The notes beneath the pieces were generated by a model. The model worked only from the letters and a program-made list of their open reading frames with translations, was not told the DNA's origin and searched no databases. A program made the position numbers and the translations under genes. DNA of 64,000 nucleotides, from assembly GCA_007116035.1 (NCBI GenBank), contig SKJG01000067.1, positions 1-64,000 on the forward strand, in the 5' to 3' direction. The number at the start of each line of letters is the position of its first letter. The stretch's first letter is position 1. This document shows, piece by piece, positions 1 through 64,000 of the stretch. This DNA comes from Thioalkalivibrio sp. (GTDB lineage: Bacteria > Pseudomonadota > Gammaproteobacteria > Ectothiorhodospirales > Ectothiorhodospiraceae).

Positions 1-133
1 AGTCGTAAAACTGGGCGGAGGGACAGGTCGCCGTGCAGATCCCGCAGTTCAGGCAACCGTTCAGCTCGTGGTCGTAACGGAAATCGCCACGGCTGTCGTC
101 GAAGATCTGCTGCATCTCAGCATATGTCGCCAT
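1..133 (-). CDS. HdrC-like 4Fe-4S protein, N-terminal part (truncated by window edge)
   Basis: Minus-strand translation from ATG at 133: MATYAEMQQIFDDSRGDFRYDHELNGCLNCGICTATCPSAQFYD..., a CxxCxxC...CP ferredoxin motif typical of HdrC-type subunits; next to rhodanese and tusA. Confidence 0.7.
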   Translation of the reverse strand, partial: MATYAEMQQIFDDSRGDFRYDHELNGCLNCGICTATCPSAQFYD

Positions 134-167
134 GTTGCACCTCTTCGCTGTTGGCCGATGCAGGAAT

Positions 168-219
168 CCTGTGGTAAAACGCTAGATCAAGTCTAATTCG
201 CGAATCCATTTACCACAGG
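168..219. promoter_or_regulatory. 11-bp inverted repeat CCTGTGGTAAA...TTTACCACAGG flanking palindrome ATTCGCGAAT, upstream of hdrC-like gene
   Basis: Arms 168-178 and 209-219 are exact reverse complements; 196-205 is a perfect 10-bp palindrome; located in the intergenic region upstream of the minus-strand CDS starting at 133. Confidence 0.55.
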
Positions 220-263
220 GTAACCGTCGGATTTGTTGTTCGTTTTAGTAGGTTATTACGGAT

Positions 264-296
264 AAAAAAGGGGCCGGCCCGCTGACGGAACCGGCC
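264..296 (-). terminator. Rho-independent terminator downstream of tusA
   Basis: GGCCGG (272-277) / CCGGCC (291-296) stem, with AAAAAA at 264-269 giving a U-tract on the minus transcript. Confidence 0.6.
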
Positions 297-318
297 GCCG
301 GGGTTCTGCTCGAGCCGG

Positions 319-552
319 TCAGCCCTTCTTCATCAGGAAGAAGAACTTCCCACCTTCCTCGCGATGCTCCAGGAGCTCGTTGCCGGTCTGCTTGGCGAAG
401 GCCTGGAAGTCCTTCACGGCACCGGGGTCGGTGGCGATGATGTGCAACACCTGACCGCTGTCCATCGACGAAAGCGCCTTCTTCGCGCGCAGGATCGGCA
501 GGGGGCAATTGAGGCCGGACGCATCCAGCTCTTGGTCGAAATTGGCCATCAC
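319..552 (-). CDS. tusA: Sulfur carrier protein TusA
   Basis: 77 aa, LDASGLNCPLPILRAKKAL motif (CPxP) of the TusA/SirA family. Confidence 0.92.
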   Translation of the reverse strand: MMANFDQELDASGLNCPLPILRAKKALSSMDSGQVLHIIATDPGAVKDFQAFAKQTGNELLEHREEGGKFFFLMKKG

Positions 553-695
553 TCTCTCTCCTCAGTATTTCTCGTGTATGTCTCGGTGTGTCGGTTCGGT
601 AGGGTCTGCCGCCATCCACTCGCGCCAGACCTGTACAGCATCTCAGAAAGCTTGGCGGCTTTATAGGCGAATACGAATTCTAATACAAGAAAGTA

Positions 696-1028
696 CTAAT
701 TCGACGCGACAATAGGCTTTCCGGCCCTGGCCCAGCCCACGATGCCCCCCACCAGGTTGTGCACATCGCGGATGCCCTGCTGCGCCAGGAAGGCGCAGGC
801 CTGCCCCGACCGTGCCCCGGTCTGGCAGTAGAGAACGACCGGTTTGTCTCCGGCCAGCTCGTCCTTCCGCAGAGGGATCAGGTGCAGGGGAATGGTTTCA
901 GCATGGGGCAGCACGCCACGCGCGGTCTCCGCCATGGAGCGCACGTCCACCAGGCGGTACTCCCGCCCCTCGGCGTCCCATTCCTCCAGGGTCTGCGGGG
1001 TAACTTCCGAAATCGCGACTCCGAACAT
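696..1028 (-). CDS. Rhodanese-domain protein
   Basis: 110 aa with YRLVDVRS and VVLYCQTGARSGQACAFLAQQG (active-site Cys loop); upstream of tusA. Confidence 0.9.
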   Translation of the reverse strand: MFGVAISEVTPQTLEEWDAEGREYRLVDVRSMAETARGVLPHAETIPLHLIPLRKDELAGDKPVVLYCQTGARSGQACAFLAQQGIRDVHNLVGGIVGWARAGKPIVASN

Positions 1029-1162
1029 GCCTCACCTCTCGTCGGGTCCGCCTCCAAGCCACCTGCCCTCCCAGCCTAGGCGCACACGAGACGGAACCGG
1101 ATTGTGTATCGATGCTCGAGGACCCAGAGTCCCCGAGACGAGCAGCTGGCAAGGATACTCCA

Positions 1163-1185
1163 CATATTAGCAGATGCCAATATAC
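1163..1185. promoter_or_regulatory. Candidate operator CATATTAG-CAGATG-CCAATATAC
   Basis: 7-bp arms with one mismatch and 6-bp spacer, in the divergent intergenic region between rhd (minus) and the ORF at 1277 (plus); same architecture as 61388-61410. Confidence 0.6.
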
Positions 1186-1276
1186 GATCGGTCAACCATG
1201 GGGATCACTGCCCTGCCGAACGTGCTGTGCTAGCTTTCCCGGGTTATGGAGTGCCACCCCTGCCGAGGAGACTGAC

Positions 1277-1588
1277 ATGGAAAAGACCGCGTTCACGAAG
1301 GACGGCCATTACGCCGTGACCCTACGCAACCGGGAAGGCCGGTTGCATCCCGCCAACCTCTACGTGCACCGGATCGAGGACGGCTACATGATCGTCCGCC
1401 ACACCTCCGGTCCCGATGTCGGTCTGCTGATTAAACTTGGCTATGATGACGTGGTCAAAATCGTTCGTACGCACCCGGTCTTGGACCGCAAGCGCTTCAT
1501 GATCCCCGAGGCGATGCTCAAACCCAAGCTCTGGGAAACCCGCGACAGCATGCGGACCTACTCTTCGGCGCCAGGCCTGGGCAAATAA
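1277..1588 (+). CDS. Conserved hypothetical small protein
   Basis: 103 aa MEKTAFTKDGHYAVTLRNREGRLHPANLYVHRIEDGYMIVRHT...; ATG preceded by GAGGAG. Confidence 0.65.
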   Translation: MEKTAFTKDGHYAVTLRNREGRLHPANLYVHRIEDGYMIVRHTSGPDVGLLIKLGYDDVVKIVRTHPVLDRKRFMIPEAMLKPKLWETRDSMRTYSSAPGLGK

Positions 1589-1640
1589 ACAGCTCGAGAC
1601 CTGCGCACATCGAGGGTCCGCCACGACGGATCCTCGATGC

Positions 1641-3062
1641 ATGAAAAGACTTATTGCAGGCCTGCTCGTTCTCGCCGGGCTGCTTTTCGCCGTCGCCCAC
1701 GCACAGTCGGGACGATTGCCTGATCTGGGTGATGCCTCCGGGGGTCTTCTGACCCCCAGCGAGGAACTCGAACTCGGCCGGTCGCTGCTGCGGGAGATCC
1801 GTCGGGTCATGCCCCTGGTGGACGATCCGGAGGTTGGGTTTTATATCGATGCACTGGGCCGCCGCCTCGTCTCCAATGCGCCGGATGCCTCCGGAACCTT
1901 CCATTTCCTCACCATCGACAACAACCAGGTCAATGCCTTTGCGATGCCGGGCGGCATCGTCGGCATGCACACCGGCCTGATCGTCGCCGCCAGGGACGAG
2001 GCCGAACTGGCGGCCGTCATCGCACACGAAATCGCGCACATCACGCAGCGCCACATCGCCCGGATGTATGCCCGCGGACGCGACATCAACTTCACCACCG
2101 GGCTCGCAATCCTGGCGGGAATCCTCGCCGCCAGCATCGACCCGGAGCTGGGCCAGGCCGCCATCGCGGGCGGCCTGGCCTTCGGGATGCAATCGCAGAT
2201 CGACTACACCCGCAGCAACGAGGCCGAGGCCGACCGCGTGGGCATTCAGATCCTCACTTCCGCCGGGTTCGATCCGCACGCGATGGCCGATTTCTTCGAG
2301 CGCATGCAGGAACTCACGCGGGGAGCCCACGACGCGGTTCCCGAATACCTGCGCACCCATCCCGTGACCCTTGGCCGGATCAGCGATGCGCGCGGCCGCG
2401 CCGAACAGATTCCCGGCGACTTCACCCGCGACGACACCGGCCTCTTCGACTGGATGCAGGCTCGCGTGCGCGCCCTGTCCGATCCGCAGCGCAGCGTGCG
2501 GGATCACGAGGCCCGGCGCCGGCACAGCCCCGCGCAGCTGTACGAGGCGGCCGTCGCCCACCTTGAACTCAGGCAGACCGACGCCGCCGAGCAGCTGCTG
2601 GACCGAATCCCAGCGGGTGAGGCGCCCGCGCTCGTGCTGGCGCTGGCCGAAACCGCGTTGCTGCGAAGGCAGGAGCGGTTTGCCGAGGCGCTGGAACAGC
2701 TCGAACAGTTGGATTCGGTCTATCCGGGGCATCCCGTCATCGGGGCCGTCCGGGCCCGAACGTATCATGAGGCAAACCAGCATCGCGAAGCCGTACGGAT
2801 GGTGGAGCAGGTGCTACGCCGACAGCCCACCCCCGACCCGCATCTGCTCCGCCTGAAGGCCGACGCGGCCGATGCCGACGGACGCATCGCGGTCAGTCGC
2901 GAGGCGATGGCCGAGTATTTCTTCCACCGGGGCCAGTACGACGAGGCGGTCCGCCAGTTCGACGACGCACTCGTCGCGCGCGACGCAACGCCGCGGGACG
3001 TCGAGCGTATCGAACACAAGCGCGACACGGCGCGTCAGGTGGCGCGGCAGGACTCCCGCTAG
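1641..3062 (+). CDS. M48-family periplasmic metalloprotease with TPR region (BepA/YfgC-like)
   Basis: 473 aa, signal peptide, HEIAHITQRH zinc motif, NEAEADRVG, C-terminal TPR-like repeats. Confidence 0.9.
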   Translation: MKRLIAGLLVLAGLLFAVAHAQSGRLPDLGDASGGLLTPSEELELGRSLLREIRRVMPLVDDPEVGFYIDALGRRLVSNAPDASGTFHFLTIDNNQVNAFAMPGGIVGMHTGLIVAARDEAELAAVIAHEIAHITQRHIARMYARGRDINFTTGLAILAGILAASIDPELGQAAIAGGLAFGMQSQIDYTRSNEAEADRVGIQILTSAGFDPHAMADFFERMQELTRGAHDAVPEYLRTHPVTLGRISDARGRAEQIPGDFTRDDTGLFDWMQARVRALSDPQRSVRDHEARRRHSPAQLYEAAVAHLELRQTDAAEQLLDRIPAGEAPALVLALAETALLRRQERFAEALEQLEQLDSVYPGHPVIGAVRARTYHEANQHREAVRMVEQVLRRQPTPDPHLLRLKADAADADGRIAVSREAMAEYFFHRGQYDEAVRQFDDALVARDATPRDVERIEHKRDTARQVARQDSR

Positions 3063-3176
3063 TCGGCGAGGACCCCCGCAGGGAATGAAGCGCGGCCTCC
3101 ACGCGTCAGGTAAGGTGTTCGCGCCGCATCCCCCCGCGCTCAACGTGATTCCCATCCACCAGGAGGTCGAAAACCG

Positions 3177-4958
3177 ATGCAAGTCAACCGCCGTGAATTC
3201 CTTCAGATGATCGCCGCCGCCAGCGTCGCCGGCTTCCCCCTCACTGGTCTTGCCGGCAGCAACGGCCGTGGCAACATGTACGAGCTGCCGCGCTATGGGA
3301 ACGTGAGCCTGTTGCATTACACGGACTGTCATGGACAGTTGAACCCGATTTTTTTCCGCGAGCCCAACATCAACATCGGTGTCGCGGGCATGCGCAACCA
3401 GCCGCCGCATCTGGTCGGCGAGGCGCTGCTGAAGCACTTCGGCATCGAGGCCGGCGGCAAGAAATCACATGCCTACACCTACCTCGACTTCGTGGCGGCC
3501 GCGGAGAAGTACGGCCGGGTCGGCGGTTTCGCACACCTCTCCACCCTGGTGAAGCAGATGAAGGCTTCGCGCCCTGGAGCCCTGCTTCTGGACGGCGGCG
3601 ACACCTGGGGCGGCGGGACCGGTACCGGCGTTTGGACCAACGCGCAGGACATGGTCGATGCGCAGAAGCTGCTCACCAGCGACGTGATGACGGGGCACTG
3701 GGAGTTCACCTATGGCGCAGACCGTGTGATGGAAGTCGTGGAGAACGACTTCGCGGCGGCAGGCATCGACTTCGTCGCCCAGAACGTGACCGACGTCGAC
3801 TGGGGCGACCAGATCTTCAAGCCCTACGTGATCCGCGAAATCAACGGTGTGAACGTGGCCATCATCGGCCAGGCCTTCCCGTACACCCCGATCGCGAACC
3901 CCCGCTTCATGGTCGAGCAGTGGTCCTTCGGCATCCGGCCGGATGACATGCAGCGTCAGGTCGCCGCCGCCCGTGCCGACGGAGCCGAGATCGTCGTCGC
4001 GCTGTCGCACAACGGCATGGACGTGGACCTGAAGATGGCCGGAATGGTCAGCGGTCTCGATGCGATCTTCGGCGGCCACACCCACGACGCCGTGCCCGCG
4101 CCGACCCCGGTGACGACCCCCGATGGCGGCACCTGCCTGGTCACCAACGCCGGCTCCAACGCCAAGTTCCTGGCCGTGATGGACTTCGACTTCCGCGACG
4201 GCAAGATCCAGAGCTGGAAGTACAACCTGCTGCCGGTGTTCTCGAACCTGATCGACCCCGATCCGGAAATGCAGCAGTACATCACCAACATGCGCAACCA
4301 GGAGGTCACCTTCAACGGCGAGACCTTCAACATGGAAGAGAAGCTGTCCGAGGAACTGGCGGTGGCCGACTCCCTGCTCTACCGCCGCGGCAATTTCAAT
4401 GGCACCTTCGACCAGGTCATCGTCGATGCCATCAACGAGCAGATCGACACCCAGATCTCCTTCTCGCCGGGCTTCCGCTGGGGCACCACCGTCATGCCGG
4501 GCATGCCGATCACCTTCGAACACGTGATGGACCAGACCGGCCTGACCTACCCCGCCGTCACGCGCAACGTGATGACCGGCTCGACGATCAAGACGATCCT
4601 CGAGGACGTGGCGGACAACCTGTTCCACGAGGACCCGTTCTTCCAGCAGGGCGGCGACATGGTCCGGGTCGGCGGCCTGAAGTACGCGATCAACCCGACC
4701 AACAGGATCGGCGAGCGCATCCTTTCGATGGAACTGGACGGCAAGCCGCTGGATCCCGACAAGGAATACGTGGTCGGTGGCTGGGCCAGCGTGCAGGAAG
4801 AGCCGGCAGGAAACACCGGGCGCATGATCTGGGACGTGGTGGCCGACTATCTGCGCGACCACAAGACGATCAACATCGGTGCCGCCCAGCTGAACGAACC
4901 GGTCGTCGAGGGCATCGGTGAGGACAACCTCGGCTTCGTCCCGACCTCCAAGATCTGA
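3177..4958 (+). CDS. soxB: SoxB thiosulfohydrolase
   Basis: 593 aa, twin-arginine signal NRREFLQMIAAASVAG, LLHYTDCHGQLNP, LLLDGGDTWGGG, GGHTHDAVP metallophosphatase/5'-nucleotidase motifs characteristic of SoxB. Confidence 0.93.
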   Translation: MQVNRREFLQMIAAASVAGFPLTGLAGSNGRGNMYELPRYGNVSLLHYTDCHGQLNPIFFREPNINIGVAGMRNQPPHLVGEALLKHFGIEAGGKKSHAYTYLDFVAAAEKYGRVGGFAHLSTLVKQMKASRPGALLLDGGDTWGGGTGTGVWTNAQDMVDAQKLLTSDVMTGHWEFTYGADRVMEVVENDFAAAGIDFVAQNVTDVDWGDQIFKPYVIREINGVNVAIIGQAFPYTPIANPRFMVEQWSFGIRPDDMQRQVAAARADGAEIVVALSHNGMDVDLKMAGMVSGLDAIFGGHTHDAVPAPTPVTTPDGGTCLVTNAGSNAKFLAVMDFDFRDGKIQSWKYNLLPVFSNLIDPDPEMQQYITNMRNQEVTFNGETFNMEEKLSEELAVADSLLYRRGNFNGTFDQVIVDAINEQIDTQISFSPGFRWGTTVMPGMPITFEHVMDQTGLTYPAVTRNVMTGSTIKTILEDVADNLFHEDPFFQQGGDMVRVGGLKYAINPTNRIGERILSMELDGKPLDPDKEYVVGGWASVQEEPAGNTGRMIWDVVADYLRDHKTINIGAAQLNEPVVEGIGEDNLGFVPTSKI

Positions 4959-4982
4959 CCGAAGCCATTTCGCAGCCCCAGA

Positions 4983-5007
4983 CCCCGCCTCATGGCGGGG
5001 TTTTTTG
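4983..5007 (+). terminator. Rho-independent terminator after soxB
   Basis: CCCCGCC-TCAT-GGCGGGG followed by TTTTTT. Confidence 0.85.
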
Positions 5008-5025
5008 TGCCCGGAGCCACGCGCC

Positions 5026-6111
5026 TCAGGGTTCGACGATCTGCAGCCTCCCGGCCACACGGGTCAGCAACTCGTAGCCGATCGTGCCCGCGGAGCGGGC
5101 CACGCGCTCCACCGGCAGGCCGTCACCCCACAGTGTCACCCAGTCCCCCACCCGCGCATCGGGCACCCCGCTGAGGTCCACCTCGAGCATATCCATCGAC
5201 ACCCGCCCCACCAGTGGACATTCCCGCCCATGCACGAGCACCGGCGTGCCTGAGGGGGCATGACGCGGATAGCCGTCGGCATAGCCGATCGCAACCACGC
5301 CGACCCGGGTCGTTCGCGTGGCCGTCCAGGTCGCGCCATAGCCGACGTGAGCGCCCGACTCCAGATTCTTCACCGCGATCAGCGGCGCGGTCACCGTCAT
5401 CACCGGGCGCAGATCCCGTTCCGGCCCATCCTCCCCCAGCAGGGGACTGGGACCGTAGAGCATGATACCCGGGCGAATCCAGTCGCCCCGCGGGGCCGCG
5501 GCGGCAAGCCCGGACACGACCGCCGCGGAATTCGCGAAACTTCGCTGTCCCGGCAACTCGGACACGGCATAGGCGAATTGATCCAATTGCACCCGGTTCT
5601 GGGGATGCCCGGGCTGGTCGGCACAAGCCAGATGGGTCAACCAGTGCAGGCCGTTGCGCGCGGCGGGATGGCGCTGGATCTGTTCAAGCAGGATCTGCGC
5701 CTTGAGCGGTGCGAAGCCCAGACGATGCATGCCGGTGTCGAGCTTGATCCAGAGCCCCGGCAACGCGCCGCGAAAACGGGCGAGCCCCGGCAATTGCGCC
5801 TCATCGTGGAGAACCGGCTGCAGCGCATGGCTGCCACACACCTCCCATTCCGATGCTTCCCGCGGACCCTGCAGGACCAGGATCGGCCCCGTGACGCCCG
5901 CGCAACGCAGGACCAGGGCTTCCTCGATGCAGGAAATGGCAAAACCCTCGGCAAATCCATCCAGTTGCGCGGCGGCCCACTCGATACCGTGCCCGTAGGC
6001 ATCGGCCTTGATGACCGCCCAGACGCGCTGTTCCGGAGCCAGCGCGCGCACCCGGGACAGGTTGTGGCGCAGCGCCCCGGCGTTACGCTGGATGCGGGCG
6101 GCGCGCTTCAC
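5026..6111 (-). CDS. alr: Alanine racemase
   Basis: 361 aa; VWAVIKADAYGHG PLP-lysine motif; VSMDMLEVDLS. Confidence 0.95.
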   Translation of the reverse strand: MKRAARIQRNAGALRHNLSRVRALAPEQRVWAVIKADAYGHGIEWAAAQLDGFAEGFAISCIEEALVLRCAGVTGPILVLQGPREASEWEVCGSHALQPVLHDEAQLPGLARFRGALPGLWIKLDTGMHRLGFAPLKAQILLEQIQRHPAARNGLHWLTHLACADQPGHPQNRVQLDQFAYAVSELPGQRSFANSAAVVSGLAAAAPRGDWIRPGIMLYGPSPLLGEDGPERDLRPVMTVTAPLIAVKNLESGAHVGYGATWTATRTTRVGVVAIGYADGYPRHAPSGTPVLVHGRECPLVGRVSMDMLEVDLSGVPDARVGDWVTLWGDGLPVERVARSAGTIGYELLTRVAGRLQIVEP

Positions 6112-7469
6112 GCCTGGACGCCGACACCATAGACGTCGGGGTGATAATTCTCGAAGCGCGTGTACTGGCCGTGGAAGGTCAGCCGAACGGTGCCGATCGG
6201 GCCGTTACGCTGCTTGGCGATGATGATCTCCGCGGTGCCCTTGTCCGGGCTGTCCTCGTTGTAGACCTCGTCCCGGTAAACGAAGGCAATCAGGTCCGCG
6301 TCCTGCTCGATCGCGCCCGATTCGCGAAGGTCGGACATCACCGGGCGCTTGTTCGGGCGTTGTTCCAGCGAGCGGTTGAGCTGGGACAGAGCGATCATCG
6401 GCACGCCCAGCTCCTTCGCCAGGGCCTTGAGCGAACGCGAGATCTCGGAGATCTCGGTGGCTCGGTTCTCGCGCGACCCCGGGGACTGCATCAGCTGCAG
6501 ATAGTCCACGACGATCAGACCCAAACCCTTGTGCTCGCGCATCAACCGGCGCGACCGCGCACGCAATTCGGTGGGCGACAGAGCCGGGGTATCGTCGATG
6601 TACAGCGGCGCCTCCGAGAGCATGGATACGGCACTGGTCAGGCGCGGCCAGTCCCCGTCGTCCAGCCGCCCCGAACGCAGTTTCTGCTGGTTGATCCGCC
6701 CCATCGACGACAGCAGGCGCATCGCAATCTGCTCACCCGGCATCTCCATGCTGAAGACCGCGATCGGCTTCGCCGTCTTCATCGCCACGTACTCGGCGAT
6801 GTTCATCGCGAACGACGTCTTCCCCATCGACGGTCTCCCGGCAACGATGATCAGGTCGCCCGCATGCAGGCCGGAGGTGAGTTCGTCCAGATCCTGGTAG
6901 CCGGTGGCGATGCCGGTGATCGGGCTCTTGGTCTCGAACAGGTGCTCGATCTGTTCCACCGCCGCGGCCAGCAGCGGTTTCATGCCGCGGAAGCCCTGGG
7001 CACCCCGCGCCCCCCGCTCCGCAATCGCGAAGACCTTCTGCTCGGCCAAGTCCAGCAGTTCGCGGGTCGGACGCCCCTCCGGCGCAAAAGCGGAGTCGGC
7101 CACCTCGGTACCGACGGAGATCAGGGAGCGCAGAACGGAGCGGTCCCGGACGATATCGGCGTAGGCCTTGATGTTGGCGGCGCTGGGGGTCTGGCTGGCG
7201 AGTTCGCCGAGATAGGCAAGGCCGCCGGCGTCCTTCAACTGACCGGCGTTCTGCAACTGCTCGGCGACGGTGACCATGTCGAACGGTGCGTTGCGCTCGG
7301 CGAGCGCGGCGATCGCGCGAAAGATCAGCCGGTGGTCGTGCCGGTAGAAGTCATCGGCGCCGATGCGATCGGCGATCCGGTCCCAGGCCTCATTGTCGAG
7401 CATCAGCCCGCCAAGGACCGACTGCTCCGCCTCGACCGAATGCGGCGGCACGCGAAAAGCCTGGGTCAT
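6108..7469 (-). CDS. dnaB: Replicative DNA helicase DnaB
   Basis: 453 aa; PPHSVEAEQSVLGGLM, AGRPSMGKTSFAMNIAE Walker A, DYLQLM. Confidence 0.97.
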   Translation of the reverse strand: MTQAFRVPPHSVEAEQSVLGGLMLDNEAWDRIADRIGADDFYRHDHRLIFRAIAALAERNAPFDMVTVAEQLQNAGQLKDAGGLAYLGELASQTPSAANIKAYADIVRDRSVLRSLISVGTEVADSAFAPEGRPTRELLDLAEQKVFAIAERGARGAQGFRGMKPLLAAAVEQIEHLFETKSPITGIATGYQDLDELTSGLHAGDLIIVAGRPSMGKTSFAMNIAEYVAMKTAKPIAVFSMEMPGEQIAMRLLSSMGRINQQKLRSGRLDDGDWPRLTSAVSMLSEAPLYIDDTPALSPTELRARSRRLMREHKGLGLIVVDYLQLMQSPGSRENRATEISEISRSLKALAKELGVPMIALSQLNRSLEQRPNKRPVMSDLRESGAIEQDADLIAFVYRDEVYNEDSPDKGTAEIIIAKQRNGPIGTVRLTFHGQYTRFENYHPDVYGVGVQA

Positions 7470-7533
7470 GACGGTCCTGCCACGGAGGCCATCCCGGGTT
7501 CGGCCCCCGCCCGGGGCCCAAACCCGTCTCGGG

Positions 7534-7983
7534 TCATTCCTCGCCGATCACGATGACGCGGATGTCGGCATCCACATCGGCATGCAGATGCAGCTGGATC
7601 TCGTATTCTCCCGCCTGACGCAGGGGGCCTTCGGGGAGACGAATCTCGCGCTTCTCCACTTCGACGCCACGCGCGGTCACCGCATCGGCGATGTCGGACG
7701 CACCGATCGAACCGAACAGCTTGCCCTCGGCCCCGGACTTCGCGGTCATCTCGATGACCATGCCGGTCAGACTCTCGCGCCGCATCTCGGCGGCAGCCAG
7801 TGCCTGCGTCGCTGCGCGTTCCAGTTCGGCACGGCGGGCCTCGAACTCGGCGATGTTCTGCGGCGTGGCGAACTTGGCCTTGCCCTGCGGAAGCAGATAG
7901 TTACGGGCATAGCCCGGACGCACACGGACCTTGTCACCGAGACCGCCCAGGCTATCGATTTTTTCCAGCAGAATGACTTCCAT
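7534..7983 (-). CDS. rplI: 50S ribosomal protein L9
   Basis: MEVILLEKIDSLGGLGDKVRVRPGYARNYLLPQGKA; 149 aa. The longer ORF in the track includes an implausible N-terminal extension. Confidence 0.97.
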   Translation of the reverse strand: MEVILLEKIDSLGGLGDKVRVRPGYARNYLLPQGKAKFATPQNIAEFEARRAELERAATQALAAAEMRRESLTGMVIEMTAKSGAEGKLFGSIGASDIADAVTARGVEVEKREIRLPEGPLRQAGEYEIQLHLHADVDADIRVIVIGEE

Positions 7984-8057
7984 CTTGGTTTTCCTGTAAA
8001 TCGTTGAATGAATCCACACCGGTCGCGCAGAGTTTACACGCGAACCATCCGAACCGT

Positions 8058-8972
8058 TCAGTCCTCGCCACCCTTGTCGCGCGCCAGGAACCGCTCGCGC
8101 AGGTTTGTCACGCCGTCGATCGCGCCCAGCGCGGCGATCAGCAGGAACATCTGTGGCAGTGCGAGCACCAGCAAAACGTACATACCGGCCAGCCAGAAGT
8201 TGCTCATGTTCTGTGCGTGGGTCAGTGCATGCATCACGGCCAACCCTTGGAGGAAGAACAGCACCGCCAGGATGAAGGCCAGCTCCAGCGCCAGCGGCAC
8301 ACCCGCCAGCTGCCCGAACAGTGCCAGCATCACTGCCGCGATACTGAGATAGTGACCCATCTGCAGGGCGCGGAACTCGGGGCCGAAGGCGCCAGGGTTG
8401 AACAGCAGCGCCTGCCAGTAGCGTGCGACCACCAGACTCAGGACCATGCTGAGCAGGAAGATCCCGGCCAGCAGGCCGGTCAGGAAGGGAGCGACCGTGA
8501 CCAGCGCCGCTTCCAGGTCGTCCGCCCCCGGACCGCCCGTTTCCACGAACGGCGCGAGCATCTGCATACCGACGGAAACCCAGGCCGCCTCCAGGTCCGG
8601 CACCAGCAATCGGGCCGTCAGCACCAGCGCCCCGGCAACCAGCGCCGCCATGGACAGGGTCGTACGCCAGGATACCGACTGCCGCAGCACCTCGCCCATC
8701 GCCGCCACCGGCAGCCACTGCGCAAGGCCAGCCATGATGCCGACCAGTGGCGACCCACCCATCAGCGCCAGGACCAGCGCACCCAGGATCAGGGAGGCGA
8801 CGCCTGCGACGAAAAGCGCCTGCCCGAGTCCCAGGCGCAACGCCACCAGGGCGACGACCGCCCCGCTGAGGATTGCGATGGGCGGAACGAATATCCCCAG
8901 CGCGCCGAGGCCCGTTGCCGCGCCCACCGCGCGCCAGCGCCCCTGCATCGCAAAGTCGGCCAACACGCGCAT
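8058..8972 (-). CDS. DUF2232-type polytopic membrane protein
   Basis: 304 aa, many TM segments, between rpsR and rplI as in many gammaproteobacteria. Confidence 0.8.
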   Translation of the reverse strand: MRVLADFAMQGRWRAVGAATGLGALGIFVPPIAILSGAVVALVALRLGLGQALFVAGVASLILGALVLALMGGSPLVGIMAGLAQWLPVAAMGEVLRQSVSWRTTLSMAALVAGALVLTARLLVPDLEAAWVSVGMQMLAPFVETGGPGADDLEAALVTVAPFLTGLLAGIFLLSMVLSLVVARYWQALLFNPGAFGPEFRALQMGHYLSIAAVMLALFGQLAGVPLALELAFILAVLFFLQGLAVMHALTHAQNMSNFWLAGMYVLLVLALPQMFLLIAALGAIDGVTNLRERFLARDKGGED

Positions 8973-8998
8973 TGGCGGCCCCTGCGTTCCGGAAAGGC

Positions 8999-9226
8999 CT
9001 AGAACTGGTTGTCGGTGTACGGCAACAGCGCCAGGAAACGCGCGCGCTTCACGGCGGTGGCCAGCTGGCGCTGGTACTTCGCGCTGGTCCCGGTCACCCG
9101 GCTCGGGACGATCTTCCCGGTCTCGGTGATGAAGTTCCTGAGCAGATTCAGGTCCTTGTAATCAATGTACTCGATACCTTCGGCGGTGAAGCGGCAATAC
9201 TTGCGACGGCGGGAAAAACGGGCCAT
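8999..9226 (-). CDS. rpsR: 30S ribosomal protein S18
   Basis: 75 aa [70 protein letters not shown]. Confidence 0.98.
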
Positions 9227-9292
9227 GACAGTGACTCCTCAGACAATCGGGTTGAAGCAATCTGGAATAGGGAATGGGTGCGGTTCCGGGGA

Positions 9293-9709
9293 CTAGGCGC
9301 GGGCGTCCACGTCCTCTTCCTCGTCTTCTTCCTCGTCGCGTCCGCCACGGTCATCGCGACGGGGACGGGCCTTGCCGCTCTCTTCCTCCTCGCGGCCCTT
9401 GGACAGGGGCGAAGGTTCGGAGTCCGCCTTTTCCATACGCATCACCAGGTGTCGAAGGACCGCGTCGTTGAAGCGGAACGCGCTGACCAGTTCCTCGACC
9501 GCTTCCTCGCCTGCCTCGACGTTCATCAGGACGTAATGCGCCTTGACCAACTTCTGGATCGGGTAGGCCAGCTGGCGACGCCCCCAGTCCTCGAGCCGGT
9601 GGACGACGCCCTCCTGGCTCTCAACCATCGCGCGGTAGCGCTCGATCATGGCCGGGACCTGCTCACTCTGGTCGGGATGGACCAGGAAAACCACTTCATA
9701 ATGACGCAT
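9293..9709 (-). CDS. rpsF: 30S ribosomal protein S6 with charged C-terminal tail
   Basis: 138 aa [25 protein letters not shown]... Confidence 0.97.
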
Positions 9710-9733
9710 GCAAACTACTCCTTACGGGTAACA

Positions 9734-9769
9734 GCCTCCCGCCCGGAACAGGGATTCCAGCGGTGAGGC
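9734..9769 (-). promoter_or_regulatory. Candidate S6:S18-binding leader hairpin upstream of rpsF
   Basis: Minus-strand RNA GCCTC-ACCGCT-GGAATCCCTGTTCC-GGGCGG-GAGGC: outer stem GCCTC/GAGGC, inner stem GGAA/TTCC, CACCG on the 5' side of the internal loop, about 25 nt upstream of the rpsF start. Confidence 0.5.
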
Positions 9770-9878
9770 AAGAAGTCGCCGAGAGCGGCGAGAAAAGCGC
9801 GAAAGCATAGGCGATCGGCCGGCGCAATACAAGGCGAAGCGGTCCGGGCGGGGGCCCGCGCAGGGCGGAAATGGCCGA

Positions 9879-10619
9879 TCAGCCTCGTGCCCGCTGGCGC
9901 ACCGCCTCGAACAGCGCGATGCCGGCGGCGACAGAGACGTTCAAGCTGGCAACGCTCCCTGTCATGGGAATGGCCGCGAGGTGATCGCAGGTCTCGCGCG
10001 TCAGGCGGCGCAGTCCCTCCCCTTCCGCTCCCAGCACCAGTACCGTGGGCACACTTAGATCGACCTGGTACAGCAACGTGTCGGTGTCGCCCGCGAGCCC
10101 GACGGCCCAGAGACCCTGGTCGCGCAGGGTCCGCAGGGTCCTTGCCAGGTTGACCACGGAAATCAGCGGCACGGTCTCCGCCGCGCCCGAGGCAGCCTTG
10201 GCGGCCGCCGGCGTCAGCGAGGCACTGCGATCCCGGGGCACGATCACCGCGCGGGCCCCGGCCGCATCGGCGCTGCGCAGGCAGGCACCCAGATTGTGCG
10301 GGTCGGTCACGCCATCCAGGGCCAGAAAGAGCGTTCCGCCCGCGGCGACCAGGTCCGCAAGATCGGCCTCGGTCGCGCGCCGACGTGGCAGCGTCCAGGC
10401 CACCACACCCTGATGGCGCAGGTCGGCATGGCCACGGTCGAGACGGTCCCGGCGCACCCGCTCGACACTGATCCCAAGCCCCTCGGCAAGAGCGATGATA
10501 CTGCCCAGGCGCGCGTCAGCCGAGTCCGCAGCCACCTGCAGGCGCTTGACCCTCTCGGGGGCATTGGCCAGGAGCGACTCCACTGCATGTAGACCACCGA
10601 CGACCTCCGTCGGATTCAT
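9879..10619 (-). CDS. rlmB: 23S rRNA (guanosine-2'-O-)-methyltransferase RlmB
   Basis: 246 aa SpoU family: DGVTDPHNLGACLRSADAAG, VLGAEGEGLR, SLNVSVAAGI. Confidence 0.95.
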   Translation of the reverse strand: MNPTEVVGGLHAVESLLANAPERVKRLQVAADSADARLGSIIALAEGLGISVERVRRDRLDRGHADLRHQGVVAWTLPRRRATEADLADLVAAGGTLFLALDGVTDPHNLGACLRSADAAGARAVIVPRDRSASLTPAAAKAASGAAETVPLISVVNLARTLRTLRDQGLWAVGLAGDTDTLLYQVDLSVPTVLVLGAEGEGLRRLTRETCDHLAAIPMTGSVASLNVSVAAGIALFEAVRQRARG

Positions 10620-13360
10620 GAGTCCGAATCCCGACGCCTCCTGCGTCCCGAGCGCCGACGGCCGGATCCGGCCGCCGAATCATCCCCCGCGGGGGTTTCG
10701 GCCTGGATCTCCTTCACCTCCGGCTTGGTCTTGGACGACGGCCGGATCAGCATGGCCACCTCACCCTGGGGTTCGGCGCGGCGCCGGCGCCGGCGTGGCG
10801 GCTCTGGCGCGGGAGGGGATTCGGTGGATTCCGCTTCGCGCGGTGCCACCGGGGCCTGCCTCGGGGCCTGCCTCGGAGCCGGCGTCTGCGGAGCGGAGGG
10901 CGTGGAATCGACCGCATCCGCAGGGGGGTTCCGGCGGCGGCGCCCCTTGGGCTTCGCCTCAGGCCGGGCCTCGGCCTTTGTCGGCTCCGGCACGTTAGCG
11001 GGTTGCGGCGGTGCATCCGCCTCCTGCGCCGAGGCTTCGTCGTCCCGAGGCGCCGGCGCCTCGGGCTTGCGCCCGCGACGACCCCGGCGCCCTTGCTTGC
11101 GTCCGTCGCCCGCCTCACGTCCGGCACCCGCCGCCTCCCGCTTGGGCTTGCGTGGCGCGGCGTCGGTCGCTCGGCCTTCCTCGTCCACCAGACGCAGGTC
11201 GATCTTGCGATCGTCGAGGCTCACCCGGGTCACCTGGACCTTCAGGCGGTCGCCGATACGGAAGGTCCGGCCTCCGCGCTCCCCGGTCAGGCGATGGCGG
11301 ATCGGATCGAAGTGATAGAAGTCGTTATCCAGGCTGGTCACGTGCACCAGGCCGTCGATGAAGACATCGACGATCTCCACGAACAGGCCAAATCCGGTGA
11401 CCCCCGAGACCACACCATCGAAGACATCGCCGACCTTGTCCTCCATGTACTCGGCCTTCAGCCAGGCGATGGCATCGCGGGTGGCGTCGTCGGCGCGCCG
11501 CTCGGCCATGGAACAGTGCTCGCCCAGGGTCTCCATGTCACTGTGCGAGTACGCGAACCCTGCGATCTTGCCGCTGCGCAGTACGTGGCGGATACCGCGG
11601 TGCACGAGCAGGTCGGGATAACGGCGGATCGGTGACGTGAAATGCGCATAGTCGTCGAGTGCCAGGCCGAAGTGGCCGCTGAGGCCGGGACCGTAGACGG
11701 CCTGGCTGAGCGAGCGCAGTACCACGGTCTGGATCAACTGCTTGTCCGGGCGGTCGGCGGCCGCGCGCAGCACCGCCGAATAGTGCGTCGGCGTGGGCTC
11801 ATCGCCACCGTCCAGCGTCAGGCCAACCCCGGAAAGGAAATCACGCAGGTCGTCGATCTTCTCGGTCGGGGGTTGGTCGTGAATGCGGTACAAGGCCGGC
11901 ACCTTGTGCTTTTTCAGGAACTTGGCCGCGGACACGTTGGCGGCGATCATGCATTCCTCCACTAGCCGGTGGGCATCGGTGCGCTCCACCGGCACGATGC
12001 GCTCGATCTTGCGCTCGGGACCGAACTCGATCCGGGTCTCGGTGGAGTCGAAGTCGATCGCACCGCGGCGATTGCGTGCAGCGTTGAGCACCTTGAACAC
12101 CGCGTGCAGTCGCTCCAGATGCGGCAGTAGTTTCGCGTGCTGCTTGCGCAGGGACTCGTCGCCGTCGACCAGCATCGCCGCCACCTGGGTGTACGTCAGG
12201 CGCGCGTGGGAGCGCATCACGCCCTCATGGAAGGTGAAGCTGCGCAAGGCGCCGCGCTTGCCGATTTCCATCTCGCAGACCATGCACAGGCGCTCGACAT
12301 CGGGATTCAGCGAGCACAGGCCGTTGGACAGCACCTCCGGCAGCATCGGGATCACCTGCTTCGGGAAATACACCGATGTGCCCCGGTTGCGCGCCTCCTT
12401 GTCCAGCGCCCCCTCCCTTTCCACGTAGTGGGAAACATCGGCGATCGCGACCCAGAGCCGCCAGCCCGCGTTGGTTTCCTCGCAGTACAGGGCATCGTCG
12501 AAATCGCGTGCGTCCGCACCGTCGATGGTCACCAGCGGCTTCTTGCGCAGATCCAGCCGTCCCTTGCGGGCTGCCGCGGGGACCTCGGCACCGAACCGGT
12601 CGGCGGCGGCGGTCACCTCGTCGGGCCATTGGAACGGCAGCCCGTGCGCGCGGATCGCGATGTCGATCTCCATGCCCGGGGCCATGTGTTCGCCGAGGAC
12701 TTCGACCACTTCCCCGCGCAGGCGGGCCTTCCGCGACGCCTGCGGCCGAATGCGCACCACGACGATCTGGTCGTCGCCGGCCACGCCCAGGCCGTCAGGC
12801 GGAATCAGGATGTCGTGGGTGATCCGCTTGTTGTCCGGGGTGACCACGCCGACCCCGTCCTCGATCCGGATGCGACCGACCACCTGCTCGGAACCGCGCT
12901 CGAGGATCTCGATGATGCCTCCCTCGCGCCGCCCCCGGTGATCGACGCCCATCACCCGCCCGAGCACGCGATCCCCGTGCAGCACGCCGCGCATCTGCCG
13001 CGGCGACAGAAACAGGTCGTCGCTCTGGTCGTCGGGGACCAGGAAGCCGAAGCCGTCGGGATGGCCGATCACCCGTCCGCGCAGCAGGTCGGCCTGCTCT
13101 ACCGGCAGGTAGGCGCCACGGCGGTTGCACAGCAACTGGCCGTCGCGCTCCATCGCACGAAGGCGCCTGCGCAGGGCCTCCGTCTGTTCCTCGCTCACAA
13201 TGCCGAGGCGTTCCGCGATCTCCTCGAACTCCAGCGGGTTGCCGGCCTCGATCACGCTTTCCAGGATCAGTTCGCGGCTGGCGATCGGGTTTTCGTACTT
13301 CTGTGCCTCGCGCTCGAAATTCGGATCGACCGGCGGACGGTTGCTGCGTTTTCTGGGCAT
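10616..13360 (-). CDS. rnr: Ribonuclease R with long basic C-terminal tail
   Basis: 914 aa; RNB motifs DGADARDFDDAL, FTSPIRRYPDLLVHR; S1 domain VGDVFDGVVSGVTGFGLFVEI; then an Arg/Pro/Ala-rich extension. Confidence 0.96.
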   Translation of the reverse strand: MPRKRSNRPPVDPNFEREAQKYENPIASRELILESVIEAGNPLEFEEIAERLGIVSEEQTEALRRRLRAMERDGQLLCNRRGAYLPVEQADLLRGRVIGHPDGFGFLVPDDQSDDLFLSPRQMRGVLHGDRVLGRVMGVDHRGRREGGIIEILERGSEQVVGRIRIEDGVGVVTPDNKRITHDILIPPDGLGVAGDDQIVVVRIRPQASRKARLRGEVVEVLGEHMAPGMEIDIAIRAHGLPFQWPDEVTAAADRFGAEVPAAARKGRLDLRKKPLVTIDGADARDFDDALYCEETNAGWRLWVAIADVSHYVEREGALDKEARNRGTSVYFPKQVIPMLPEVLSNGLCSLNPDVERLCMVCEMEIGKRGALRSFTFHEGVMRSHARLTYTQVAAMLVDGDESLRKQHAKLLPHLERLHAVFKVLNAARNRRGAIDFDSTETRIEFGPERKIERIVPVERTDAHRLVEECMIAANVSAAKFLKKHKVPALYRIHDQPPTEKIDDLRDFLSGVGLTLDGGDEPTPTHYSAVLRAAADRPDKQLIQTVVLRSLSQAVYGPGLSGHFGLALDDYAHFTSPIRRYPDLLVHRGIRHVLRSGKIAGFAYSHSDMETLGEHCSMAERRADDATRDAIAWLKAEYMEDKVGDVFDGVVSGVTGFGLFVEIVDVFIDGLVHVTSLDNDFYHFDPIRHRLTGERGGRTFRIGDRLKVQVTRVSLDDRKIDLRLVDEEGRATDAAPRKPKREAAGAGREAGDGRKQGRRGRRGRKPEAPAPRDDEASAQEADAPPQPANVPEPTKAEARPEAKPKGRRRRNPPADAVDSTPSAPQTPAPRQAPRQAPVAPREAESTESPPAPEPPRRRRRRAEPQGEVAMLIRPSSKTKPEVKEIQAETPAGDDSAAGSGRRRSGRRRRRDSDS

Positions 13361-13510
13361 TCACTTCACTCGTTTTGGAGCCCCCCGAGGCCTTGGCCTT
13401 GGTCGGGTCCGCAATTGGAACCCGGGGGCATGACAGATCAATTGACACGTCCGGCGGAGGACTCTATATTGCGCGCTCCTGAAGCGCAGGACCTCACGGT
13501 CCATCCTCGT

Positions 13511-13597
13511 GCCGAGGTGGCGGAATTGGTAGACGCGCTAGCTTCAGGTGCTAGTGGGCGTAAGCTCGTGGAGGTTCAAGTCCTCTCCTCGGCACCA
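13511..13597 (+). tRNA. tRNA-Leu(CAG)
   Basis: 87-nt class II tRNA: GCCGAGGTGGCGGAATTGGTAGACGCGCTAGCTTCAGGTGCTAGTG...GGTTCAAGTCCTCTCCTCGGCACCA; anticodon CAG; encoded CCA. Confidence 0.97.
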
Positions 13598-13732
13598 TTT
13601 CTTCCCTCATCCCTTTTTCCGTTCTCCGGCTTGGCCGTGCCTACCTGGTGATGCGTGCGCGCCAAACGTGCCACGCCGTTGCGGCCAATCCCAAGCGCCG
13701 GGCCGGAAAGACTCCGACCTGCACGGCTTCGA

Positions 13733-16211
<2,479 letters not shown>

Positions 16212-16239
16212 CGTTTTCCCTGTATCAACAGTGCTTCCC

Positions 16240-16431
16240 TCAGCCACGCACCCAGGCCAGCAGGGCAAGGCCGAGCAGCATCGAGATGAGCCCGAACAGC
16301 CGCAATGTCCCCTCCGGCAGACGGGCGAGTTCCAGGAGGCCCTCCCGGTAACGGCGCGGCACCAGAAACGGCAGGAGCCCCTCAAAAACAAGCAGCAGCG
16401 CGAACGCTGCTGCCAAATCCGACCATACCAC
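16240..16431 (-). CDS. DUF2065 small membrane protein (YjeT-like)
   Basis: 63 aa, two TM segments, between hisZ and hflC as in other gammaproteobacteria. Confidence 0.8.
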   Translation of the reverse strand: MVWSDLAAAFALLLVFEGLLPFLVPRRYREGLLELARLPEGTLRLFGLISMLLGLALLAWVRG

Positions 16432-16442
16432 TCAGAAAGCCG

Positions 16443-17321
16443 TTATGGACTCTGCCGATCGTTCACCCCGGACGGGTCCTTGAAGTAACGGAAGAAGTCC
16501 GACGTCGGATCCATCACGTACGTGCTGCGCTCACCCGACAGCGAATTGCGGTACGCAATCAGGCTGCGGTAGAAGCTGAAGAAGTCTTCATCCGCCCCGA
16601 AGGCCTGGCCCAGAATCTCGGTGGCCCGCGCGTCGCCGACACCGCGGATCTCCTCGGACTCCCGGTAGGCGTCCGCCAGGATGACGGTACGATCACGGTC
16701 GGCACGCGAGCGGATGCGCTCTCCCTCCTCCTGACCGCGGGCCCGGAAGTCCTGGGCAACCCGCTGACGTTCGGCGCGCATGCGATCATACACTGATTCC
16801 GACACCTCGTCCGGAAGGTCGATGCGGCGGATGCGCACGTCGACCAGGGTTACACCCAGTTCGCGCGCAGTCTCCAAGGCCTCCTGGCGCACGGCACCCA
16901 TGATGGTCAGGCGCTCGCCGGCCACGACCTCGGCCAATTCGTACCGGGCAAACTCGTTACGCATGCCGTCGCGAAGGATCTGCGCCAGCCGCTCCTCGGC
17001 GTTGCGTTCGTCGCCGCGGGTGGCGCGGAAGAACTGCCCGACATCATCGATGCGCCACTTGGCGTAGAAGTCCACGATGACGTTCTTGGCCTCGCTGGTC
17101 AGGAAGCGGTCCGGCGGGATGTTGAGCGTCATGATCCGGGCTTCGAAAAAGCGCACGTTGTTGATCAACGGGAACTTCAAGTGCAGACCCGGCTCGAGGT
17201 CCACCTTGCGCACTTCCCCGAGCGAGAAGAGGATGACGCGTTCACGCTCGTCGACCGTGTAGGTGGACATGGCGATCAAGATGACCGCAACGATGGCGGC
17301 GATACCTGCTATGCGAAACAT
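16443..17321 (-). CDS. hflC: FtsH protease modulator HflC
   Basis: 292 aa SPFH/band 7 protein, next to hflK. Confidence 0.94.
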   Translation of the reverse strand: MFRIAGIAAIVAVILIAMSTYTVDERERVILFSLGEVRKVDLEPGLHLKFPLINNVRFFEARIMTLNIPPDRFLTSEAKNVIVDFYAKWRIDDVGQFFRATRGDERNAEERLAQILRDGMRNEFARYELAEVVAGERLTIMGAVRQEALETARELGVTLVDVRIRRIDLPDEVSESVYDRMRAERQRVAQDFRARGQEEGERIRSRADRDRTVILADAYRESEEIRGVGDARATEILGQAFGADEDFFSFYRSLIAYRNSLSGERSTYVMDPTSDFFRYFKDPSGVNDRQSP

Positions 17322-18526
17322 TAGCGCACCTCCCGGGCACGCGGATCAGGCCGTGGGGCCGCCGGTCGGTTCATGCCCGCGCTGGGCGTGCTGATTCCGA
17401 AGCTGCCGCGCGTGCCGTCCAGCGGTTCCGGGGTCGGGCCCGGGAGCGCGCCCGCACCGGTCCCTCGAAGCAACTGGTCGAGCGGCAGCATCATCAGGTT
17501 GTTGGTCTGCGCAACGTCCAGCATCACCTTGTTCGAGTCCTGGAAGATGGCCTCCACCGCCTCGATATAAAGACGCTGGCGGGTCACGCTCGGTGCGACC
17601 TGGTATTCCGCGAGCAGCTGCGAGAAGCGGGAGGCGTCACCCTCGGCTCTGGCGATCGTCTGATCCCGGTAACCTTCCGCCTCTTCCAGGATACGGGCCG
17701 CCTGACCGCGAGCACGCGGGATCAGGCCGTTGGCATAGGCCTCGGCTTCGTTCCGGAAGCGGGCCTCGTCCTCACGGGCGCGGATCGCGTCGGCGAAGGA
17801 TTCCTGCACCGGCTCGGGCGGCTGCGCCTGCTGCATCGACATGGCCGTGACGATCAAGCCCGCGCCGTAGGAATCGAGGGCCTGCTGCAGTGTCTGGCGC
17901 GAGCTGATTGCGATCTCGCCACGGCCCTCACCCAGGATGAAGTCCAGCCGGCTCTTGCCTACGCTCTCGCGAATGGCCGATTCCATCAACTGCTGCACGG
18001 TGACGTCGGGATTGCGCACGTTGAATTTGTAATCGACGACGTCCAGCACGCGATACTGCACCGCGATGTCGACGTCGATGATGTTTTCGTCGGCGGTCAG
18101 CATCAGCGCCCGATTCTGCAGCGTACGGATGCTGTCGACGTTTTCGACCTCCACACGCTCGATCGGCCACGGCAGATGCCAGTTCGGCCCGGGAGACGAG
18201 ACTTGCTGGAAGGCCCCGAAGCGCAACACCACGCCCCGCTCACCTTCGCTCACGATGTAGAAACCGGAAGCCAGCCACACCACCACTGCAATGATCAGCG
18301 CGAGGCTCACCACGGCCTTGGAATTGCGACTCATTCCCGAGCCACCGTCGTCGCCTGAACTGCCACTGCCACCGCCACCAAAAAGGCTGTTGATCTGCTG
18401 AGTGACCTTGCGCATCATTTCTTCAAGATCGGGCGGACGCTGCCCGCCGCCACCACCGCCCCCGCCGCCGCGTTGACCGCCGCTCCAGGGATCGCGCTGG
18501 TTGTTTCCCGGTTCATTCCAGGGCAT
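17321..18526 (-). CDS. hflK: FtsH protease modulator HflK
   Basis: 401 aa, MPWNEPGNNQRDPWSGGQRGGGGGGGGG N-terminus, band 7 domain. Confidence 0.95.
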   Translation of the reverse strand: MPWNEPGNNQRDPWSGGQRGGGGGGGGGQRPPDLEEMMRKVTQQINSLFGGGGSGSSGDDGGSGMSRNSKAVVSLALIIAVVVWLASGFYIVSEGERGVVLRFGAFQQVSSPGPNWHLPWPIERVEVENVDSIRTLQNRALMLTADENIIDVDIAVQYRVLDVVDYKFNVRNPDVTVQQLMESAIRESVGKSRLDFILGEGRGEIAISSRQTLQQALDSYGAGLIVTAMSMQQAQPPEPVQESFADAIRAREDEARFRNEAEAYANGLIPRARGQAARILEEAEGYRDQTIARAEGDASRFSQLLAEYQVAPSVTRQRLYIEAVEAIFQDSNKVMLDVAQTNNLMMLPLDQLLRGTGAGALPGPTPEPLDGTRGSFGISTPSAGMNRPAAPRPDPRAREVR

Positions 18527-18707
18527 TTACTGTGACTCCTACTATCGGTACAAGCGTATGAACGTGAAACCCGCGTTTGGTTCGCCAAGTGTTCTACGTA
18601 GGGGCCGGCATTTTAGGCACCACCCCCCCACCTAGCAAGCCCGGAGTACCCCGTCGACGCAGGGATCGGTCTCTCGCTCTCTGCGTTGGCACAAGCGGGA
18701 AGAAGGT

Positions 18708-20381
18708 TCAGGCAACGTAGCTCACGTACTCGGGATCATACATCTGCGCCTCGACCCAGGCCTGCAGGTCGGCTGGATGCTCGATTCCCGCCAGCCCCTC
18801 GGCGAAAGCCACCGCCGCAACCGCAACCGCGATCCGGGCCGAGACCTCGCGAACCCGAGACAGCGCCGGGAACAGGCTGCCCTGCGCGAGATCCTCGTCG
18901 CGCACCGTCTCGGCCAAGGTACGGGCGGCCACCATGAACATCGCATCGGTGACCCGCGAGGCCTGCACCGCAACCGCCCCGAGGCCGACACCGGGGAAAA
19001 TGTACGAGTTGTTGCCCTGACGCGGCACGAAGCGCCGCCCGTCGAGATCCAACGGATCGAAGGGGCTGCCGGAAGCAAACAGTGCCCGGCCGTCGGACCA
19101 ACCGTAGGCCTGCTCGGCCGTGCACTCCGCTCGGGACGTGGGGTTGGAGAGCGCAAAAACGATCGGGTGGTCGTTCAGGCGTGCCATGCTCTCGATGACC
19201 TCGCGGGTGAATGCACCCGGCACCGCACCCACGCCGATGATGGCCGTCGGACGCAACGCCTCCACCGCCTCGAGGAAGCTCACGAGCGGTGGGTGTTCGT
19301 GGGCATAGGGCCGCTTGTGTTCGGCCAGCGCCGAGCGGCCCCGTATCACCAGGCCCCTGGAGTCGACCATCCAGGATCGGCGCCGCGCAACGCCCTCTTC
19401 CATGCCTTCCGCCACCAATGCGGAGGTCAGCAGATCGGCGATGCCGGTGGCTGCCTCGCCCGCACCCAGAAACAGGAAGGTCTGGTCACGCAGGGGGCGG
19501 TTGGTCACCCGGAGCGCCGACAGAATGCCCGCCAGCGTGACCGCGGCGGTGCCCTGGATGTCATCGTTGAAGCAGGGGAACCGGTCACGGTACGCCTGCA
19601 GCAGGGGAAAGGCGTTGTGGTTGGCGAAGTCCTCGAACTGCACCAGGATCCCGGGGAAAACCTCCTGCGTGGCCTCGAGGAATTCTGCCATCAGTTCGTC
19701 ATATTCGATGCCGGCGAGGCGCCGTCGGCGCAGGCCCAGGTAGAGTGGATCCTCGAGCAACGACTCGTTGTTGGTCCCGACGTCGAACATCACCGGCAAA
19801 CAACGGCGCGGATGCACCCCGGCGCAGGCGGTGTACAGGGCCAGCTTGCCGATCGGGATTCCCATGCCGCTGGCGCCGAGGTCGCCCAGACCCAGGATGC
19901 GCTCACCGTCGGTGACCACGATGATCCGCGCGTCCCGGTAGGGCCAGTTCCGCAGAACGGAGGCCACTTGGCCCCGGTCCTCCGCCGAGACGTACAACCC
20001 GCGCGGGCTCCGGTAGATGTGGCCGTATTCCTGGCAGGCCAGCCCGACGGTCGGTGTGTAGATCACCGGCATCATTTCGTCGGGGTTTTCAATCACCACC
20101 CGGTAGAAGAGCGCCTCGTTCCGGTCCTGCAGGCTCTGGAGCATGATGAAACGCTCTAGTGGCGAGTCGATGCGCCGGAAGTTCTCCAGCACTCGCTCCA
20201 CCTGTTCCTCCTGGCTGGACACATGCGGCGGCAGGAGTCCGGTCAGCCCCAGCACATCGCGTTCGCGCGCAGTGAAGGCCGAGCCCTTGTTCAGGGAGGG
20301 ATCGCGCAACAGCGCCATGCCGCGGGGGAACCATTCGGGGAGGGGGCCCGGCAGAGCCTCGCCAGGTAGCTGCTGCGGCAT
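18708..20381 (-). CDS. maeA: NAD-dependent malic enzyme
   Basis: 557 aa; NKGSAFTARERDVLGLTGLLPPH, YTPTVGLACQEYGHIYR, DLGASGMGIPIGKLALYTACAG. Confidence 0.93.
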   Translation of the reverse strand: MPQQLPGEALPGPLPEWFPRGMALLRDPSLNKGSAFTARERDVLGLTGLLPPHVSSQEEQVERVLENFRRIDSPLERFIMLQSLQDRNEALFYRVVIENPDEMMPVIYTPTVGLACQEYGHIYRSPRGLYVSAEDRGQVASVLRNWPYRDARIIVVTDGERILGLGDLGASGMGIPIGKLALYTACAGVHPRRCLPVMFDVGTNNESLLEDPLYLGLRRRRLAGIEYDELMAEFLEATQEVFPGILVQFEDFANHNAFPLLQAYRDRFPCFNDDIQGTAAVTLAGILSALRVTNRPLRDQTFLFLGAGEAATGIADLLTSALVAEGMEEGVARRRSWMVDSRGLVIRGRSALAEHKRPYAHEHPPLVSFLEAVEALRPTAIIGVGAVPGAFTREVIESMARLNDHPIVFALSNPTSRAECTAEQAYGWSDGRALFASGSPFDPLDLDGRRFVPRQGNNSYIFPGVGLGAVAVQASRVTDAMFMVAARTLAETVRDEDLAQGSLFPALSRVREVSARIAVAVAAVAFAEGLAGIEHPADLQAWVEAQMYDPEYVSYVA

Positions 20382-20513
20382 CGCGGAATGTCCTCGGCGG
20401 AGCGGTAAGGAATGGGCGGAAGGCGCACAGGAAAAACGCAGATGGACCGGCTCCGAAGACGCAGTATCCGGCGCCCCTTCAGGCGCGTCAACCGGTCCGC
20501 AAAGCGCCCATGC

Positions 20514-22703
20514 TCAGCCGCCGCCGTTGGGCCCGAGGCGTTCGAGCCACTGCTCGATCAGGGGATCCAGGGTACCCTGCTGCCACGCCGCGGCGACCGC
20601 GATTGCCACGACGACCAAAAACAGGAAGGTCTTCCAGGGCCGTCTCTTCTCCGCGTAGGGATCGTCCAGGGAACGCCGCGAGCCGGGTGGAAGCGCCGCC
20701 ACGCCGGTGAGCGAAGCACCGAAAGGCGGATTGATCCTGGCCCGGGTGTTCACGGCCCAGCCGTTGGCGTCCAGCAAGGGTGCCAGGTTGCGCCGGCGCA
20801 GCTTCAGCCAGGCCAGCAGCACCGAAGGGCCGGAGATGGCCAGCAGCACCCCCAGCGCGACCAGCGGCAATTGCCACCAGGCGAGCTGGAACAGTCCCGC
20901 GACGACCGCGGCGAGCGCGGTGCCAATGGCGCCGATCGCCAGACCGATCGCCGCGAAGATACCGGCAAACCGGGCGATATCAAACGGTGTCTGCTGGGCG
21001 CCCCCGCGGCCGGACTCGGCCCGCGCGACGGCCCCGGTGACGCCGGACATCGCCTCCTCCTCCACCGCCTGGTCGCGGGAGGCCGCAAACTTCTGGATCT
21101 GCTCCTGGATGATCCGGGCGATGCGCTTGTACGGAGACCAGAACGCCTGCCATACGCTGATCGGGTGCTCGACGAGCTTCACCACCGTCGCGTTCCAATC
21201 ACGACCGCGGCGATCATAGAAAACACCGTTTCGACCGACCATCACATGATCGGCATCCCCGTCCGTGAGACCGGCGACAATGGTCATCGGCGGATGCCCG
21301 CTGCGCTCGCAGTGGCAGTAGACCAGATAGGTACCGCTGAAGTGGGCGAGCGCGCTGTGCCGGGTCATGTCGTCCACCCGCAGGCACAGGTCGCAGCTGC
21401 GGCGATCGAGATACAGCGTGCCGGCCTGGAAGATCGCCTTGCGGCGGGTACTGTAGAAATCCCGCAGCGACACGAAGTTGTTCAGCAGCGCGAAAAGATC
21501 CCGATGATAACGGGCCAGGCGCTCCACCGCGTCGATTGACGCGGTCTGCGCCTCCACGGCCCTGTCCCGCTCGATCAGGTCCGTGATCGCCTCTTGCACA
21601 CCGCCATCGACCATGGCGCGGAGGCGCTCTTCCCCCAGGGATGCCACGCGCTCGCCCGCCCTGTCTGCCAGCCAAGCTCGATAGGGAGCGAGGCGGGCGG
21701 AGACCGCGTCCCAGTCGTCCATGCTCAGGCTCTCGCGCTCGCCCAGGAGCGGATGGACGACATCCCGGCGCAGGCGCTCGACACGATCGGCCCAGGCCGG
21801 ATTGACGCCTTCCCCCAGCGGCAACTGCCGTCCCGCTGCGACCTCGGCCAGCGGCAGCGCCGCCACCGACGCGGCAGAAACGGCAATGTCTCCGGCAGCC
21901 AGCGCGGCGTAGACCTCTGCGTCCGGGTTCAGCGCGCCGGTCGCTCGCGCGTCGAAAGCGGCCAGACGACAGCGCGTGAAATAATCATCGACCTTGGCGC
22001 GCACCGATTCGAAGACCTCGGCCGCCATAGCAGTCGCGTCCGCCAGGGGCCGTACTTCGTCCGGGTTATCCTGCCCCGCTGTCCACCAGTGGAGAAAGGC
22101 CTGGGCCTCGGTGAAGAAGGCCTCCAGCTTCTCCCGCGAGACCCCGGGCTCACCGCTCAGATCAGCCTCCGGCCCGAACCGCTCCATGATCTCCCTCATC
22201 ACCGAGCGGATCTCCTCGTCCTCACTCAGTCCCGGGGGGACGATGCCATCGCCGTTGAAGCTCTGGGCGCTGAAGATCGCGGCCTTGTCGGAGCTTTCCT
22301 CCACGGAAACCGCGTCCGCGCCGGACCGGCGCAGGTTGGCGAGGATCTGGCGGGCGGAAGCAAGGAGTCGGGCGCCCTCGGGCGTCGAGTCATCGATCGC
22401 GTGCAGGGGCAGCGCATCGCCGCCCTCGATGAGCTTGCCCGGATCCTTCAGCAGCGAGCACGACCAGGACACGGCGTCGAGGATTTCCGGCACCCGGACA
22501 TGGCCATCGCCGTCGGCGTCGATCAGTTCCAGCGTGCGCGCGTCGAACTCCAGGCCGGAGGTTGGGCAGCTCAGCACCGACCAGAGCTTGGGATCGAGCT
22601 CCCTCAGATGCGTAAGATCCTCAGCGGTATCCAGACGAACCTGATCAAAGCCGCCCGAGCGAAAGAAACGCCAACGATGCGGTGCACGCCCCAAGTCCGT
22701 CAT
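20514..22703 (-). CDS. Large membrane protein of unknown function with an EF-hand loop
   Basis: 729 aa from MTDLGRAPHRWRFFRSGGFDQVRLDTAEDL; canonical DADGDGHVRVPE loop; Cys-containing segment; several C-terminal TM helices. Confidence 0.75.
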   Translation of the reverse strand: MTDLGRAPHRWRFFRSGGFDQVRLDTAEDLTHLRELDPKLWSVLSCPTSGLEFDARTLELIDADGDGHVRVPEILDAVSWSCSLLKDPGKLIEGGDALPLHAIDDSTPEGARLLASARQILANLRRSGADAVSVEESSDKAAIFSAQSFNGDGIVPPGLSEDEEIRSVMREIMERFGPEADLSGEPGVSREKLEAFFTEAQAFLHWWTAGQDNPDEVRPLADATAMAAEVFESVRAKVDDYFTRCRLAAFDARATGALNPDAEVYAALAAGDIAVSAASVAALPLAEVAAGRQLPLGEGVNPAWADRVERLRRDVVHPLLGERESLSMDDWDAVSARLAPYRAWLADRAGERVASLGEERLRAMVDGGVQEAITDLIERDRAVEAQTASIDAVERLARYHRDLFALLNNFVSLRDFYSTRRKAIFQAGTLYLDRRSCDLCLRVDDMTRHSALAHFSGTYLVYCHCERSGHPPMTIVAGLTDGDADHVMVGRNGVFYDRRGRDWNATVVKLVEHPISVWQAFWSPYKRIARIIQEQIQKFAASRDQAVEEEAMSGVTGAVARAESGRGGAQQTPFDIARFAGIFAAIGLAIGAIGTALAAVVAGLFQLAWWQLPLVALGVLLAISGPSVLLAWLKLRRRNLAPLLDANGWAVNTRARINPPFGASLTGVAALPPGSRRSLDDPYAEKRRPWKTFLFLVVVAIAVAAAWQQGTLDPLIEQWLERLGPNGGG

Positions 22704-22892
22704 CACCCCCCCAGTGGACCGCCACGGATTCAGGTCCGAACCATACTGTCGGCCGCAGCCACGTGCACGACCTCGCGTTGCGGTCCCGAGGGAACCGTCG
22801 GCATCCTGGCACTGCAAGAGTACAGCGCTGGACCGGTCGCGCAAAGAAGCGAACAATGACGAGCAGCGCGCCCTAACTGAGAAGGAGAAACC

Positions 22893-23822
22893 ATGGCAAA
22901 GGCAGACCGCTCAGCGAAGCAGGCCAAAGCAAGGACCGTCTCCCTGGTGCTGGGCTCGGGCGGGGCCCGCGGTCTGGCCCACATCGGCGTCATCGAGGAG
23001 TTGGAGGCGCACGACTACGAGATCCGCGCAATCGCGGGCAGTTCGATGGGGGCGCTGGTCGGGGGCATCTTTGCCATGGGCGAACTGACGACCTACCGGG
23101 ACTGGGTCGAGGGCCTCAGCCAATCCGACGTCATCGGCCTCCTCGACTGGTCGTTTTCCGGGGGCGGCATGATCCGCGGCGACAAGCTCATGGGGAAACT
23201 GAAGGACCTCGTCGGCGAGAGCGACATCGAGAATCTGCCGATCAGTTACACGGCCGTGGCCGTGGATATCGAACGTGGCAGGGAGATCTGGATGACCGAT
23301 GGTTCCCTGTTCGACGCGATCCGCGCGTCCATCGCGATCCCCGCGGTGTTCGCGCCGCACCGATACCGCGGGCGGACGCTGGTGGACGGAGGCCTGCTCA
23401 ACCCGGTGCCGGTCGCGCCGACCCTGCGCACCCTGACCGACCTGACCATCGTCGTGGACGTCAATGGACCGGCGCCGACGACCAACAAAAACGGGGACGA
23501 GGACGACGAAGAAGCGGGCGAAGAGTCCGGCCTGCTGCGGCGGATGATGGGGTACGTGGAATCGCTCGGCATGAACGGCACGCCCGCTGCGGAAGGAATG
23601 GCCCTGTCGGAGGTCCTGATGCGCTCACTGGAGACGATGCAGGGGGCCCTGACCCGACACCATCTCGCGGTCTTTCGTCCCGATCTCGTGATCAGCATTC
23701 CCAAAAGCGCCTGCATGGTGCACGAGTTCCACAAGGCCCGGCCGGTCATCGAACTGGGCCGGGAGACGGCCCGCGAGCGGTTGCAAACCCTCGATAACGA
23801 AAAGGCTGGCACACCGTATTGA
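22893..23822 (+). CDS. Patatin-like phospholipase (RssA-like)
   Basis: 309 aa; GSGGARGLAHIGVI oxyanion loop, GSSMG nucleophile elbow, DGG. Confidence 0.92.
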   Translation: MAKADRSAKQAKARTVSLVLGSGGARGLAHIGVIEELEAHDYEIRAIAGSSMGALVGGIFAMGELTTYRDWVEGLSQSDVIGLLDWSFSGGGMIRGDKLMGKLKDLVGESDIENLPISYTAVAVDIERGREIWMTDGSLFDAIRASIAIPAVFAPHRYRGRTLVDGGLLNPVPVAPTLRTLTDLTIVVDVNGPAPTTNKNGDEDDEEAGEESGLLRRMMGYVESLGMNGTPAAEGMALSEVLMRSLETMQGALTRHHLAVFRPDLVISIPKSACMVHEFHKARPVIELGRETARERLQTLDNEKAGTPY

Positions 23823-23989
23823 CGGCTCGACCGCGAGGGGGAGACGAGCAGTCGGCAGCTCGCGATATACTGGGCGGCGCGACCGCTCGGGTCTGCTTGC
23901 GCGGATCGAGCCATGCAGAGGGATTTCGGCAGCAGGTGCGCATGGCAGTCGCAGCGCGAAGGTGAATAATGAACCGAGAAGGAGATGGG

Positions 23990-24361
23990 ATGAATTCCAT
24001 GAAGGTCGGAGCAACAAGGTCGTCCGGCGCGGGTCTGATCGGCCTCTTCGTCGCAGTGCTGACGGTCGCCGTTCTCTACGTCGGGGGGGAGTGGTTCGTC
24101 ACCCAACATGTCAAGGCCGCGCTCACGGAGATACTGCAGCAGGAGATGCACGGGGAACTCGAGGTCGAGTCGGTGGGCCTAGACGGCTGGCTGTTGAGTG
24201 GAAGCCGCTCCGGCGATGCCGTGGTTCTGCTGCCCTCCAACGAACGTGTACCGGTGGAATTCAAGATGATCGGTAACCCGATCACCGGTTCGACCATCAC
24301 GGTGGAGGGAGACCAACGCCTGAAGCTGCGCTTGCGGGATCTGTTCGGAGACATCTTCTGA
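23990..24361 (+). CDS. Small hypothetical protein with one N-terminal TM segment
   Basis: 123 aa from ATG 23990 preceded by GAAGGAGAT; signal-anchor LIGLFVAVLTVAVLYVGGEWFV. Confidence 0.65.
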   Translation: MNSMKVGATRSSGAGLIGLFVAVLTVAVLYVGGEWFVTQHVKAALTEILQQEMHGELEVESVGLDGWLLSGSRSGDAVVLLPSNERVPVEFKMIGNPITGSTITVEGDQRLKLRLRDLFGDIF

Positions 24362-24603
24362 CCGGTCGGTCAAACGGCAAGCAGCAGAGTGGCGCCGAGG
24401 GGAGCCGTTCGATCTCCGCGGCGCTTTCACCGGCCGGACGACCCCCCACGCCCGACCAGACCCGCGTGCAAAATACCGCGCGCCGGTGCTCGTGGGCCGG
24501 CGCCCCGAACACCCTGGCAGCCATTGGCATGTCCATGTCTTGATGTACTCGCATTGCGGGCAGGCGCTTCCGCATCGGTGGCTGGCTCCCCTCTCCATTG
24601 AGG

Positions 24604-24634
24604 AAGCCCGCCTGTGAAGGTCACAGGCGGGCTT
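24604..24634 (-). terminator. Strong hairpin downstream of the nrfD-like gene, possible terminator
   Basis: 14-bp perfect inverted repeat AAGCCCGCCTGTGA-AGG-TCACAGGCGGGCTT, 29 bp past the stop codon; no clear U-tract. Confidence 0.55.
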
Positions 24635-24662
24635 GGGTAGCCCTCGATCTGCACGGCACCAT

Positions 24663-25709
24663 TCAGGTGGCCGGGGGGCGTTCATCCATCAGGAATTGCC
24701 CGCCGAGCTTGATCAGCGCCGCTGCCACGGCGACGCCGAGCACCAGGATCAGCGCCTCGGGGATGTTCGGCTGGTAGGACTGCACCGCACCGTACCAGTG
24801 GGCTGTCTGTCCCAGCGACACCAGCTGCCCCGTGATGATGAAGCTGTACTGAACCCACAGCACGCCCAGAATGCCGATAAAGGCGAGGATCCGCGGGGCG
24901 TATTGCAGCAATACCAGCGCCAGGATGAAGGGCACCAGCATCCAGATACTCGCCCAGCCCAGCATGCCGACCACGGTGCTGTGAGCCTCGTAGGCAACGC
25001 GCACCAACAGCAGCCCGGCGAACAACAGTGCCGTCTGCCGAAAGATTCGTCCGGCAGTCTCGGTCAGCGCGCTTTGCGGACGCAGCAGCACGATCGCTGC
25101 GGCTCCGCTCACCAGCGCCGAGACCAGGGTGATGACCGAGAGGAACGCTCCGTGGTAGTCAGGACGACCGATTACCGTGCCGAAAACCGCGCCGATGGTG
25201 ATGGCCGCAGCCGCCGCGATCAACAGCGTACCCCAGGCCAGCGGCAGATCGAACACGCCGTGGCGGCCTTTCAGATCCAGCACCAACTTCACGGCCAGGA
25301 GAACCAACTCGATGGAATACAGCGTGCCCATCCACCAGATCGGCGAACTCGGATTTGGCGACAGCAGGATCCAGACCATGTTGAGTAACGACCCCAGTTC
25401 CGTGGCCAGGGCCGTGAAGCCTCCAAGGAGCATCCCGATGGCCATGATCAGCAGCGCCCGCGTGTGCCGCGTGATGGCTTCATCTTTCATGATCAGGCCG
25501 TAGGCCAGGATCAGTGAAACGCCGGTGCTCATCAACGCAAGGAAGATGTAGGTCACCAGCGGTAGTGTCCAGACCAGCGAACTGTTGGTCGCGAACAGAT
25601 GCCCGAAGAACATCTCGTACAGACCCACCGCGCCGCCTGCCACCAGCCCGGCGGCGATCAGGATCCAGGTGGGTGTCAGAAAGTCTTTCCGACTGACGTT
25701 GGAGTTCAT
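24663..25709 (-). CDS. NrfD/PsrC-type membrane quinone-interacting subunit
   Basis: 348 aa polytopic membrane protein directly after the Fe-S subunit gene. Confidence 0.88.
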   Translation of the reverse strand: MNSNVSRKDFLTPTWILIAAGLVAGGAVGLYEMFFGHLFATNSSLVWTLPLVTYIFLALMSTGVSLILAYGLIMKDEAITRHTRALLIMAIGMLLGGFTALATELGSLLNMVWILLSPNPSSPIWWMGTLYSIELVLLAVKLVLDLKGRHGVFDLPLAWGTLLIAAAAAITIGAVFGTVIGRPDYHGAFLSVITLVSALVSGAAAIVLLRPQSALTETAGRIFRQTALLFAGLLLVRVAYEAHSTVVGMLGWASIWMLVPFILALVLLQYAPRILAFIGILGVLWVQYSFIITGQLVSLGQTAHWYGAVQSYQPNIPEALILVLGVAVAAALIKLGGQFLMDERPPAT

Positions 25710-25712
25710 GAT

Positions 25713-26453
25713 TTACGCTCCTTGATTTTCGCCGGCGGGGCGAGCGGGTTCGAAACGGCGCTGGGGCTTGTAGTCACGGATGTAAATGACCCGTGGCCGC
25801 GTTCCCAGCTCTTCGCGCAGCCCCTTGCCTCCGTGCCTGGCCACCAGCTTGCTCACTTCGCTGTTCGGGTCGTCGATATCGCCGAATTGCCGTGCACCCG
25901 AGGGACAGGCGTCGACGCAGGCCGGCGCCAGACCCTTGACCAGGCGGTGGTCGCAGAACGTGCATTTTTCAACGGACCCGGCGGGCCGAACGACCGGATA
26001 CGTCGTGCCGCGCTCCGGGTTGCCGTGCGGAGAGCCTTCGCCTCCGGATTCCTCGAGCATCTCCCGGGGCGAGAAGCACCCTTCGGCCAAACGGTCGCGC
26101 TGGGCCCAGTGTTGATGCGGCCTTTCCCAGTTGAAACTGATCACGCCGTACGGGCAGTTGACGATGCAGGCCTTGCAGCCGATGCACTTCTTCGTGTCGT
26201 GCAGCGTCAGGCCGGTCTGCCTGTCCTTGTACATCGCCTGCGTCGGGCAGGCAGCCACACAGGGTGCGTTGTCGCAGTGGTTGCACATCGTCGAGATGTA
26301 CTCGTAGCGAACGGCCGGAAATTTGCCGCTGGTGCGCGTGATCTTGTCGCACCAGTTGAAGCCGACCGGCGTGTTGTTTTCGATCTTGCACGCGATGGTG
26401 CAAGCGGCGCAGCCGACGCACAGCTGCTGGTCAATCACCATTCCATATCCCAT
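25713..26453 (-). CDS. Four-cluster ferredoxin electron transfer subunit (ArrB/PsrB-like)
   Basis: 246 aa with four Cys clusters: CVGCAACTIAC, CNHCDNAPCVAACP, CIGCKACIVNCPYGVI, CTFCDHRLVKGLAPACVDACP. Confidence 0.9.
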   Translation of the reverse strand: MGYGMVIDQQLCVGCAACTIACKIENNTPVGFNWCDKITRTSGKFPAVRYEYISTMCNHCDNAPCVAACPTQAMYKDRQTGLTLHDTKKCIGCKACIVNCPYGVISFNWERPHQHWAQRDRLAEGCFSPREMLEESGGEGSPHGNPERGTTYPVVRPAGSVEKCTFCDHRLVKGLAPACVDACPSGARQFGDIDDPNSEVSKLVARHGGKGLREELGTRPRVIYIRDYKPQRRFEPARPAGENQGA

Positions 26454-26481
26454 GACGAATCTCTCCTAGCAGTTGTCGGCT

Positions 26482-29040
26482 TCAAGCCTTCTCGATGCGA
26501 ACGCCAATCTGGCCGGAAAACACCGAGGATCCGGACAGGCGGTCGTAATCGCGCGGGATCAGCTCGTTGTTGTTGCCGCCGATTGCCGTGCGTCCGAAGT
26601 CTTTCGAAACATGCCGGCCGTAGGCCCAGTGGCCCATGCCGAAGGCCTTGACCACGCAGCCGGGCCGCACACCTTCCCAGACGCTCGCGGTGCAAGTGAT
26701 GCTGCCCGAGACCGAGGTCAGGCGAACCGTGTCGCCGGTCTCGATGCCCAGGCGCTCGGCGTCGACCGGATTGATCTTGGCCGCATCGCCGAACTTGAGA
26801 TCTCCGGGCTCGACGTCACGCTCCCCGGTGTACCAGTAATGGTTGCAGCCGCGGCCTTCGCGGTTGAGCTTGTGCTTGTGGTCGATGAACAGCATCGGGA
26901 AATCGTCCTCGCTGCCGTGCCGGAACGGGCTTTCATAGTGCGGAATGAACGCCAGTTCGCCGCGGGCCTCGTAATTGCAGGTAGCCAGCACGTTGTCGAT
27001 ATCGGTGTCGTGCCGATCCGCGTGCGATTGCAGCGCATCCTTCAGGGTCTCGGAATAGAACTCGAAGTTACCGGTCTTGGTTCCCATGTTGCCCCAGCGC
27101 GACTGGAACGGATAATGGTCGCTGGTCCACATGCCGGCCTCGAGGAACTCGGCCCAGCTGTTGAACTTGGTGCCACCCACGTCGGACTCGGGATCCCAGA
27201 ACGGTTTGGTCATCATCTTGACCATGATCAGTCCCAACTCGTCACCGTTCGTCGGGTGCGCACCGGTCTCGGGATCGACGAACTCGTTCTTCAGGTACTC
27301 CAGCGGCGCGCTGAAGCCCTTGCGGTCCAGCGCCTCGGCCAGCAGCCAGGGAATCTCGGACTCGTCCTGGCGGACGTCGCCGACCTTGACCATGGGCTGC
27401 TGGATCCCGACCACGCCGTAACCGTTGCCGGAGTTCGCCACCACGCTCCAGCGCTCGAACATGCTGTGCGAGGCCGGCAGGATGATGTCGGCAAATATGG
27501 ACTGCTCCGCCAGATTGAGCGTGGAGTGAACCTGGAAGGGCACCTTCTTCATCGCCTCTTCCCATTCCTGCGCATGCGGCTGGGCGTAGACGAAGTTGTT
27601 CCAGCTCGCGTAGAGGACCTCGATACCGTAGGGATCTTCTTCCAGGATGGAATTGGCCGGCTGGGAGCTGATCACCCCTGCACCCGACACGCCGCGCGCC
27701 AGGGCCGGAAACTCCAGCCGCCCGCGCCGATCGATCATTTCCATCGCGATACCGGCCTGCGCCAGTTCGTCCCGATACGCGGCGCCATCAGGCAACGATG
27801 CGGTGGGCCGCGAGCTGAAGCGCATGCTGCCACCGTCGTTCTCGGCCGCACCGAGCAATCCGGTGAGGGCATGACCGCACATCGAGCTGTAGGCGCCGCG
27901 GGTGTTCATGTGCATCCCGCGCGAGAGCCAGATCCCCACGTTCGGAGCCGCAGCGCCGAGGTCACGGGCGACACGAACGATCTGCTCGACCGGAAGGTCG
28001 GTGATCTCGGCGGCCCACTCCGGGGTACGGTCCTTCAGCTCCAGGTTCCACCACTGCACGAGGCCGTGGGTGTAGCGTTCTTCGAAGTCTTCTTCAGACA
28101 CAGACTGTCCCGAAACGAAGCGGTTTTCGCCATCTTCGAAATCACCCACGAAGGGCTTGTGCCAGAGGCCCTCGGTCAGAATGACGTGTGCCAGCGCCAG
28201 CGCCAGCGCCGAGTCGGTTCCCGGCTTGAGCGGCAGCCACTCGTCGGCCTTCTGCGCGCTGGACGAGAAGCGCGGATCGACGATCCCAACCTTGGCGTGC
28301 TCGAGCATGTTGCCCCACTCACGCGTCGCAAAGGAAACCTGGCGGTTGGCGGCGATCGGATCGGCGCCAAAGCAGAGTTGGTAGCGGCTGTTCTTGATGT
28401 CGTACTGGCGGTAACCGAAGTTGCCTTCGAGGAAGTAGGGGCCGAACTTGTCGGCTTCGGCGCAGATGGCCGAGTGGGTAATGGCGTTCGGCGATCCGAT
28501 GATGCGACTGATATTGGACAGCATCACACCACTCATGAAGCCGTAGCGGCCACGGGTGGTCATGTACTTGTAGGGTTCGCCCTTGCGCCGCAGTTCCATG
28601 AGCTTCTCGGCGAAGGTGTCCATCGCCTCTTCCCAGGTGATGCGCACAAAACCCGGGTCCTCGCCGCGGCCTTTGTTCGGATTGGTCCGCTTCATCGGGT
28701 AACGCACACGGTCCGGGTCGTACAGCTCGGTCAACGCCATGCTCTGGCGCACGCAGCCGGACTTGCCGGTGATTTTGGAGTGCTGGTTGCCGCGCACATG
28801 GAAAACGCGGCCATCCTGTACGTAGGCCTCCTTCATGCACCAGGTGGTACAGCCCTGACAGACCGTCGGAACCCACTTGCCCGAACCCGGAGCCGGGATC
28901 GGGTCCGCGGCGTGTGCGAGGCCGGCACGCACCAGGCCCTGGGTAATCGGGTTGAGTTGAAATGCGGTGACGACGCCCAGCGCGCCCGTTCCTGCCAGGA
29001 AGGCCCGGCGACTCAGCTTGCGTTCATTGAACCATTGCAT
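26482..29040 (-). CDS. TAT-exported molybdopterin oxidoreductase, ArrA-like DMSO reductase family catalytic subunit
   Basis: SRRAFLAGTGALG twin-arginine signal; C-X2-C-X3-C-X27-C 4Fe-4S motif (VCQGCTTWC...GC); RGRY at 28543-28554; IGSPNAITHSAICAEADKFGPYF. Start 29040 or 29049 preferred over 29082 because of the GGTGGAGG upstream. Confidence 0.85.
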   Translation of the reverse strand: MQWFNERKLSRRAFLAGTGALGVVTAFQLNPITQGLVRAGLAHAADPIPAPGSGKWVPTVCQGCTTWCMKEAYVQDGRVFHVRGNQHSKITGKSGCVRQSMALTELYDPDRVRYPMKRTNPNKGRGEDPGFVRITWEEAMDTFAEKLMELRRKGEPYKYMTTRGRYGFMSGVMLSNISRIIGSPNAITHSAICAEADKFGPYFLEGNFGYRQYDIKNSRYQLCFGADPIAANRQVSFATREWGNMLEHAKVGIVDPRFSSSAQKADEWLPLKPGTDSALALALAHVILTEGLWHKPFVGDFEDGENRFVSGQSVSEEDFEERYTHGLVQWWNLELKDRTPEWAAEITDLPVEQIVRVARDLGAAAPNVGIWLSRGMHMNTRGAYSSMCGHALTGLLGAAENDGGSMRFSSRPTASLPDGAAYRDELAQAGIAMEMIDRRGRLEFPALARGVSGAGVISSQPANSILEEDPYGIEVLYASWNNFVYAQPHAQEWEEAMKKVPFQVHSTLNLAEQSIFADIILPASHSMFERWSVVANSGNGYGVVGIQQPMVKVGDVRQDESEIPWLLAEALDRKGFSAPLEYLKNEFVDPETGAHPTNGDELGLIMVKMMTKPFWDPESDVGGTKFNSWAEFLEAGMWTSDHYPFQSRWGNMGTKTGNFEFYSETLKDALQSHADRHDTDIDNVLATCNYEARGELAFIPHYESPFRHGSEDDFPMLFIDHKHKLNREGRGCNHYWYTGERDVEPGDLKFGDAAKINPVDAERLGIETGDTVRLTSVSGSITCTASVWEGVRPGCVVKAFGMGHWAYGRHVSKDFGRTAIGGNNNELIPRDYDRLSGSSVFSGQIGVRIEKA

Positions 29041-29064
29041 GCGTGGCATCCTCCACCTGTTCGA

Positions 29065-29078
29065 TGTTTCGAGAAACA
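29065..29078. promoter_or_regulatory. Perfect dyad TGTTTC-GA-GAAACA upstream of the molybdoenzyme operon
   Basis: 6-bp arms, 2-bp spacer, about 25-38 bp upstream of the preferred start codon. Confidence 0.35.
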
Positions 29079-29528
29079 GCAAACATCACACCCGCACGGC
29101 GGATCATGATCTAGCGCATAGTTCGTCGGGATTGTTCAATAAAACAGAACGTTTCATGGTCCGATTGGCCACTATGGAACCACAAATTCGAATATTGGAA
29201 AATGCTGCAGCTTGCGATTGTGTGATGAATCGGGCCACTCGTCCCGTGCTTCGGATCATCGTTTTGCTTTCGTTAGCGCCGGCGCTCGGTGGAGCCCAGA
29301 ACTCATCCAACCACCGCGACGGGCACCGCGGATGGGTGCCCGTGTCCACCCCCCATCCGCGAGGTGGACAGGTCCGGCTCGACCATGGGTTACTGTTGAC
29401 GTATCCGATCCTGAGATGGCCGGAGAACACCTGCCCCAGGATGGCCGGCCCCTGTCATCGGCCGCATCGAACAACCTAAAATGACCGACATGACCCCTAC
29501 CCAGCCGGCTTACTGCACAAATGCCCCG

Positions 29529-30290
29529 ATGTCTCGCATCCTGCTGTTCCTGTCCCTCTTCCTGTACTCGATCACGGCGCTTGCGGTAGGTCCGAACAGC
29601 CACACTCCGCAAGCGGAGAATGAGTGCGTCGTCCTGGTTCATGGTCTTGGACGAACCGAGCACTCCTTCCTGCTCATGGAAGAGTTGCTGCCTGCCGCGG
29701 GTTACCTCGTGGTCAACCTCGACTACCCATCGCGCGCGATGACGATCGACGAGCTGCTGGGCCATGTGACCGAAGTGGTGGCCGCCTGCGAGAAACGGAC
29801 GGTCAATTTCGTCACCCATTCGATGGGTGGCATCCTGGTGCGCCGATGGCTGGAACTTCATGCTTTCGAAAGCCTGGGCCGCGTGGTGATGCTGGCACCA
29901 CCGAACCGGGGGTCCGAAATCGTCGATGAACTGGGCGACCTGGCCGTTTACCGCTTTCTGACCGGACCGGCCGGGCTCGAACTCGGCACCGGCCCTGATG
30001 GTGTCCGGAGCCTCTTCGGTCCGGTGGACTTCGAGCTGGGAGTGATCGCTGGGAACCGGTCACTGAACCCGTTCTTCTCCGGCATCATCCCGGGCGAGGA
30101 CGACGGCAAGGTATCGGTCGAGAACACGACGGCGGAAGGGATGACGGACCACATCGTCCTGCCAGCGACCCACACCTTTCTGATGAACAATCCCCTGGTC
30201 ATCGCCCAGACGGTCATCTTCCTCCAGCATGGCCGGTTCGAACACGACCTCACTTTTCGGGAACTGATGCGTCGGCTGACGCATCGCTGA
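29529..30290 (+). CDS. Secreted alpha/beta hydrolase (lipase-like)
   Basis: Signal peptide [41 protein letters not shown] nucleophile elbow. Confidence 0.82.
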
Positions 30291-30462
30291 AATTCTCGCA
30301 CGGGCCATGCGGGTCGCCGGCCGGGAGAAGGCAGGCTTTCCGCCCCCGAAGGCGCTGGTGTTGCGTGGCCACCGCCGCTTTGTCGCGAACACGATGCACC
30401 CGCTGCTGTAAACGATGGCCGCAGAGGTGACCGCAACTGTCGCAGTAACGTATCGTTTCTCC

Positions 30463-31116
30463 ATGCCACCCCCGAACCCGTCTGCCCCGTCGCTGTTGCT
30501 GCTCTCCGGCGGGATCGAGAGCGCTGCGTTGCTGTACCGACTTCGGCAGCTTGGGGAGCCCGTGCATGCCCTATGGGTCGACTATGGCCAGCGCAACGCC
30601 CGGCGCGAGCGGGCGGCAGCCGCGAGTCTCTCCGAGGCCTGTGGCACACCACTGCAGACGATGGACCTTTCGGGACTGCGTGATCACTTCACCCGCGAAT
30701 CCGAATGGGTAAGCCATGTCCCGCTGCCACAGCGCAATCTCGCGGTGCTCGCCCTGGCGGTCAACCTGGCCCAGCATCTCGGTGCCCGGCGCATTCTGCT
30801 CGCCCTGAACCGCGATGATCGCGAGCACGGCCCCGGGAGCCAGCCGGCCTTCCTGCAGGCCTTCACGAATCTTGCGGGGACGCTGGTGCCGGGTCTGGAG
30901 GTCCTCGCGCCCCTGCACGACCTGGACAAGGCGCAGGTCATTCGCAGTGCCGCGTCCACAGGCATCGACTGGACACGGACCTGGAGTTGCCTGCTCGATC
31001 GCCCGCAACACTGTGGCCGTTGCCCGCAGTGCGAGGCGCGACACGCCGCCTTCGCCGCCGCCGGCGTGGCCGACCCCACGGACTACCTTCAACCGCCAGA
31101 CCGCGGGGACCGGTGA
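30463..31116 (+). CDS. QueC-like PP-loop protein (divergent paralogue)
   Basis: SLLLLSGGIESAALLYRL PP-loop, WVDYGQRNARRE, C-X7-C-X2-C-X2-C zinc motif (CLLDRPQHCGRCPQC); second copy besides canonical queC at 38132. Confidence 0.8.
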   Translation: MPPPNPSAPSLLLLSGGIESAALLYRLRQLGEPVHALWVDYGQRNARRERAAAASLSEACGTPLQTMDLSGLRDHFTRESEWVSHVPLPQRNLAVLALAVNLAQHLGARRILLALNRDDREHGPGSQPAFLQAFTNLAGTLVPGLEVLAPLHDLDKAQVIRSAASTGIDWTRTWSCLLDRPQHCGRCPQCEARHAAFAAAGVADPTDYLQPPDRGDR

Positions 31117-31224
31117 CGCCCCTTCCCGTCCGAACGCGGGTTCGCATCGGTGGCGGGGCCGTGAAATCCGTGGACGTTCCCGTCGCATCGGACGATCCCG
31201 TCGGCATCGTGCCCACGGTCGCGA

Positions 31225-32694
31225 TTATTCCGCTGGCACCTGGCGGGACTGCGCAAACTGTCTTTCCACCTCGACGGAGGGACGGCTTGTCAGCCGGCTG
31301 ACGACGACAATCGCCACCGTTGCCAGTATGAAACCGGGAAGCAGTTCGTAGACATCGAAGACCCCACCAGACAGTTCCTTCCAGACGATGACCGTCAGCG
31401 CACCGACGACCATGCCGGCCAGGGCTCCGTTGCGGTTCATTCGCGACCAGTAGAGGGACAGGATGATCACCGGACCGAAGGCCGCGCCGAAACCACCCCA
31501 GGCGTAGGACACCAGGTCCAGCACCCCGGCCTCCGGGTCCATCGCGAGATACAGGGCAATGACCGAGACCCCGATGACGGCGGCACGGCTGATCCAGACG
31601 AGTTCCGTCGCGCCGGCACCACTGCGCACCATGCCGCGATAGAAGTCGTTGGTGATGGCACTGGCGGAGACAATCAGTTGGGAATCGATCGTACTCATGA
31701 TGGCGGCGAGGATGGCGGCCATCAGGATGCCGGCCACCCAGGGATTGAACAGCGCCCGGATCAGCTCGATCAGCACGGTTTCGCCATCGGCGATGGGTGC
31801 ATCCGCGAAGTAGGCAATCCCCAGATAACCCGTCGCGACCGCACCGATCAGCGCCAGCACCATCCAGCTCATGCCGATCAGCGTTGCGCGCGGGACATCA
31901 CGCTCGGAACGCAGCGCCATGAAGCGCGCCAGGATGTGCGGCTGGCCGAAATAGCCCAGACCCCAGGCCAGCAGCGAGATCATGCCCATGAAGGTCATGC
32001 CCTTGAGGATCGCCGTGTGGCTCGGGTCGACGCTGACCACTTCGATCTGGACACTGCCCCAGCCGCCCACCAGCACGACCACGAACATGGGCACGACCAG
32101 CAGTGTCAGGAACATCAGGATGCCCTGCAGGAAATCGGTCCAGCTGACCGCGAGAAAACCGCCGAGGAAGGTGTAGCTGATGATCACGATGGCACCGACC
32201 CATACCGCGGTCTGGTATTCCATCCCGAAGGAACTCTGGAACAGCAGCCCGCCGCCGACCAGGCCCGCCGAGATGTACAGGGTGAAGAACACCAGGATCA
32301 CCACCGCGGAGATGATGCGCAGCAGTCGGGAGCGGTCGCCGAAGCGGTGTTCGAGAAAGTCCGGAATGGTGAGGGAATCGTGCGCCAGGGCGGTGAAGCG
32401 CCGCAGCCGGCCGGCCACGAACACCCAGTTGAGAAAGGCTCCCACGACGAGTCCCACCCCGATCCAGAGTTCGCTCAGCCCGGAGACGTAGACCGCGCCC
32501 GGCAAACCCAGCAGCAGCCAGCCGCTCATGTCCGACGCCCCGGCACTCAGCGCCGCGACTCCGGGACCCAGGCTGCGCCCGCCGAGCACGTAATCCGAGA
32601 GGTTGCTCGTGCTGCGGTAGGCGATGATCCCGAGGACCAGCATCGCCGCCAGATAGGCGGCAAAGGTGGCGAGCGTCGGCAAGGGCATGTTCAT
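31225..32694 (-). CDS. putP: Sodium/proline symporter
   Basis: 489 aa SSS family: SNLSDYVLGGRSLGPGVAALSAGASDMSGWLLLGLPGAVY; next to putA. Confidence 0.93.
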   Translation of the reverse strand: MNMPLPTLATFAAYLAAMLVLGIIAYRSTSNLSDYVLGGRSLGPGVAALSAGASDMSGWLLLGLPGAVYVSGLSELWIGVGLVVGAFLNWVFVAGRLRRFTALAHDSLTIPDFLEHRFGDRSRLLRIISAVVILVFFTLYISAGLVGGGLLFQSSFGMEYQTAVWVGAIVIISYTFLGGFLAVSWTDFLQGILMFLTLLVVPMFVVVLVGGWGSVQIEVVSVDPSHTAILKGMTFMGMISLLAWGLGYFGQPHILARFMALRSERDVPRATLIGMSWMVLALIGAVATGYLGIAYFADAPIADGETVLIELIRALFNPWVAGILMAAILAAIMSTIDSQLIVSASAITNDFYRGMVRSGAGATELVWISRAAVIGVSVIALYLAMDPEAGVLDLVSYAWGGFGAAFGPVIILSLYWSRMNRNGALAGMVVGALTVIVWKELSGGVFDVYELLPGFILATVAIVVVSRLTSRPSVEVERQFAQSRQVPAE

Positions 32695-32795
32695 GAGGGA
32701 TTTCCTTGAGGTGGGCCTGCGACACGTGCGTGAGTGACACAGGAATCATGCGGCGTGTGGCAGCACACTAGCGGGCATCGATTGCCACCGGCAAG

Positions 32796-35700
32796 TCATG
32801 ACGCCCGGTCGGCAGCCGCGAGCAGGCTCGCATTGCCACCCGCCGCCGTGGTATCGATGCACAGGTGGCGCTCGACCACGTAGCGTTCCGGCGCGATCAC
32901 CGTGGTCTCCAGCGGGACGATGGGCCCCGAACGCCCTGCGAGAGCCATGCGCAGGGCGCGGGTCCATGAACCGGGGCCGGCAGCAGCGACCGCGACCACA
33001 CCGGTCATGGTCGCCAGGGCGTCGGCCGCCACCGTGCCGTCCAGCGCCCTCACCGGTGCGCCAGCATCGGCCAGGGATTGCGCCGCAGCCTGCGCATCCT
33101 GCGCGACGATCACGGCGGGACAACCCGCTCTCAGGGCCTGCACCGCCTGGGCCAGCGCGACCTCGCTCCCGGCACCCAGGCACAGCACCAGGCCCTTCGG
33201 ACGCAGGCCGAGGCGGTTGCTCTCGCCGGTGGGACCCGGCAGGGTCTGCGGGCTCATATCGAAGGCGGCCGCTGCCGCGAGGGCCTGGCGCAGCAGACCG
33301 TGGCATCCGGGCAGGGCCCGGCGCAGGACCTCGAGGCGGTCCGTGCGCGCCTCCCAAGTGCGGCCGTCCAGGCGATCGATCGCTCGCTGCAATGCCGTTG
33401 CGGGGATGTCCGCGTCCTGGGGTGCTTCCGTCGGCGCAGGGGGCGTCGTGGCGCGTCGCCCGAAACGCGGCAGGTACAGCGGTCCGCCCGCCTTGGGACC
33501 GGTCCCGGACAACCCCTCGCCGCCAAAGGGCTGGGAGCCGACGACGGCGCCGATCTGATTGCGGTTCACGTAGATGTTGCCGACCCGGATCCGATCGACG
33601 ACCTGCTGCACGCGGTCATCGATGCGGGTATGCAATCCGAAGGTGAGACCGTAGCCGCGGGCGTTGATGGCATCCACCACGTGATCGAGGTCGCGCGCCC
33701 GGAAGCGGGCCACGTGCAGCACGGGCCCGAAAATTTCGCGCTCCAGGTCCTCGATCCCGTCGACCCTGACCAGCGCCGGAGCGACGAAACGGCCAGTCCC
33801 GGGCACGGAGAGTGCCTTGATCGGCGTCCCGGCCTGCGCCCGCGCACGGATGTACCCTGCGATATCCTCCTGCGCCGCGGCATCGATCACCGGCGAGACG
33901 TCGGTGTCGGTCCGCCACGGGTCACCGATGACCAGGGCGTCCATCGCCCCCTGCAGCATCTCCAGCAACCGCGCCTCGGCCTCTTCCTGGACATACAGCA
34001 TGCGCAGCGCGGAACAGCGCTGGCCGGCGGACTGGAAGGCGGAGAGCAGAATGTCGCGCACGGCCTGTTCGGTCAGCGCCGTGCTGTCGACGATCATGGC
34101 ATTGAGGCCGCCGGTCTCGGCGATGAGCACGGCGTCCGGTCCTGCGTTCGCGGCGAGGCTGCGATGGATGATCTGCGCCACTTCGGTCGAACCGGTGAAA
34201 CAGACCCCGGCGATGCGCGGATCGGCCGTCAGTGACCCACCGACGCTCGGACCCTCCCCCGGCAGCAGCTGCAGTGCCGCCTTCGGCAGTCCCGCCTCTC
34301 GCATCAGGTCGACCGCCCGGGCCGCGATCAGCGGTGTCTGCTCGGCGGGCTTGGCCAGTACGGCGTTGCCCATGGCCAGGGCGGCGGCAATCTGGCCCGT
34401 GAAGATCGCCAGCGGGAAGTTCCACGGGCTAATGCAGACGAACACGCCGCGCGCGCAACTTGGATCTTCCGCTTCCAGACGGTCGGCCTCGGCAGCGTAG
34501 TAGCGAAGGAAGTCCACCGCCTCGCGGACCTCGGCCATGCCATCCTGGAGGGTCTTTCCGGCCTCGCGGCTGGCGATGGCGATCAGCTCCGCGACGTTCT
34601 GCTCGTAGAGATCCGCGACCCGGCGCAGGATGGCGGTGCGCTCCGCGACCGGTCGCGCCGACCAGTCCGCGAATCCGTCCTGCGCCGCCTCCAGCGCGAG
34701 GGCCACCTCATCCGCGGTTGCATCGCGGACCGTGCCCACGATCCGGGCTGGATCCCCCGGCGCTACCACGGCCCGTCCCGAGTCCGCCGGTGGACCGCCG
34801 CTCGCCAGCATCGGCCCCGCGACCCAGCGCGCATCGGAGAAGGCATCGCGTGCAGCAATCAACGGCCGGCTGGACGCGGGTTCGTGGATGCGGAAGCCGC
34901 GGGAATTGCGTCGCTGTGGCATGAACAGATCGGGTGGCCGCCGAATGGCCGGGTTGCTCACCGCATCGCCCAGCGCCTGCAGTCGGGCCACCGGATCACG
35001 GGCAATCTCGGCTGGAGTGATGCTGGGATCGACCACTTGGTTGACGAAGGAACTGTTGGCGCCGTTCTCGAGCAGTCGGCGCACCAGGTAGGCCAGGAGA
35101 TCGCGATGTGCCCCTACCGGTGCGTAGATGCGACAGTGCGCGCCGCGCGACTCGCGCACGATGGCGTGCAGCGACTCCCCCATGCCGTGCAGGCGCTGGA
35201 ATTCGAAGCGGTCCATGTCGTCGCCGGCCATGGCGAGGACAGCCGCGCAGGTATGCGCGTTGTGGGTCGCGAACTGCGGGTAGATGCGGTCGCGCCGTTC
35301 CAGCAGCATGCGCACGCAGGCCATGTAGCTGACATCGGTGCTCACCTTGCGCGTAAAGACTGGAAAGTGCTCGATGCCCAATTCCTGGGCCAGCTTGATC
35401 TCGGTATCCCAGTAAGCCCCCTTGACCAGCCTGACCATGATACGGCGATCCAGCCTCCCGGCGAGTTCGTACAGGAATTCGATCACCGGCGCAGCGCGGC
35501 GGCCGTAGGCCTGCACCACCACGCCGAAGCCGTCCCAGCCGGCCAGTTGCGGGTCATCCAGCAGCGCCTCGATGACATCCAGCGACAGTTCGAGGCGGTC
35601 CTGCTCCTCGGCATCGATGTTGAAACCGATTCCGGCGGCGGCCGCCTGCCGCGCCAGTTCCCGGGCCCGCGGCAGGAGTTCGGCCATGACCGTGGAACGA

Positions 35701-36476
35701 TGGGTTGTCTCGTAGCGTGGATGCAGGGCCGAGAGCTTGACCGAAATGCCCGGGCTCGACCGCACATCGGCCTTTGTCTGATGTCCGATGACAGCGATCG
35801 CCCGGGCATAGGCGGCGTGGTACCGCATAGCATCGGCATCGGTGCGCGCGGCCTCGCCAAGCATGTCGTACGAGAAGGTGTAGCCCTGGACCTCGCGCTC
35901 ACGGGCATTGCGCAGTCCCTGTTCGATGGTCTCGCCGAGCACGAACTGCCGGGCCAGCAACTTCATCGACTGGGCGACCGCGGCCCGCACCAGGGGTTCG
36001 CCGACGCGGCGGATCAGGCCGCGCAGGGCAGCGACGGGTTGTTGCGGATGGGCGCCCAGGACCTTGCCGGTGAGCATCAGGGCCCAGGTCGAGGCGTTCA
36101 CCAGCGACGAGGAGGAATGCCCGAGATGAGCCCCCCAGTCGGACGGCTCGATCTTGTCCTGGATCAGCTCGTCGATCGTCTCGGCATCCGGGACCCGCAA
36201 CAAGGCCTCGGCCAGGCACATCAACCCGACACCCTCCGCAGTCGAGAGCCCGTACTCGGCGAGAAAGCTCTCCATCATCGAGGGGGTGGTCTCGGAACGC
36301 ACGCGCTCCACCAGATGTGCCCCGGTAGCGGCGATGGCCTCCCGGGCGGCCTCATCCAGCTGCAGCCGTTCCAGCAACGCGCGCAAAATGTCGGCCTCGG
36401 CCGCGTCGAAGCAAGCGCGTATCCGCTTTCGTCCATCGGAACGGGTGGTCTGCGCGGTGTGTTCGAGTGGCTTCAT
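32796..36476 (-). CDS. putA: Bifunctional proline dehydrogenase / P5C dehydrogenase PutA (no N-terminal RHH domain)
   Basis: PRODH region (RLVKGAYWDTEIK), ALDH region (ISPWNFPLAIFTGQIAAALAMGN, FTGSTEVAQ, SAGQRCSALR), C-terminal extension; start MKPLEHTAQTTRSDGRKR. Confidence 0.94.
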   Translation of the reverse strand: MKPLEHTAQTTRSDGRKRIRACFDAAEADILRALLERLQLDEAAREAIAATGAHLVERVRSETTPSMMESFLAEYGLSTAEGVGLMCLAEALLRVPDAETIDELIQDKIEPSDWGAHLGHSSSSLVNASTWALMLTGKVLGAHPQQPVAALRGLIRRVGEPLVRAAVAQSMKLLARQFVLGETIEQGLRNAREREVQGYTFSYDMLGEAARTDADAMRYHAAYARAIAVIGHQTKADVRSSPGISVKLSALHPRYETTHRSTVMAELLPRARELARQAAAAGIGFNIDAEEQDRLELSLDVIEALLDDPQLAGWDGFGVVVQAYGRRAAPVIEFLYELAGRLDRRIMVRLVKGAYWDTEIKLAQELGIEHFPVFTRKVSTDVSYMACVRMLLERRDRIYPQFATHNAHTCAAVLAMAGDDMDRFEFQRLHGMGESLHAIVRESRGAHCRIYAPVGAHRDLLAYLVRRLLENGANSSFVNQVVDPSITPAEIARDPVARLQALGDAVSNPAIRRPPDLFMPQRRNSRGFRIHEPASSRPLIAARDAFSDARWVAGPMLASGGPPADSGRAVVAPGDPARIVGTVRDATADEVALALEAAQDGFADWSARPVAERTAILRRVADLYEQNVAELIAIASREAGKTLQDGMAEVREAVDFLRYYAAEADRLEAEDPSCARGVFVCISPWNFPLAIFTGQIAAALAMGNAVLAKPAEQTPLIAARAVDLMREAGLPKAALQLLPGEGPSVGGSLTADPRIAGVCFTGSTEVAQIIHRSLAANAGPDAVLIAETGGLNAMIVDSTALTEQAVRDILLSAFQSAGQRCSALRMLYVQEEAEARLLEMLQGAMDALVIGDPWRTDTDVSPVIDAAAQEDIAGYIRARAQAGTPIKALSVPGTGRFVAPALVRVDGIEDLEREIFGPVLHVARFRARDLDHVVDAINARGYGLTFGLHTRIDDRVQQVVDRIRVGNIYVNRNQIGAVVGSQPFGGEGLSGTGPKAGGPLYLPRFGRRATTPPAPTEAPQDADIPATALQRAIDRLDGRTWEARTDRLEVLRRALPGCHGLLRQALAAAAAFDMSPQTLPGPTGESNRLGLRPKGLVLCLGAGSEVALAQAVQALRAGCPAVIVAQDAQAAAQSLADAGAPVRALDGTVAADALATMTGVVAVAAAGPGSWTRALRMALAGRSGPIVPLETTVIAPERYVVERHLCIDTTAAGGNASLLAAADRAS

Positions 36477-36609
36477 GGTTCCCCCGAAGCAATGGCGGAC
36501 CGGGTGCGCCCACGGCTTCAGTTTGGTCAGAACGGCGTCGGACGTGCAATTTCCCGGGCACCGGGACGTGCGGCCGCCGATCGCGATGCTGGAATCCGGA
36601 TGCCCAAAC

Positions 36610-36634
36610 GAAAAAAGGCCCTCCGAAGAGGGCC
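36610..36634 (-). terminator. Rho-independent terminator, minus strand
   Basis: GGCCCTC-CGAA-GAGGGCC with AAAAAA at 36611-36616 (U-tract on minus transcript). Confidence 0.75.
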
Positions 36635-36882
36635 CCGCTATCATCGAACGCTGACGATCAGTTCGAGAAGAAACGTACCTGCGGGTCAGCCATGTAGGCC
36701 CCGACTTCTTCCGGGTTCGCTGGGGTGATGCCGTCAAGCAGATCGGCCTCGGTGGAGTCCGTGTTCGGCAGGGAGATTGCGCACGTCTCGACGGTGGTGG
36801 GCTCCCATCGGTCTTGACGCTGCCGACCCGCTACCCGCCAGACAACAGCGCGCGGCCGGACCGGCATTGTGGGCTGCCGGGC

Positions 36883-37209
36883 TTACCGATCGTCGGGTGT
36901 CCCGGCCGGCGACTCCGGTTCCATGGCATCTTCATCGGGTGACATTTGCATATCGCCCTCCGGCGCCCTGGGAGTACCCATACCATCCTCGGGCGTTGGG
37001 GCACCCATACCATCGCCCTCAGCGGGCGGGGCCTCCATGCTCTCGTCTGGCGGTGGCGCTTGCTCCGTCGGCGGGAGCCACTCCTCTTGCTGCTGTTCCA
37101 TTCCTGGTTCATCAGCGGGTTCGAATGGCTCGTCCACCTCCGCGCAACCCACTAGCAGGGCGAGCGGAGCTGCGGCGAGCAGTCCCAGTGTCTTCTTCAC
37201 GTGTCGCAT
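36883..37209 (-). CDS. Pro/Glu-rich hypothetical lipoprotein
   Basis: MRHVKKTLGLLAAAPLALLVGCAEVDEPFEP...: lipobox LLVGC followed by acidic, Met/Pro-rich low-complexity sequence. Confidence 0.65.
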   Translation of the reverse strand: MRHVKKTLGLLAAAPLALLVGCAEVDEPFEPADEPGMEQQQEEWLPPTEQAPPPDESMEAPPAEGDGMGAPTPEDGMGTPRAPEGDMQMSPDEDAMEPESPAGTPDDR

Positions 37210-37603
37210 ATCGGAACCCCTGTTCGCTTGGTGAAATCGCTCCCTTCCCTTCGCACGCGACATGCCAAGTGAACTCGCGGATTTAAACTGTGCGCTTGGA
37301 CAATGACTTATGCATCGAGTCGCGGCACTTCCGGGGCCGTCGGAGGCCGAATCGAACGTATCGTCGCGACACACTGAGTCACTCTGGCAGTGTCAGAACG
37401 ACACTGTGCGACTTCCTTCGAGCCATGAGCCCTTATGGTCACGCCGGTCCATGTACGTATCCAGCAGGACCTCGGCAGCCCCAGAGCGGGCAAGGCTGCC
37501 ATGCTCGTCGATCCTGTTCGGTTTTGAATCGCGCTCGCCGGTACCGGCTTCAAGGTTCCGCGTTCGGAACCCCAGGCCACGGGATGAACGGGCGACGGCA
37601 GCT

Positions 37604-37825
37604 TCAGCCGAGAAATCGCCGCACGATCTGGAACACAACGCTCACGACGATCGAAACGATCACCATCGAAGTGATTGGGATCAATACGCGTGTGTTCTCA
37701 CCCTCGATCCGGAGGTCTCCGGGGAGCCGCCCGAACCAGTCGAGCAGACCGGCCATGTACAGCAGTCCGGCGCCGACCAGCGCAAGACCGATGAAGACGA
37801 GTACGACACCGGGGGAAAGATTCAT
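37604..37825 (-). CDS. DUF2905-family small membrane protein
   Basis: 73 aa, two TM segments with LLDWFGRLPGDLRIEGENTRVLIPITSM between them. Confidence 0.85.
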   Translation of the reverse strand: MNLSPGVVLVFIGLALVGAGLLYMAGLLDWFGRLPGDLRIEGENTRVLIPITSMVIVSIVVSVVFQIVRRFLG

Positions 37826-37970
37826 TGCGTCATGCGTGTCGAGTCGGGGGCGTGAGCTCGACGTTGTCCTAGCCTAGCCAGCATTCTGCGCGAAGCAACC
37901 CGGGCGGCCTCAAGGCCGCTTGTGCCGAGGCTCGTTCGCTGGCGATTACAGCGCAAGTAACTGGTTTTAT

Positions 37971-38046
37971 TGGTGGGTCGTGTTGGGCTCGAACCAACGA
38001 CCAATGGATTAAAAGTCCAGTGCTCTACCAACTGAGCTAACGACCC
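37971..38046 (-). tRNA. tRNA-Lys(TTT)
   Basis: 76 nt: GGGTCGTTAGCTCAGTTGGTAGAGCACTGGACTTTTAATCCATTGGTCGTTGGTTCGAGCCCAACACGACCCACCA. Confidence 0.97.
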
Positions 38047-38131
38047 GCATTGAAGGGTGCATAGTCTACGGCCTGAACCGGAAAACGCAAGCAAGGGGCC
38101 CGTCCGGGACGCCTGAGGCCGGCCGGCAGGT

Positions 38132-38866
38132 TCATGGCACCGGGCCGCGGCCCGGCTGATAACGGGTCGGATCGGTGACGCCCGCGGCCTGGAACCCGGC
38201 CTGCCGGATTCGGCAGCTGTCACAGAGGCCGCAGGCGCGGCCGTCGGCATCGGCCTGGTAGCAGCTGATCGTCGTGGCATAGTCCAGCCCATGGGCGAGC
38301 CCCTGGCGGATGATCTCACCCTTGGTCAGCGCGATCAGCGGGGCGTGGATGCGAAAGCGCTGACCCTCGACCCCGGCGCGGGTCGCCAGGTTCGCCAGTG
38401 CCTCGAAGCCCTCGATGAAGGCCGGGCGACAGTCCGGATAGCCGGAGTAGTCCACCGCGTTGGCGCCAATGAAGATATCGCGCAGATCCAGGGCCTCGGC
38501 GAGCCCGAGGGCCAGCGAGAGCAGCGTGGTGTTCCGTGCCGGCACATAGGTCACCGGGATCCCCTCCCCGGGACTCTCCGGAACGGTCAACCCAGGATCG
38601 GTGAGTGCCGAGCCGCCGATTGCACCCAGATCGACACGGACCACCCGGTGACTCGCCGTACCGAGCGCTCCTGCGACTTCCCGGGCCGCGTTCAATTCGA
38701 CGCGATGACGCTGCCCGTAGTCGACGCTCAGGGCATGACAGGCATAACCCTGGGCTCGGGCCAGGGCAAGGCAAGTCGCGGAGTCCAGCCCGCCGGACAG
38801 CAGGACGACGGCGGCCTTCCCGGCTTCCGGCGCCGCCACTTCCGATGGCTCAACGGCCCGGGACAT
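38132..38866 (-). CDS. queC: 7-cyano-7-deazaguanine synthase QueC
   Basis: [19 protein letters not shown]-loop, [10 protein letters not shown]9CXXCXXC zinc motif; next to queE. Confidence 0.95.
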
Positions 38867-39542
38867 CGCCCCACAGAAGCTTGTGCAGCTGCAGCTGGAA
38901 CCGTACCGGAGCCCGTGCCTCCACGATCCAGTCGGCCAGTAGCCGCGGCTCCAGCTCACCATGCACCGGGGAAAACAGCACATCGACCCCCGTCGGCATC
39001 GGGCGCCTCTCCAACAGGGCCAGAGCCCAGTCGAAGTCGGCGCGGCCGGCCAACACCACCTTGATCTGATCGCCCGGCTTCAACTGCCCGAGATTTTCCA
39101 GGCGGTTGCGCGCGACCTCGCCGGAACCCGGAGCCTTCAGGTCCATCACGATGTTCACGCGCCGGTCCACCGATCCGAGGTCGAGCGCCCCGCTGGTCTC
39201 TAGCGAGACGTTCAGCCCGCGATCGCAGAGTTCCTGCAGCAAGGGCAGACTGCCGGGCTGCGCCAGGGGCTCACCGCCGGTCACACAGACATGGCGAACA
39301 CCGAAGTCTTGCACCGCCTTCAGCACCTGGTCCAGGCTGAACGACTCTCCGCCGCTGAAGCTGTACTCGGTATCACACCAACGGCAGCGCAGCGGGCAAC
39401 CGGTCAGACGCACGAAGACGGTCGGCCAGCCCACCTGCGCGGCCTCTCCCTGCAGGGACAGAAAGATCTCCGTGATCCGCACCCGGTCGGCGGCCGCCGA
39501 CGGACGCGCCTGGCGCGAGGCGGTTGCTGCGGCAACCGTCAT
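38850..39542 (-). CDS. queE: 7-carboxy-7-deazaguanine synthase QueE
   Basis: 230 aa radical [44 protein letters not shown]. Confidence 0.95.
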
Positions 39543-40336
39543 CGGCCGTCCAGACGGCGCAGTCGATCCTGCGCCAAACGCGAGAGCGTGGTGCCGGGAT
39601 GTCCGGCAACGACCGCTTCCAGTGCCTCGCGAGCCGCTTCGGCTTCACCGAGTTCGAAGTGCGAGTAGCCGATCTTGAGCAGGGCATCGGCAGCCTTGTC
39701 ACTATCGGGGAAGCGCGAACGCACCGCCTCGAAATCGACCAGCGCTCCCTCGTAGTCGCCGCTTGCATACTTCGCCTCCGCCAGCCAGTAGAGCGCATTC
39801 GCGGAGTAGACGCCATCCGGATACCGCTCCATGAAACGCTCGAGCCGTGTGATCGCCTCGCCGTAATCGCCACTCATCAGGAGGTCGAAGGCGGCCTCAT
39901 AGGCCGTCTGTTCGTCCGCATCGGGCAAGGGTTCGTCCGTACCCCGCAGCGGCTCCGGCTCGGGCGCCCGGCGGGCCGCAGCGCCGCCCTCGACCAGGGC
40001 AAGCCGCTCGTCGAGATTGCGGAACTGGTCACGCTGGCGCGCCTGTAGGTTCCGCAGGTCGTTCCCCATCTGTTCAACCTGCCCGCGCAGTTGGCGCACC
40101 TCCGCCTGTAGCGCATCCATTCCCTGCAGCATGTCGGTGAGCACACCGGAATCGAGCATCCGCTGCACGCGATCGAGGCGCATCTCCACCACCTGCAGCT
40201 GGTGCTGGGTGACGACGGTCGAGGGGCCGGACTGCGCCCAGGAAGCGGGCGTGGCAAGGAGGATTCCAAGGGCGAGCAGGATGCCGGCGGCCTCGCGCAT
40301 GCGTCGGCTCCGCAGGGATTCAAGCGCGGTGTTCAT
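39539..40336 (-). CDS. cpoB: Cell division coordinator CpoB (YbgF), TPR
   Basis: 265 aa, signal peptide, coiled coil, C-terminal TPRs (AYEAAFDLLMSGDYGEAITRLERFMERYPDGVYSANALYWLAE), downstream of pal. Confidence 0.93.
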   Translation of the reverse strand: MNTALESLRSRRMREAAGILLALGILLATPASWAQSGPSTVVTQHQLQVVEMRLDRVQRMLDSGVLTDMLQGMDALQAEVRQLRGQVEQMGNDLRNLQARQRDQFRNLDERLALVEGGAAARRAPEPEPLRGTDEPLPDADEQTAYEAAFDLLMSGDYGEAITRLERFMERYPDGVYSANALYWLAEAKYASGDYEGALVDFEAVRSRFPDSDKAADALLKIGYSHFELGEAEAAREALEAVVAGHPGTTLSRLAQDRLRRLDGR

Positions 40337-40401
40337 AATGACCTCCTCATGCGGGGGAATTGCGAGGACGGAGGTGCCAATCCGTCCCCGCTGCGGTCCC
40401 T

Positions 40402-40965
40402 TCAGCGCCGTACGTCGTACACCAACTCGACACGCCGGTTGCGCGCCCAGGATTCCTCGGTCTGGGTGAAGGCCACCGGCATCTCCTCGCCATAGCTGAC
40501 CACATCCAGTTGCGTGTCGCGGGCGCCGTTCAGGTTCATGATTCGGCGTACCGCCTGGGCGCGGCGTTCACCGAGCGCAAGGTTGTACTCACGGGTTCCA
40601 CGCTCGTCGGTGTGACCCTCGAGACGCAACCGTGCGCCGGGGTTCTGGGACAGGTACCGCGAATGCGCTTCCAGCATCGGAATGAACTCCGACCGCACCG
40701 TGTCGCGGTCGAAATCAAAATACACCAGGCGCTCGGCCAACGGGCTCTGCGGATCATCCAGGGGATCAACCCGCAGATCGCGGTCGACCCCCAGTCCCCG
40801 CGCCTCGGCCTCGCGGCGGGCTCGCTCGGCCGCCTCCGCCTCGGCAGCCGCAACCTCCATGGCCTGCCGCTCGGCCTCGGTGAGATCGCGCTTGGGCTGG
40901 GCGCAGGCCGCCAGCAAACCGGCCATCAGGAGAACCAAACCCCAACGAATCGTTGCATTCATCAA
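40402..40965 (-). CDS. pal: Peptidoglycan-associated lipoprotein Pal
   Basis: Lipobox LLAAC; OmpA motif RLRLEGHTDERGTREYNLALGERRAQAV. Confidence 0.96.
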   Translation of the reverse strand: MMNATIRWGLVLLMAGLLAACAQPKRDLTEAERQAMEVAAAEAEAAERARREAEARGLGVDRDLRVDPLDDPQSPLAERLVYFDFDRDTVRSEFIPMLEAHSRYLSQNPGARLRLEGHTDERGTREYNLALGERRAQAVRRIMNLNGARDTQLDVVSYGEEMPVAFTQTEESWARNRRVELVYDVRR

Positions 40966-41005
40966 TGTATCCTCAAAAGGCGTTCAAGTTGGATCAAATG
41001 GGAAA

Positions 41006-42304
41006 TCAGAGAGGCGACCAGGCAGGCTCCCGAACCTCGCCCAATCGCGCCGCCAAACGCTGGTGCACCCGTCCGTCGCGGCTGACGGAACCCAGGATTC
41101 CGCGACCACGGTCCGTGGTCGAGTAGATGATCATGCTGCCATTGGGCGCAAAGCTGGGCGACTTGTCGTAGCGCCCTCTGGTCAGCAGGGTGACCCGGCG
41201 CGTCTCGAGGTCCAGCCGCGCGAGGCGCAGACCGCCTTCGCCACCCTGCACATAGACCAGGGATTTCCCATCCGGCGAGACCGTCGCCGCACCCGCCGAG
41301 GAACCCTCGAAGGTCAGACGCTGCGCCGGTCCCGAAGGCAGGCGCATCTGGTAGATCTGGGGCGACCCCGCCCGATCGGAGGTGAAGTACAGCACCTCAC
41401 CGTCAGGAGACCAGGCCGGCTCGGTGTCGATCGAGTTGGAGCGCGTGACCTGGGTCAAGTCGCCGCTCTGGAGGTCCATCACGTAGATGTTCGGCGTACC
41501 GTCGCGCGAAAGACTCAGGGCCAGCCGCTTCCCGTCCGGCGACCAGGTCGGAGCGCTGTTGATGCCGGAGAAGCCGGCAAGACGGCTTCGCGCCCCTGTC
41601 TCGACGTTGTGCCGGAAGACCTCGGACCTGCGGTTCTCAAAGGAGACGTACACGAGATCGCGCGCATCCGGCGCCCACTCCGGGGACATGATGGGCTGAT
41701 TCGAGCGAAACAGCGTGCGCGGATTGGCGCCGTCGGAGTCGGCTACCTCGAGGGTGAAACGGCGTTCGTCGCCCTGACCGACGACCCCGACATAGGCGAT
41801 ACGGGCGCTGAACGCACCCTTGTCACCCGTGATCTGCTCATAGACGATGTCCGAAACGCGGTGCGCACCACGCCGCAGCATCTCCGCGGGCACGGGAATC
41901 CGAAAGCCGCCCAGACGTTGATTCGCAAGCACGTCGAAGACGTGGAACTCGATCAGGACACGATCCTCCTCGGGACGCATCCGTCCGATCACCAGGTACT
42001 CGGCCCCGACGGCCGCCCAGCGCTCGGAGAGGAATCCATCGGGCCCATCCGGCGCCTGGGGCAGACGCTCGCGCGCAATCACGTCGAACAGGCCGCTGCG
42101 CACCAGGTTGGCGCCGACGATCTGCCCGACATCCTCGGACGCACTGCCCGGCCCTTCCCAGACGAAGGGCGTCACGGCCACCGGGATCGCGCCGGTCACG
42201 CCTTCGGTCACCGTGACCTCGAGCACCGCCGAGGCAGGGCCGACGGCGAGCAGGAGCAATCCCAACAACCAGACCTGCAGACTTCTTCGCTTCATGATCA
42301 TCAC
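41006..42304 (-). CDS. tolB: Tol-Pal system protein TolB
   Basis: 432 aa, signal peptide, WD40/beta-propeller repeats (PEWAPDARDLVYVSFE, PTWSPDGKRLALSLS). Confidence 0.96.
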   Translation of the reverse strand: MMIMKRRSLQVWLLGLLLLAVGPASAVLEVTVTEGVTGAIPVAVTPFVWEGPGSASEDVGQIVGANLVRSGLFDVIARERLPQAPDGPDGFLSERWAAVGAEYLVIGRMRPEEDRVLIEFHVFDVLANQRLGGFRIPVPAEMLRRGAHRVSDIVYEQITGDKGAFSARIAYVGVVGQGDERRFTLEVADSDGANPRTLFRSNQPIMSPEWAPDARDLVYVSFENRRSEVFRHNVETGARSRLAGFSGINSAPTWSPDGKRLALSLSRDGTPNIYVMDLQSGDLTQVTRSNSIDTEPAWSPDGEVLYFTSDRAGSPQIYQMRLPSGPAQRLTFEGSSAGAATVSPDGKSLVYVQGGEGGLRLARLDLETRRVTLLTRGRYDKSPSFAPNGSMIIYSTTDRGRGILGSVSRDGRVHQRLAARLGEVREPAWSPL

Positions 42305-43345
42305 CTAGCCCGATTGGGGCGAAAAACGTATGCGGATACCACCGCGGACCGCCTCGGCATTCGGAGGCCGGGGCAGCGACTGCAACCGGTCCATGGTTTG
42401 GCGCACAGACTCGCAGAAGGCTGCGCTGCCAGAACAACGATCCACGTTGAAACCGAGAATCCGTCCGGTGTCCGGGTTGATGCGGACCAGCACAACCGCC
42501 AGATCGGAATCGCGCGTTCCTTCCGGCTTGCGCCAGCGCCGCTCCACCACGGCCTGCACTTCCGAGCTGTAGGCGTCGCGCAACGCATCCTCCCTGGCCC
42601 GCCGTTCCGAGGCCTCACGATCGGCCCGGGCAGCCGCCAGCCGCCGCTGTTCCTGCTCCATCTGCTCGCGGCGCCGCTGTTCCTCCAGCTCCCTCGCCTG
42701 CGCCTCGCGTCGGCGCGCCTCCTCCTCGGCCCGGCGCCGTTCGGCCGCTTCGCGTTCGCGCCGCTCGGCGGCCTCGCGCTCCCTGCGCTCGGCCTCCTCG
42801 GCCTGGCGTGCTTCCTCCGCAGCCTGTCGGGCCGCCTGCGCGGCCCTGCGCTCCGCTTCGGCGCTGGCACGCTCAGCCTCGATCTCGCGCCGTTCCTGTT
42901 CGATCCGCGCCCGCTCCGCCTCGGCCATCCGACGCGCCTCCTCGGCCACGCGCTGGGCCTCCTCCCGCGCCTCCTCGGCTGCACGGATCGCCTCCTGGCG
43001 CGCCACCTCCTCCGCCTCGCGCTGGCGCTGTGCCTCCTGCTGGCGGCGCAGTTCCTCCTGGCGCTGGCGCTCCGCCTCGCGACGGCGCGCCTCCTCTTCC
43101 TGCAAGGCCTCGGCGACGCGCTCCTGCTCGACCGTGCGGATCTCACGCTCGATGCGTTCGAAGGTCTCGAGTTCCATCGCGACCGCTTCGATCACCTCCA
43201 CGGGCTCGGTCTGGAAGCGCACCGCGGACGACGCCGAATGCGGCGCCAGGAACGATACGTTCAGCAGCAGCGCGGCAAACAACGCCACATGCAGCAGCGT
43301 TACCAGCAGCAGCCGACCGAAGTGCTGTCGAATCAGACTGAACAC
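42305..43345 (-). CDS. tolA: Cell envelope integrity protein TolA
   Basis: 346 aa, N-terminal TM, long Ala/Glu/Arg coiled coil, C-terminal TonB-like domain. Confidence 0.94.
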   Translation of the reverse strand: MFSLIRQHFGRLLLVTLLHVALFAALLLNVSFLAPHSASSAVRFQTEPVEVIEAVAMELETFERIEREIRTVEQERVAEALQEEEARRREAERQRQEELRRQQEAQRQREAEEVARQEAIRAAEEAREEAQRVAEEARRMAEAERARIEQERREIEAERASAEAERRAAQAARQAAEEARQAEEAERREREAAERREREAAERRRAEEEARRREAQARELEEQRRREQMEQEQRRLAAARADREASERRAREDALRDAYSSEVQAVVERRWRKPEGTRDSDLAVVLVRINPDTGRILGFNVDRCSGSAAFCESVRQTMDRLQSLPRPPNAEAVRGGIRIRFSPQSG

Positions 43346-43364
43346 AGCATACTCCCGGATCGCG

Positions 43365-43820
43365 TCAATTCGCGTCCCTGGGCGGTGGCTCGGTCAACAG
43401 CCCGACGCGGCCGGCTCCCGCGCGCTGCAGCGCCACCATTGCGTCCATTACCCGCCCGTAATCAACGTGCCGATCTCCCCGCACAAAGGTCTGCGTACCC
43501 GGCTTGGCCGCCAGCAGTTCCTGCACGATCTCGATCATCTGCGGCCCCGCCAGCGGCTCGTTGACCAGCGGACCCTGATTCAGGCTCATCGCGCCCGCGG
43601 CGGTCACTGTGAGCACGATCGGCTCACCCGCCCGTTGCTCTGCCTCCAGGGCCTCGGCCTCGGCCTCGGGCAGATCGACCTCCACACCCTGCTGCAGCAT
43701 CGGTGCCGTGATCATGAAGATGATCAGCAGCACCAGCATCACGTCGATGAACGGAACGACGTTGATCTGCGACATCGGCCGGCGCAGTCGACGGCTGTTG
43801 CGGCGTGACGTTTCAGCCAT
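43365..43820 (-). CDS. tolR: TolR
   Basis: 151 aa, ExbD family: MSQINVVPFIDVMLVLLIIFMITAPML. Confidence 0.96.
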   Translation of the reverse strand: MAETSRRNSRRLRRPMSQINVVPFIDVMLVLLIIFMITAPMLQQGVEVDLPEAEAEALEAEQRAGEPIVLTVTAAGAMSLNQGPLVNEPLAGPQMIEIVQELLAAKPGTQTFVRGDRHVDYGRVMDAMVALQRAGAGRVGLLTEPPPRDAN

Positions 43821-43829
43821 GGGGGAACC

Positions 43830-44513
43830 TTACTCCCGCGCCTCTGTGGCGCCACGTCCAGCGCTCTGTCGCGCCAGAAGTGACACGAATTCGTCGCTGA
43901 AGTTCTCCATGCGCCCCATCACCCGGTCCACGTCGGTGGCGAACCGGTTGTAGGCGATCACCGCGGGAATCGCCGCGAACAGGCCCAGAGCGGTCGCGAT
44001 CAGCGCCTCCGCAATGCCCGGCGCCACCATCTGCAGGGTCGCCTGCTGCGCACCGGCGAGCCCGAGGAAGGCGTGCATGATGCCCCAGACGGTGCCGAAC
44101 AGCCCGATATAGGGGCTGGTCGAACCCACCGTGGCCAGGAACTGCAGGTAACGTTCCAATTCGTCGCCCTCGCGCGCGATCGCGACGCGCATCGACCGAT
44201 GGGTGCCATCCACCACCTGCGCGGGATTCTGACGTACGCGCAGAAACTCCTTGAAGCCCGAGGAGAAGACATGCTCCATGCCGGACATGTCGGCCTTGCG
44301 CCGGATGCCGTCGTACAGGTGCGCCAGATCGACCCCGGACCAGAAGCGCTCCTCGAAGTCGTCGGCAGCCCTGTTGGCGACCTTGATGGTCCGGGCCTTG
44401 ACCAGGATCACCAGCCATGACAATACCGAGGCAATGACCAGGATCACCATGACCAGTTGCACGATCAAACTGGCTTCTATGATCAGCCGGTACAGCGAAA
44501 GGTCAACGCTCAC
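43830..44513 (-). CDS. tolQ: TolQ
   Basis: 227 aa, ExbB/MotA family with VGSTSPYIGLFGTVWGIMHAF. Confidence 0.96.
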   Translation of the reverse strand: MSVDLSLYRLIIEASLIVQLVMVILVIASVLSWLVILVKARTIKVANRAADDFEERFWSGVDLAHLYDGIRRKADMSGMEHVFSSGFKEFLRVRQNPAQVVDGTHRSMRVAIAREGDELERYLQFLATVGSTSPYIGLFGTVWGIMHAFLGLAGAQQATLQMVAPGIAEALIATALGLFAAIPAVIAYNRFATDVDRVMGRMENFSDEFVSLLARQSAGRGATEARE

Positions 44514-44962
44514 TGTTCATCTCCTAGATCCAATTCGATCGCTACCCGTACGGACACCGGAATGGCGACCGGCACAAAACGTTCCGCATCCACGCAGGCC
44601 AGGCGAACATTCGCCGTGGCCAGTTCCACTGCATCGCGCAATACCGCCTGCGCGATATCTACGCTCACCCGTCCGAGCGCGGTCGGCCGGCAACTCACCG
44701 ACAGGGTGTCGTTGAACCGGGCCGGACGCCTGAGATCGAGGCTCACCGAGCGCACGACGAACAGCACCCCTGCCTCGGCCCGCAGGCGATCCTGCTCGAA
44801 ACCGCGCTGGCGCAGCCACTCCGTGCGCGCCCGCTCCATGAACTTCAGGTAGTTTGCGTAGTACACCACGCCGCCGGCATCGGTGTCCTCGAAATACACG
44901 CGCACCGGCCAGGAAAATGCTCCGCAGCGGGCCGCAGCGGCCGGCACCGACCCCATGGGCAT
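44510..44962 (-). CDS. ybgC: Tol-Pal associated acyl-CoA thioesterase YbgC
   Basis: 150 aa hotdog: VYFEDTDAGGVVYYANYLKFMERARTEWLRQRG. Confidence 0.95.
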   Translation of the reverse strand: MPMGSVPAAAARCGAFSWPVRVYFEDTDAGGVVYYANYLKFMERARTEWLRQRGFEQDRLRAEAGVLFVVRSVSLDLRRPARFNDTLSVSCRPTALGRVSVDIAQAVLRDAVELATANVRLACVDAERFVPVAIPVSVRVAIELDLGDEQ

Positions 44963-46038
44963 CAGCCCCGAACCCCCGTCCCGGCGGGCGGCGTAAAGAG
45001 ATCCGGTCGCGCCGCCACCCGCTCAGGCAACCCGAGCAACAGGAAGCTCTGCCGCGTGGCCTGACGCCCGCGCGGCGTGCGCATCAGGTACCCCTGCTGA
45101 ATCAGGAACGGCTCGACGACATCCTCCAGCGTGCCCCGGTCCTCGTTCAGCGCGGTAGCCAGACTCTCGACACCCACCGGACCGCCATCGAATTTCTCCA
45201 CCAGTATCTCCAGAAGGCGCCGATCCTGGGCATCCAGGCCCGCCGCGTCGATCGCCAGCAGGTCCAGCGCCTCGCCTGCGACCGGCCCGGAAATGAAACC
45301 GTCGGCGCGGACCTGGGCGAAGTCGCGGACCCGGCGCAGGAGGCGGTTGGCCAGCCTCGGGGTCCCGCGCGCGCGCCGCGCGATCTCCATCGCTCCTCCA
45401 GGCTCGATGCCCACCTTCAGCAGCGCGGCCGCACGACGGACGATGCCGGCCAGGTCCTCCACCTTGTAATGCTCCAGCCGCTGCACGATGCCGAACCGGT
45501 CACGCAGAGGCGCCGTGAGCAGGCCCGCGCGCGTCGTTGCGCCCACCAGCGTGAACGGCGGCAGATCCAGTTTGATCGACCGTGCCGCCGGACCCTCTCC
45601 GATCATGATATCGAGTTGAAAGTCCTCCAGCGCCGGATACAACACTTCTTCCACCACGGTCGGCAGGCGATGAATCTCATCGACGAACAGCACGTCCCGC
45701 GGCTCCAGCGCCGTCAGGATCGCCGCCAGATCCCCCGCCCGTTCCAGCACCGGACCGGAGGTCTGGCGCAGCCCCACCCCCAGTTCATGCGCAATGATAT
45801 GCGCGAGCGTGGTCTTGCCCAGTCCCGGCGGCCCAGCGACCAGGGTGTGATCCAACGCCTCGCCACGCCCGCGTGCCGCCCGGATGAACAGGTCCATCTG
45901 CTCGACCGCGCGCGGCTGCCCCGCGAATTCCGCCAGCCGCAGGGGACGCAGGCTTACCTCGTTACCCCGGTCTTCGGGGAGAGGCTGCATATCGACCAGA
46001 CGAGACTCCATGATCACAGTATGACTGGAAGGGGTCAT
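44962..46038 (-). CDS. ruvB: Holliday junction helicase RuvB
   Basis: 358 aa; [40 protein letters not shown]. Confidence 0.97.
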
Positions 46039-46201
46039 CGTTTACACCCGGGATCGACGCAAAAAAATCGAATCCTGAACCCGGTCAACGGCAGACGGAC
46101 CGGTATCCATTGGGCCTCCGGCCGTTCGCCAACGGTCCTATTTTTTCTCGCGGCCGGCACCGGCGCGGACGACCCGAGGCCCGGCTGCAGGCGCATCTTC
46201 C

Positions 46202-46798
46202 TCAGGAACGCAGCGTCGCGCGCAGGGCGAGACGCACCAGCGCTTCCGTGGTCTCCGCCTGTCCGCGCACTGCTGCGAGCATGCGCTCGGCATCGGCGGC
46301 TCGGTAACCGAGGGCCTCGAGTGCCGCCGCCGCCTCACGCTCGATGCCGCGCCCTGGTGCGCCGGCATCCCCGCCGACGGCGGCGCCGAAACCCAGTTCG
46401 GTCAGACGCTCACCCAACTCGAGCACCACCCGCTCCGCGGTCCGCTTCCCGATGCCCGGAACGCGCGTCAGCGCGGCCACGTTGCCGCCCGTGATATGGC
46501 CTGCGAGCTCGTCGGCCGCCATGGTCGAAAGCATCGCCAGTGCCAGTCGGGCACCGATCCCGTTGACCCGGATCAGGCGCCGGAACAGATCGCGGTCACG
46601 TGAGCGCAGAAACCCGAACAGGACGTGCGCGTCCTCCCTGACCACCAGATGGGTGAAGAGCACGACCGGCGCACCGGCCTCGGGCAGACTGGCCAGCGTC
46701 GACAACGGCACCTCGATCTCGTACCCGACCCCGCCCACGTCGAGCAGCACGCTGTGCAGATCGCGCGTGCGCAGGATGCCCTCGAGCCGCGCGATCAC
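46202..46798 (-). CDS. ruvA: Holliday junction DNA helicase RuvA
   Basis: GTG start, [34 protein letters not shown]; overlaps ruvC stop. Confidence 0.94.
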
Positions 46799-47307
46799 GA
46801 CCGCGCCGCCAGGGCCGCCAGATGGCGACTCGCATAGCCGCGGGTGTGGTGCGTATGGGCGTGACACACGGCGACCGCCAGCGCGTCCGCCGCATCGGCG
46901 GTCAGCGGCTCCGAGATCTGCAGGATCTGTCGCATCATGTGCTGCACCTGGGCCTTTTCCGCCCGCCCGCTGCCCACCACCGCAAGCTTCACCGCGCGCG
47001 GTGCATACTCGAAGACCGGCAATCCGGCCTGGGTCGCGGCGCAGATCGCCGCACCGCGGGCCTGCCCCAGCTTGAGCGCCGACTGCGCATTCCTGGCGAG
47101 AAACACCGTCTCGATCGCGAGCGCCGCAGGTCGCAGCTCGGCGATCACACGGACCACGCCAGCGAAGATCTCGCCGAGACGCTCGGGCAATTCGCCGTCT
47201 CCGGGGCGGATCACGCCGAAGCCGCAGGCCTGGAGATGGTTGCCCTGCGCATCCACCACCGCGAATCCGGTCACGCGCGAGCCGGGGTCGATGCCAAGGA
47301 TGCGCAT
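46795..47307 (-). CDS. ruvC: Holliday junction resolvase RuvC
   Basis: 170 aa [19 protein letters not shown]. Confidence 0.97.
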
Positions 47308-47312
47308 CCGCC

Positions 47313-48053
47313 TCAGCCGCCGGTCACGGATTCGGGGAAATCGGCGTTGGTGAAGACGTTCTGCACGTCGTCCAGGTCATCGAGCAGGTCGAGCAGCTTC
47401 AGCACGGACTGCGCAGTCTCGTCGTCCAACGGTGCCACGGTGCCCGCGCGCATGGTCACCTCCGCGTTCTCGGGTTCCAGACCGCGCTCGCGCAACGCGG
47501 CGCTGACACCATCGAAGTCCTCGGGGTCGGCGAGCACCTCGATGGCGCCGTCTTCATCCACCAGCACGTCCTCTGCGCCGCCCTCCAGCGCCGCCTCCAT
47601 GACCGCCTCCTCGTCCGTGCCAGGGGGAAAGCTGATCACGCCCTTCTTGTCGAACAGGTAGGCCACCGAGCCATCGGTGCCGAGGTTCCCACCCATCTTG
47701 GTAAAGGCATGGCGGACCTCGGCAACGGTACGGTTCCGGTTGTCGGTCATGCAGTCCACCAGGATCGCGGCGCCGCCCGGGCCATAGCCCTCGTAGCGGA
47801 TCTCCTCGTAGTTCACGCCATCGAGCTCCCCGGCGCCGCGCTTCACTGCGCGATCGATGGTGTCACGGGTCATGTTCGCTGCCAGGGCCTTGTCGGTGGC
47901 CAGACGCAGGCGCGGGTTGGAACTGGCATCCGAACCCCCGGTGCGCGCCGCCACGGTGATCTCACGGATTAGCTTGGTGAAGAGCTTGCCCCGCTTGGCG
48001 TCCTGGGCATTCTTGCGGTGCTGGATATTCGCCCACTTGCTATGACCGGCCAT
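47313..48053 (-). CDS. yebC: YebC/PmpR family protein
   Basis: 246 aa [32 protein letters not shown]. Confidence 0.97.
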
Positions 48054-48177
48054 CGTATGTCCCGTATTTCGCTGTAAATGCTGTAGAAAGCGTTTGCATC
48101 ATGATCCATGCCAGTGTACCCGGGTCCCCGGGCATTGCCGAGCCGGTGCAACGCAAACGCGGCGGCACGGAACCCGG

Positions 48178-48822
48178 TCAGAACTCACCGGTTTTCAGAA
48201 ACCGGATCACGGCATCCGCCACCCGGGGCGAGAGCAACAGCCCGAAATGGCCGTGCGGCACCTGCAGGTGCCGGATCACGTCGGGGGCCTCGGTCTCCTG
48301 TACCGCGACCGTACCGTCATGCGGTTGCGGCAGCAGTGTGGGCAGCAGGCTCCCAAGGCCCAGGCCCCGATTGCCCGCGATCATCCCGATGCTGCGCCCC
48401 TGCAGCAACGGACTGCCACCCAGCAGTCCGCGATCCAGCGCCGCGCCCAGCCAGAGGCGTCCCAGCCTGGAGCGCGCCATGAGGGCCGCGGCCCGGCTCC
48501 CGGCCAGGGCGCTGCCCAACATGACGATCCGCCCCGGACGCTGCACCGGTGCAATCGCGAAAAGATGCCGTACGACGACGCCTCCGAGGCTATGCGCCAC
48601 CAGATGGACGACGTCGCCAGGCACCCCCTCCAGATACGCTGCCAGTCGCCGCGCCGCCTGTTCCGGCGTCTGCCGCCGCGAGGGATAGCGAAAGGCACGG
48701 ACCTCGTAACCCGCATGGCGCAGCCGCCGGCGCAACAGCAGCATCTCCAATCCGGTCATGTGCCATCCGTGGACCGTGACGACGGTGGCGCGCATGCGGC
48801 CGGAATCGCCTGGGTCGGGCAT
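48178..48822 (-). CDS. Alpha/beta hydrolase
   Basis: 214 aa; VVTVHGWHMTG, LVAHSLGGVVVRHL; shares a MIAGNRG...DGTVAV segment with the hydrolase at 29529. Confidence 0.82.
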   Translation of the reverse strand: MPDPGDSGRMRATVVTVHGWHMTGLEMLLLRRRLRHAGYEVRAFRYPSRRQTPEQAARRLAAYLEGVPGDVVHLVAHSLGGVVVRHLFAIAPVQRPGRIVMLGSALAGSRAAALMARSRLGRLWLGAALDRGLLGGSPLLQGRSIGMIAGNRGLGLGSLLPTLLPQPHDGTVAVQETEAPDVIRHLQVPHGHFGLLLSPRVADAVIRFLKTGEF

Positions 48823-48830
48823 GGACAGAC

Positions 48831-50609
48831 CTAAGTGGCCCCGGGCTGGGCTCGAAGGCGGATCCCCAGTTCTCGCAACTGGGGATCGCTGACGCTCGCC
48901 GGGGCCTCGGTGAGCGGGCAGGCCGCGCTCTGTGTCTTCGGGAAGGCCATCACGTCGCGGATGCTCCCGGCACCCGCCATCAGCATCACCAACCGGTCCA
49001 GGCCGAAGGCGATGCCGCCGTGCGGCGGCGCGCCCAGGGTCAGGGCCTCGAGCAGGAAACCGAACTTCTCAGCGGCCTCCGCCTCGCCGATTCCGAGCAG
49101 GTCAAAGGCCGCGCGCTGCATCTCCGGACTGTGGATACGGATCGAGCCACCACCGACCTCGGTGCCGTTCAGGACCATGTCATAGGCCCGCGACAGCGCC
49201 GAGCGCGGATCGGCGCGCAGCGCCTCCGGGTCCCCCACGGCGGGCGCCGTGAACGGGTGATGCAGCGCGTAGAAACGGCTTTCCTTCGGATCCCACTCGA
49301 ACATCGGGAAATCGACGACCCAGAGCGGCTGCCAGCCCTCGACGACCAGGCCACGGTCCTGCCCCAGGCGCACGCGCAGCGCGCCCAGGCTCTCGTTCAC
49401 CACCGTGGCCTTGTCGGCACCGAAAAAGACCAGGTCGCCATCGGCGGCCTCGGTGCGTTCCAGGATCGCCTGCACCACGGCCTCGGGCAGGAACTTCAGG
49501 ATCGGCGACTGCAAACCGCCCGGACCCTCGGCAAGACGGTTGACCTTGATGTAGGCGAGCCCGCGGGCACCGTAACGGCCCACGAACTTGGTGTAATCAT
49601 CGATTTCCTTGCGCGACAGCGCACCGCCGCCGGGCAGCCGCAGCGCCGCCACCCGGCCCTCGGGATCGTTCGCCGGGCCACTGAAGACCTTGAAGTCGAC
49701 CTCGCGCATCACGTCGGTCAGTTCGGTGAATTCCAGCGGAATGCGCAGGTCGGGTTTGTCCGAGCCGAAGCGTGTCATTGCCTCCGCGTAGCCCATGCGC
49801 GGGAACGGGTCCGGGAGTTCCACACCGAGCACGTCCCGGAACATGCTGCGGATCAGGCGCTCGTTCAGCGCCATCACGTCCCGTTCCTCGACGAAGGCCA
49901 TCTCGATATCGAGCTGGGTGAACTCCGGCTGCCGGTCGGCGCGCAGATCTTCGTCGCGGAAGCAGCGCGTGATCTGGTAGTAGCGGTCCATGCCCCCGAT
50001 CATCAGCAACTGCTTGAACAGCTGCGGCGACTGCGGCAGTGCGAAAAAGCTGCCCGGATGGGTACGGCTGGGAACCAGGTAGTCGCGTGCGCCCTCGGGC
50101 GTCGCCTTGGTCAGCATCGGCGTCTCGATGTCGAGGAAGCCGGCTTCATCGAGAAAGCGCCGCAGGCTGCGGGTGACGGCGGCGCGCAGGCGCATCCGCT
50201 CCTGCATCACCGGCCGGCGCAGATCGACGTAGCGGTAGCGCAGGCGGGTCTCCTCGCCGACGTCTTCATCGTCCAGCGGGAACGGCGGCGTACGGGCGGC
50301 GTTGAGGACCTCCAATTCCGTCCCGAGGATCTCCACGGCCCCGGTCCTGAGTTCCGGGTTGGTCGTTCCCTCGGGGCGCCGACGCACCCGCCCTGTCACG
50401 CGCAGCACGTATTCGCTGCGGACCTGCTCGGCGCGGGCGAACATCTCGGCCCGATCGGGATCGAAGACCACCTGAACCAGCCCCTCGTGATCGCGCAAAT
50501 CCACGAAGATCACGCCACCGTGGTCGCGGCGACGGTTGACCCAACCACAAAGGGTCACCTCCGAGTCGAGTTCCGCCTCGGTGACCAGTCCACAGAAATG
50601 AGTCCGCAT
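48831..50609 (-). CDS. aspS: Aspartyl-tRNA synthetase
   Basis: [40 protein letters not shown]; class II motifs. Confidence 0.97.
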
Positions 50610-50702
50610 TGCGCCAGTTCCCAGCCAGATGAGGCGTGTCCGCCATGTTGTTCGGGTCGCGCCGTCGCGCCCTGGCCCGACGGTCGCAAAGGGCATGGGA
50701 TG

Positions 50703-51368
50703 TTACGTTTTGGGCACCCCGGGCGCAAGCTTCGACGGCCCCTTCGGCTGCCCCTTCACGGACGCAGGCCACTCCGGCACGACCACCCCCAGCGACATCA
50801 CGAACTTCAGGCCGTCCTCGACCGACATGTCCAGTTCGATCGCGTCCTGACGCGGCACCATGATGACGAACCCCGAGGTGGGATTGGGCGTGGTCGGGAT
50901 AAATACGGTCACCACGTCCTTGTCCGTGCGGTGCTGCACCTCTCCCACTCCGACACCCGTTTGGAAACCCAGGGTCCACAGCCCCTCGCGCGGATACTGC
51001 ACCATCAGGACCCGGCGGAACGACTGTCCGCCGTTACTGAACAGCGAATGCATCACCTGTTTGACCGCACTGTAGATCGACCGCACCAGGGGGATCCGAT
51101 CGACGATCGCCTCACCCAGGTCAAACAGCTTTCGACCGACGATGTTCGCCGCGACGATACCGGTGAGAAACACGATCACGATCGCCACCACCACCCCTGT
51201 TCCCGGCACGCTGAACCCCAGGATCGCCTCCGGCCGCCAACTGGGAGGCAGTAGCAGGATGGTGAAGTCGAGCATATCCACCAGGAACTTGATGATCAGC
51301 CCGGTGACGATCAGCGGAACCCAGACCAGCAACCCCGCGATCAGGTAACGGCGAAGGTGGATCAGCAC
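50703..51368 (-). CDS. DUF502 family membrane protein
   Basis: 221 aa, two TM helices, upstream of aspS. Confidence 0.88.
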   Translation of the reverse strand: MLIHLRRYLIAGLLVWVPLIVTGLIIKFLVDMLDFTILLLPPSWRPEAILGFSVPGTGVVVAIVIVFLTGIVAANIVGRKLFDLGEAIVDRIPLVRSIYSAVKQVMHSLFSNGGQSFRRVLMVQYPREGLWTLGFQTGVGVGEVQHRTDKDVVTVFIPTTPNPTSGFVIMVPRQDAIELDMSVEDGLKFVMSLGVVVPEWPASVKGQPKGPSKLAPGVPKT

Positions 51369-51668
51369 TTAACCCGCCTTGGCCGCCGGGGTGCATCCTC
51401 CCCCGGCACAGGCGGTGGCCGGCGCTGCCGTACCGGTCGAGGGCTTCGGTTCCGCCTTCGGCGCTTCCTTCAGGTTCCGCTGCTTGTCCTTCTTGAAGTC
51501 GGTCTCATACCAGCCGCCGCCCGCCAGCCGGAAGCCCGCCGCAGACACGAGCTTGGTCAGTCCGACGGCACCGCAGGACGGGCAATCCGTGAGCACCGGG
51601 TCAGAGACTTTCTGGATCACCTCGGTCATTTCGCCGCAGTCACGGCACTCGTATTCGTAAATCGGCAT
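51369..51668 (-). CDS. FmdB-family zinc ribbon protein
   Basis: 99 aa MPIYEYECRDCGEMTEVIQKVSDPVLTDCPSCGAVGLTKLVSAAGFRLAGGGWYETDFK. Confidence 0.93.
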   Translation of the reverse strand: MPIYEYECRDCGEMTEVIQKVSDPVLTDCPSCGAVGLTKLVSAAGFRLAGGGWYETDFKKDKQRNLKEAPKAEPKPSTGTAAPATACAGGGCTPAAKAG

Positions 51669-51803
51669 GTTTGCAACTCCGGATTCTTGGCAGGATGGGC
51701 GTATTATGCGTCTGAATTTTGCGAATTAAAGCATCACCCTGCGACAATCGCGCCAAGGCACGCGCAGTCCAGAGCCGCGTAGAGACAAACTCGAGGGAAA
51801 TCA

Positions 51804-52181
51804 ATGGCCGACAAGATCGTGATCATGTTGCTGACCCTGGATCTCGACCGCTACGGTACGCTGGGGGCCCCTTTCTTCCAGGCCACGGTGGCGGCGGTGA
51901 TGGATCTTGAGGTGGAGATGTACTTCGCCGGGCAGAGCACGCGCCTGTTGATCGAGGGGTTCGCGGAGACCATCCATCCCGGCACGGCGCGCGAGAAATC
52001 AGTCTACAGCTTCATGCAGGATGCCCACGCGGCCGGGGTGAAGTTCTATGCCTGCACCGGCGCGATGAAGGAGAACGGGCTGACTCCGGAAAACGCGATC
52101 CCTGAAATGGACGGCATGCGCGGAGGCGCGGCCTTCATCGGCGAGGTGATCGAGGACAACGTCGTGACCCTGACCTACTGA
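51804..52181 (+). CDS. DsrE/DsrF-family protein
   Basis: 125 aa MADKIVIMLLTLDLDRYGTLGAPFFQATVAAVMDLEVEMYFAG...VKFYACTGAMKENGL; DsrE-like fold with a Cys in the CTGAM loop. Confidence 0.82.
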   Translation: MADKIVIMLLTLDLDRYGTLGAPFFQATVAAVMDLEVEMYFAGQSTRLLIEGFAETIHPGTAREKSVYSFMQDAHAAGVKFYACTGAMKENGLTPENAIPEMDGMRGGAAFIGEVIEDNVVTLTY

Positions 52182-52182
52182 C

Positions 52183-53034
52183 ATGGACCAGGCCGCCCGA
52201 GCGGTCCTGATCACCGGCTGCTCCTCCGGCATCGGGGAACACGTCGCGCTGGGGCTGAAGGGAAGGGGGTACCGGATCTTCGCGACCGCGCGCAGGAGCG
52301 AATGTGTCGCGCGGCTGAAAAGCCAGGGATTCGAGGCCCTGCGCCTCGACCTGGACGACTCCGCAAGCATCCAGAGCGCGGCGCACGAAGTGCTGGCGCG
52401 CACCGGCGGCCGCGTCTATGCCGTGTTCAACAACGGGGGCTACGGTCAGCCGGGGGCGGTGGAAGACCTGTCCCGGCAGGCGTTGCGCGCTCAGTTGGAG
52501 ACCAACATCCTCGGCTGGCTGGAACTGACCAATGCCCTGATCCCGGCCATGCGCAAGCAGGGCGAGGGCCGCATCATCCAGAATAGCTCGGTCCTCGGCC
52601 TGGTCGGGCTGCGCCTGCGCGGCGCCTATGTCTGCTCGAAGTTCGCGCTCGAGGGCCTCAGCGACGTGTTGCGCCAGGAGCTGCACGGCAGCGGCATCCA
52701 CGTGGTACTGATCGAGCCCGGTCCGATCCGCAGCCGCTTCCGGGCCAATGCCTTCCTGGCCTACCGACGTTTCATCCGGCCCCGCCAGAGCCACTGGCGC
52801 CAGACCTACGAGCGGTCCGAGCGACGCCTGAGCGACCCCGGGCGCGAAGCCCCGTTCACGCTGGGACCGGAGGCGGTCCTGAAGGCCGTGGTGCAGGCAC
52901 TGGAGGCGCGCCGACCGAAGGCGCGTTACCGCGTCACCTTCCCCACCCGCCTCTTCGCCACACTGAAATGGCTGCTCCCCACCCGCGTCCTGGACTTCAT
53001 CCTGCGCGCCGTATCCCGCGGCGAGAACCGCTGA
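52183..53034 (+). CDS. SDR-family oxidoreductase
   Basis: 283 aa; VLITGCSSGIGEHVA, VFNNGGYGQ, YVCSKFALEGLSD. Confidence 0.92.
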   Translation: MDQAARAVLITGCSSGIGEHVALGLKGRGYRIFATARRSECVARLKSQGFEALRLDLDDSASIQSAAHEVLARTGGRVYAVFNNGGYGQPGAVEDLSRQALRAQLETNILGWLELTNALIPAMRKQGEGRIIQNSSVLGLVGLRLRGAYVCSKFALEGLSDVLRQELHGSGIHVVLIEPGPIRSRFRANAFLAYRRFIRPRQSHWRQTYERSERRLSDPGREAPFTLGPEAVLKAVVQALEARRPKARYRVTFPTRLFATLKWLLPTRVLDFILRAVSRGENR

Positions 53035-53050
53035 GAGCCGCCGCCGTTCC

Positions 53051-54382
53051 ATGAACCTAATCTTCTTCGTGCTGATTGCCGCCGCCTTTCTCAGCGCCGC
53101 CTGGCGGGAACTCACCGAAATCGGCACCGACAGCCGGCCCATGCAGGAGCTCTCCCAGGCCGCGATCAGTTCGGCGGGCAGCGCGGTGGAACTGGCGATC
53201 GGGCTGGTCGGAGTGATGGCCCTGTTCCTCGGACTGATGAAGATCGCCGAGGCCGGCGGGCTGCTGACCGTCCTGGCGAGGCTGCTGCGGCCGATGATGA
53301 CGCGACTCTTCCCCAGCGTGCCCCCCGAGCACCCGGCGATGGGGGCGATGATCCTGAACTTCTCGGCCAACATCCTGGGGCTGGGCAATGCCGCCACCCC
53401 GTTCGGCATCCGGGCGATGCAGGAACTGAACAAGCTCAACCCGCACCCGGGCACGGCGACCAACGCCATGGCGCTGTTTCTCGCGATCAACACCTCCAGC
53501 ATCACCCTGCTGCCCACGGGCGTGATCGCCCTGCGCGCGAGCCTGGGCGCGGCGGAACCGGCGGCCATCCTGCCAACGACGCTGTTTGCGACACTTTTCG
53601 CGACGATCACGGGAATCACCAGTGCGCTGGTGCTGCAGCGCTTCTTCCCGCCGCCGGCGGCCACACCGCGGGAAGGTCCGGAGGCTCCGGATACCCCGGA
53701 TCAATCCGAGCCGGCCGCCGCAGGCGGCGAAGAAAAAGATGCCAGTGGGCCGCAGCCGATGAACATCGAGGTCCCGGCCGAAGGCTATCCGGGCTGGGTC
53801 AGCGCACTGGTGCTGGTGGGCGTCCTCGCGATCATCCCGCTGACGATCCTGTACGGGCAGGTCATCGCTCCGTGGATCATCCCGGGGCTGATCCTCGGCT
53901 TCCTGCTGTTCGGGGTGGCCCGAGGCGTGCGCATCTACGAGGTCTTCGTCGAGGGCGCAAAGGAGGGCTTCCAGGTCGCTTTACGCATCATCCCCTACCT
54001 GGTCGCGATCCTCGTCGCCGTCGGCATGCTGCGCGCCAGCGGCGCGCTCGGCGTCTTCGTGGGGCTGCTGGCGCCCTGGACCACACCGCTGGGAATGCCC
54101 CCCGAAGCCCTGCCGATGGCCCTGCTGCGGCCCCTGTCCGGATCCGGCGCCTACGGGATCATGGCCGGCATCATGCAGGACCCGGCCACCGGGCCGGACA
54201 CCTATGTCGGCCTGCTGGTGTCCACCCTTCAGGGTTCCACCGAAACCACCTTCTACGTACTTGCGGTGTACTTCGGTGCGATCCAGGTGCGCCGGGTACG
54301 ACACACCCTCGCCGCGGCGCTGTCGGCCGACGTGGTGGCGGTGATTGCGGCCGTGTTCATCGTGAGCTGGCTGTTCCTGTGA
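53051..54382 (+). CDS. Nucleoside recognition domain membrane protein (SpmA/SpmB-like fusion)
   Basis: 443 aa; two Gate-like halves with GLGNAATPFGIRAMQELNKLNP and LRPLSGSGAYGIMAGIM...STETTFYVLAVYFGAI. Confidence 0.85.
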   Translation: MNLIFFVLIAAAFLSAAWRELTEIGTDSRPMQELSQAAISSAGSAVELAIGLVGVMALFLGLMKIAEAGGLLTVLARLLRPMMTRLFPSVPPEHPAMGAMILNFSANILGLGNAATPFGIRAMQELNKLNPHPGTATNAMALFLAINTSSITLLPTGVIALRASLGAAEPAAILPTTLFATLFATITGITSALVLQRFFPPPAATPREGPEAPDTPDQSEPAAAGGEEKDASGPQPMNIEVPAEGYPGWVSALVLVGVLAIIPLTILYGQVIAPWIIPGLILGFLLFGVARGVRIYEVFVEGAKEGFQVALRIIPYLVAILVAVGMLRASGALGVFVGLLAPWTTPLGMPPEALPMALLRPLSGSGAYGIMAGIMQDPATGPDTYVGLLVSTLQGSTETTFYVLAVYFGAIQVRRVRHTLAAALSADVVAVIAAVFIVSWLFL

Positions 54383-55569
54383 GGCCCAATCTGGCGCTGC
54401 TTCCCGAGCGCAAGGCCTTCCCGCAGAGGGGGCCGCACGCCTACGCGTTGCATATTGATGGCGGGGAATTCATGCCGGCGATGCTCGACGCCATCGCAGG
54501 CGCAAGGGAGCGGGTGTTTCTGGAGATGTATCTCTTCGTTTCCGGATCCGCTGCCGAACGCTTCATCGCCGCGCTGGCCGGGGCTGCACGTCGCGGGGTC
54601 GAGGTATACCTGCTGATCGACGACTTCGGCAGCCGCGGACTGAGCCGCGAAGACCGTGAGCGCCTGGTCGCGGCGGGGGTGCACCTGGCGCTGTACAACC
54701 CGCTCGGGCTGGGCCGCTGGCGCGTGTCCCTGCTGCGCAATCACCGCAAGCTGCTGGCCGTGGACGGAGCGATCGCCTTCGTTGGCGGCATGGGCATCAC
54801 CGACGATTTCGACCCGGAGTCACGGCGGGACGGTCGGCACTGGCATGAAGTGATGCTCGACTTGCGCGGACCCTGCGTGGCCGACTGGGAGATCCTGTTC
54901 GCGCAGTGCTGGCGCCAGTGGAGCATGCAACCCATCGCCCTCCCCGCGCCACCGCCGAAAGTCGTGCCGGGAGCGGCGGACGGGCAGGTCGTGGGCCACA
55001 TCCGTGCCGGCGGCCGGCCGGTGATGCGCTCCGTGCTGACCGCGATTCGCAAGGCGCGGCGGCGGGTCTGGATCGCTACCGCCTACTTCGTACCCACCGT
55101 ACGCCTGCGCCGCGCGCTGCGCCGCGCCGCGCGACGCGGAGTCGACGTCCGGCTGCTGCTCGCCGGCCCGCACAATGATCATCCCTCCGTCTGGCATGCG
55201 GGCCGGCGATTCTACGGCCGCCTGCTCCGCAGCGGAGTGCGGATCTTCGAGTACCAGCCACGCTTCCTGCATGCGAAAATGGTCCTCTGTGACGACTGGG
55301 CCAGCATCGGGTCCAGCAACCTGGATCACTGGACCCTGCGCTGGAATCTCGAGGCAAACCAGACAGTGACGGACCCGGCGTTCGCCGGGAAGCTGGACGC
55401 GTTGTTCACCGCCGACTTCGAACACAGCGAGGAATGGTCGGATGCAGCCTGGCGCAACCGCGGCCTGTGGCTGCGCCTGATGGAACGCGTGGCAGGTGCC
55501 CTGGACGATTACCTCGTCCAGTGGAGCTATCGACGCGCCCTCCGGCAACCGCCACCCCAGCGTTCGTAG
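54379..55569 (+). CDS. Cardiolipin synthase / phospholipase D-like protein (ClsB-like)
   Basis: GTG start overlapping the preceding TGA; two HKD-type motifs: NHRKLLAVDGAIAFVGGMGI and HAKMVLCDDWASIGSSNLD. Confidence 0.88.
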   Translation: MRPNLALLPERKAFPQRGPHAYALHIDGGEFMPAMLDAIAGARERVFLEMYLFVSGSAAERFIAALAGAARRGVEVYLLIDDFGSRGLSREDRERLVAAGVHLALYNPLGLGRWRVSLLRNHRKLLAVDGAIAFVGGMGITDDFDPESRRDGRHWHEVMLDLRGPCVADWEILFAQCWRQWSMQPIALPAPPPKVVPGAADGQVVGHIRAGGRPVMRSVLTAIRKARRRVWIATAYFVPTVRLRRALRRAARRGVDVRLLLAGPHNDHPSVWHAGRRFYGRLLRSGVRIFEYQPRFLHAKMVLCDDWASIGSSNLDHWTLRWNLEANQTVTDPAFAGKLDALFTADFEHSEEWSDAAWRNRGLWLRLMERVAGALDDYLVQWSYRRALRQPPPQRS

Positions 55570-55654
55570 CACCCCAAGCCGCCCCCGGCGCCGCATAGCG
55601 GGAGCGCAGGGTGCCCATGAGCGCAAGCGAATTACCCCGCCTGGCTGCAAGCCA

Positions 55655-56476
55655 TCATCGGGCGAGGTGCTGTTCAAGGAAAGCGTTCAGACCCTGCCGG
55701 TACGCCGCACCGGTACGCAGGAAACCATCGTTGTGGCCACCGCGCATCTCCAGCAGCGAGACCGGCTCGCCAGCCGCCGCCTTGAGGTCCCGGGCGTGGC
55801 GAAAGGGCACGATCTCGTCCTCGCGACTGTGCGCGATAAGGATTGGCGCGTCGATGTCGCGTAGCGCGCCGCGCACATCGTATTCGTAGCGGATCAGCCG
55901 GCGCACCGGCAGCCAGGGATAGACGTCTGCCGCGAGGTCTGCGGCGCTGGTGAAGGCGGATTCGAGGATCACCGCGCCGGGGCGCTCGCGCGTGGCCAGT
56001 TCCGCAGCCACCGCGGCACCCAGCGAGCGACCGAACACGACGATCTCCTCGGCCGGGATACCGCGGTCCTCGCGCAAATGCCTCCAGGCGGCCGTCGCAT
56101 CGCGCTGGATCCCAGCCTCGCTCGGGCGGCCCTCGCTCCGCCCGTAACCGCGATAGCTGAGGATGAGCACGGACAAACCGAGGTCGTGAAAAATCTGTAG
56201 CGAATCGATGCGGTAGGACAGGTTGCCGCCGTTGCCGTGGAAGAACAGCAGTGTGGCGCGCGCATCGGGCGCGGGCACGAACCAGGCATGCAGGCGCACA
56301 CCGTCGTCGGCGACGAGTTCCACGTCCTCGTACTCCAGGCCGTGGTCGTCAGGGGTCGTGACCAACGTCGAGGTCGGGAAATAGACCATGCGGTCCTGGG
56401 TCAGGTAGACGAAGGCGACCAGCAGGGCATAGGCGCCCGCCGCGATCAGGACCAGGTTCAGAAGAGATCGCCACAT
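55655..56476 (-). CDS. Alpha/beta hydrolase (YqkD/ABHD13-like)
   Basis: 273 aa, N-terminal anchor; LLFFHGNGGNLSYR, VFGRSLGAAVAAELA, HSREDEIVPF. Confidence 0.87.
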   Translation of the reverse strand: MWRSLLNLVLIAAGAYALLVAFVYLTQDRMVYFPTSTLVTTPDDHGLEYEDVELVADDGVRLHAWFVPAPDARATLLFFHGNGGNLSYRIDSLQIFHDLGLSVLILSYRGYGRSEGRPSEAGIQRDATAAWRHLREDRGIPAEEIVVFGRSLGAAVAAELATRERPGAVILESAFTSAADLAADVYPWLPVRRLIRYEYDVRGALRDIDAPILIAHSREDEIVPFRHARDLKAAAGEPVSLLEMRGGHNDGFLRTGAAYRQGLNAFLEQHLAR

Positions 56477-56531
56477 GAATCAGCCCCCTGCGGGAAAACA
56501 CCCACCGGCATCGACCTTGCAGGCCGCTCGA

Positions 56532-56594
56532 TTCGCGCACGGCGCGCTCCTACACAACCAGTCAGGCCCCTGTAGGAGCGAGCCTGCTCGCGAA
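56532..56594. repeat. Inverted pair of Pseudomonas-type REP elements (BIME-like)
   Basis: 56532-56554 is the reverse complement of TGTAGGAGCGCGCCGTGCGCGAA; 56571-56594 is TGTAGGAGCGAGCCTGCTCGCGAA; 16 bp between. Confidence 0.75.
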
Positions 56595-56695
56595 CGCGCC
56601 GCAGGCGCGAACCAACGCCGCCCCTTCGCGCGTGACCGGTTCGTCCGGTCCACCAGGACAACGGGGTCCCCGGGCGTCCGCATACCGAACCAGGC

Positions 56696-56914
56696 TCACT
56701 GTCTGCGGTATGAATTGAAATCGAACCTGCCGGCCGTCATGTCGTCCCAGACGTCGCTCTGCAGCACGGCCAGCAGCTTGAACAGGCGACGCAGATCGGC
56801 GTCCTCCATGAAGCGCTGATCACTGCTCGCCTTCAATGCTTCCACGAGCATCGCGCACTGATCGCGCGAGATACCCGATACGTTCAGCCCGTCGTCTCCC
56901 ATCTCAACCTGCAT
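56696..56914 (-). CDS. Small conserved-looking hypothetical protein
   Basis: 72 aa MQVEMGDDGLNVSGISRDQCAMLVEALKASSDQRFMEDADLRRLFKLLAVLQSDVWDDMTAGRFDFNSYRRQ, GGAGG upstream of ATG. Confidence 0.55.
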   Translation of the reverse strand: MQVEMGDDGLNVSGISRDQCAMLVEALKASSDQRFMEDADLRRLFKLLAVLQSDVWDDMTAGRFDFNSYRRQ

Positions 56915-56975
56915 ATCAACCTCCACCGTGGGTTCGGACCCCGGCGCCGGAATGCGCCGGGGCAGCCTCCCCCCA

Positions 56976-59900
56976 TCAGGCCGGCTGCGACTTGATCAGT
57001 TCCACCCGCGAACGGACATAGAGGTAGTACAGCACCGGGATGATCACCAGGGTGAGCATCGTCGAGACCAGGATGCCGAAGATCAGCGAGACCGCCAGGC
57101 CGCTGAAGATCGGATCATCAATGATGAACCCGGCGCCGACCATCGCCGCCAGCCCGGTCAGCACGATGGGCTTCGCGCGCACGGCACCGGCATTCACCAC
57201 CGCTTCGGTGACCTCGACCCCGCGACGGATCTCGAAGTTGATGAAATCCACCAGCAGGATCGAGTTGCGCACGATGATGCCAGCCAGCGCGATCATGCCG
57301 ATCATCGAGGTCGCGGTGAATTTCGCGTCCATGAAGAAGGTGTCCATCAGCGCATGCCCCGGCATCACGCCGATCACCGTCAAGGGGATCGGCGCCATGA
57401 TGATCAAAGGCACCATGTACGAGCGGAACTGGACGACCACCAGCAGGTAGATCAACAGCAGGCCGACCGAATATGCGATCCCCATGTCGCGGAAGGTCTC
57501 GTAGGTGACCTGCCATTCGCCGTCCCACTTCAGGCTGAAATTGTACGGATTGTCGGGCTGAGCAATGAACAGCTGGGTGAGCGGCTCGCCAAAGGCCATC
57601 GGCTTCTCGCGCAACTGGGAGAACAGGTCGAACATGCCATACAGCGGGCTGTCCACGCCACCCGCCTGATCACCGATCACGTAGACCACCGGCAGCAGGT
57701 TCTTGTGGTGGATGGAATGCTCGCGCGTGGTGTCGACGACGTTGACGACCTCGGAGATCGGGACCAGCGCACCCGTCTGTGCCCGTACGTGCAGACCCAT
57801 GATCGCGTCCAGACTGCCGAGATCGGCCTCCTCGAACTGCAGGCGCACCGGCACCGCGTATTTCACGTTGGTGCCGTAGAGGAAGGTCACATCCTCGCCG
57901 GAAAGCGCCGTTGCCACCGCGCTGACCACCGACTGCTGGGATACACCCAGGCGCGCCGCGCGCTCACGATCCACCCGAAGGATGTACTTCGGCCCCGGAT
58001 ACTCGACGGAATCATCGATATCCGTGATGTAGCGGGTGTTCTCGAAAACCTCGCGCACCTTCTTCGCGATCTCGATCTGGCCGGCGTAGTCGGGGCCGTA
58101 GATCTCGGCCACGATCGGCGACATCACCGGCGGCCCCGGCGGTACCTCGACCACCTTGACGCGGGCGCCGTGGCGATCGGCGATGGCATTGATCTCGGGC
58201 CGGGCCGCCAGCGCGATGTCGTGGCTCTTGCGCTTGCGATCGGCCGCGGCGGTCAGGTTCACCTGGATATCACCGAGGTTCGAACCCTCGCGCAGGTAAT
58301 ACTGGCGCACCAGGCCATTGAAGTTGATCGGCGCCGCGGTGCCCGCGTAGATCTGCACGTCCACCACCTCGGGGATGCCCTTGATGTAGTCGCCCATCTC
58401 GGCCAACACCTGCTTGGTGTGCTCCAGGCTGCTTCCCTCGGGCATGTCCAGCACCACCTGGAACTCGTTCTTGTCGTCGAACGGCAGCATCTTCAGCACC
58501 ACGACCTGGAAGTACACCAGCGACACCGACGCAAGAATCAGCACCAGCGTCCCGGCGAACATCAACAGGCGATTCAGCTTGGCCTTGGCGGTGGTGCCCA
58601 GGAAGGGTCGCAGGATCACGTTGAAGATCCGCATCAACTGTTTCGAGGCGGTCTCGGCGCTGTGCTCCTCGTTCCCGGACAGGATTGCCTGCTCGTGGCG
58701 CTCGGCATGGCGCCGCAGCACCTTGTACGTCAGCCAGGGCGTGACCACGAAGGCGACTGCCAGCGAGATGATCATCCCCAGGCTGGCGTTGATCGGGATC
58801 GGGCTCATGTACGGCCCCATCAGGCCGGTGACAAAGGCCATTGGCAGCAGGGCCGCGATCACGGTGAAGGTGGCCAGGATGGTTGGACCGCCCACCTCGT
58901 CGACGGCCTCCGGGATCGCCTCGAGGAACTTCTTCTTGCCCATGCTCATGTGCCGGTGGATGTTCTCCACCACCACGATGGCGTCATCGACCAAAATTCC
59001 GATGGAAAAAATCAGGGCGAACAGCGAGACCCGGTTCAGGGTGAAACCCCAGGCCCAGGAGGCGAACAGGGTGATCGCCAGGGTGATCACCACGGCGGTG
59101 CCAACGATGAAGGCCTCGCGCCATCCCAGCGCGATCCAGACCAGGATCACCACCGAACTCGTGGCAAAGATCAGCTTCGTGATCAGTGTCTTGGCCTTGT
59201 AATCCGCGGTCGCGCCGTAATTACGGGTGATACTGACCTCGACGCCATCGGGGATGTAGGTGCCACGGAGTTGCTCCAGCCGCGTCTCTAGGGCGCTGGC
59301 GATGTCCACCGCATTGGTGCCCGGCTGCTTGGCGATGGCGACGGTGACTGCGGGGTGCATTTCGCCGAAGTGGGCGTCCTCGCCGGACGCGGCCCCGTAG
59401 CCGAAGCTCACGCGCTGGGTGGCGTATCCCGGACCCTGCACGACCTCGGCGACATCGGAGAGATAAACCGGCCGGCCGTCGTTCATCCCGACCACCAGGG
59501 CGGCAAAATCCTGCGGGCGCGTGATGAAATCGCCCGCCTGCACCAGCACCTCGGCGTTGTCCCGGTAAAGGACCCCCGCGTCGCGGCTGAAATTGCTCGC
59601 CTGCAAGGCATTGCGCAGATCCTCGACCGCCAGATTGTGACCGGCCAGCGCCTCGGGGCGGAAACGCACGTGCACGACGTGGTCGGGACCACCAACCGTG
59701 TAGATGTCCCGGGTTCCCGGGACGCGCTTGAGTTCGGACTCGATCGCGTGCGCCACCGCGGCCAGGTCGTGACCGCCCCGGGTTTCGTCCTCGGTCCAAA
59801 GGGTCACGGTCACGATGGGCACGTCGTCGATGCCCATGGGCTTGATCAGTGGATCGCCCACCCCGAGGTTCTGGGGCAGCCAGTCCTGGTTGGAAAAGAC

Positions 59901-60293
59901 CTGCGTGTAGAGGCGCACGAGCGCATCGGTACGGTTCTCGCCGACCTTGAACTGGACCGTGATCTTGGCCATGTTCGGTTGCGAGGTGGAGTAGATGTCG
60001 TCGATCCCCTCGATCTCGGAGAGCACCTGCTCGGCGGGTGTCGCCACCAGCTGCGACACCTCCTCCGCGGTCGCCCCATGGAACGGGATGAAGACATCGG
60101 CGATGGTGACATTGATCTGCGGCTCTTCCTCGCGGGGCGTGACCATGATCGCGAACGCGCCCAGCAGCAGGCCCAGCAGCGCCAGCAGCGGGGTGATCTG
60201 GGTCGTCAGGAACTTCTGCGCGATGCGGCCCGAGATGCCCATTGGCTGCTCCGCCTGCGGCTGACCCTCTTGCGACTTTGCCTCTTCACTCAT
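56976..60293 (-). CDS. RND-family efflux transporter (AcrB/hydrophobe type)
   Basis: 1105 aa, 12-TM RND layout; VTPREEEPQINVTIADVFIPFHGATAEEVSQLVATPAEQVLSEI. Confidence 0.93.
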   Translation of the reverse strand: MSEEAKSQEGQPQAEQPMGISGRIAQKFLTTQITPLLALLGLLLGAFAIMVTPREEEPQINVTIADVFIPFHGATAEEVSQLVATPAEQVLSEIEGIDDIYSTSQPNMAKITVQFKVGENRTDALVRLYTQVFSNQDWLPQNLGVGDPLIKPMGIDDVPIVTVTLWTEDETRGGHDLAAVAHAIESELKRVPGTRDIYTVGGPDHVVHVRFRPEALAGHNLAVEDLRNALQASNFSRDAGVLYRDNAEVLVQAGDFITRPQDFAALVVGMNDGRPVYLSDVAEVVQGPGYATQRVSFGYGAASGEDAHFGEMHPAVTVAIAKQPGTNAVDIASALETRLEQLRGTYIPDGVEVSITRNYGATADYKAKTLITKLIFATSSVVILVWIALGWREAFIVGTAVVITLAITLFASWAWGFTLNRVSLFALIFSIGILVDDAIVVVENIHRHMSMGKKKFLEAIPEAVDEVGGPTILATFTVIAALLPMAFVTGLMGPYMSPIPINASLGMIISLAVAFVVTPWLTYKVLRRHAERHEQAILSGNEEHSAETASKQLMRIFNVILRPFLGTTAKAKLNRLLMFAGTLVLILASVSLVYFQVVVLKMLPFDDKNEFQVVLDMPEGSSLEHTKQVLAEMGDYIKGIPEVVDVQIYAGTAAPINFNGLVRQYYLREGSNLGDIQVNLTAAADRKRKSHDIALAARPEINAIADRHGARVKVVEVPPGPPVMSPIVAEIYGPDYAGQIEIAKKVREVFENTRYITDIDDSVEYPGPKYILRVDRERAARLGVSQQSVVSAVATALSGEDVTFLYGTNVKYAVPVRLQFEEADLGSLDAIMGLHVRAQTGALVPISEVVNVVDTTREHSIHHKNLLPVVYVIGDQAGGVDSPLYGMFDLFSQLREKPMAFGEPLTQLFIAQPDNPYNFSLKWDGEWQVTYETFRDMGIAYSVGLLLIYLLVVVQFRSYMVPLIIMAPIPLTVIGVMPGHALMDTFFMDAKFTATSMIGMIALAGIIVRNSILLVDFINFEIRRGVEVTEAVVNAGAVRAKPIVLTGLAAMVGAGFIIDDPIFSGLAVSLIFGILVSTMLTLVIIPVLYYLYVRSRVELIKSQPA

Positions 60294-61345
60294 CGGGACA
60301 CCTGCTGGCTTTCCTTCAGGAAGATCCCGGCATGCACCGGATCCAGCGCGACCCGCTCACCCTGGCGCAATCCGGCCAGCACCTCGAAGCCCTCCGGCAA
60401 TTCCCGGCCGACCCGGATCTGACGGAAGCCGATACGTCCGTCGGGATCGATGACGTAGACCGCGACGACCTCGCTGCGGAAGACCACGGCCTCGGACGGC
60501 ACCACCAGGCGCTGGTCCTCGCCGAGCTTGACCGCCGTCTTCACGAACATGCCCGGAAACAGGCCGGCATCCTCGGCCAGCGGCGGCAGGTTCACGCGTA
60601 CGCGAAAGGTGTTCGAGGAGGGATCGGCGTAGGGAAAGATCGTCAGGCTGTCGGCGCCGATCCGTTCGCCGGTTTCCAGGATCACCTGCGCCTCCCGATG
60701 CCTGCGCAGGTTCCCGATCACCTGCTGCGGTACGTTGATCTCGACCCGCAATTGCTCCAGGCTGATGCCGGTCACCAGGGGCGCACCCGGACTCACGGCC
60801 TCACCGACCTCGACATGACGCTCGATCACGATGCCGGCATAAGGCGCGACCACCGTGGCGTAACCGAGCTGCTCCTCAGCTTCGGCGAGGGCGGCCTGGG
60901 CCGACTCCAGTCGGGCCTGGGCCGAATCCCTGGCGGCGCGCGCACGGTCGAATTCCGCCTCGGAAACCAGACGTTCTTCGAAAATGCTCTCGATGCGGGC
61001 GAACTCGGAACGGGCCTCCGCGGCGCGCGCGCGCGCCTCCCGCAGGTTTCCCTCGGCCGAGCGCACACGGGCCTGTTGTTCGGTGTCACTCAGGCGCAGC
61101 ACCACATCGCCCTGCTCGACGAAGTCGTCGACGTCGTAAAGGACCTCCAGCACCCGCCCCGACGTCTGCGCGGAAATCGTCGACCGCTGCACGGCCTCGA
61201 CCCGGCCGTCCATGATCCGTTCCTGCATCAGCGTCTGCCGCTCGACCGTGGCCGTCAGAAACGGCAGTTCAACTGCGGAGGCCACCGGCGCGACCAGCAG
61301 CAGCGTCATCGCAGCCGCGATGCCCTTCATCCATTCAAGCGTCAT
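60290..61345 (-). CDS. RND efflux periplasmic adaptor subunit (membrane fusion protein)
   Basis: Start MTLEWMKGIAAAMTLLLVAPVASA; SGRVLEVLYDVDDFVEQGDVVLRL, coiled-coil hairpin, APYAGIVIERHVEVGE. Confidence 0.93.
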   Translation of the reverse strand: MTLEWMKGIAAAMTLLLVAPVASAVELPFLTATVERQTLMQERIMDGRVEAVQRSTISAQTSGRVLEVLYDVDDFVEQGDVVLRLSDTEQQARVRSAEGNLREARARAAEARSEFARIESIFEERLVSEAEFDRARAARDSAQARLESAQAALAEAEEQLGYATVVAPYAGIVIERHVEVGEAVSPGAPLVTGISLEQLRVEINVPQQVIGNLRRHREAQVILETGERIGADSLTIFPYADPSSNTFRVRVNLPPLAEDAGLFPGMFVKTAVKLGEDQRLVVPSEAVVFRSEVVAVYVIDPDGRIGFRQIRVGRELPEGFEVLAGLRQGERVALDPVHAGIFLKESQQVSR

Positions 61346-61387
61346 GATCCCGTCCCCAAATGTGCAAATGCGGACCAGCAAGCCCCG

Positions 61388-61410
61388 CATATTAGATATC
61401 CCTAATATAC
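61388..61410. promoter_or_regulatory. Candidate operator CATATTAG-ATATCC-CTAATATAC
   Basis: Perfect 7-bp arms, 6-bp spacer, 43 bp upstream of the adaptor start; matches 1163-1185. Confidence 0.65.
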
Positions 61411-61545
61411 ACGAACCCACCCTTCCGCAGGTTTTCCCCTGATCGAATTAGTGTAGTGCAACTTTGCCGGCAACGTAGGCGGTGCTGGACGGCGTGCCAA
61501 GCTGATACCATTGCGCAGCCAGACCCTACCGATGGATGTCGGATT

Positions 61546-61887
61546 ATGCCCCTGCTCAGCATCGAGACGAATACCGCGCTGCCCGCTAACAGCGGCCGCC
61601 TCACGGCCGAACTGTCCGCGAGCGTCGCCCAATGGCTGGGCAAGCCCGAGGGCTACGTGATGGTGCGCCTTCAGCACAACCCGGCGATGCGTTTTGCCGG
61701 CACGACCGATCCTCTCGCCTACTGCGAACTGAAAAGCATCGGCTTGCCCGAGTCCGGGACCGGCGACCTGTCGCGGGAGCTCTGCGCCCAGTTGGAACAG
61801 TTGCTGAGCATCCCGGCCGAACGCGTCTACATCGAGTTCAGCGACGCCCCGCGGAAGCTCTGGGGCTGGAACGGCTCGACCTTCTGA
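61546..61887 (+). CDS. MIF/phenylpyruvate tautomerase-family protein
   Basis: 113 aa MPLLSIETNTAL... with catalytic Pro2 and C-terminal VYIEFSDAPRKLWGWNGSTF typical of MIF homologues. Confidence 0.9.
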   Translation: MPLLSIETNTALPANSGRLTAELSASVAQWLGKPEGYVMVRLQHNPAMRFAGTTDPLAYCELKSIGLPESGTGDLSRELCAQLEQLLSIPAERVYIEFSDAPRKLWGWNGSTF

Positions 61888-61949
61888 AGCGCGGCCCGCC
61901 GTCGTGACGGCGGAACGCATCCCAGCGATTCATCCAGGAACGGAACCCC

Positions 61950-63668
61950 ATGCGCGTCTCGCAGTTTCCCCTGAACACCCTGAAGGAGACCCCGGCCGAG
62001 GCCGAGGTCATCAGCCACCAGCTGCTGCTGCGGGCCGGTTACATCCGCCGGCTCGCATCGGGCCTTTACACCTGGCTGCCGCTGGGCCTGCGCGTGCTGC
62101 GCCGGGTCGAAAATATCGTGCGCGAGGAGATGGACCGGGCCGGCGCGCTGGAACTGCTGATGCCGGCCATACAGCCAGCGGAGCTCTGGCAGGAATCCGG
62201 GCGCTGGGAGCAGTACGGGGCCGAACTGCTGCGCCTGCAGGACCGCCACCAGCGCGACTTCTGCTACGGACCCACGCACGAGGAAGTGATCACCGATCTC
62301 GTCCGGCGCGAGATCCGCAGCTACAAGCAGCTGCCGGTGAACTACTACCAGATTCAGACCAAGTTCCGCGACGAGCGCCGGCCGCGCTTCGGCATCATGC
62401 GCGCGCGGGAATTCCTGATGAAGGACGCCTACTCCTTCCATCTGGAGCCCGAGAGCCTGCAGGCCACCTACGAGGCCATGCACGCAGCCTATACCCGGAT
62501 TTTCCACCGCTGCGGACTGGAGTTCCGGGCGGTGGAGGCGGATACCGGCTCGATCGGCGGCAGCGCCTCGCACGAGTTCCATGTGCTGGCGGACTCGGGA
62601 GAAGACAGCATCGCCTTCTCCGCCGGGGGCTACGCGGCGAACGTCGAACTGGCCCCGGCGCCGAAGCCCCCTGCGGCACCGCCGCCGGCAGAGGCGATGG
62701 CGAAGGTGGCGACCCCCGGCGTCCACAGTATCGAGGAACTCGCGTCCTTCCTCGGCATCCCGGCATCACGCACCCTGAAGACGCTGGTGCTCGAGGCCAG
62801 CGCGGAGATCGATGCGCCGCTGGTCGCCGTGCTGCTTAGGGGTGACCACGACCTGAATGCCGTGAAGGCCGAGAAGCACCCCTGGATCGCCGCGCCGCTG
62901 CGGATGGCGGGGGATGCGGAGATCCGGGCGGCGATCGGCGCCGGAACCGGCTCCCTCGGGCCTCTGAACTGTCCGCTGCCGACCGTGGCCGACCAGGCGG
63001 TCGCCGAACTCGCCGACTTCGCCGCCGGGGCGAACGAGGACGGCTTCCACGTCACCGGGCTCAACTGGAGCCGCGACCTGCCGCTGCCCGAGACTGCCGA
63101 CCTACGCAACATCACCGCCGGCGAACAGGCGCCCGACGGTTCGGGCCCGATCGAGATCCGCCGCGGAATCGAGGTCGGCCACATCTTCCAGCTGGGCGAG
63201 AAGTACAGCCGCGCCCTGAATGCCAACGTGCTCGACGAGTCCGGACGCGAACGGGTCCTGACGATGGGCTGCTACGGCATCGGTGTCTCAAGGGTCGTCG
63301 CCGCGACGATCGAACAGAATCACGACGACCGCGGAATCTGCTGGCCCGCTGCGCTGGCCCCGTACGATGTCGCGCTTTGCCCGATCGGGGCGAAGAAGTC
63401 GCAGCGCGTGCGCGAGGCCGTCGCCGAGCTGCACGACGAGCTCCAGGCGGCCGGCTTCGCCGTACTGCTGGACGACCGCGACATCCGCCCCGGCGTGATG
63501 TTCGCGGACATGGAACTGATCGGCCTGCCCCACCGGCTGGTACTGGGCGAGCGGGCGCTGGACGAGGGGCTGATCGAATACCAGGACCGTCGCGACCCGG
63601 AGGCCCGGAAGATCGAGCGGGCCGGCCTGGTCGAATTCCTGCGCGAGCGCTCGACCGCTATCGTGTAG
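61950..63668 (+). CDS. proS: Prolyl-tRNA synthetase (bacterial type with YbaK/INS insertion)
   Basis: 572 aa; [46 protein letters not shown]. Confidence 0.97.
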
Positions 63669-63951
63669 AAAACTCGCGCGGCAACGGATCCGGGAGCGGT
63701 TCCGGCTCGCAGTCCACGGCCGTGACCCGGGCCTGGGGCGGTCCGGCCCCGAGCCAGGCGCGCAACTCGGACAGCGCATCGGCCGTACCGACGGCCAGCA
63801 CCTCGACGCTACCGTCGGGCAGATTGCGGGCATGGCCAACGATGCCCAGCGAGCGCGCCTTGCGCTCGGTCGAGGCCCGGAAGAAGACACCCTGCACGCG
63901 TCCGGTTACCCGGCAACGCAGGGCCTCGCTACCATGGGTGTCGCTGTTCAT
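63658..63951 (-). CDS. acyP: Acylphosphatase
   Basis: [54 protein letters not shown] before ATG at 63951. Confidence 0.93.
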
Positions 63952-63971
63952 GTTCACCTCCGGAGACGACA

Positions 63972-64000
63972 ATGACCGATTCCCTGCGTATTTACCACAA
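63972..64000 (+). CDS. Start of an unidentified CDS, cut by the window edge
   Basis: ATG ACC GAT TCC CTG CGT ATT TAC CAC (MTDSLRIYH), divergent from acyP. Confidence 0.3.

Follow-up and report, generated by a model that had tools for sequence, protein, structure and literature searches.

A probable inverted-repeat operator common to the rhd-tusA and RND promoters of Thioalkalivibrio and its predicted sulfur regulon

Two intergenic regions of a 64,000-nucleotide stretch of the genome of a Thioalkalivibrio, a sulfur bacterium of soda lakes (hereafter, the window), carry the same AT-rich inverted repeat, one before a rhodanese gene (rhd) and the other before an operon encoding an RND pump. Is this dyad an operator, which genes does it serve, and which protein would read it? 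A sequence-only reading of the window had placed two sites of one layout at 1163-1185 and 61388-61410, both intergenic, and considered two such copies improbable by chance. Our analysis bears this out, as both coordinates and layout are correct. Dyad 1 reads ATATTAG-CAGATG-CCAATAT and separates rhd, on the minus strand, from orf1277, on the plus strand. Dyad 2 reads ATATTAG-ATATCC-CTAATAT, has two perfect arms, can also be read on the other strand, and lies between the RND membrane-fusion gene (start at about 61345, minus strand) and a MIF-like gene (61546, plus strand). The features are summarized in Table 1.

Table 1. Positions of the features discussed, given in the window or, where a contig is named, elsewhere in this genome (G000)
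Feature	Position	Strand	Remarks
HdrC-like 4Fe-4S gene, start only (cut by contig end)	1..132	-	Hdr name by sequence inspection and gene order
tusA	319..552	-	PF01206
rhd, single-domain rhodanese	696..1028	-	PF00581
Proposed rhd -10, TATCCT, 17 bp from -35	1152..1157	-	Same 11-promoter comparison as for the -35
Operator dyad 1	1164..1183	.	Conserved 132-156 bp before rhd in 11/11 close orthologues
Proposed rhd -35, TTGGCA, within dyad 1	1175..1180	-	TTGG[CA][AG]-17-TANNNT in 11/11 orthologous promoters
orf1277, 103 aa	1277..1588	+	Divergent from rhd; no Pfam or NCBIfam match
RND permease gene	56976..60293	-	PF00873
RND periplasmic adaptor (membrane-fusion) gene	60290..61345	-	TIGR01730 above cut-off; start 61345 inferred
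Operator dyad 2, perfect arms, before RND operon	61389..61408	.	Conserved in 25/30 congeneric genomes
YgaP-like site	G000:C90:38458-38477		Before gene for 67-aa YgaP-like membrane protein, PF11127
Candidate ArsR gene	G000:C2:26699-26983		PF01022, 47.3 bits (cut-off 22)

At up to three mismatches, the window contained these two dyads only, and 100 dinucleotide-preserving shuffles yielded none; under a mononucleotide model, about 1e-5 matches would be expected per 64 kb and 0.001 per genome. Scanning the whole genome (3.03 Mb in 186 contigs, 99.67% complete, 66% GC) returned two exact matches to ATATTAG-N6-CNAATAT, both in the window, and the reversed pattern was absent even at two mismatches. 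Further, weaker dyads were found elsewhere in the genome at two mismatches, several of them in a conserved context. Judged from these sequence comparisons, the dyad is an operator-like element common to the rhd-tusA and RND promoters.

The rhd and RND sites

In orthologous loci, the gene order is rhd-tusA-hdrC-hdrB, with full HdrC- and HdrB-like genes after tusA (Hdr names by inspection), which places the operon in sulfane-sulfur oxidation. The dyad was present in every Thioalkalivibrio genome with a close rhd orthologue (11/11) and absent at the more distant rhd (60-68% identity) of a second Thioalkalivibrio group (16/16). It was also found 30-91 bp before rhd, with 0-2 mismatches, in all seven betaproteobacterial rhd-tusA loci compared (Parasulfuritortus, Thiobacillus, Gallionellaceae, and others). 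Because other rhd-tusA loci retain the dyad immediately upstream of rhd, this gene appears to be a better target than orf1277. No arsR gene was seen beside rhd in the window, where the first hdr gene is cut off by the contig end. Between rhd and tusA (680-705), we noticed a second ATTAG-like pair on the minus strand, ATTAGTACTTTCTTGTATTAG, whose AATTAG/GATTAG version is kept in six of eight related loci and which is possibly an internal site.

All 11 orthologous rhd promoters share TTGG[CA][AG] and TANNNT at a distance of 17 bp, with the -35-like TTGG inside one dyad arm. We therefore propose TTGGCA-17-TATCCT as the conserved rhd promoter, its -35 element lying within the dyad. The unusual CCAATAT arm of the rhd copy may be explained by its bases serving promoter and operator together. 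The sequence-only reading had instead assigned TTGACC and TAATAT as the -35 and -10 elements of rhd. We rejected this assignment, since TTGACC lies 20 bp from TAATAT, occurs in none of the 10 orthologous promoters compared, and is confined to this genome. Its idea of repression by promoter occlusion fared better and is probably right, as the dyad covers the proposed -35 element and the spacer of rhd.

At the 25 congeneric RND sites, the adaptor and pump genes lie on one side of the dyad, and on the opposite flank is proS, usually with the MIF-like gene, wherever the contig extends that far. Four of the five congeners without the site are less than 81% complete. Further genera of the family likewise have the RND dyad without a mismatch. 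By eye, the RND promoter of this genome showed no convincing -35/-10 hexamers. Information content at the RND site was 1.90 bits per column in the arms, 0.65 in the spacer, and 0.35 in the flanks; the corresponding values for the orthologous rhd promoters were 1.85, 0.89, and 0.78. Conserved arms with variable spacers and flanks at both sites are the signature of a protein site.

Further sites in the genus and the class

Among 30 Thioalkalivibrio genomes, 29 had at least one dyad at no more than one mismatch, and the backwards control gave zero in every genome. These genomes revealed a third conserved site, 8-18 bp before the start of a YgaP-like gene in all 26 genomes having that gene, with the end of the dyad just before the ribosome-binding site. 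In the genome studied here, the YgaP-like gene is followed by one for a metallo-beta-lactamase-fold protein.

Weaker sites probably precede genes for a DUF302 protein, a sulphur globule protein, and a secreted protein of unknown family in this genome. The top dyad by a matrix derived from the RND sites (score 34.4; G000:C127:1210-1229, loci L011 and L084) lies 57 bp before the DUF302 gene and has two mismatches to the strict pattern. Another (G000:C125:26318-26337, L010) is found upstream of a Gly/Tyr-rich secreted protein of the sulphur globule family PF17228 and is kept in other genomes of the genus (L047, L050, L053). A third (G000:C21:16443-16462, L003) precedes a secreted protein that contains a repeated ASGRFPTQAMED segment and matches no Pfam family, an arrangement seen in two other genomes (L069, L071). 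A dyad-like site (G000:C42:12478-12497, L005) lies upstream of a gene encoding a product with a 2Fe-2S ferredoxin-like segment; in the distant genome G223, an exact dyad is followed by a similar protein (L193).

We extended the comparison to 369 genomes of the class, which we take to be Gammaproteobacteria in the GTDB sense. The exact N6 dyad occurred in 94 of them and the reversed pattern in five, whereas adding a single base to the spacer (N7) left two. Such an inverted repeat with fixed spacing is what is expected of an operator of the SqrR/BigR/YgaV type. Of 68 class-wide loci examined, 61 had the site outside long open reading frames. Genes for rhodanese, TusA, persulfide-dioxygenase-like, YgaP-like, RND, or SqrR-like proteins were found at 18 of the 68 dyad loci compared with one of 37 control stretches taken from the same genomes (Fisher p 0.0014). 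About 50 of the 68 loci had none of the genes tested for, indicating that some sites have other roles or targets.

Several individual loci deserve mention. A dioxygenase-like gene occurs together with rhodanese at one (L249), and exact dyads precede two sulfur-related genes, one reading like ATP sulfurylase with a PUA_2 domain (L221, genome G176) and one thioredoxin-like (L232, genome G190). In three genomes, an exact dyad stands before an inorganic pyrophosphatase-like gene with no obvious sulfur link (family f132; L184, L185, L212).

Together, the sequence comparisons indicate that the dyad is a real operator with a coherent predicted sulfur regulon. Both checks suggested by the sequence-only reading turned out in its favor: a genome-wide motif scan found intergenic sites with a sulfur theme, and the dyad is conserved in orthologous promoters.

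Regulator class and candidate ArsR

One class-wide site, L240, has two overlapping exact dyads directly before an ArsR gene. Using this ArsR protein as query, we collected the 30 top-ranking SqrR-like genes in the class and searched for the dyad within 160 bp of their starts. It was found in 10, 17, and 24 of the 30 promoters at no more than one, two, and three mismatches, respectively. Shuffled promoters gave means of 0.00, 0.07, and 0.93 at the same thresholds, and the remaining 86 kb of these loci gave 0, 2, and 7 matches. The nearest solved structures to the L240-related SqrR-like proteins are BigR, SqrR, HlyU, NolR, and YgaV. The dyad in these promoters, the structural relationships, and the SqrR-like geometry of the site together assign it to the persulfide-sensing ArsR group. 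A persulfide-responsive ArsR of the BigR/SqrR type, which the sequence-only reading had named as a reasonable regulator, is thus well supported as the regulator class on sequence grounds, with the dyad in 17 of 30 SqrR-like arsR promoters.

That reading was also right that the regulator is not visible in the window; a single putative ArsR candidate is encoded elsewhere in the genome. Five proteins of the genome match HTH_5, and one only is strongly BigR-like. The candidate scores 81.7 bits against the BigR equivalog NF040642, below the curated cut-off of 155, and the only other match scores 38 bits. As this curated score was tested and lies below its threshold, we do not classify the candidate as BigR; none of the 30 congeners' ArsR proteins passes the cut-off either. 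The candidate is present in all 30 congeners at 92-100% identity, with both sensor cysteines (one in an ILC segment, one near the C terminus) in every case and in alignment with those of BigR and HlyU. Its nearest solved structures are BigR (3pqj, the closest), HlyU, YgaV, and SqrR. Relatives occur in 183 of the 369 class genomes (E <= 1e-25), mostly at 73-89% identity. Such an ArsR was found in 83 of 94 dyad genomes versus 100 of 275 others, an odds ratio of 13 that ignores phylogeny and genome size. The remaining proteins were set aside by inspection: L015 has an SmtB-like C-terminal metal-site pattern, L016 appears MarR-like, and L013 and L014 are devoid of the cysteine pair.

The candidate locus is unlinked to the dyad targets and has the order arsR-rhodanese-thioredoxin 2-secB, where thioredoxin 2 matches PF00085 and PF21352 and secB was named by eye. 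Autoregulation through the dyad would be expected of a locus of the SqrR/BigR type. We searched for a dyad upstream of the candidate arsR in 30 genomes and found it in none; many SqrR-like genes do have one. We found no paper on an arsR-secB regulator in the open literature. On the protein comparisons, this ArsR is the best candidate for the dyad-binding regulator in this genome.

In fold family and in both cysteines, the candidate and the SqrR-like proteins agree with SqrR of Rhodobacter capsulatus and YgaV of E. coli. The SqrR site has been reported as ATTC-N8-GAAT, and ygaP is a YgaV target (PMC9774250). The core ATTA-N8-TAAT found here has the same 4-8-4 geometry, whereas its inner half-site bases differ and do not match the reported sequence; a YgaP-type protein is likewise among the targets here. 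Unlike SqrR and YgaV, the candidate is unlinked and not self-regulated by the dyad, and its predicted targets are the RND pump and rhd-tusA-hdr. BigR (Xylella, Agrobacterium, Acinetobacter) controls a sulfur transferase/dioxygenase operon (PMC5823870), a pairing reminiscent of the dioxygenase-like gene with rhodanese at L249. It is the closest solved structure to the candidate, which nevertheless falls below the BigR cut-off. In Hyphomicrobium denitrificans, sHdrR and SoxR are ArsR repressors of sulfane-sulfur oxidation genes that respond through two cysteines (PMC12423496, PMC10451225); the main texts of these two papers give no operator sequence. The dyad-preceded operon here resembles the sHdrR system in encoding rhodanese, TusA, and Hdr proteins (Hdr by inspection). 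In Hyphomicrobium, sHdrR and SoxR are encoded in the sulfur-oxidation region; here, no arsR was seen next to rhd up to the contig end. HlyU of Vibrio cholerae, with its footprinted AT-rich dyad TAATTCAGACTAAATTA (PMC4330345), is of the same ArsR subgroup; in contrast, it raises transcription from far upstream and has a looser site.

Proposed mechanism, alternatives, and significance

We consider it probable that the dyad serves as operator for an ArsR repressor of the SqrR/BigR/YgaV kind that responds to persulfide (sulfane sulfur), here most likely the secB-linked ArsR. A reduced ArsR dimer would bind ATATTAG-N6-CTAATAT and cover the core promoter, namely the -35 element and spacer at rhd and, for the YgaP-like gene, the stretch immediately preceding the ribosome-binding site. 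This would silence rhd-tusA-hdr and the RND pump, together with the YgaP-like/metallo-beta-lactamase pair and probably a small number of other sulfur genes. When sulfane sulfur builds up, a polysulfide bridge would form between the two ArsR cysteines, the DNA would be released, and the regulon would be switched on. The repressor would most likely be the sole BigR-like ArsR, encoded apart from its targets. In Rhodobacter, thioredoxin 2 reduces the SqrR polysulfide link and restores repression (PMC10044876), and the thioredoxin 2 of the arsR locus could likewise reset the repressor here. We infer binding, repression, the inducer, and the identity of the binder in this genome, with occlusion deduced from the site position and from characterised family members.

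The dyad could also be an operator bound in this genus by a winged-helix regulator that is not BigR-like, the secB-linked ArsR controlling something else. We regard this as unlikely, although the candidate arsR is itself without a dyad and lies apart from all the targets, and, of the dyad genomes devoid of a candidate orthologue, four encode a different SqrR-like protein, while in seven the top matches include neither. Against it, no other protein here is strongly BigR-like, the candidate is present in all 30 congeners, the remaining HTH_5 proteins are devoid of the cysteine pair, and SqrR-like genes themselves carry the dyad. Considerably less probable is that an ArsR-type protein binds the dyad but senses another signal, such as disulfide stress, a metal, or oxygen. 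ArsR proteins do sense many signals, the inducer here is a predicted one, and RND pumps and YgaP-like proteins could be of use under several kinds of stress. However, the recognisable targets are dominated by rhodanese, TusA, Hdr, persulfide-dioxygenase-like, and sulphur globule genes, and the cysteine positions agree with the persulfide-sensing group. In a genome of 66% GC, promoters between genes are AT-rich, and the dyads might in principle be promoter sequence alike by chance; the empty shuffles, the drop from 94 to two genomes on a one-base spacer change, and the conserved arms with variable spacers refute this, and we give it practically no credence.

With a persulfide-responsive ArsR as the preferred reading, the switch is most likely of a known kind, a sulfane-sulfur-relieved operator, whose site and regulon are newly delineated here. 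We found no published ATATTAG-N6-CTAATAT operator in the open literature; two original BigR papers lay outside this search, so one may exist. A broader proposal, which we hold to be about evenly poised, sees in the highly conserved ArsR encoded beside rhodanese, thioredoxin 2, and secB a persulfide sensor of class-wide reach, uncharacterised and non-self-regulated, that would use ATATTAG-N6-CTAATAT to control rhodanese/TusA/Hdr and YgaP-like genes together with those for sulphur globule proteins and RND efflux.

In this branch of haloalkaliphilic sulfur oxidisers, sulfur sensing is, to our knowledge, little characterised; sHdrR and SoxR come from an alphaproteobacterium. The present analysis yields a precise operator with its predicted regulon and, for each genome, one candidate regulator, and each of these can be tested directly. 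An RND pump comes under the same predicted control as sulfane-sulfur enzymes in most Thioalkalivibrio genomes, in further genera of the family, and in some genomes at a greater distance, which suggests that a reactive sulfur compound is exported or protected against. If the broader proposal is true, a class-wide ArsR sensor would tie the RND pump to sulfane-sulfur stress.
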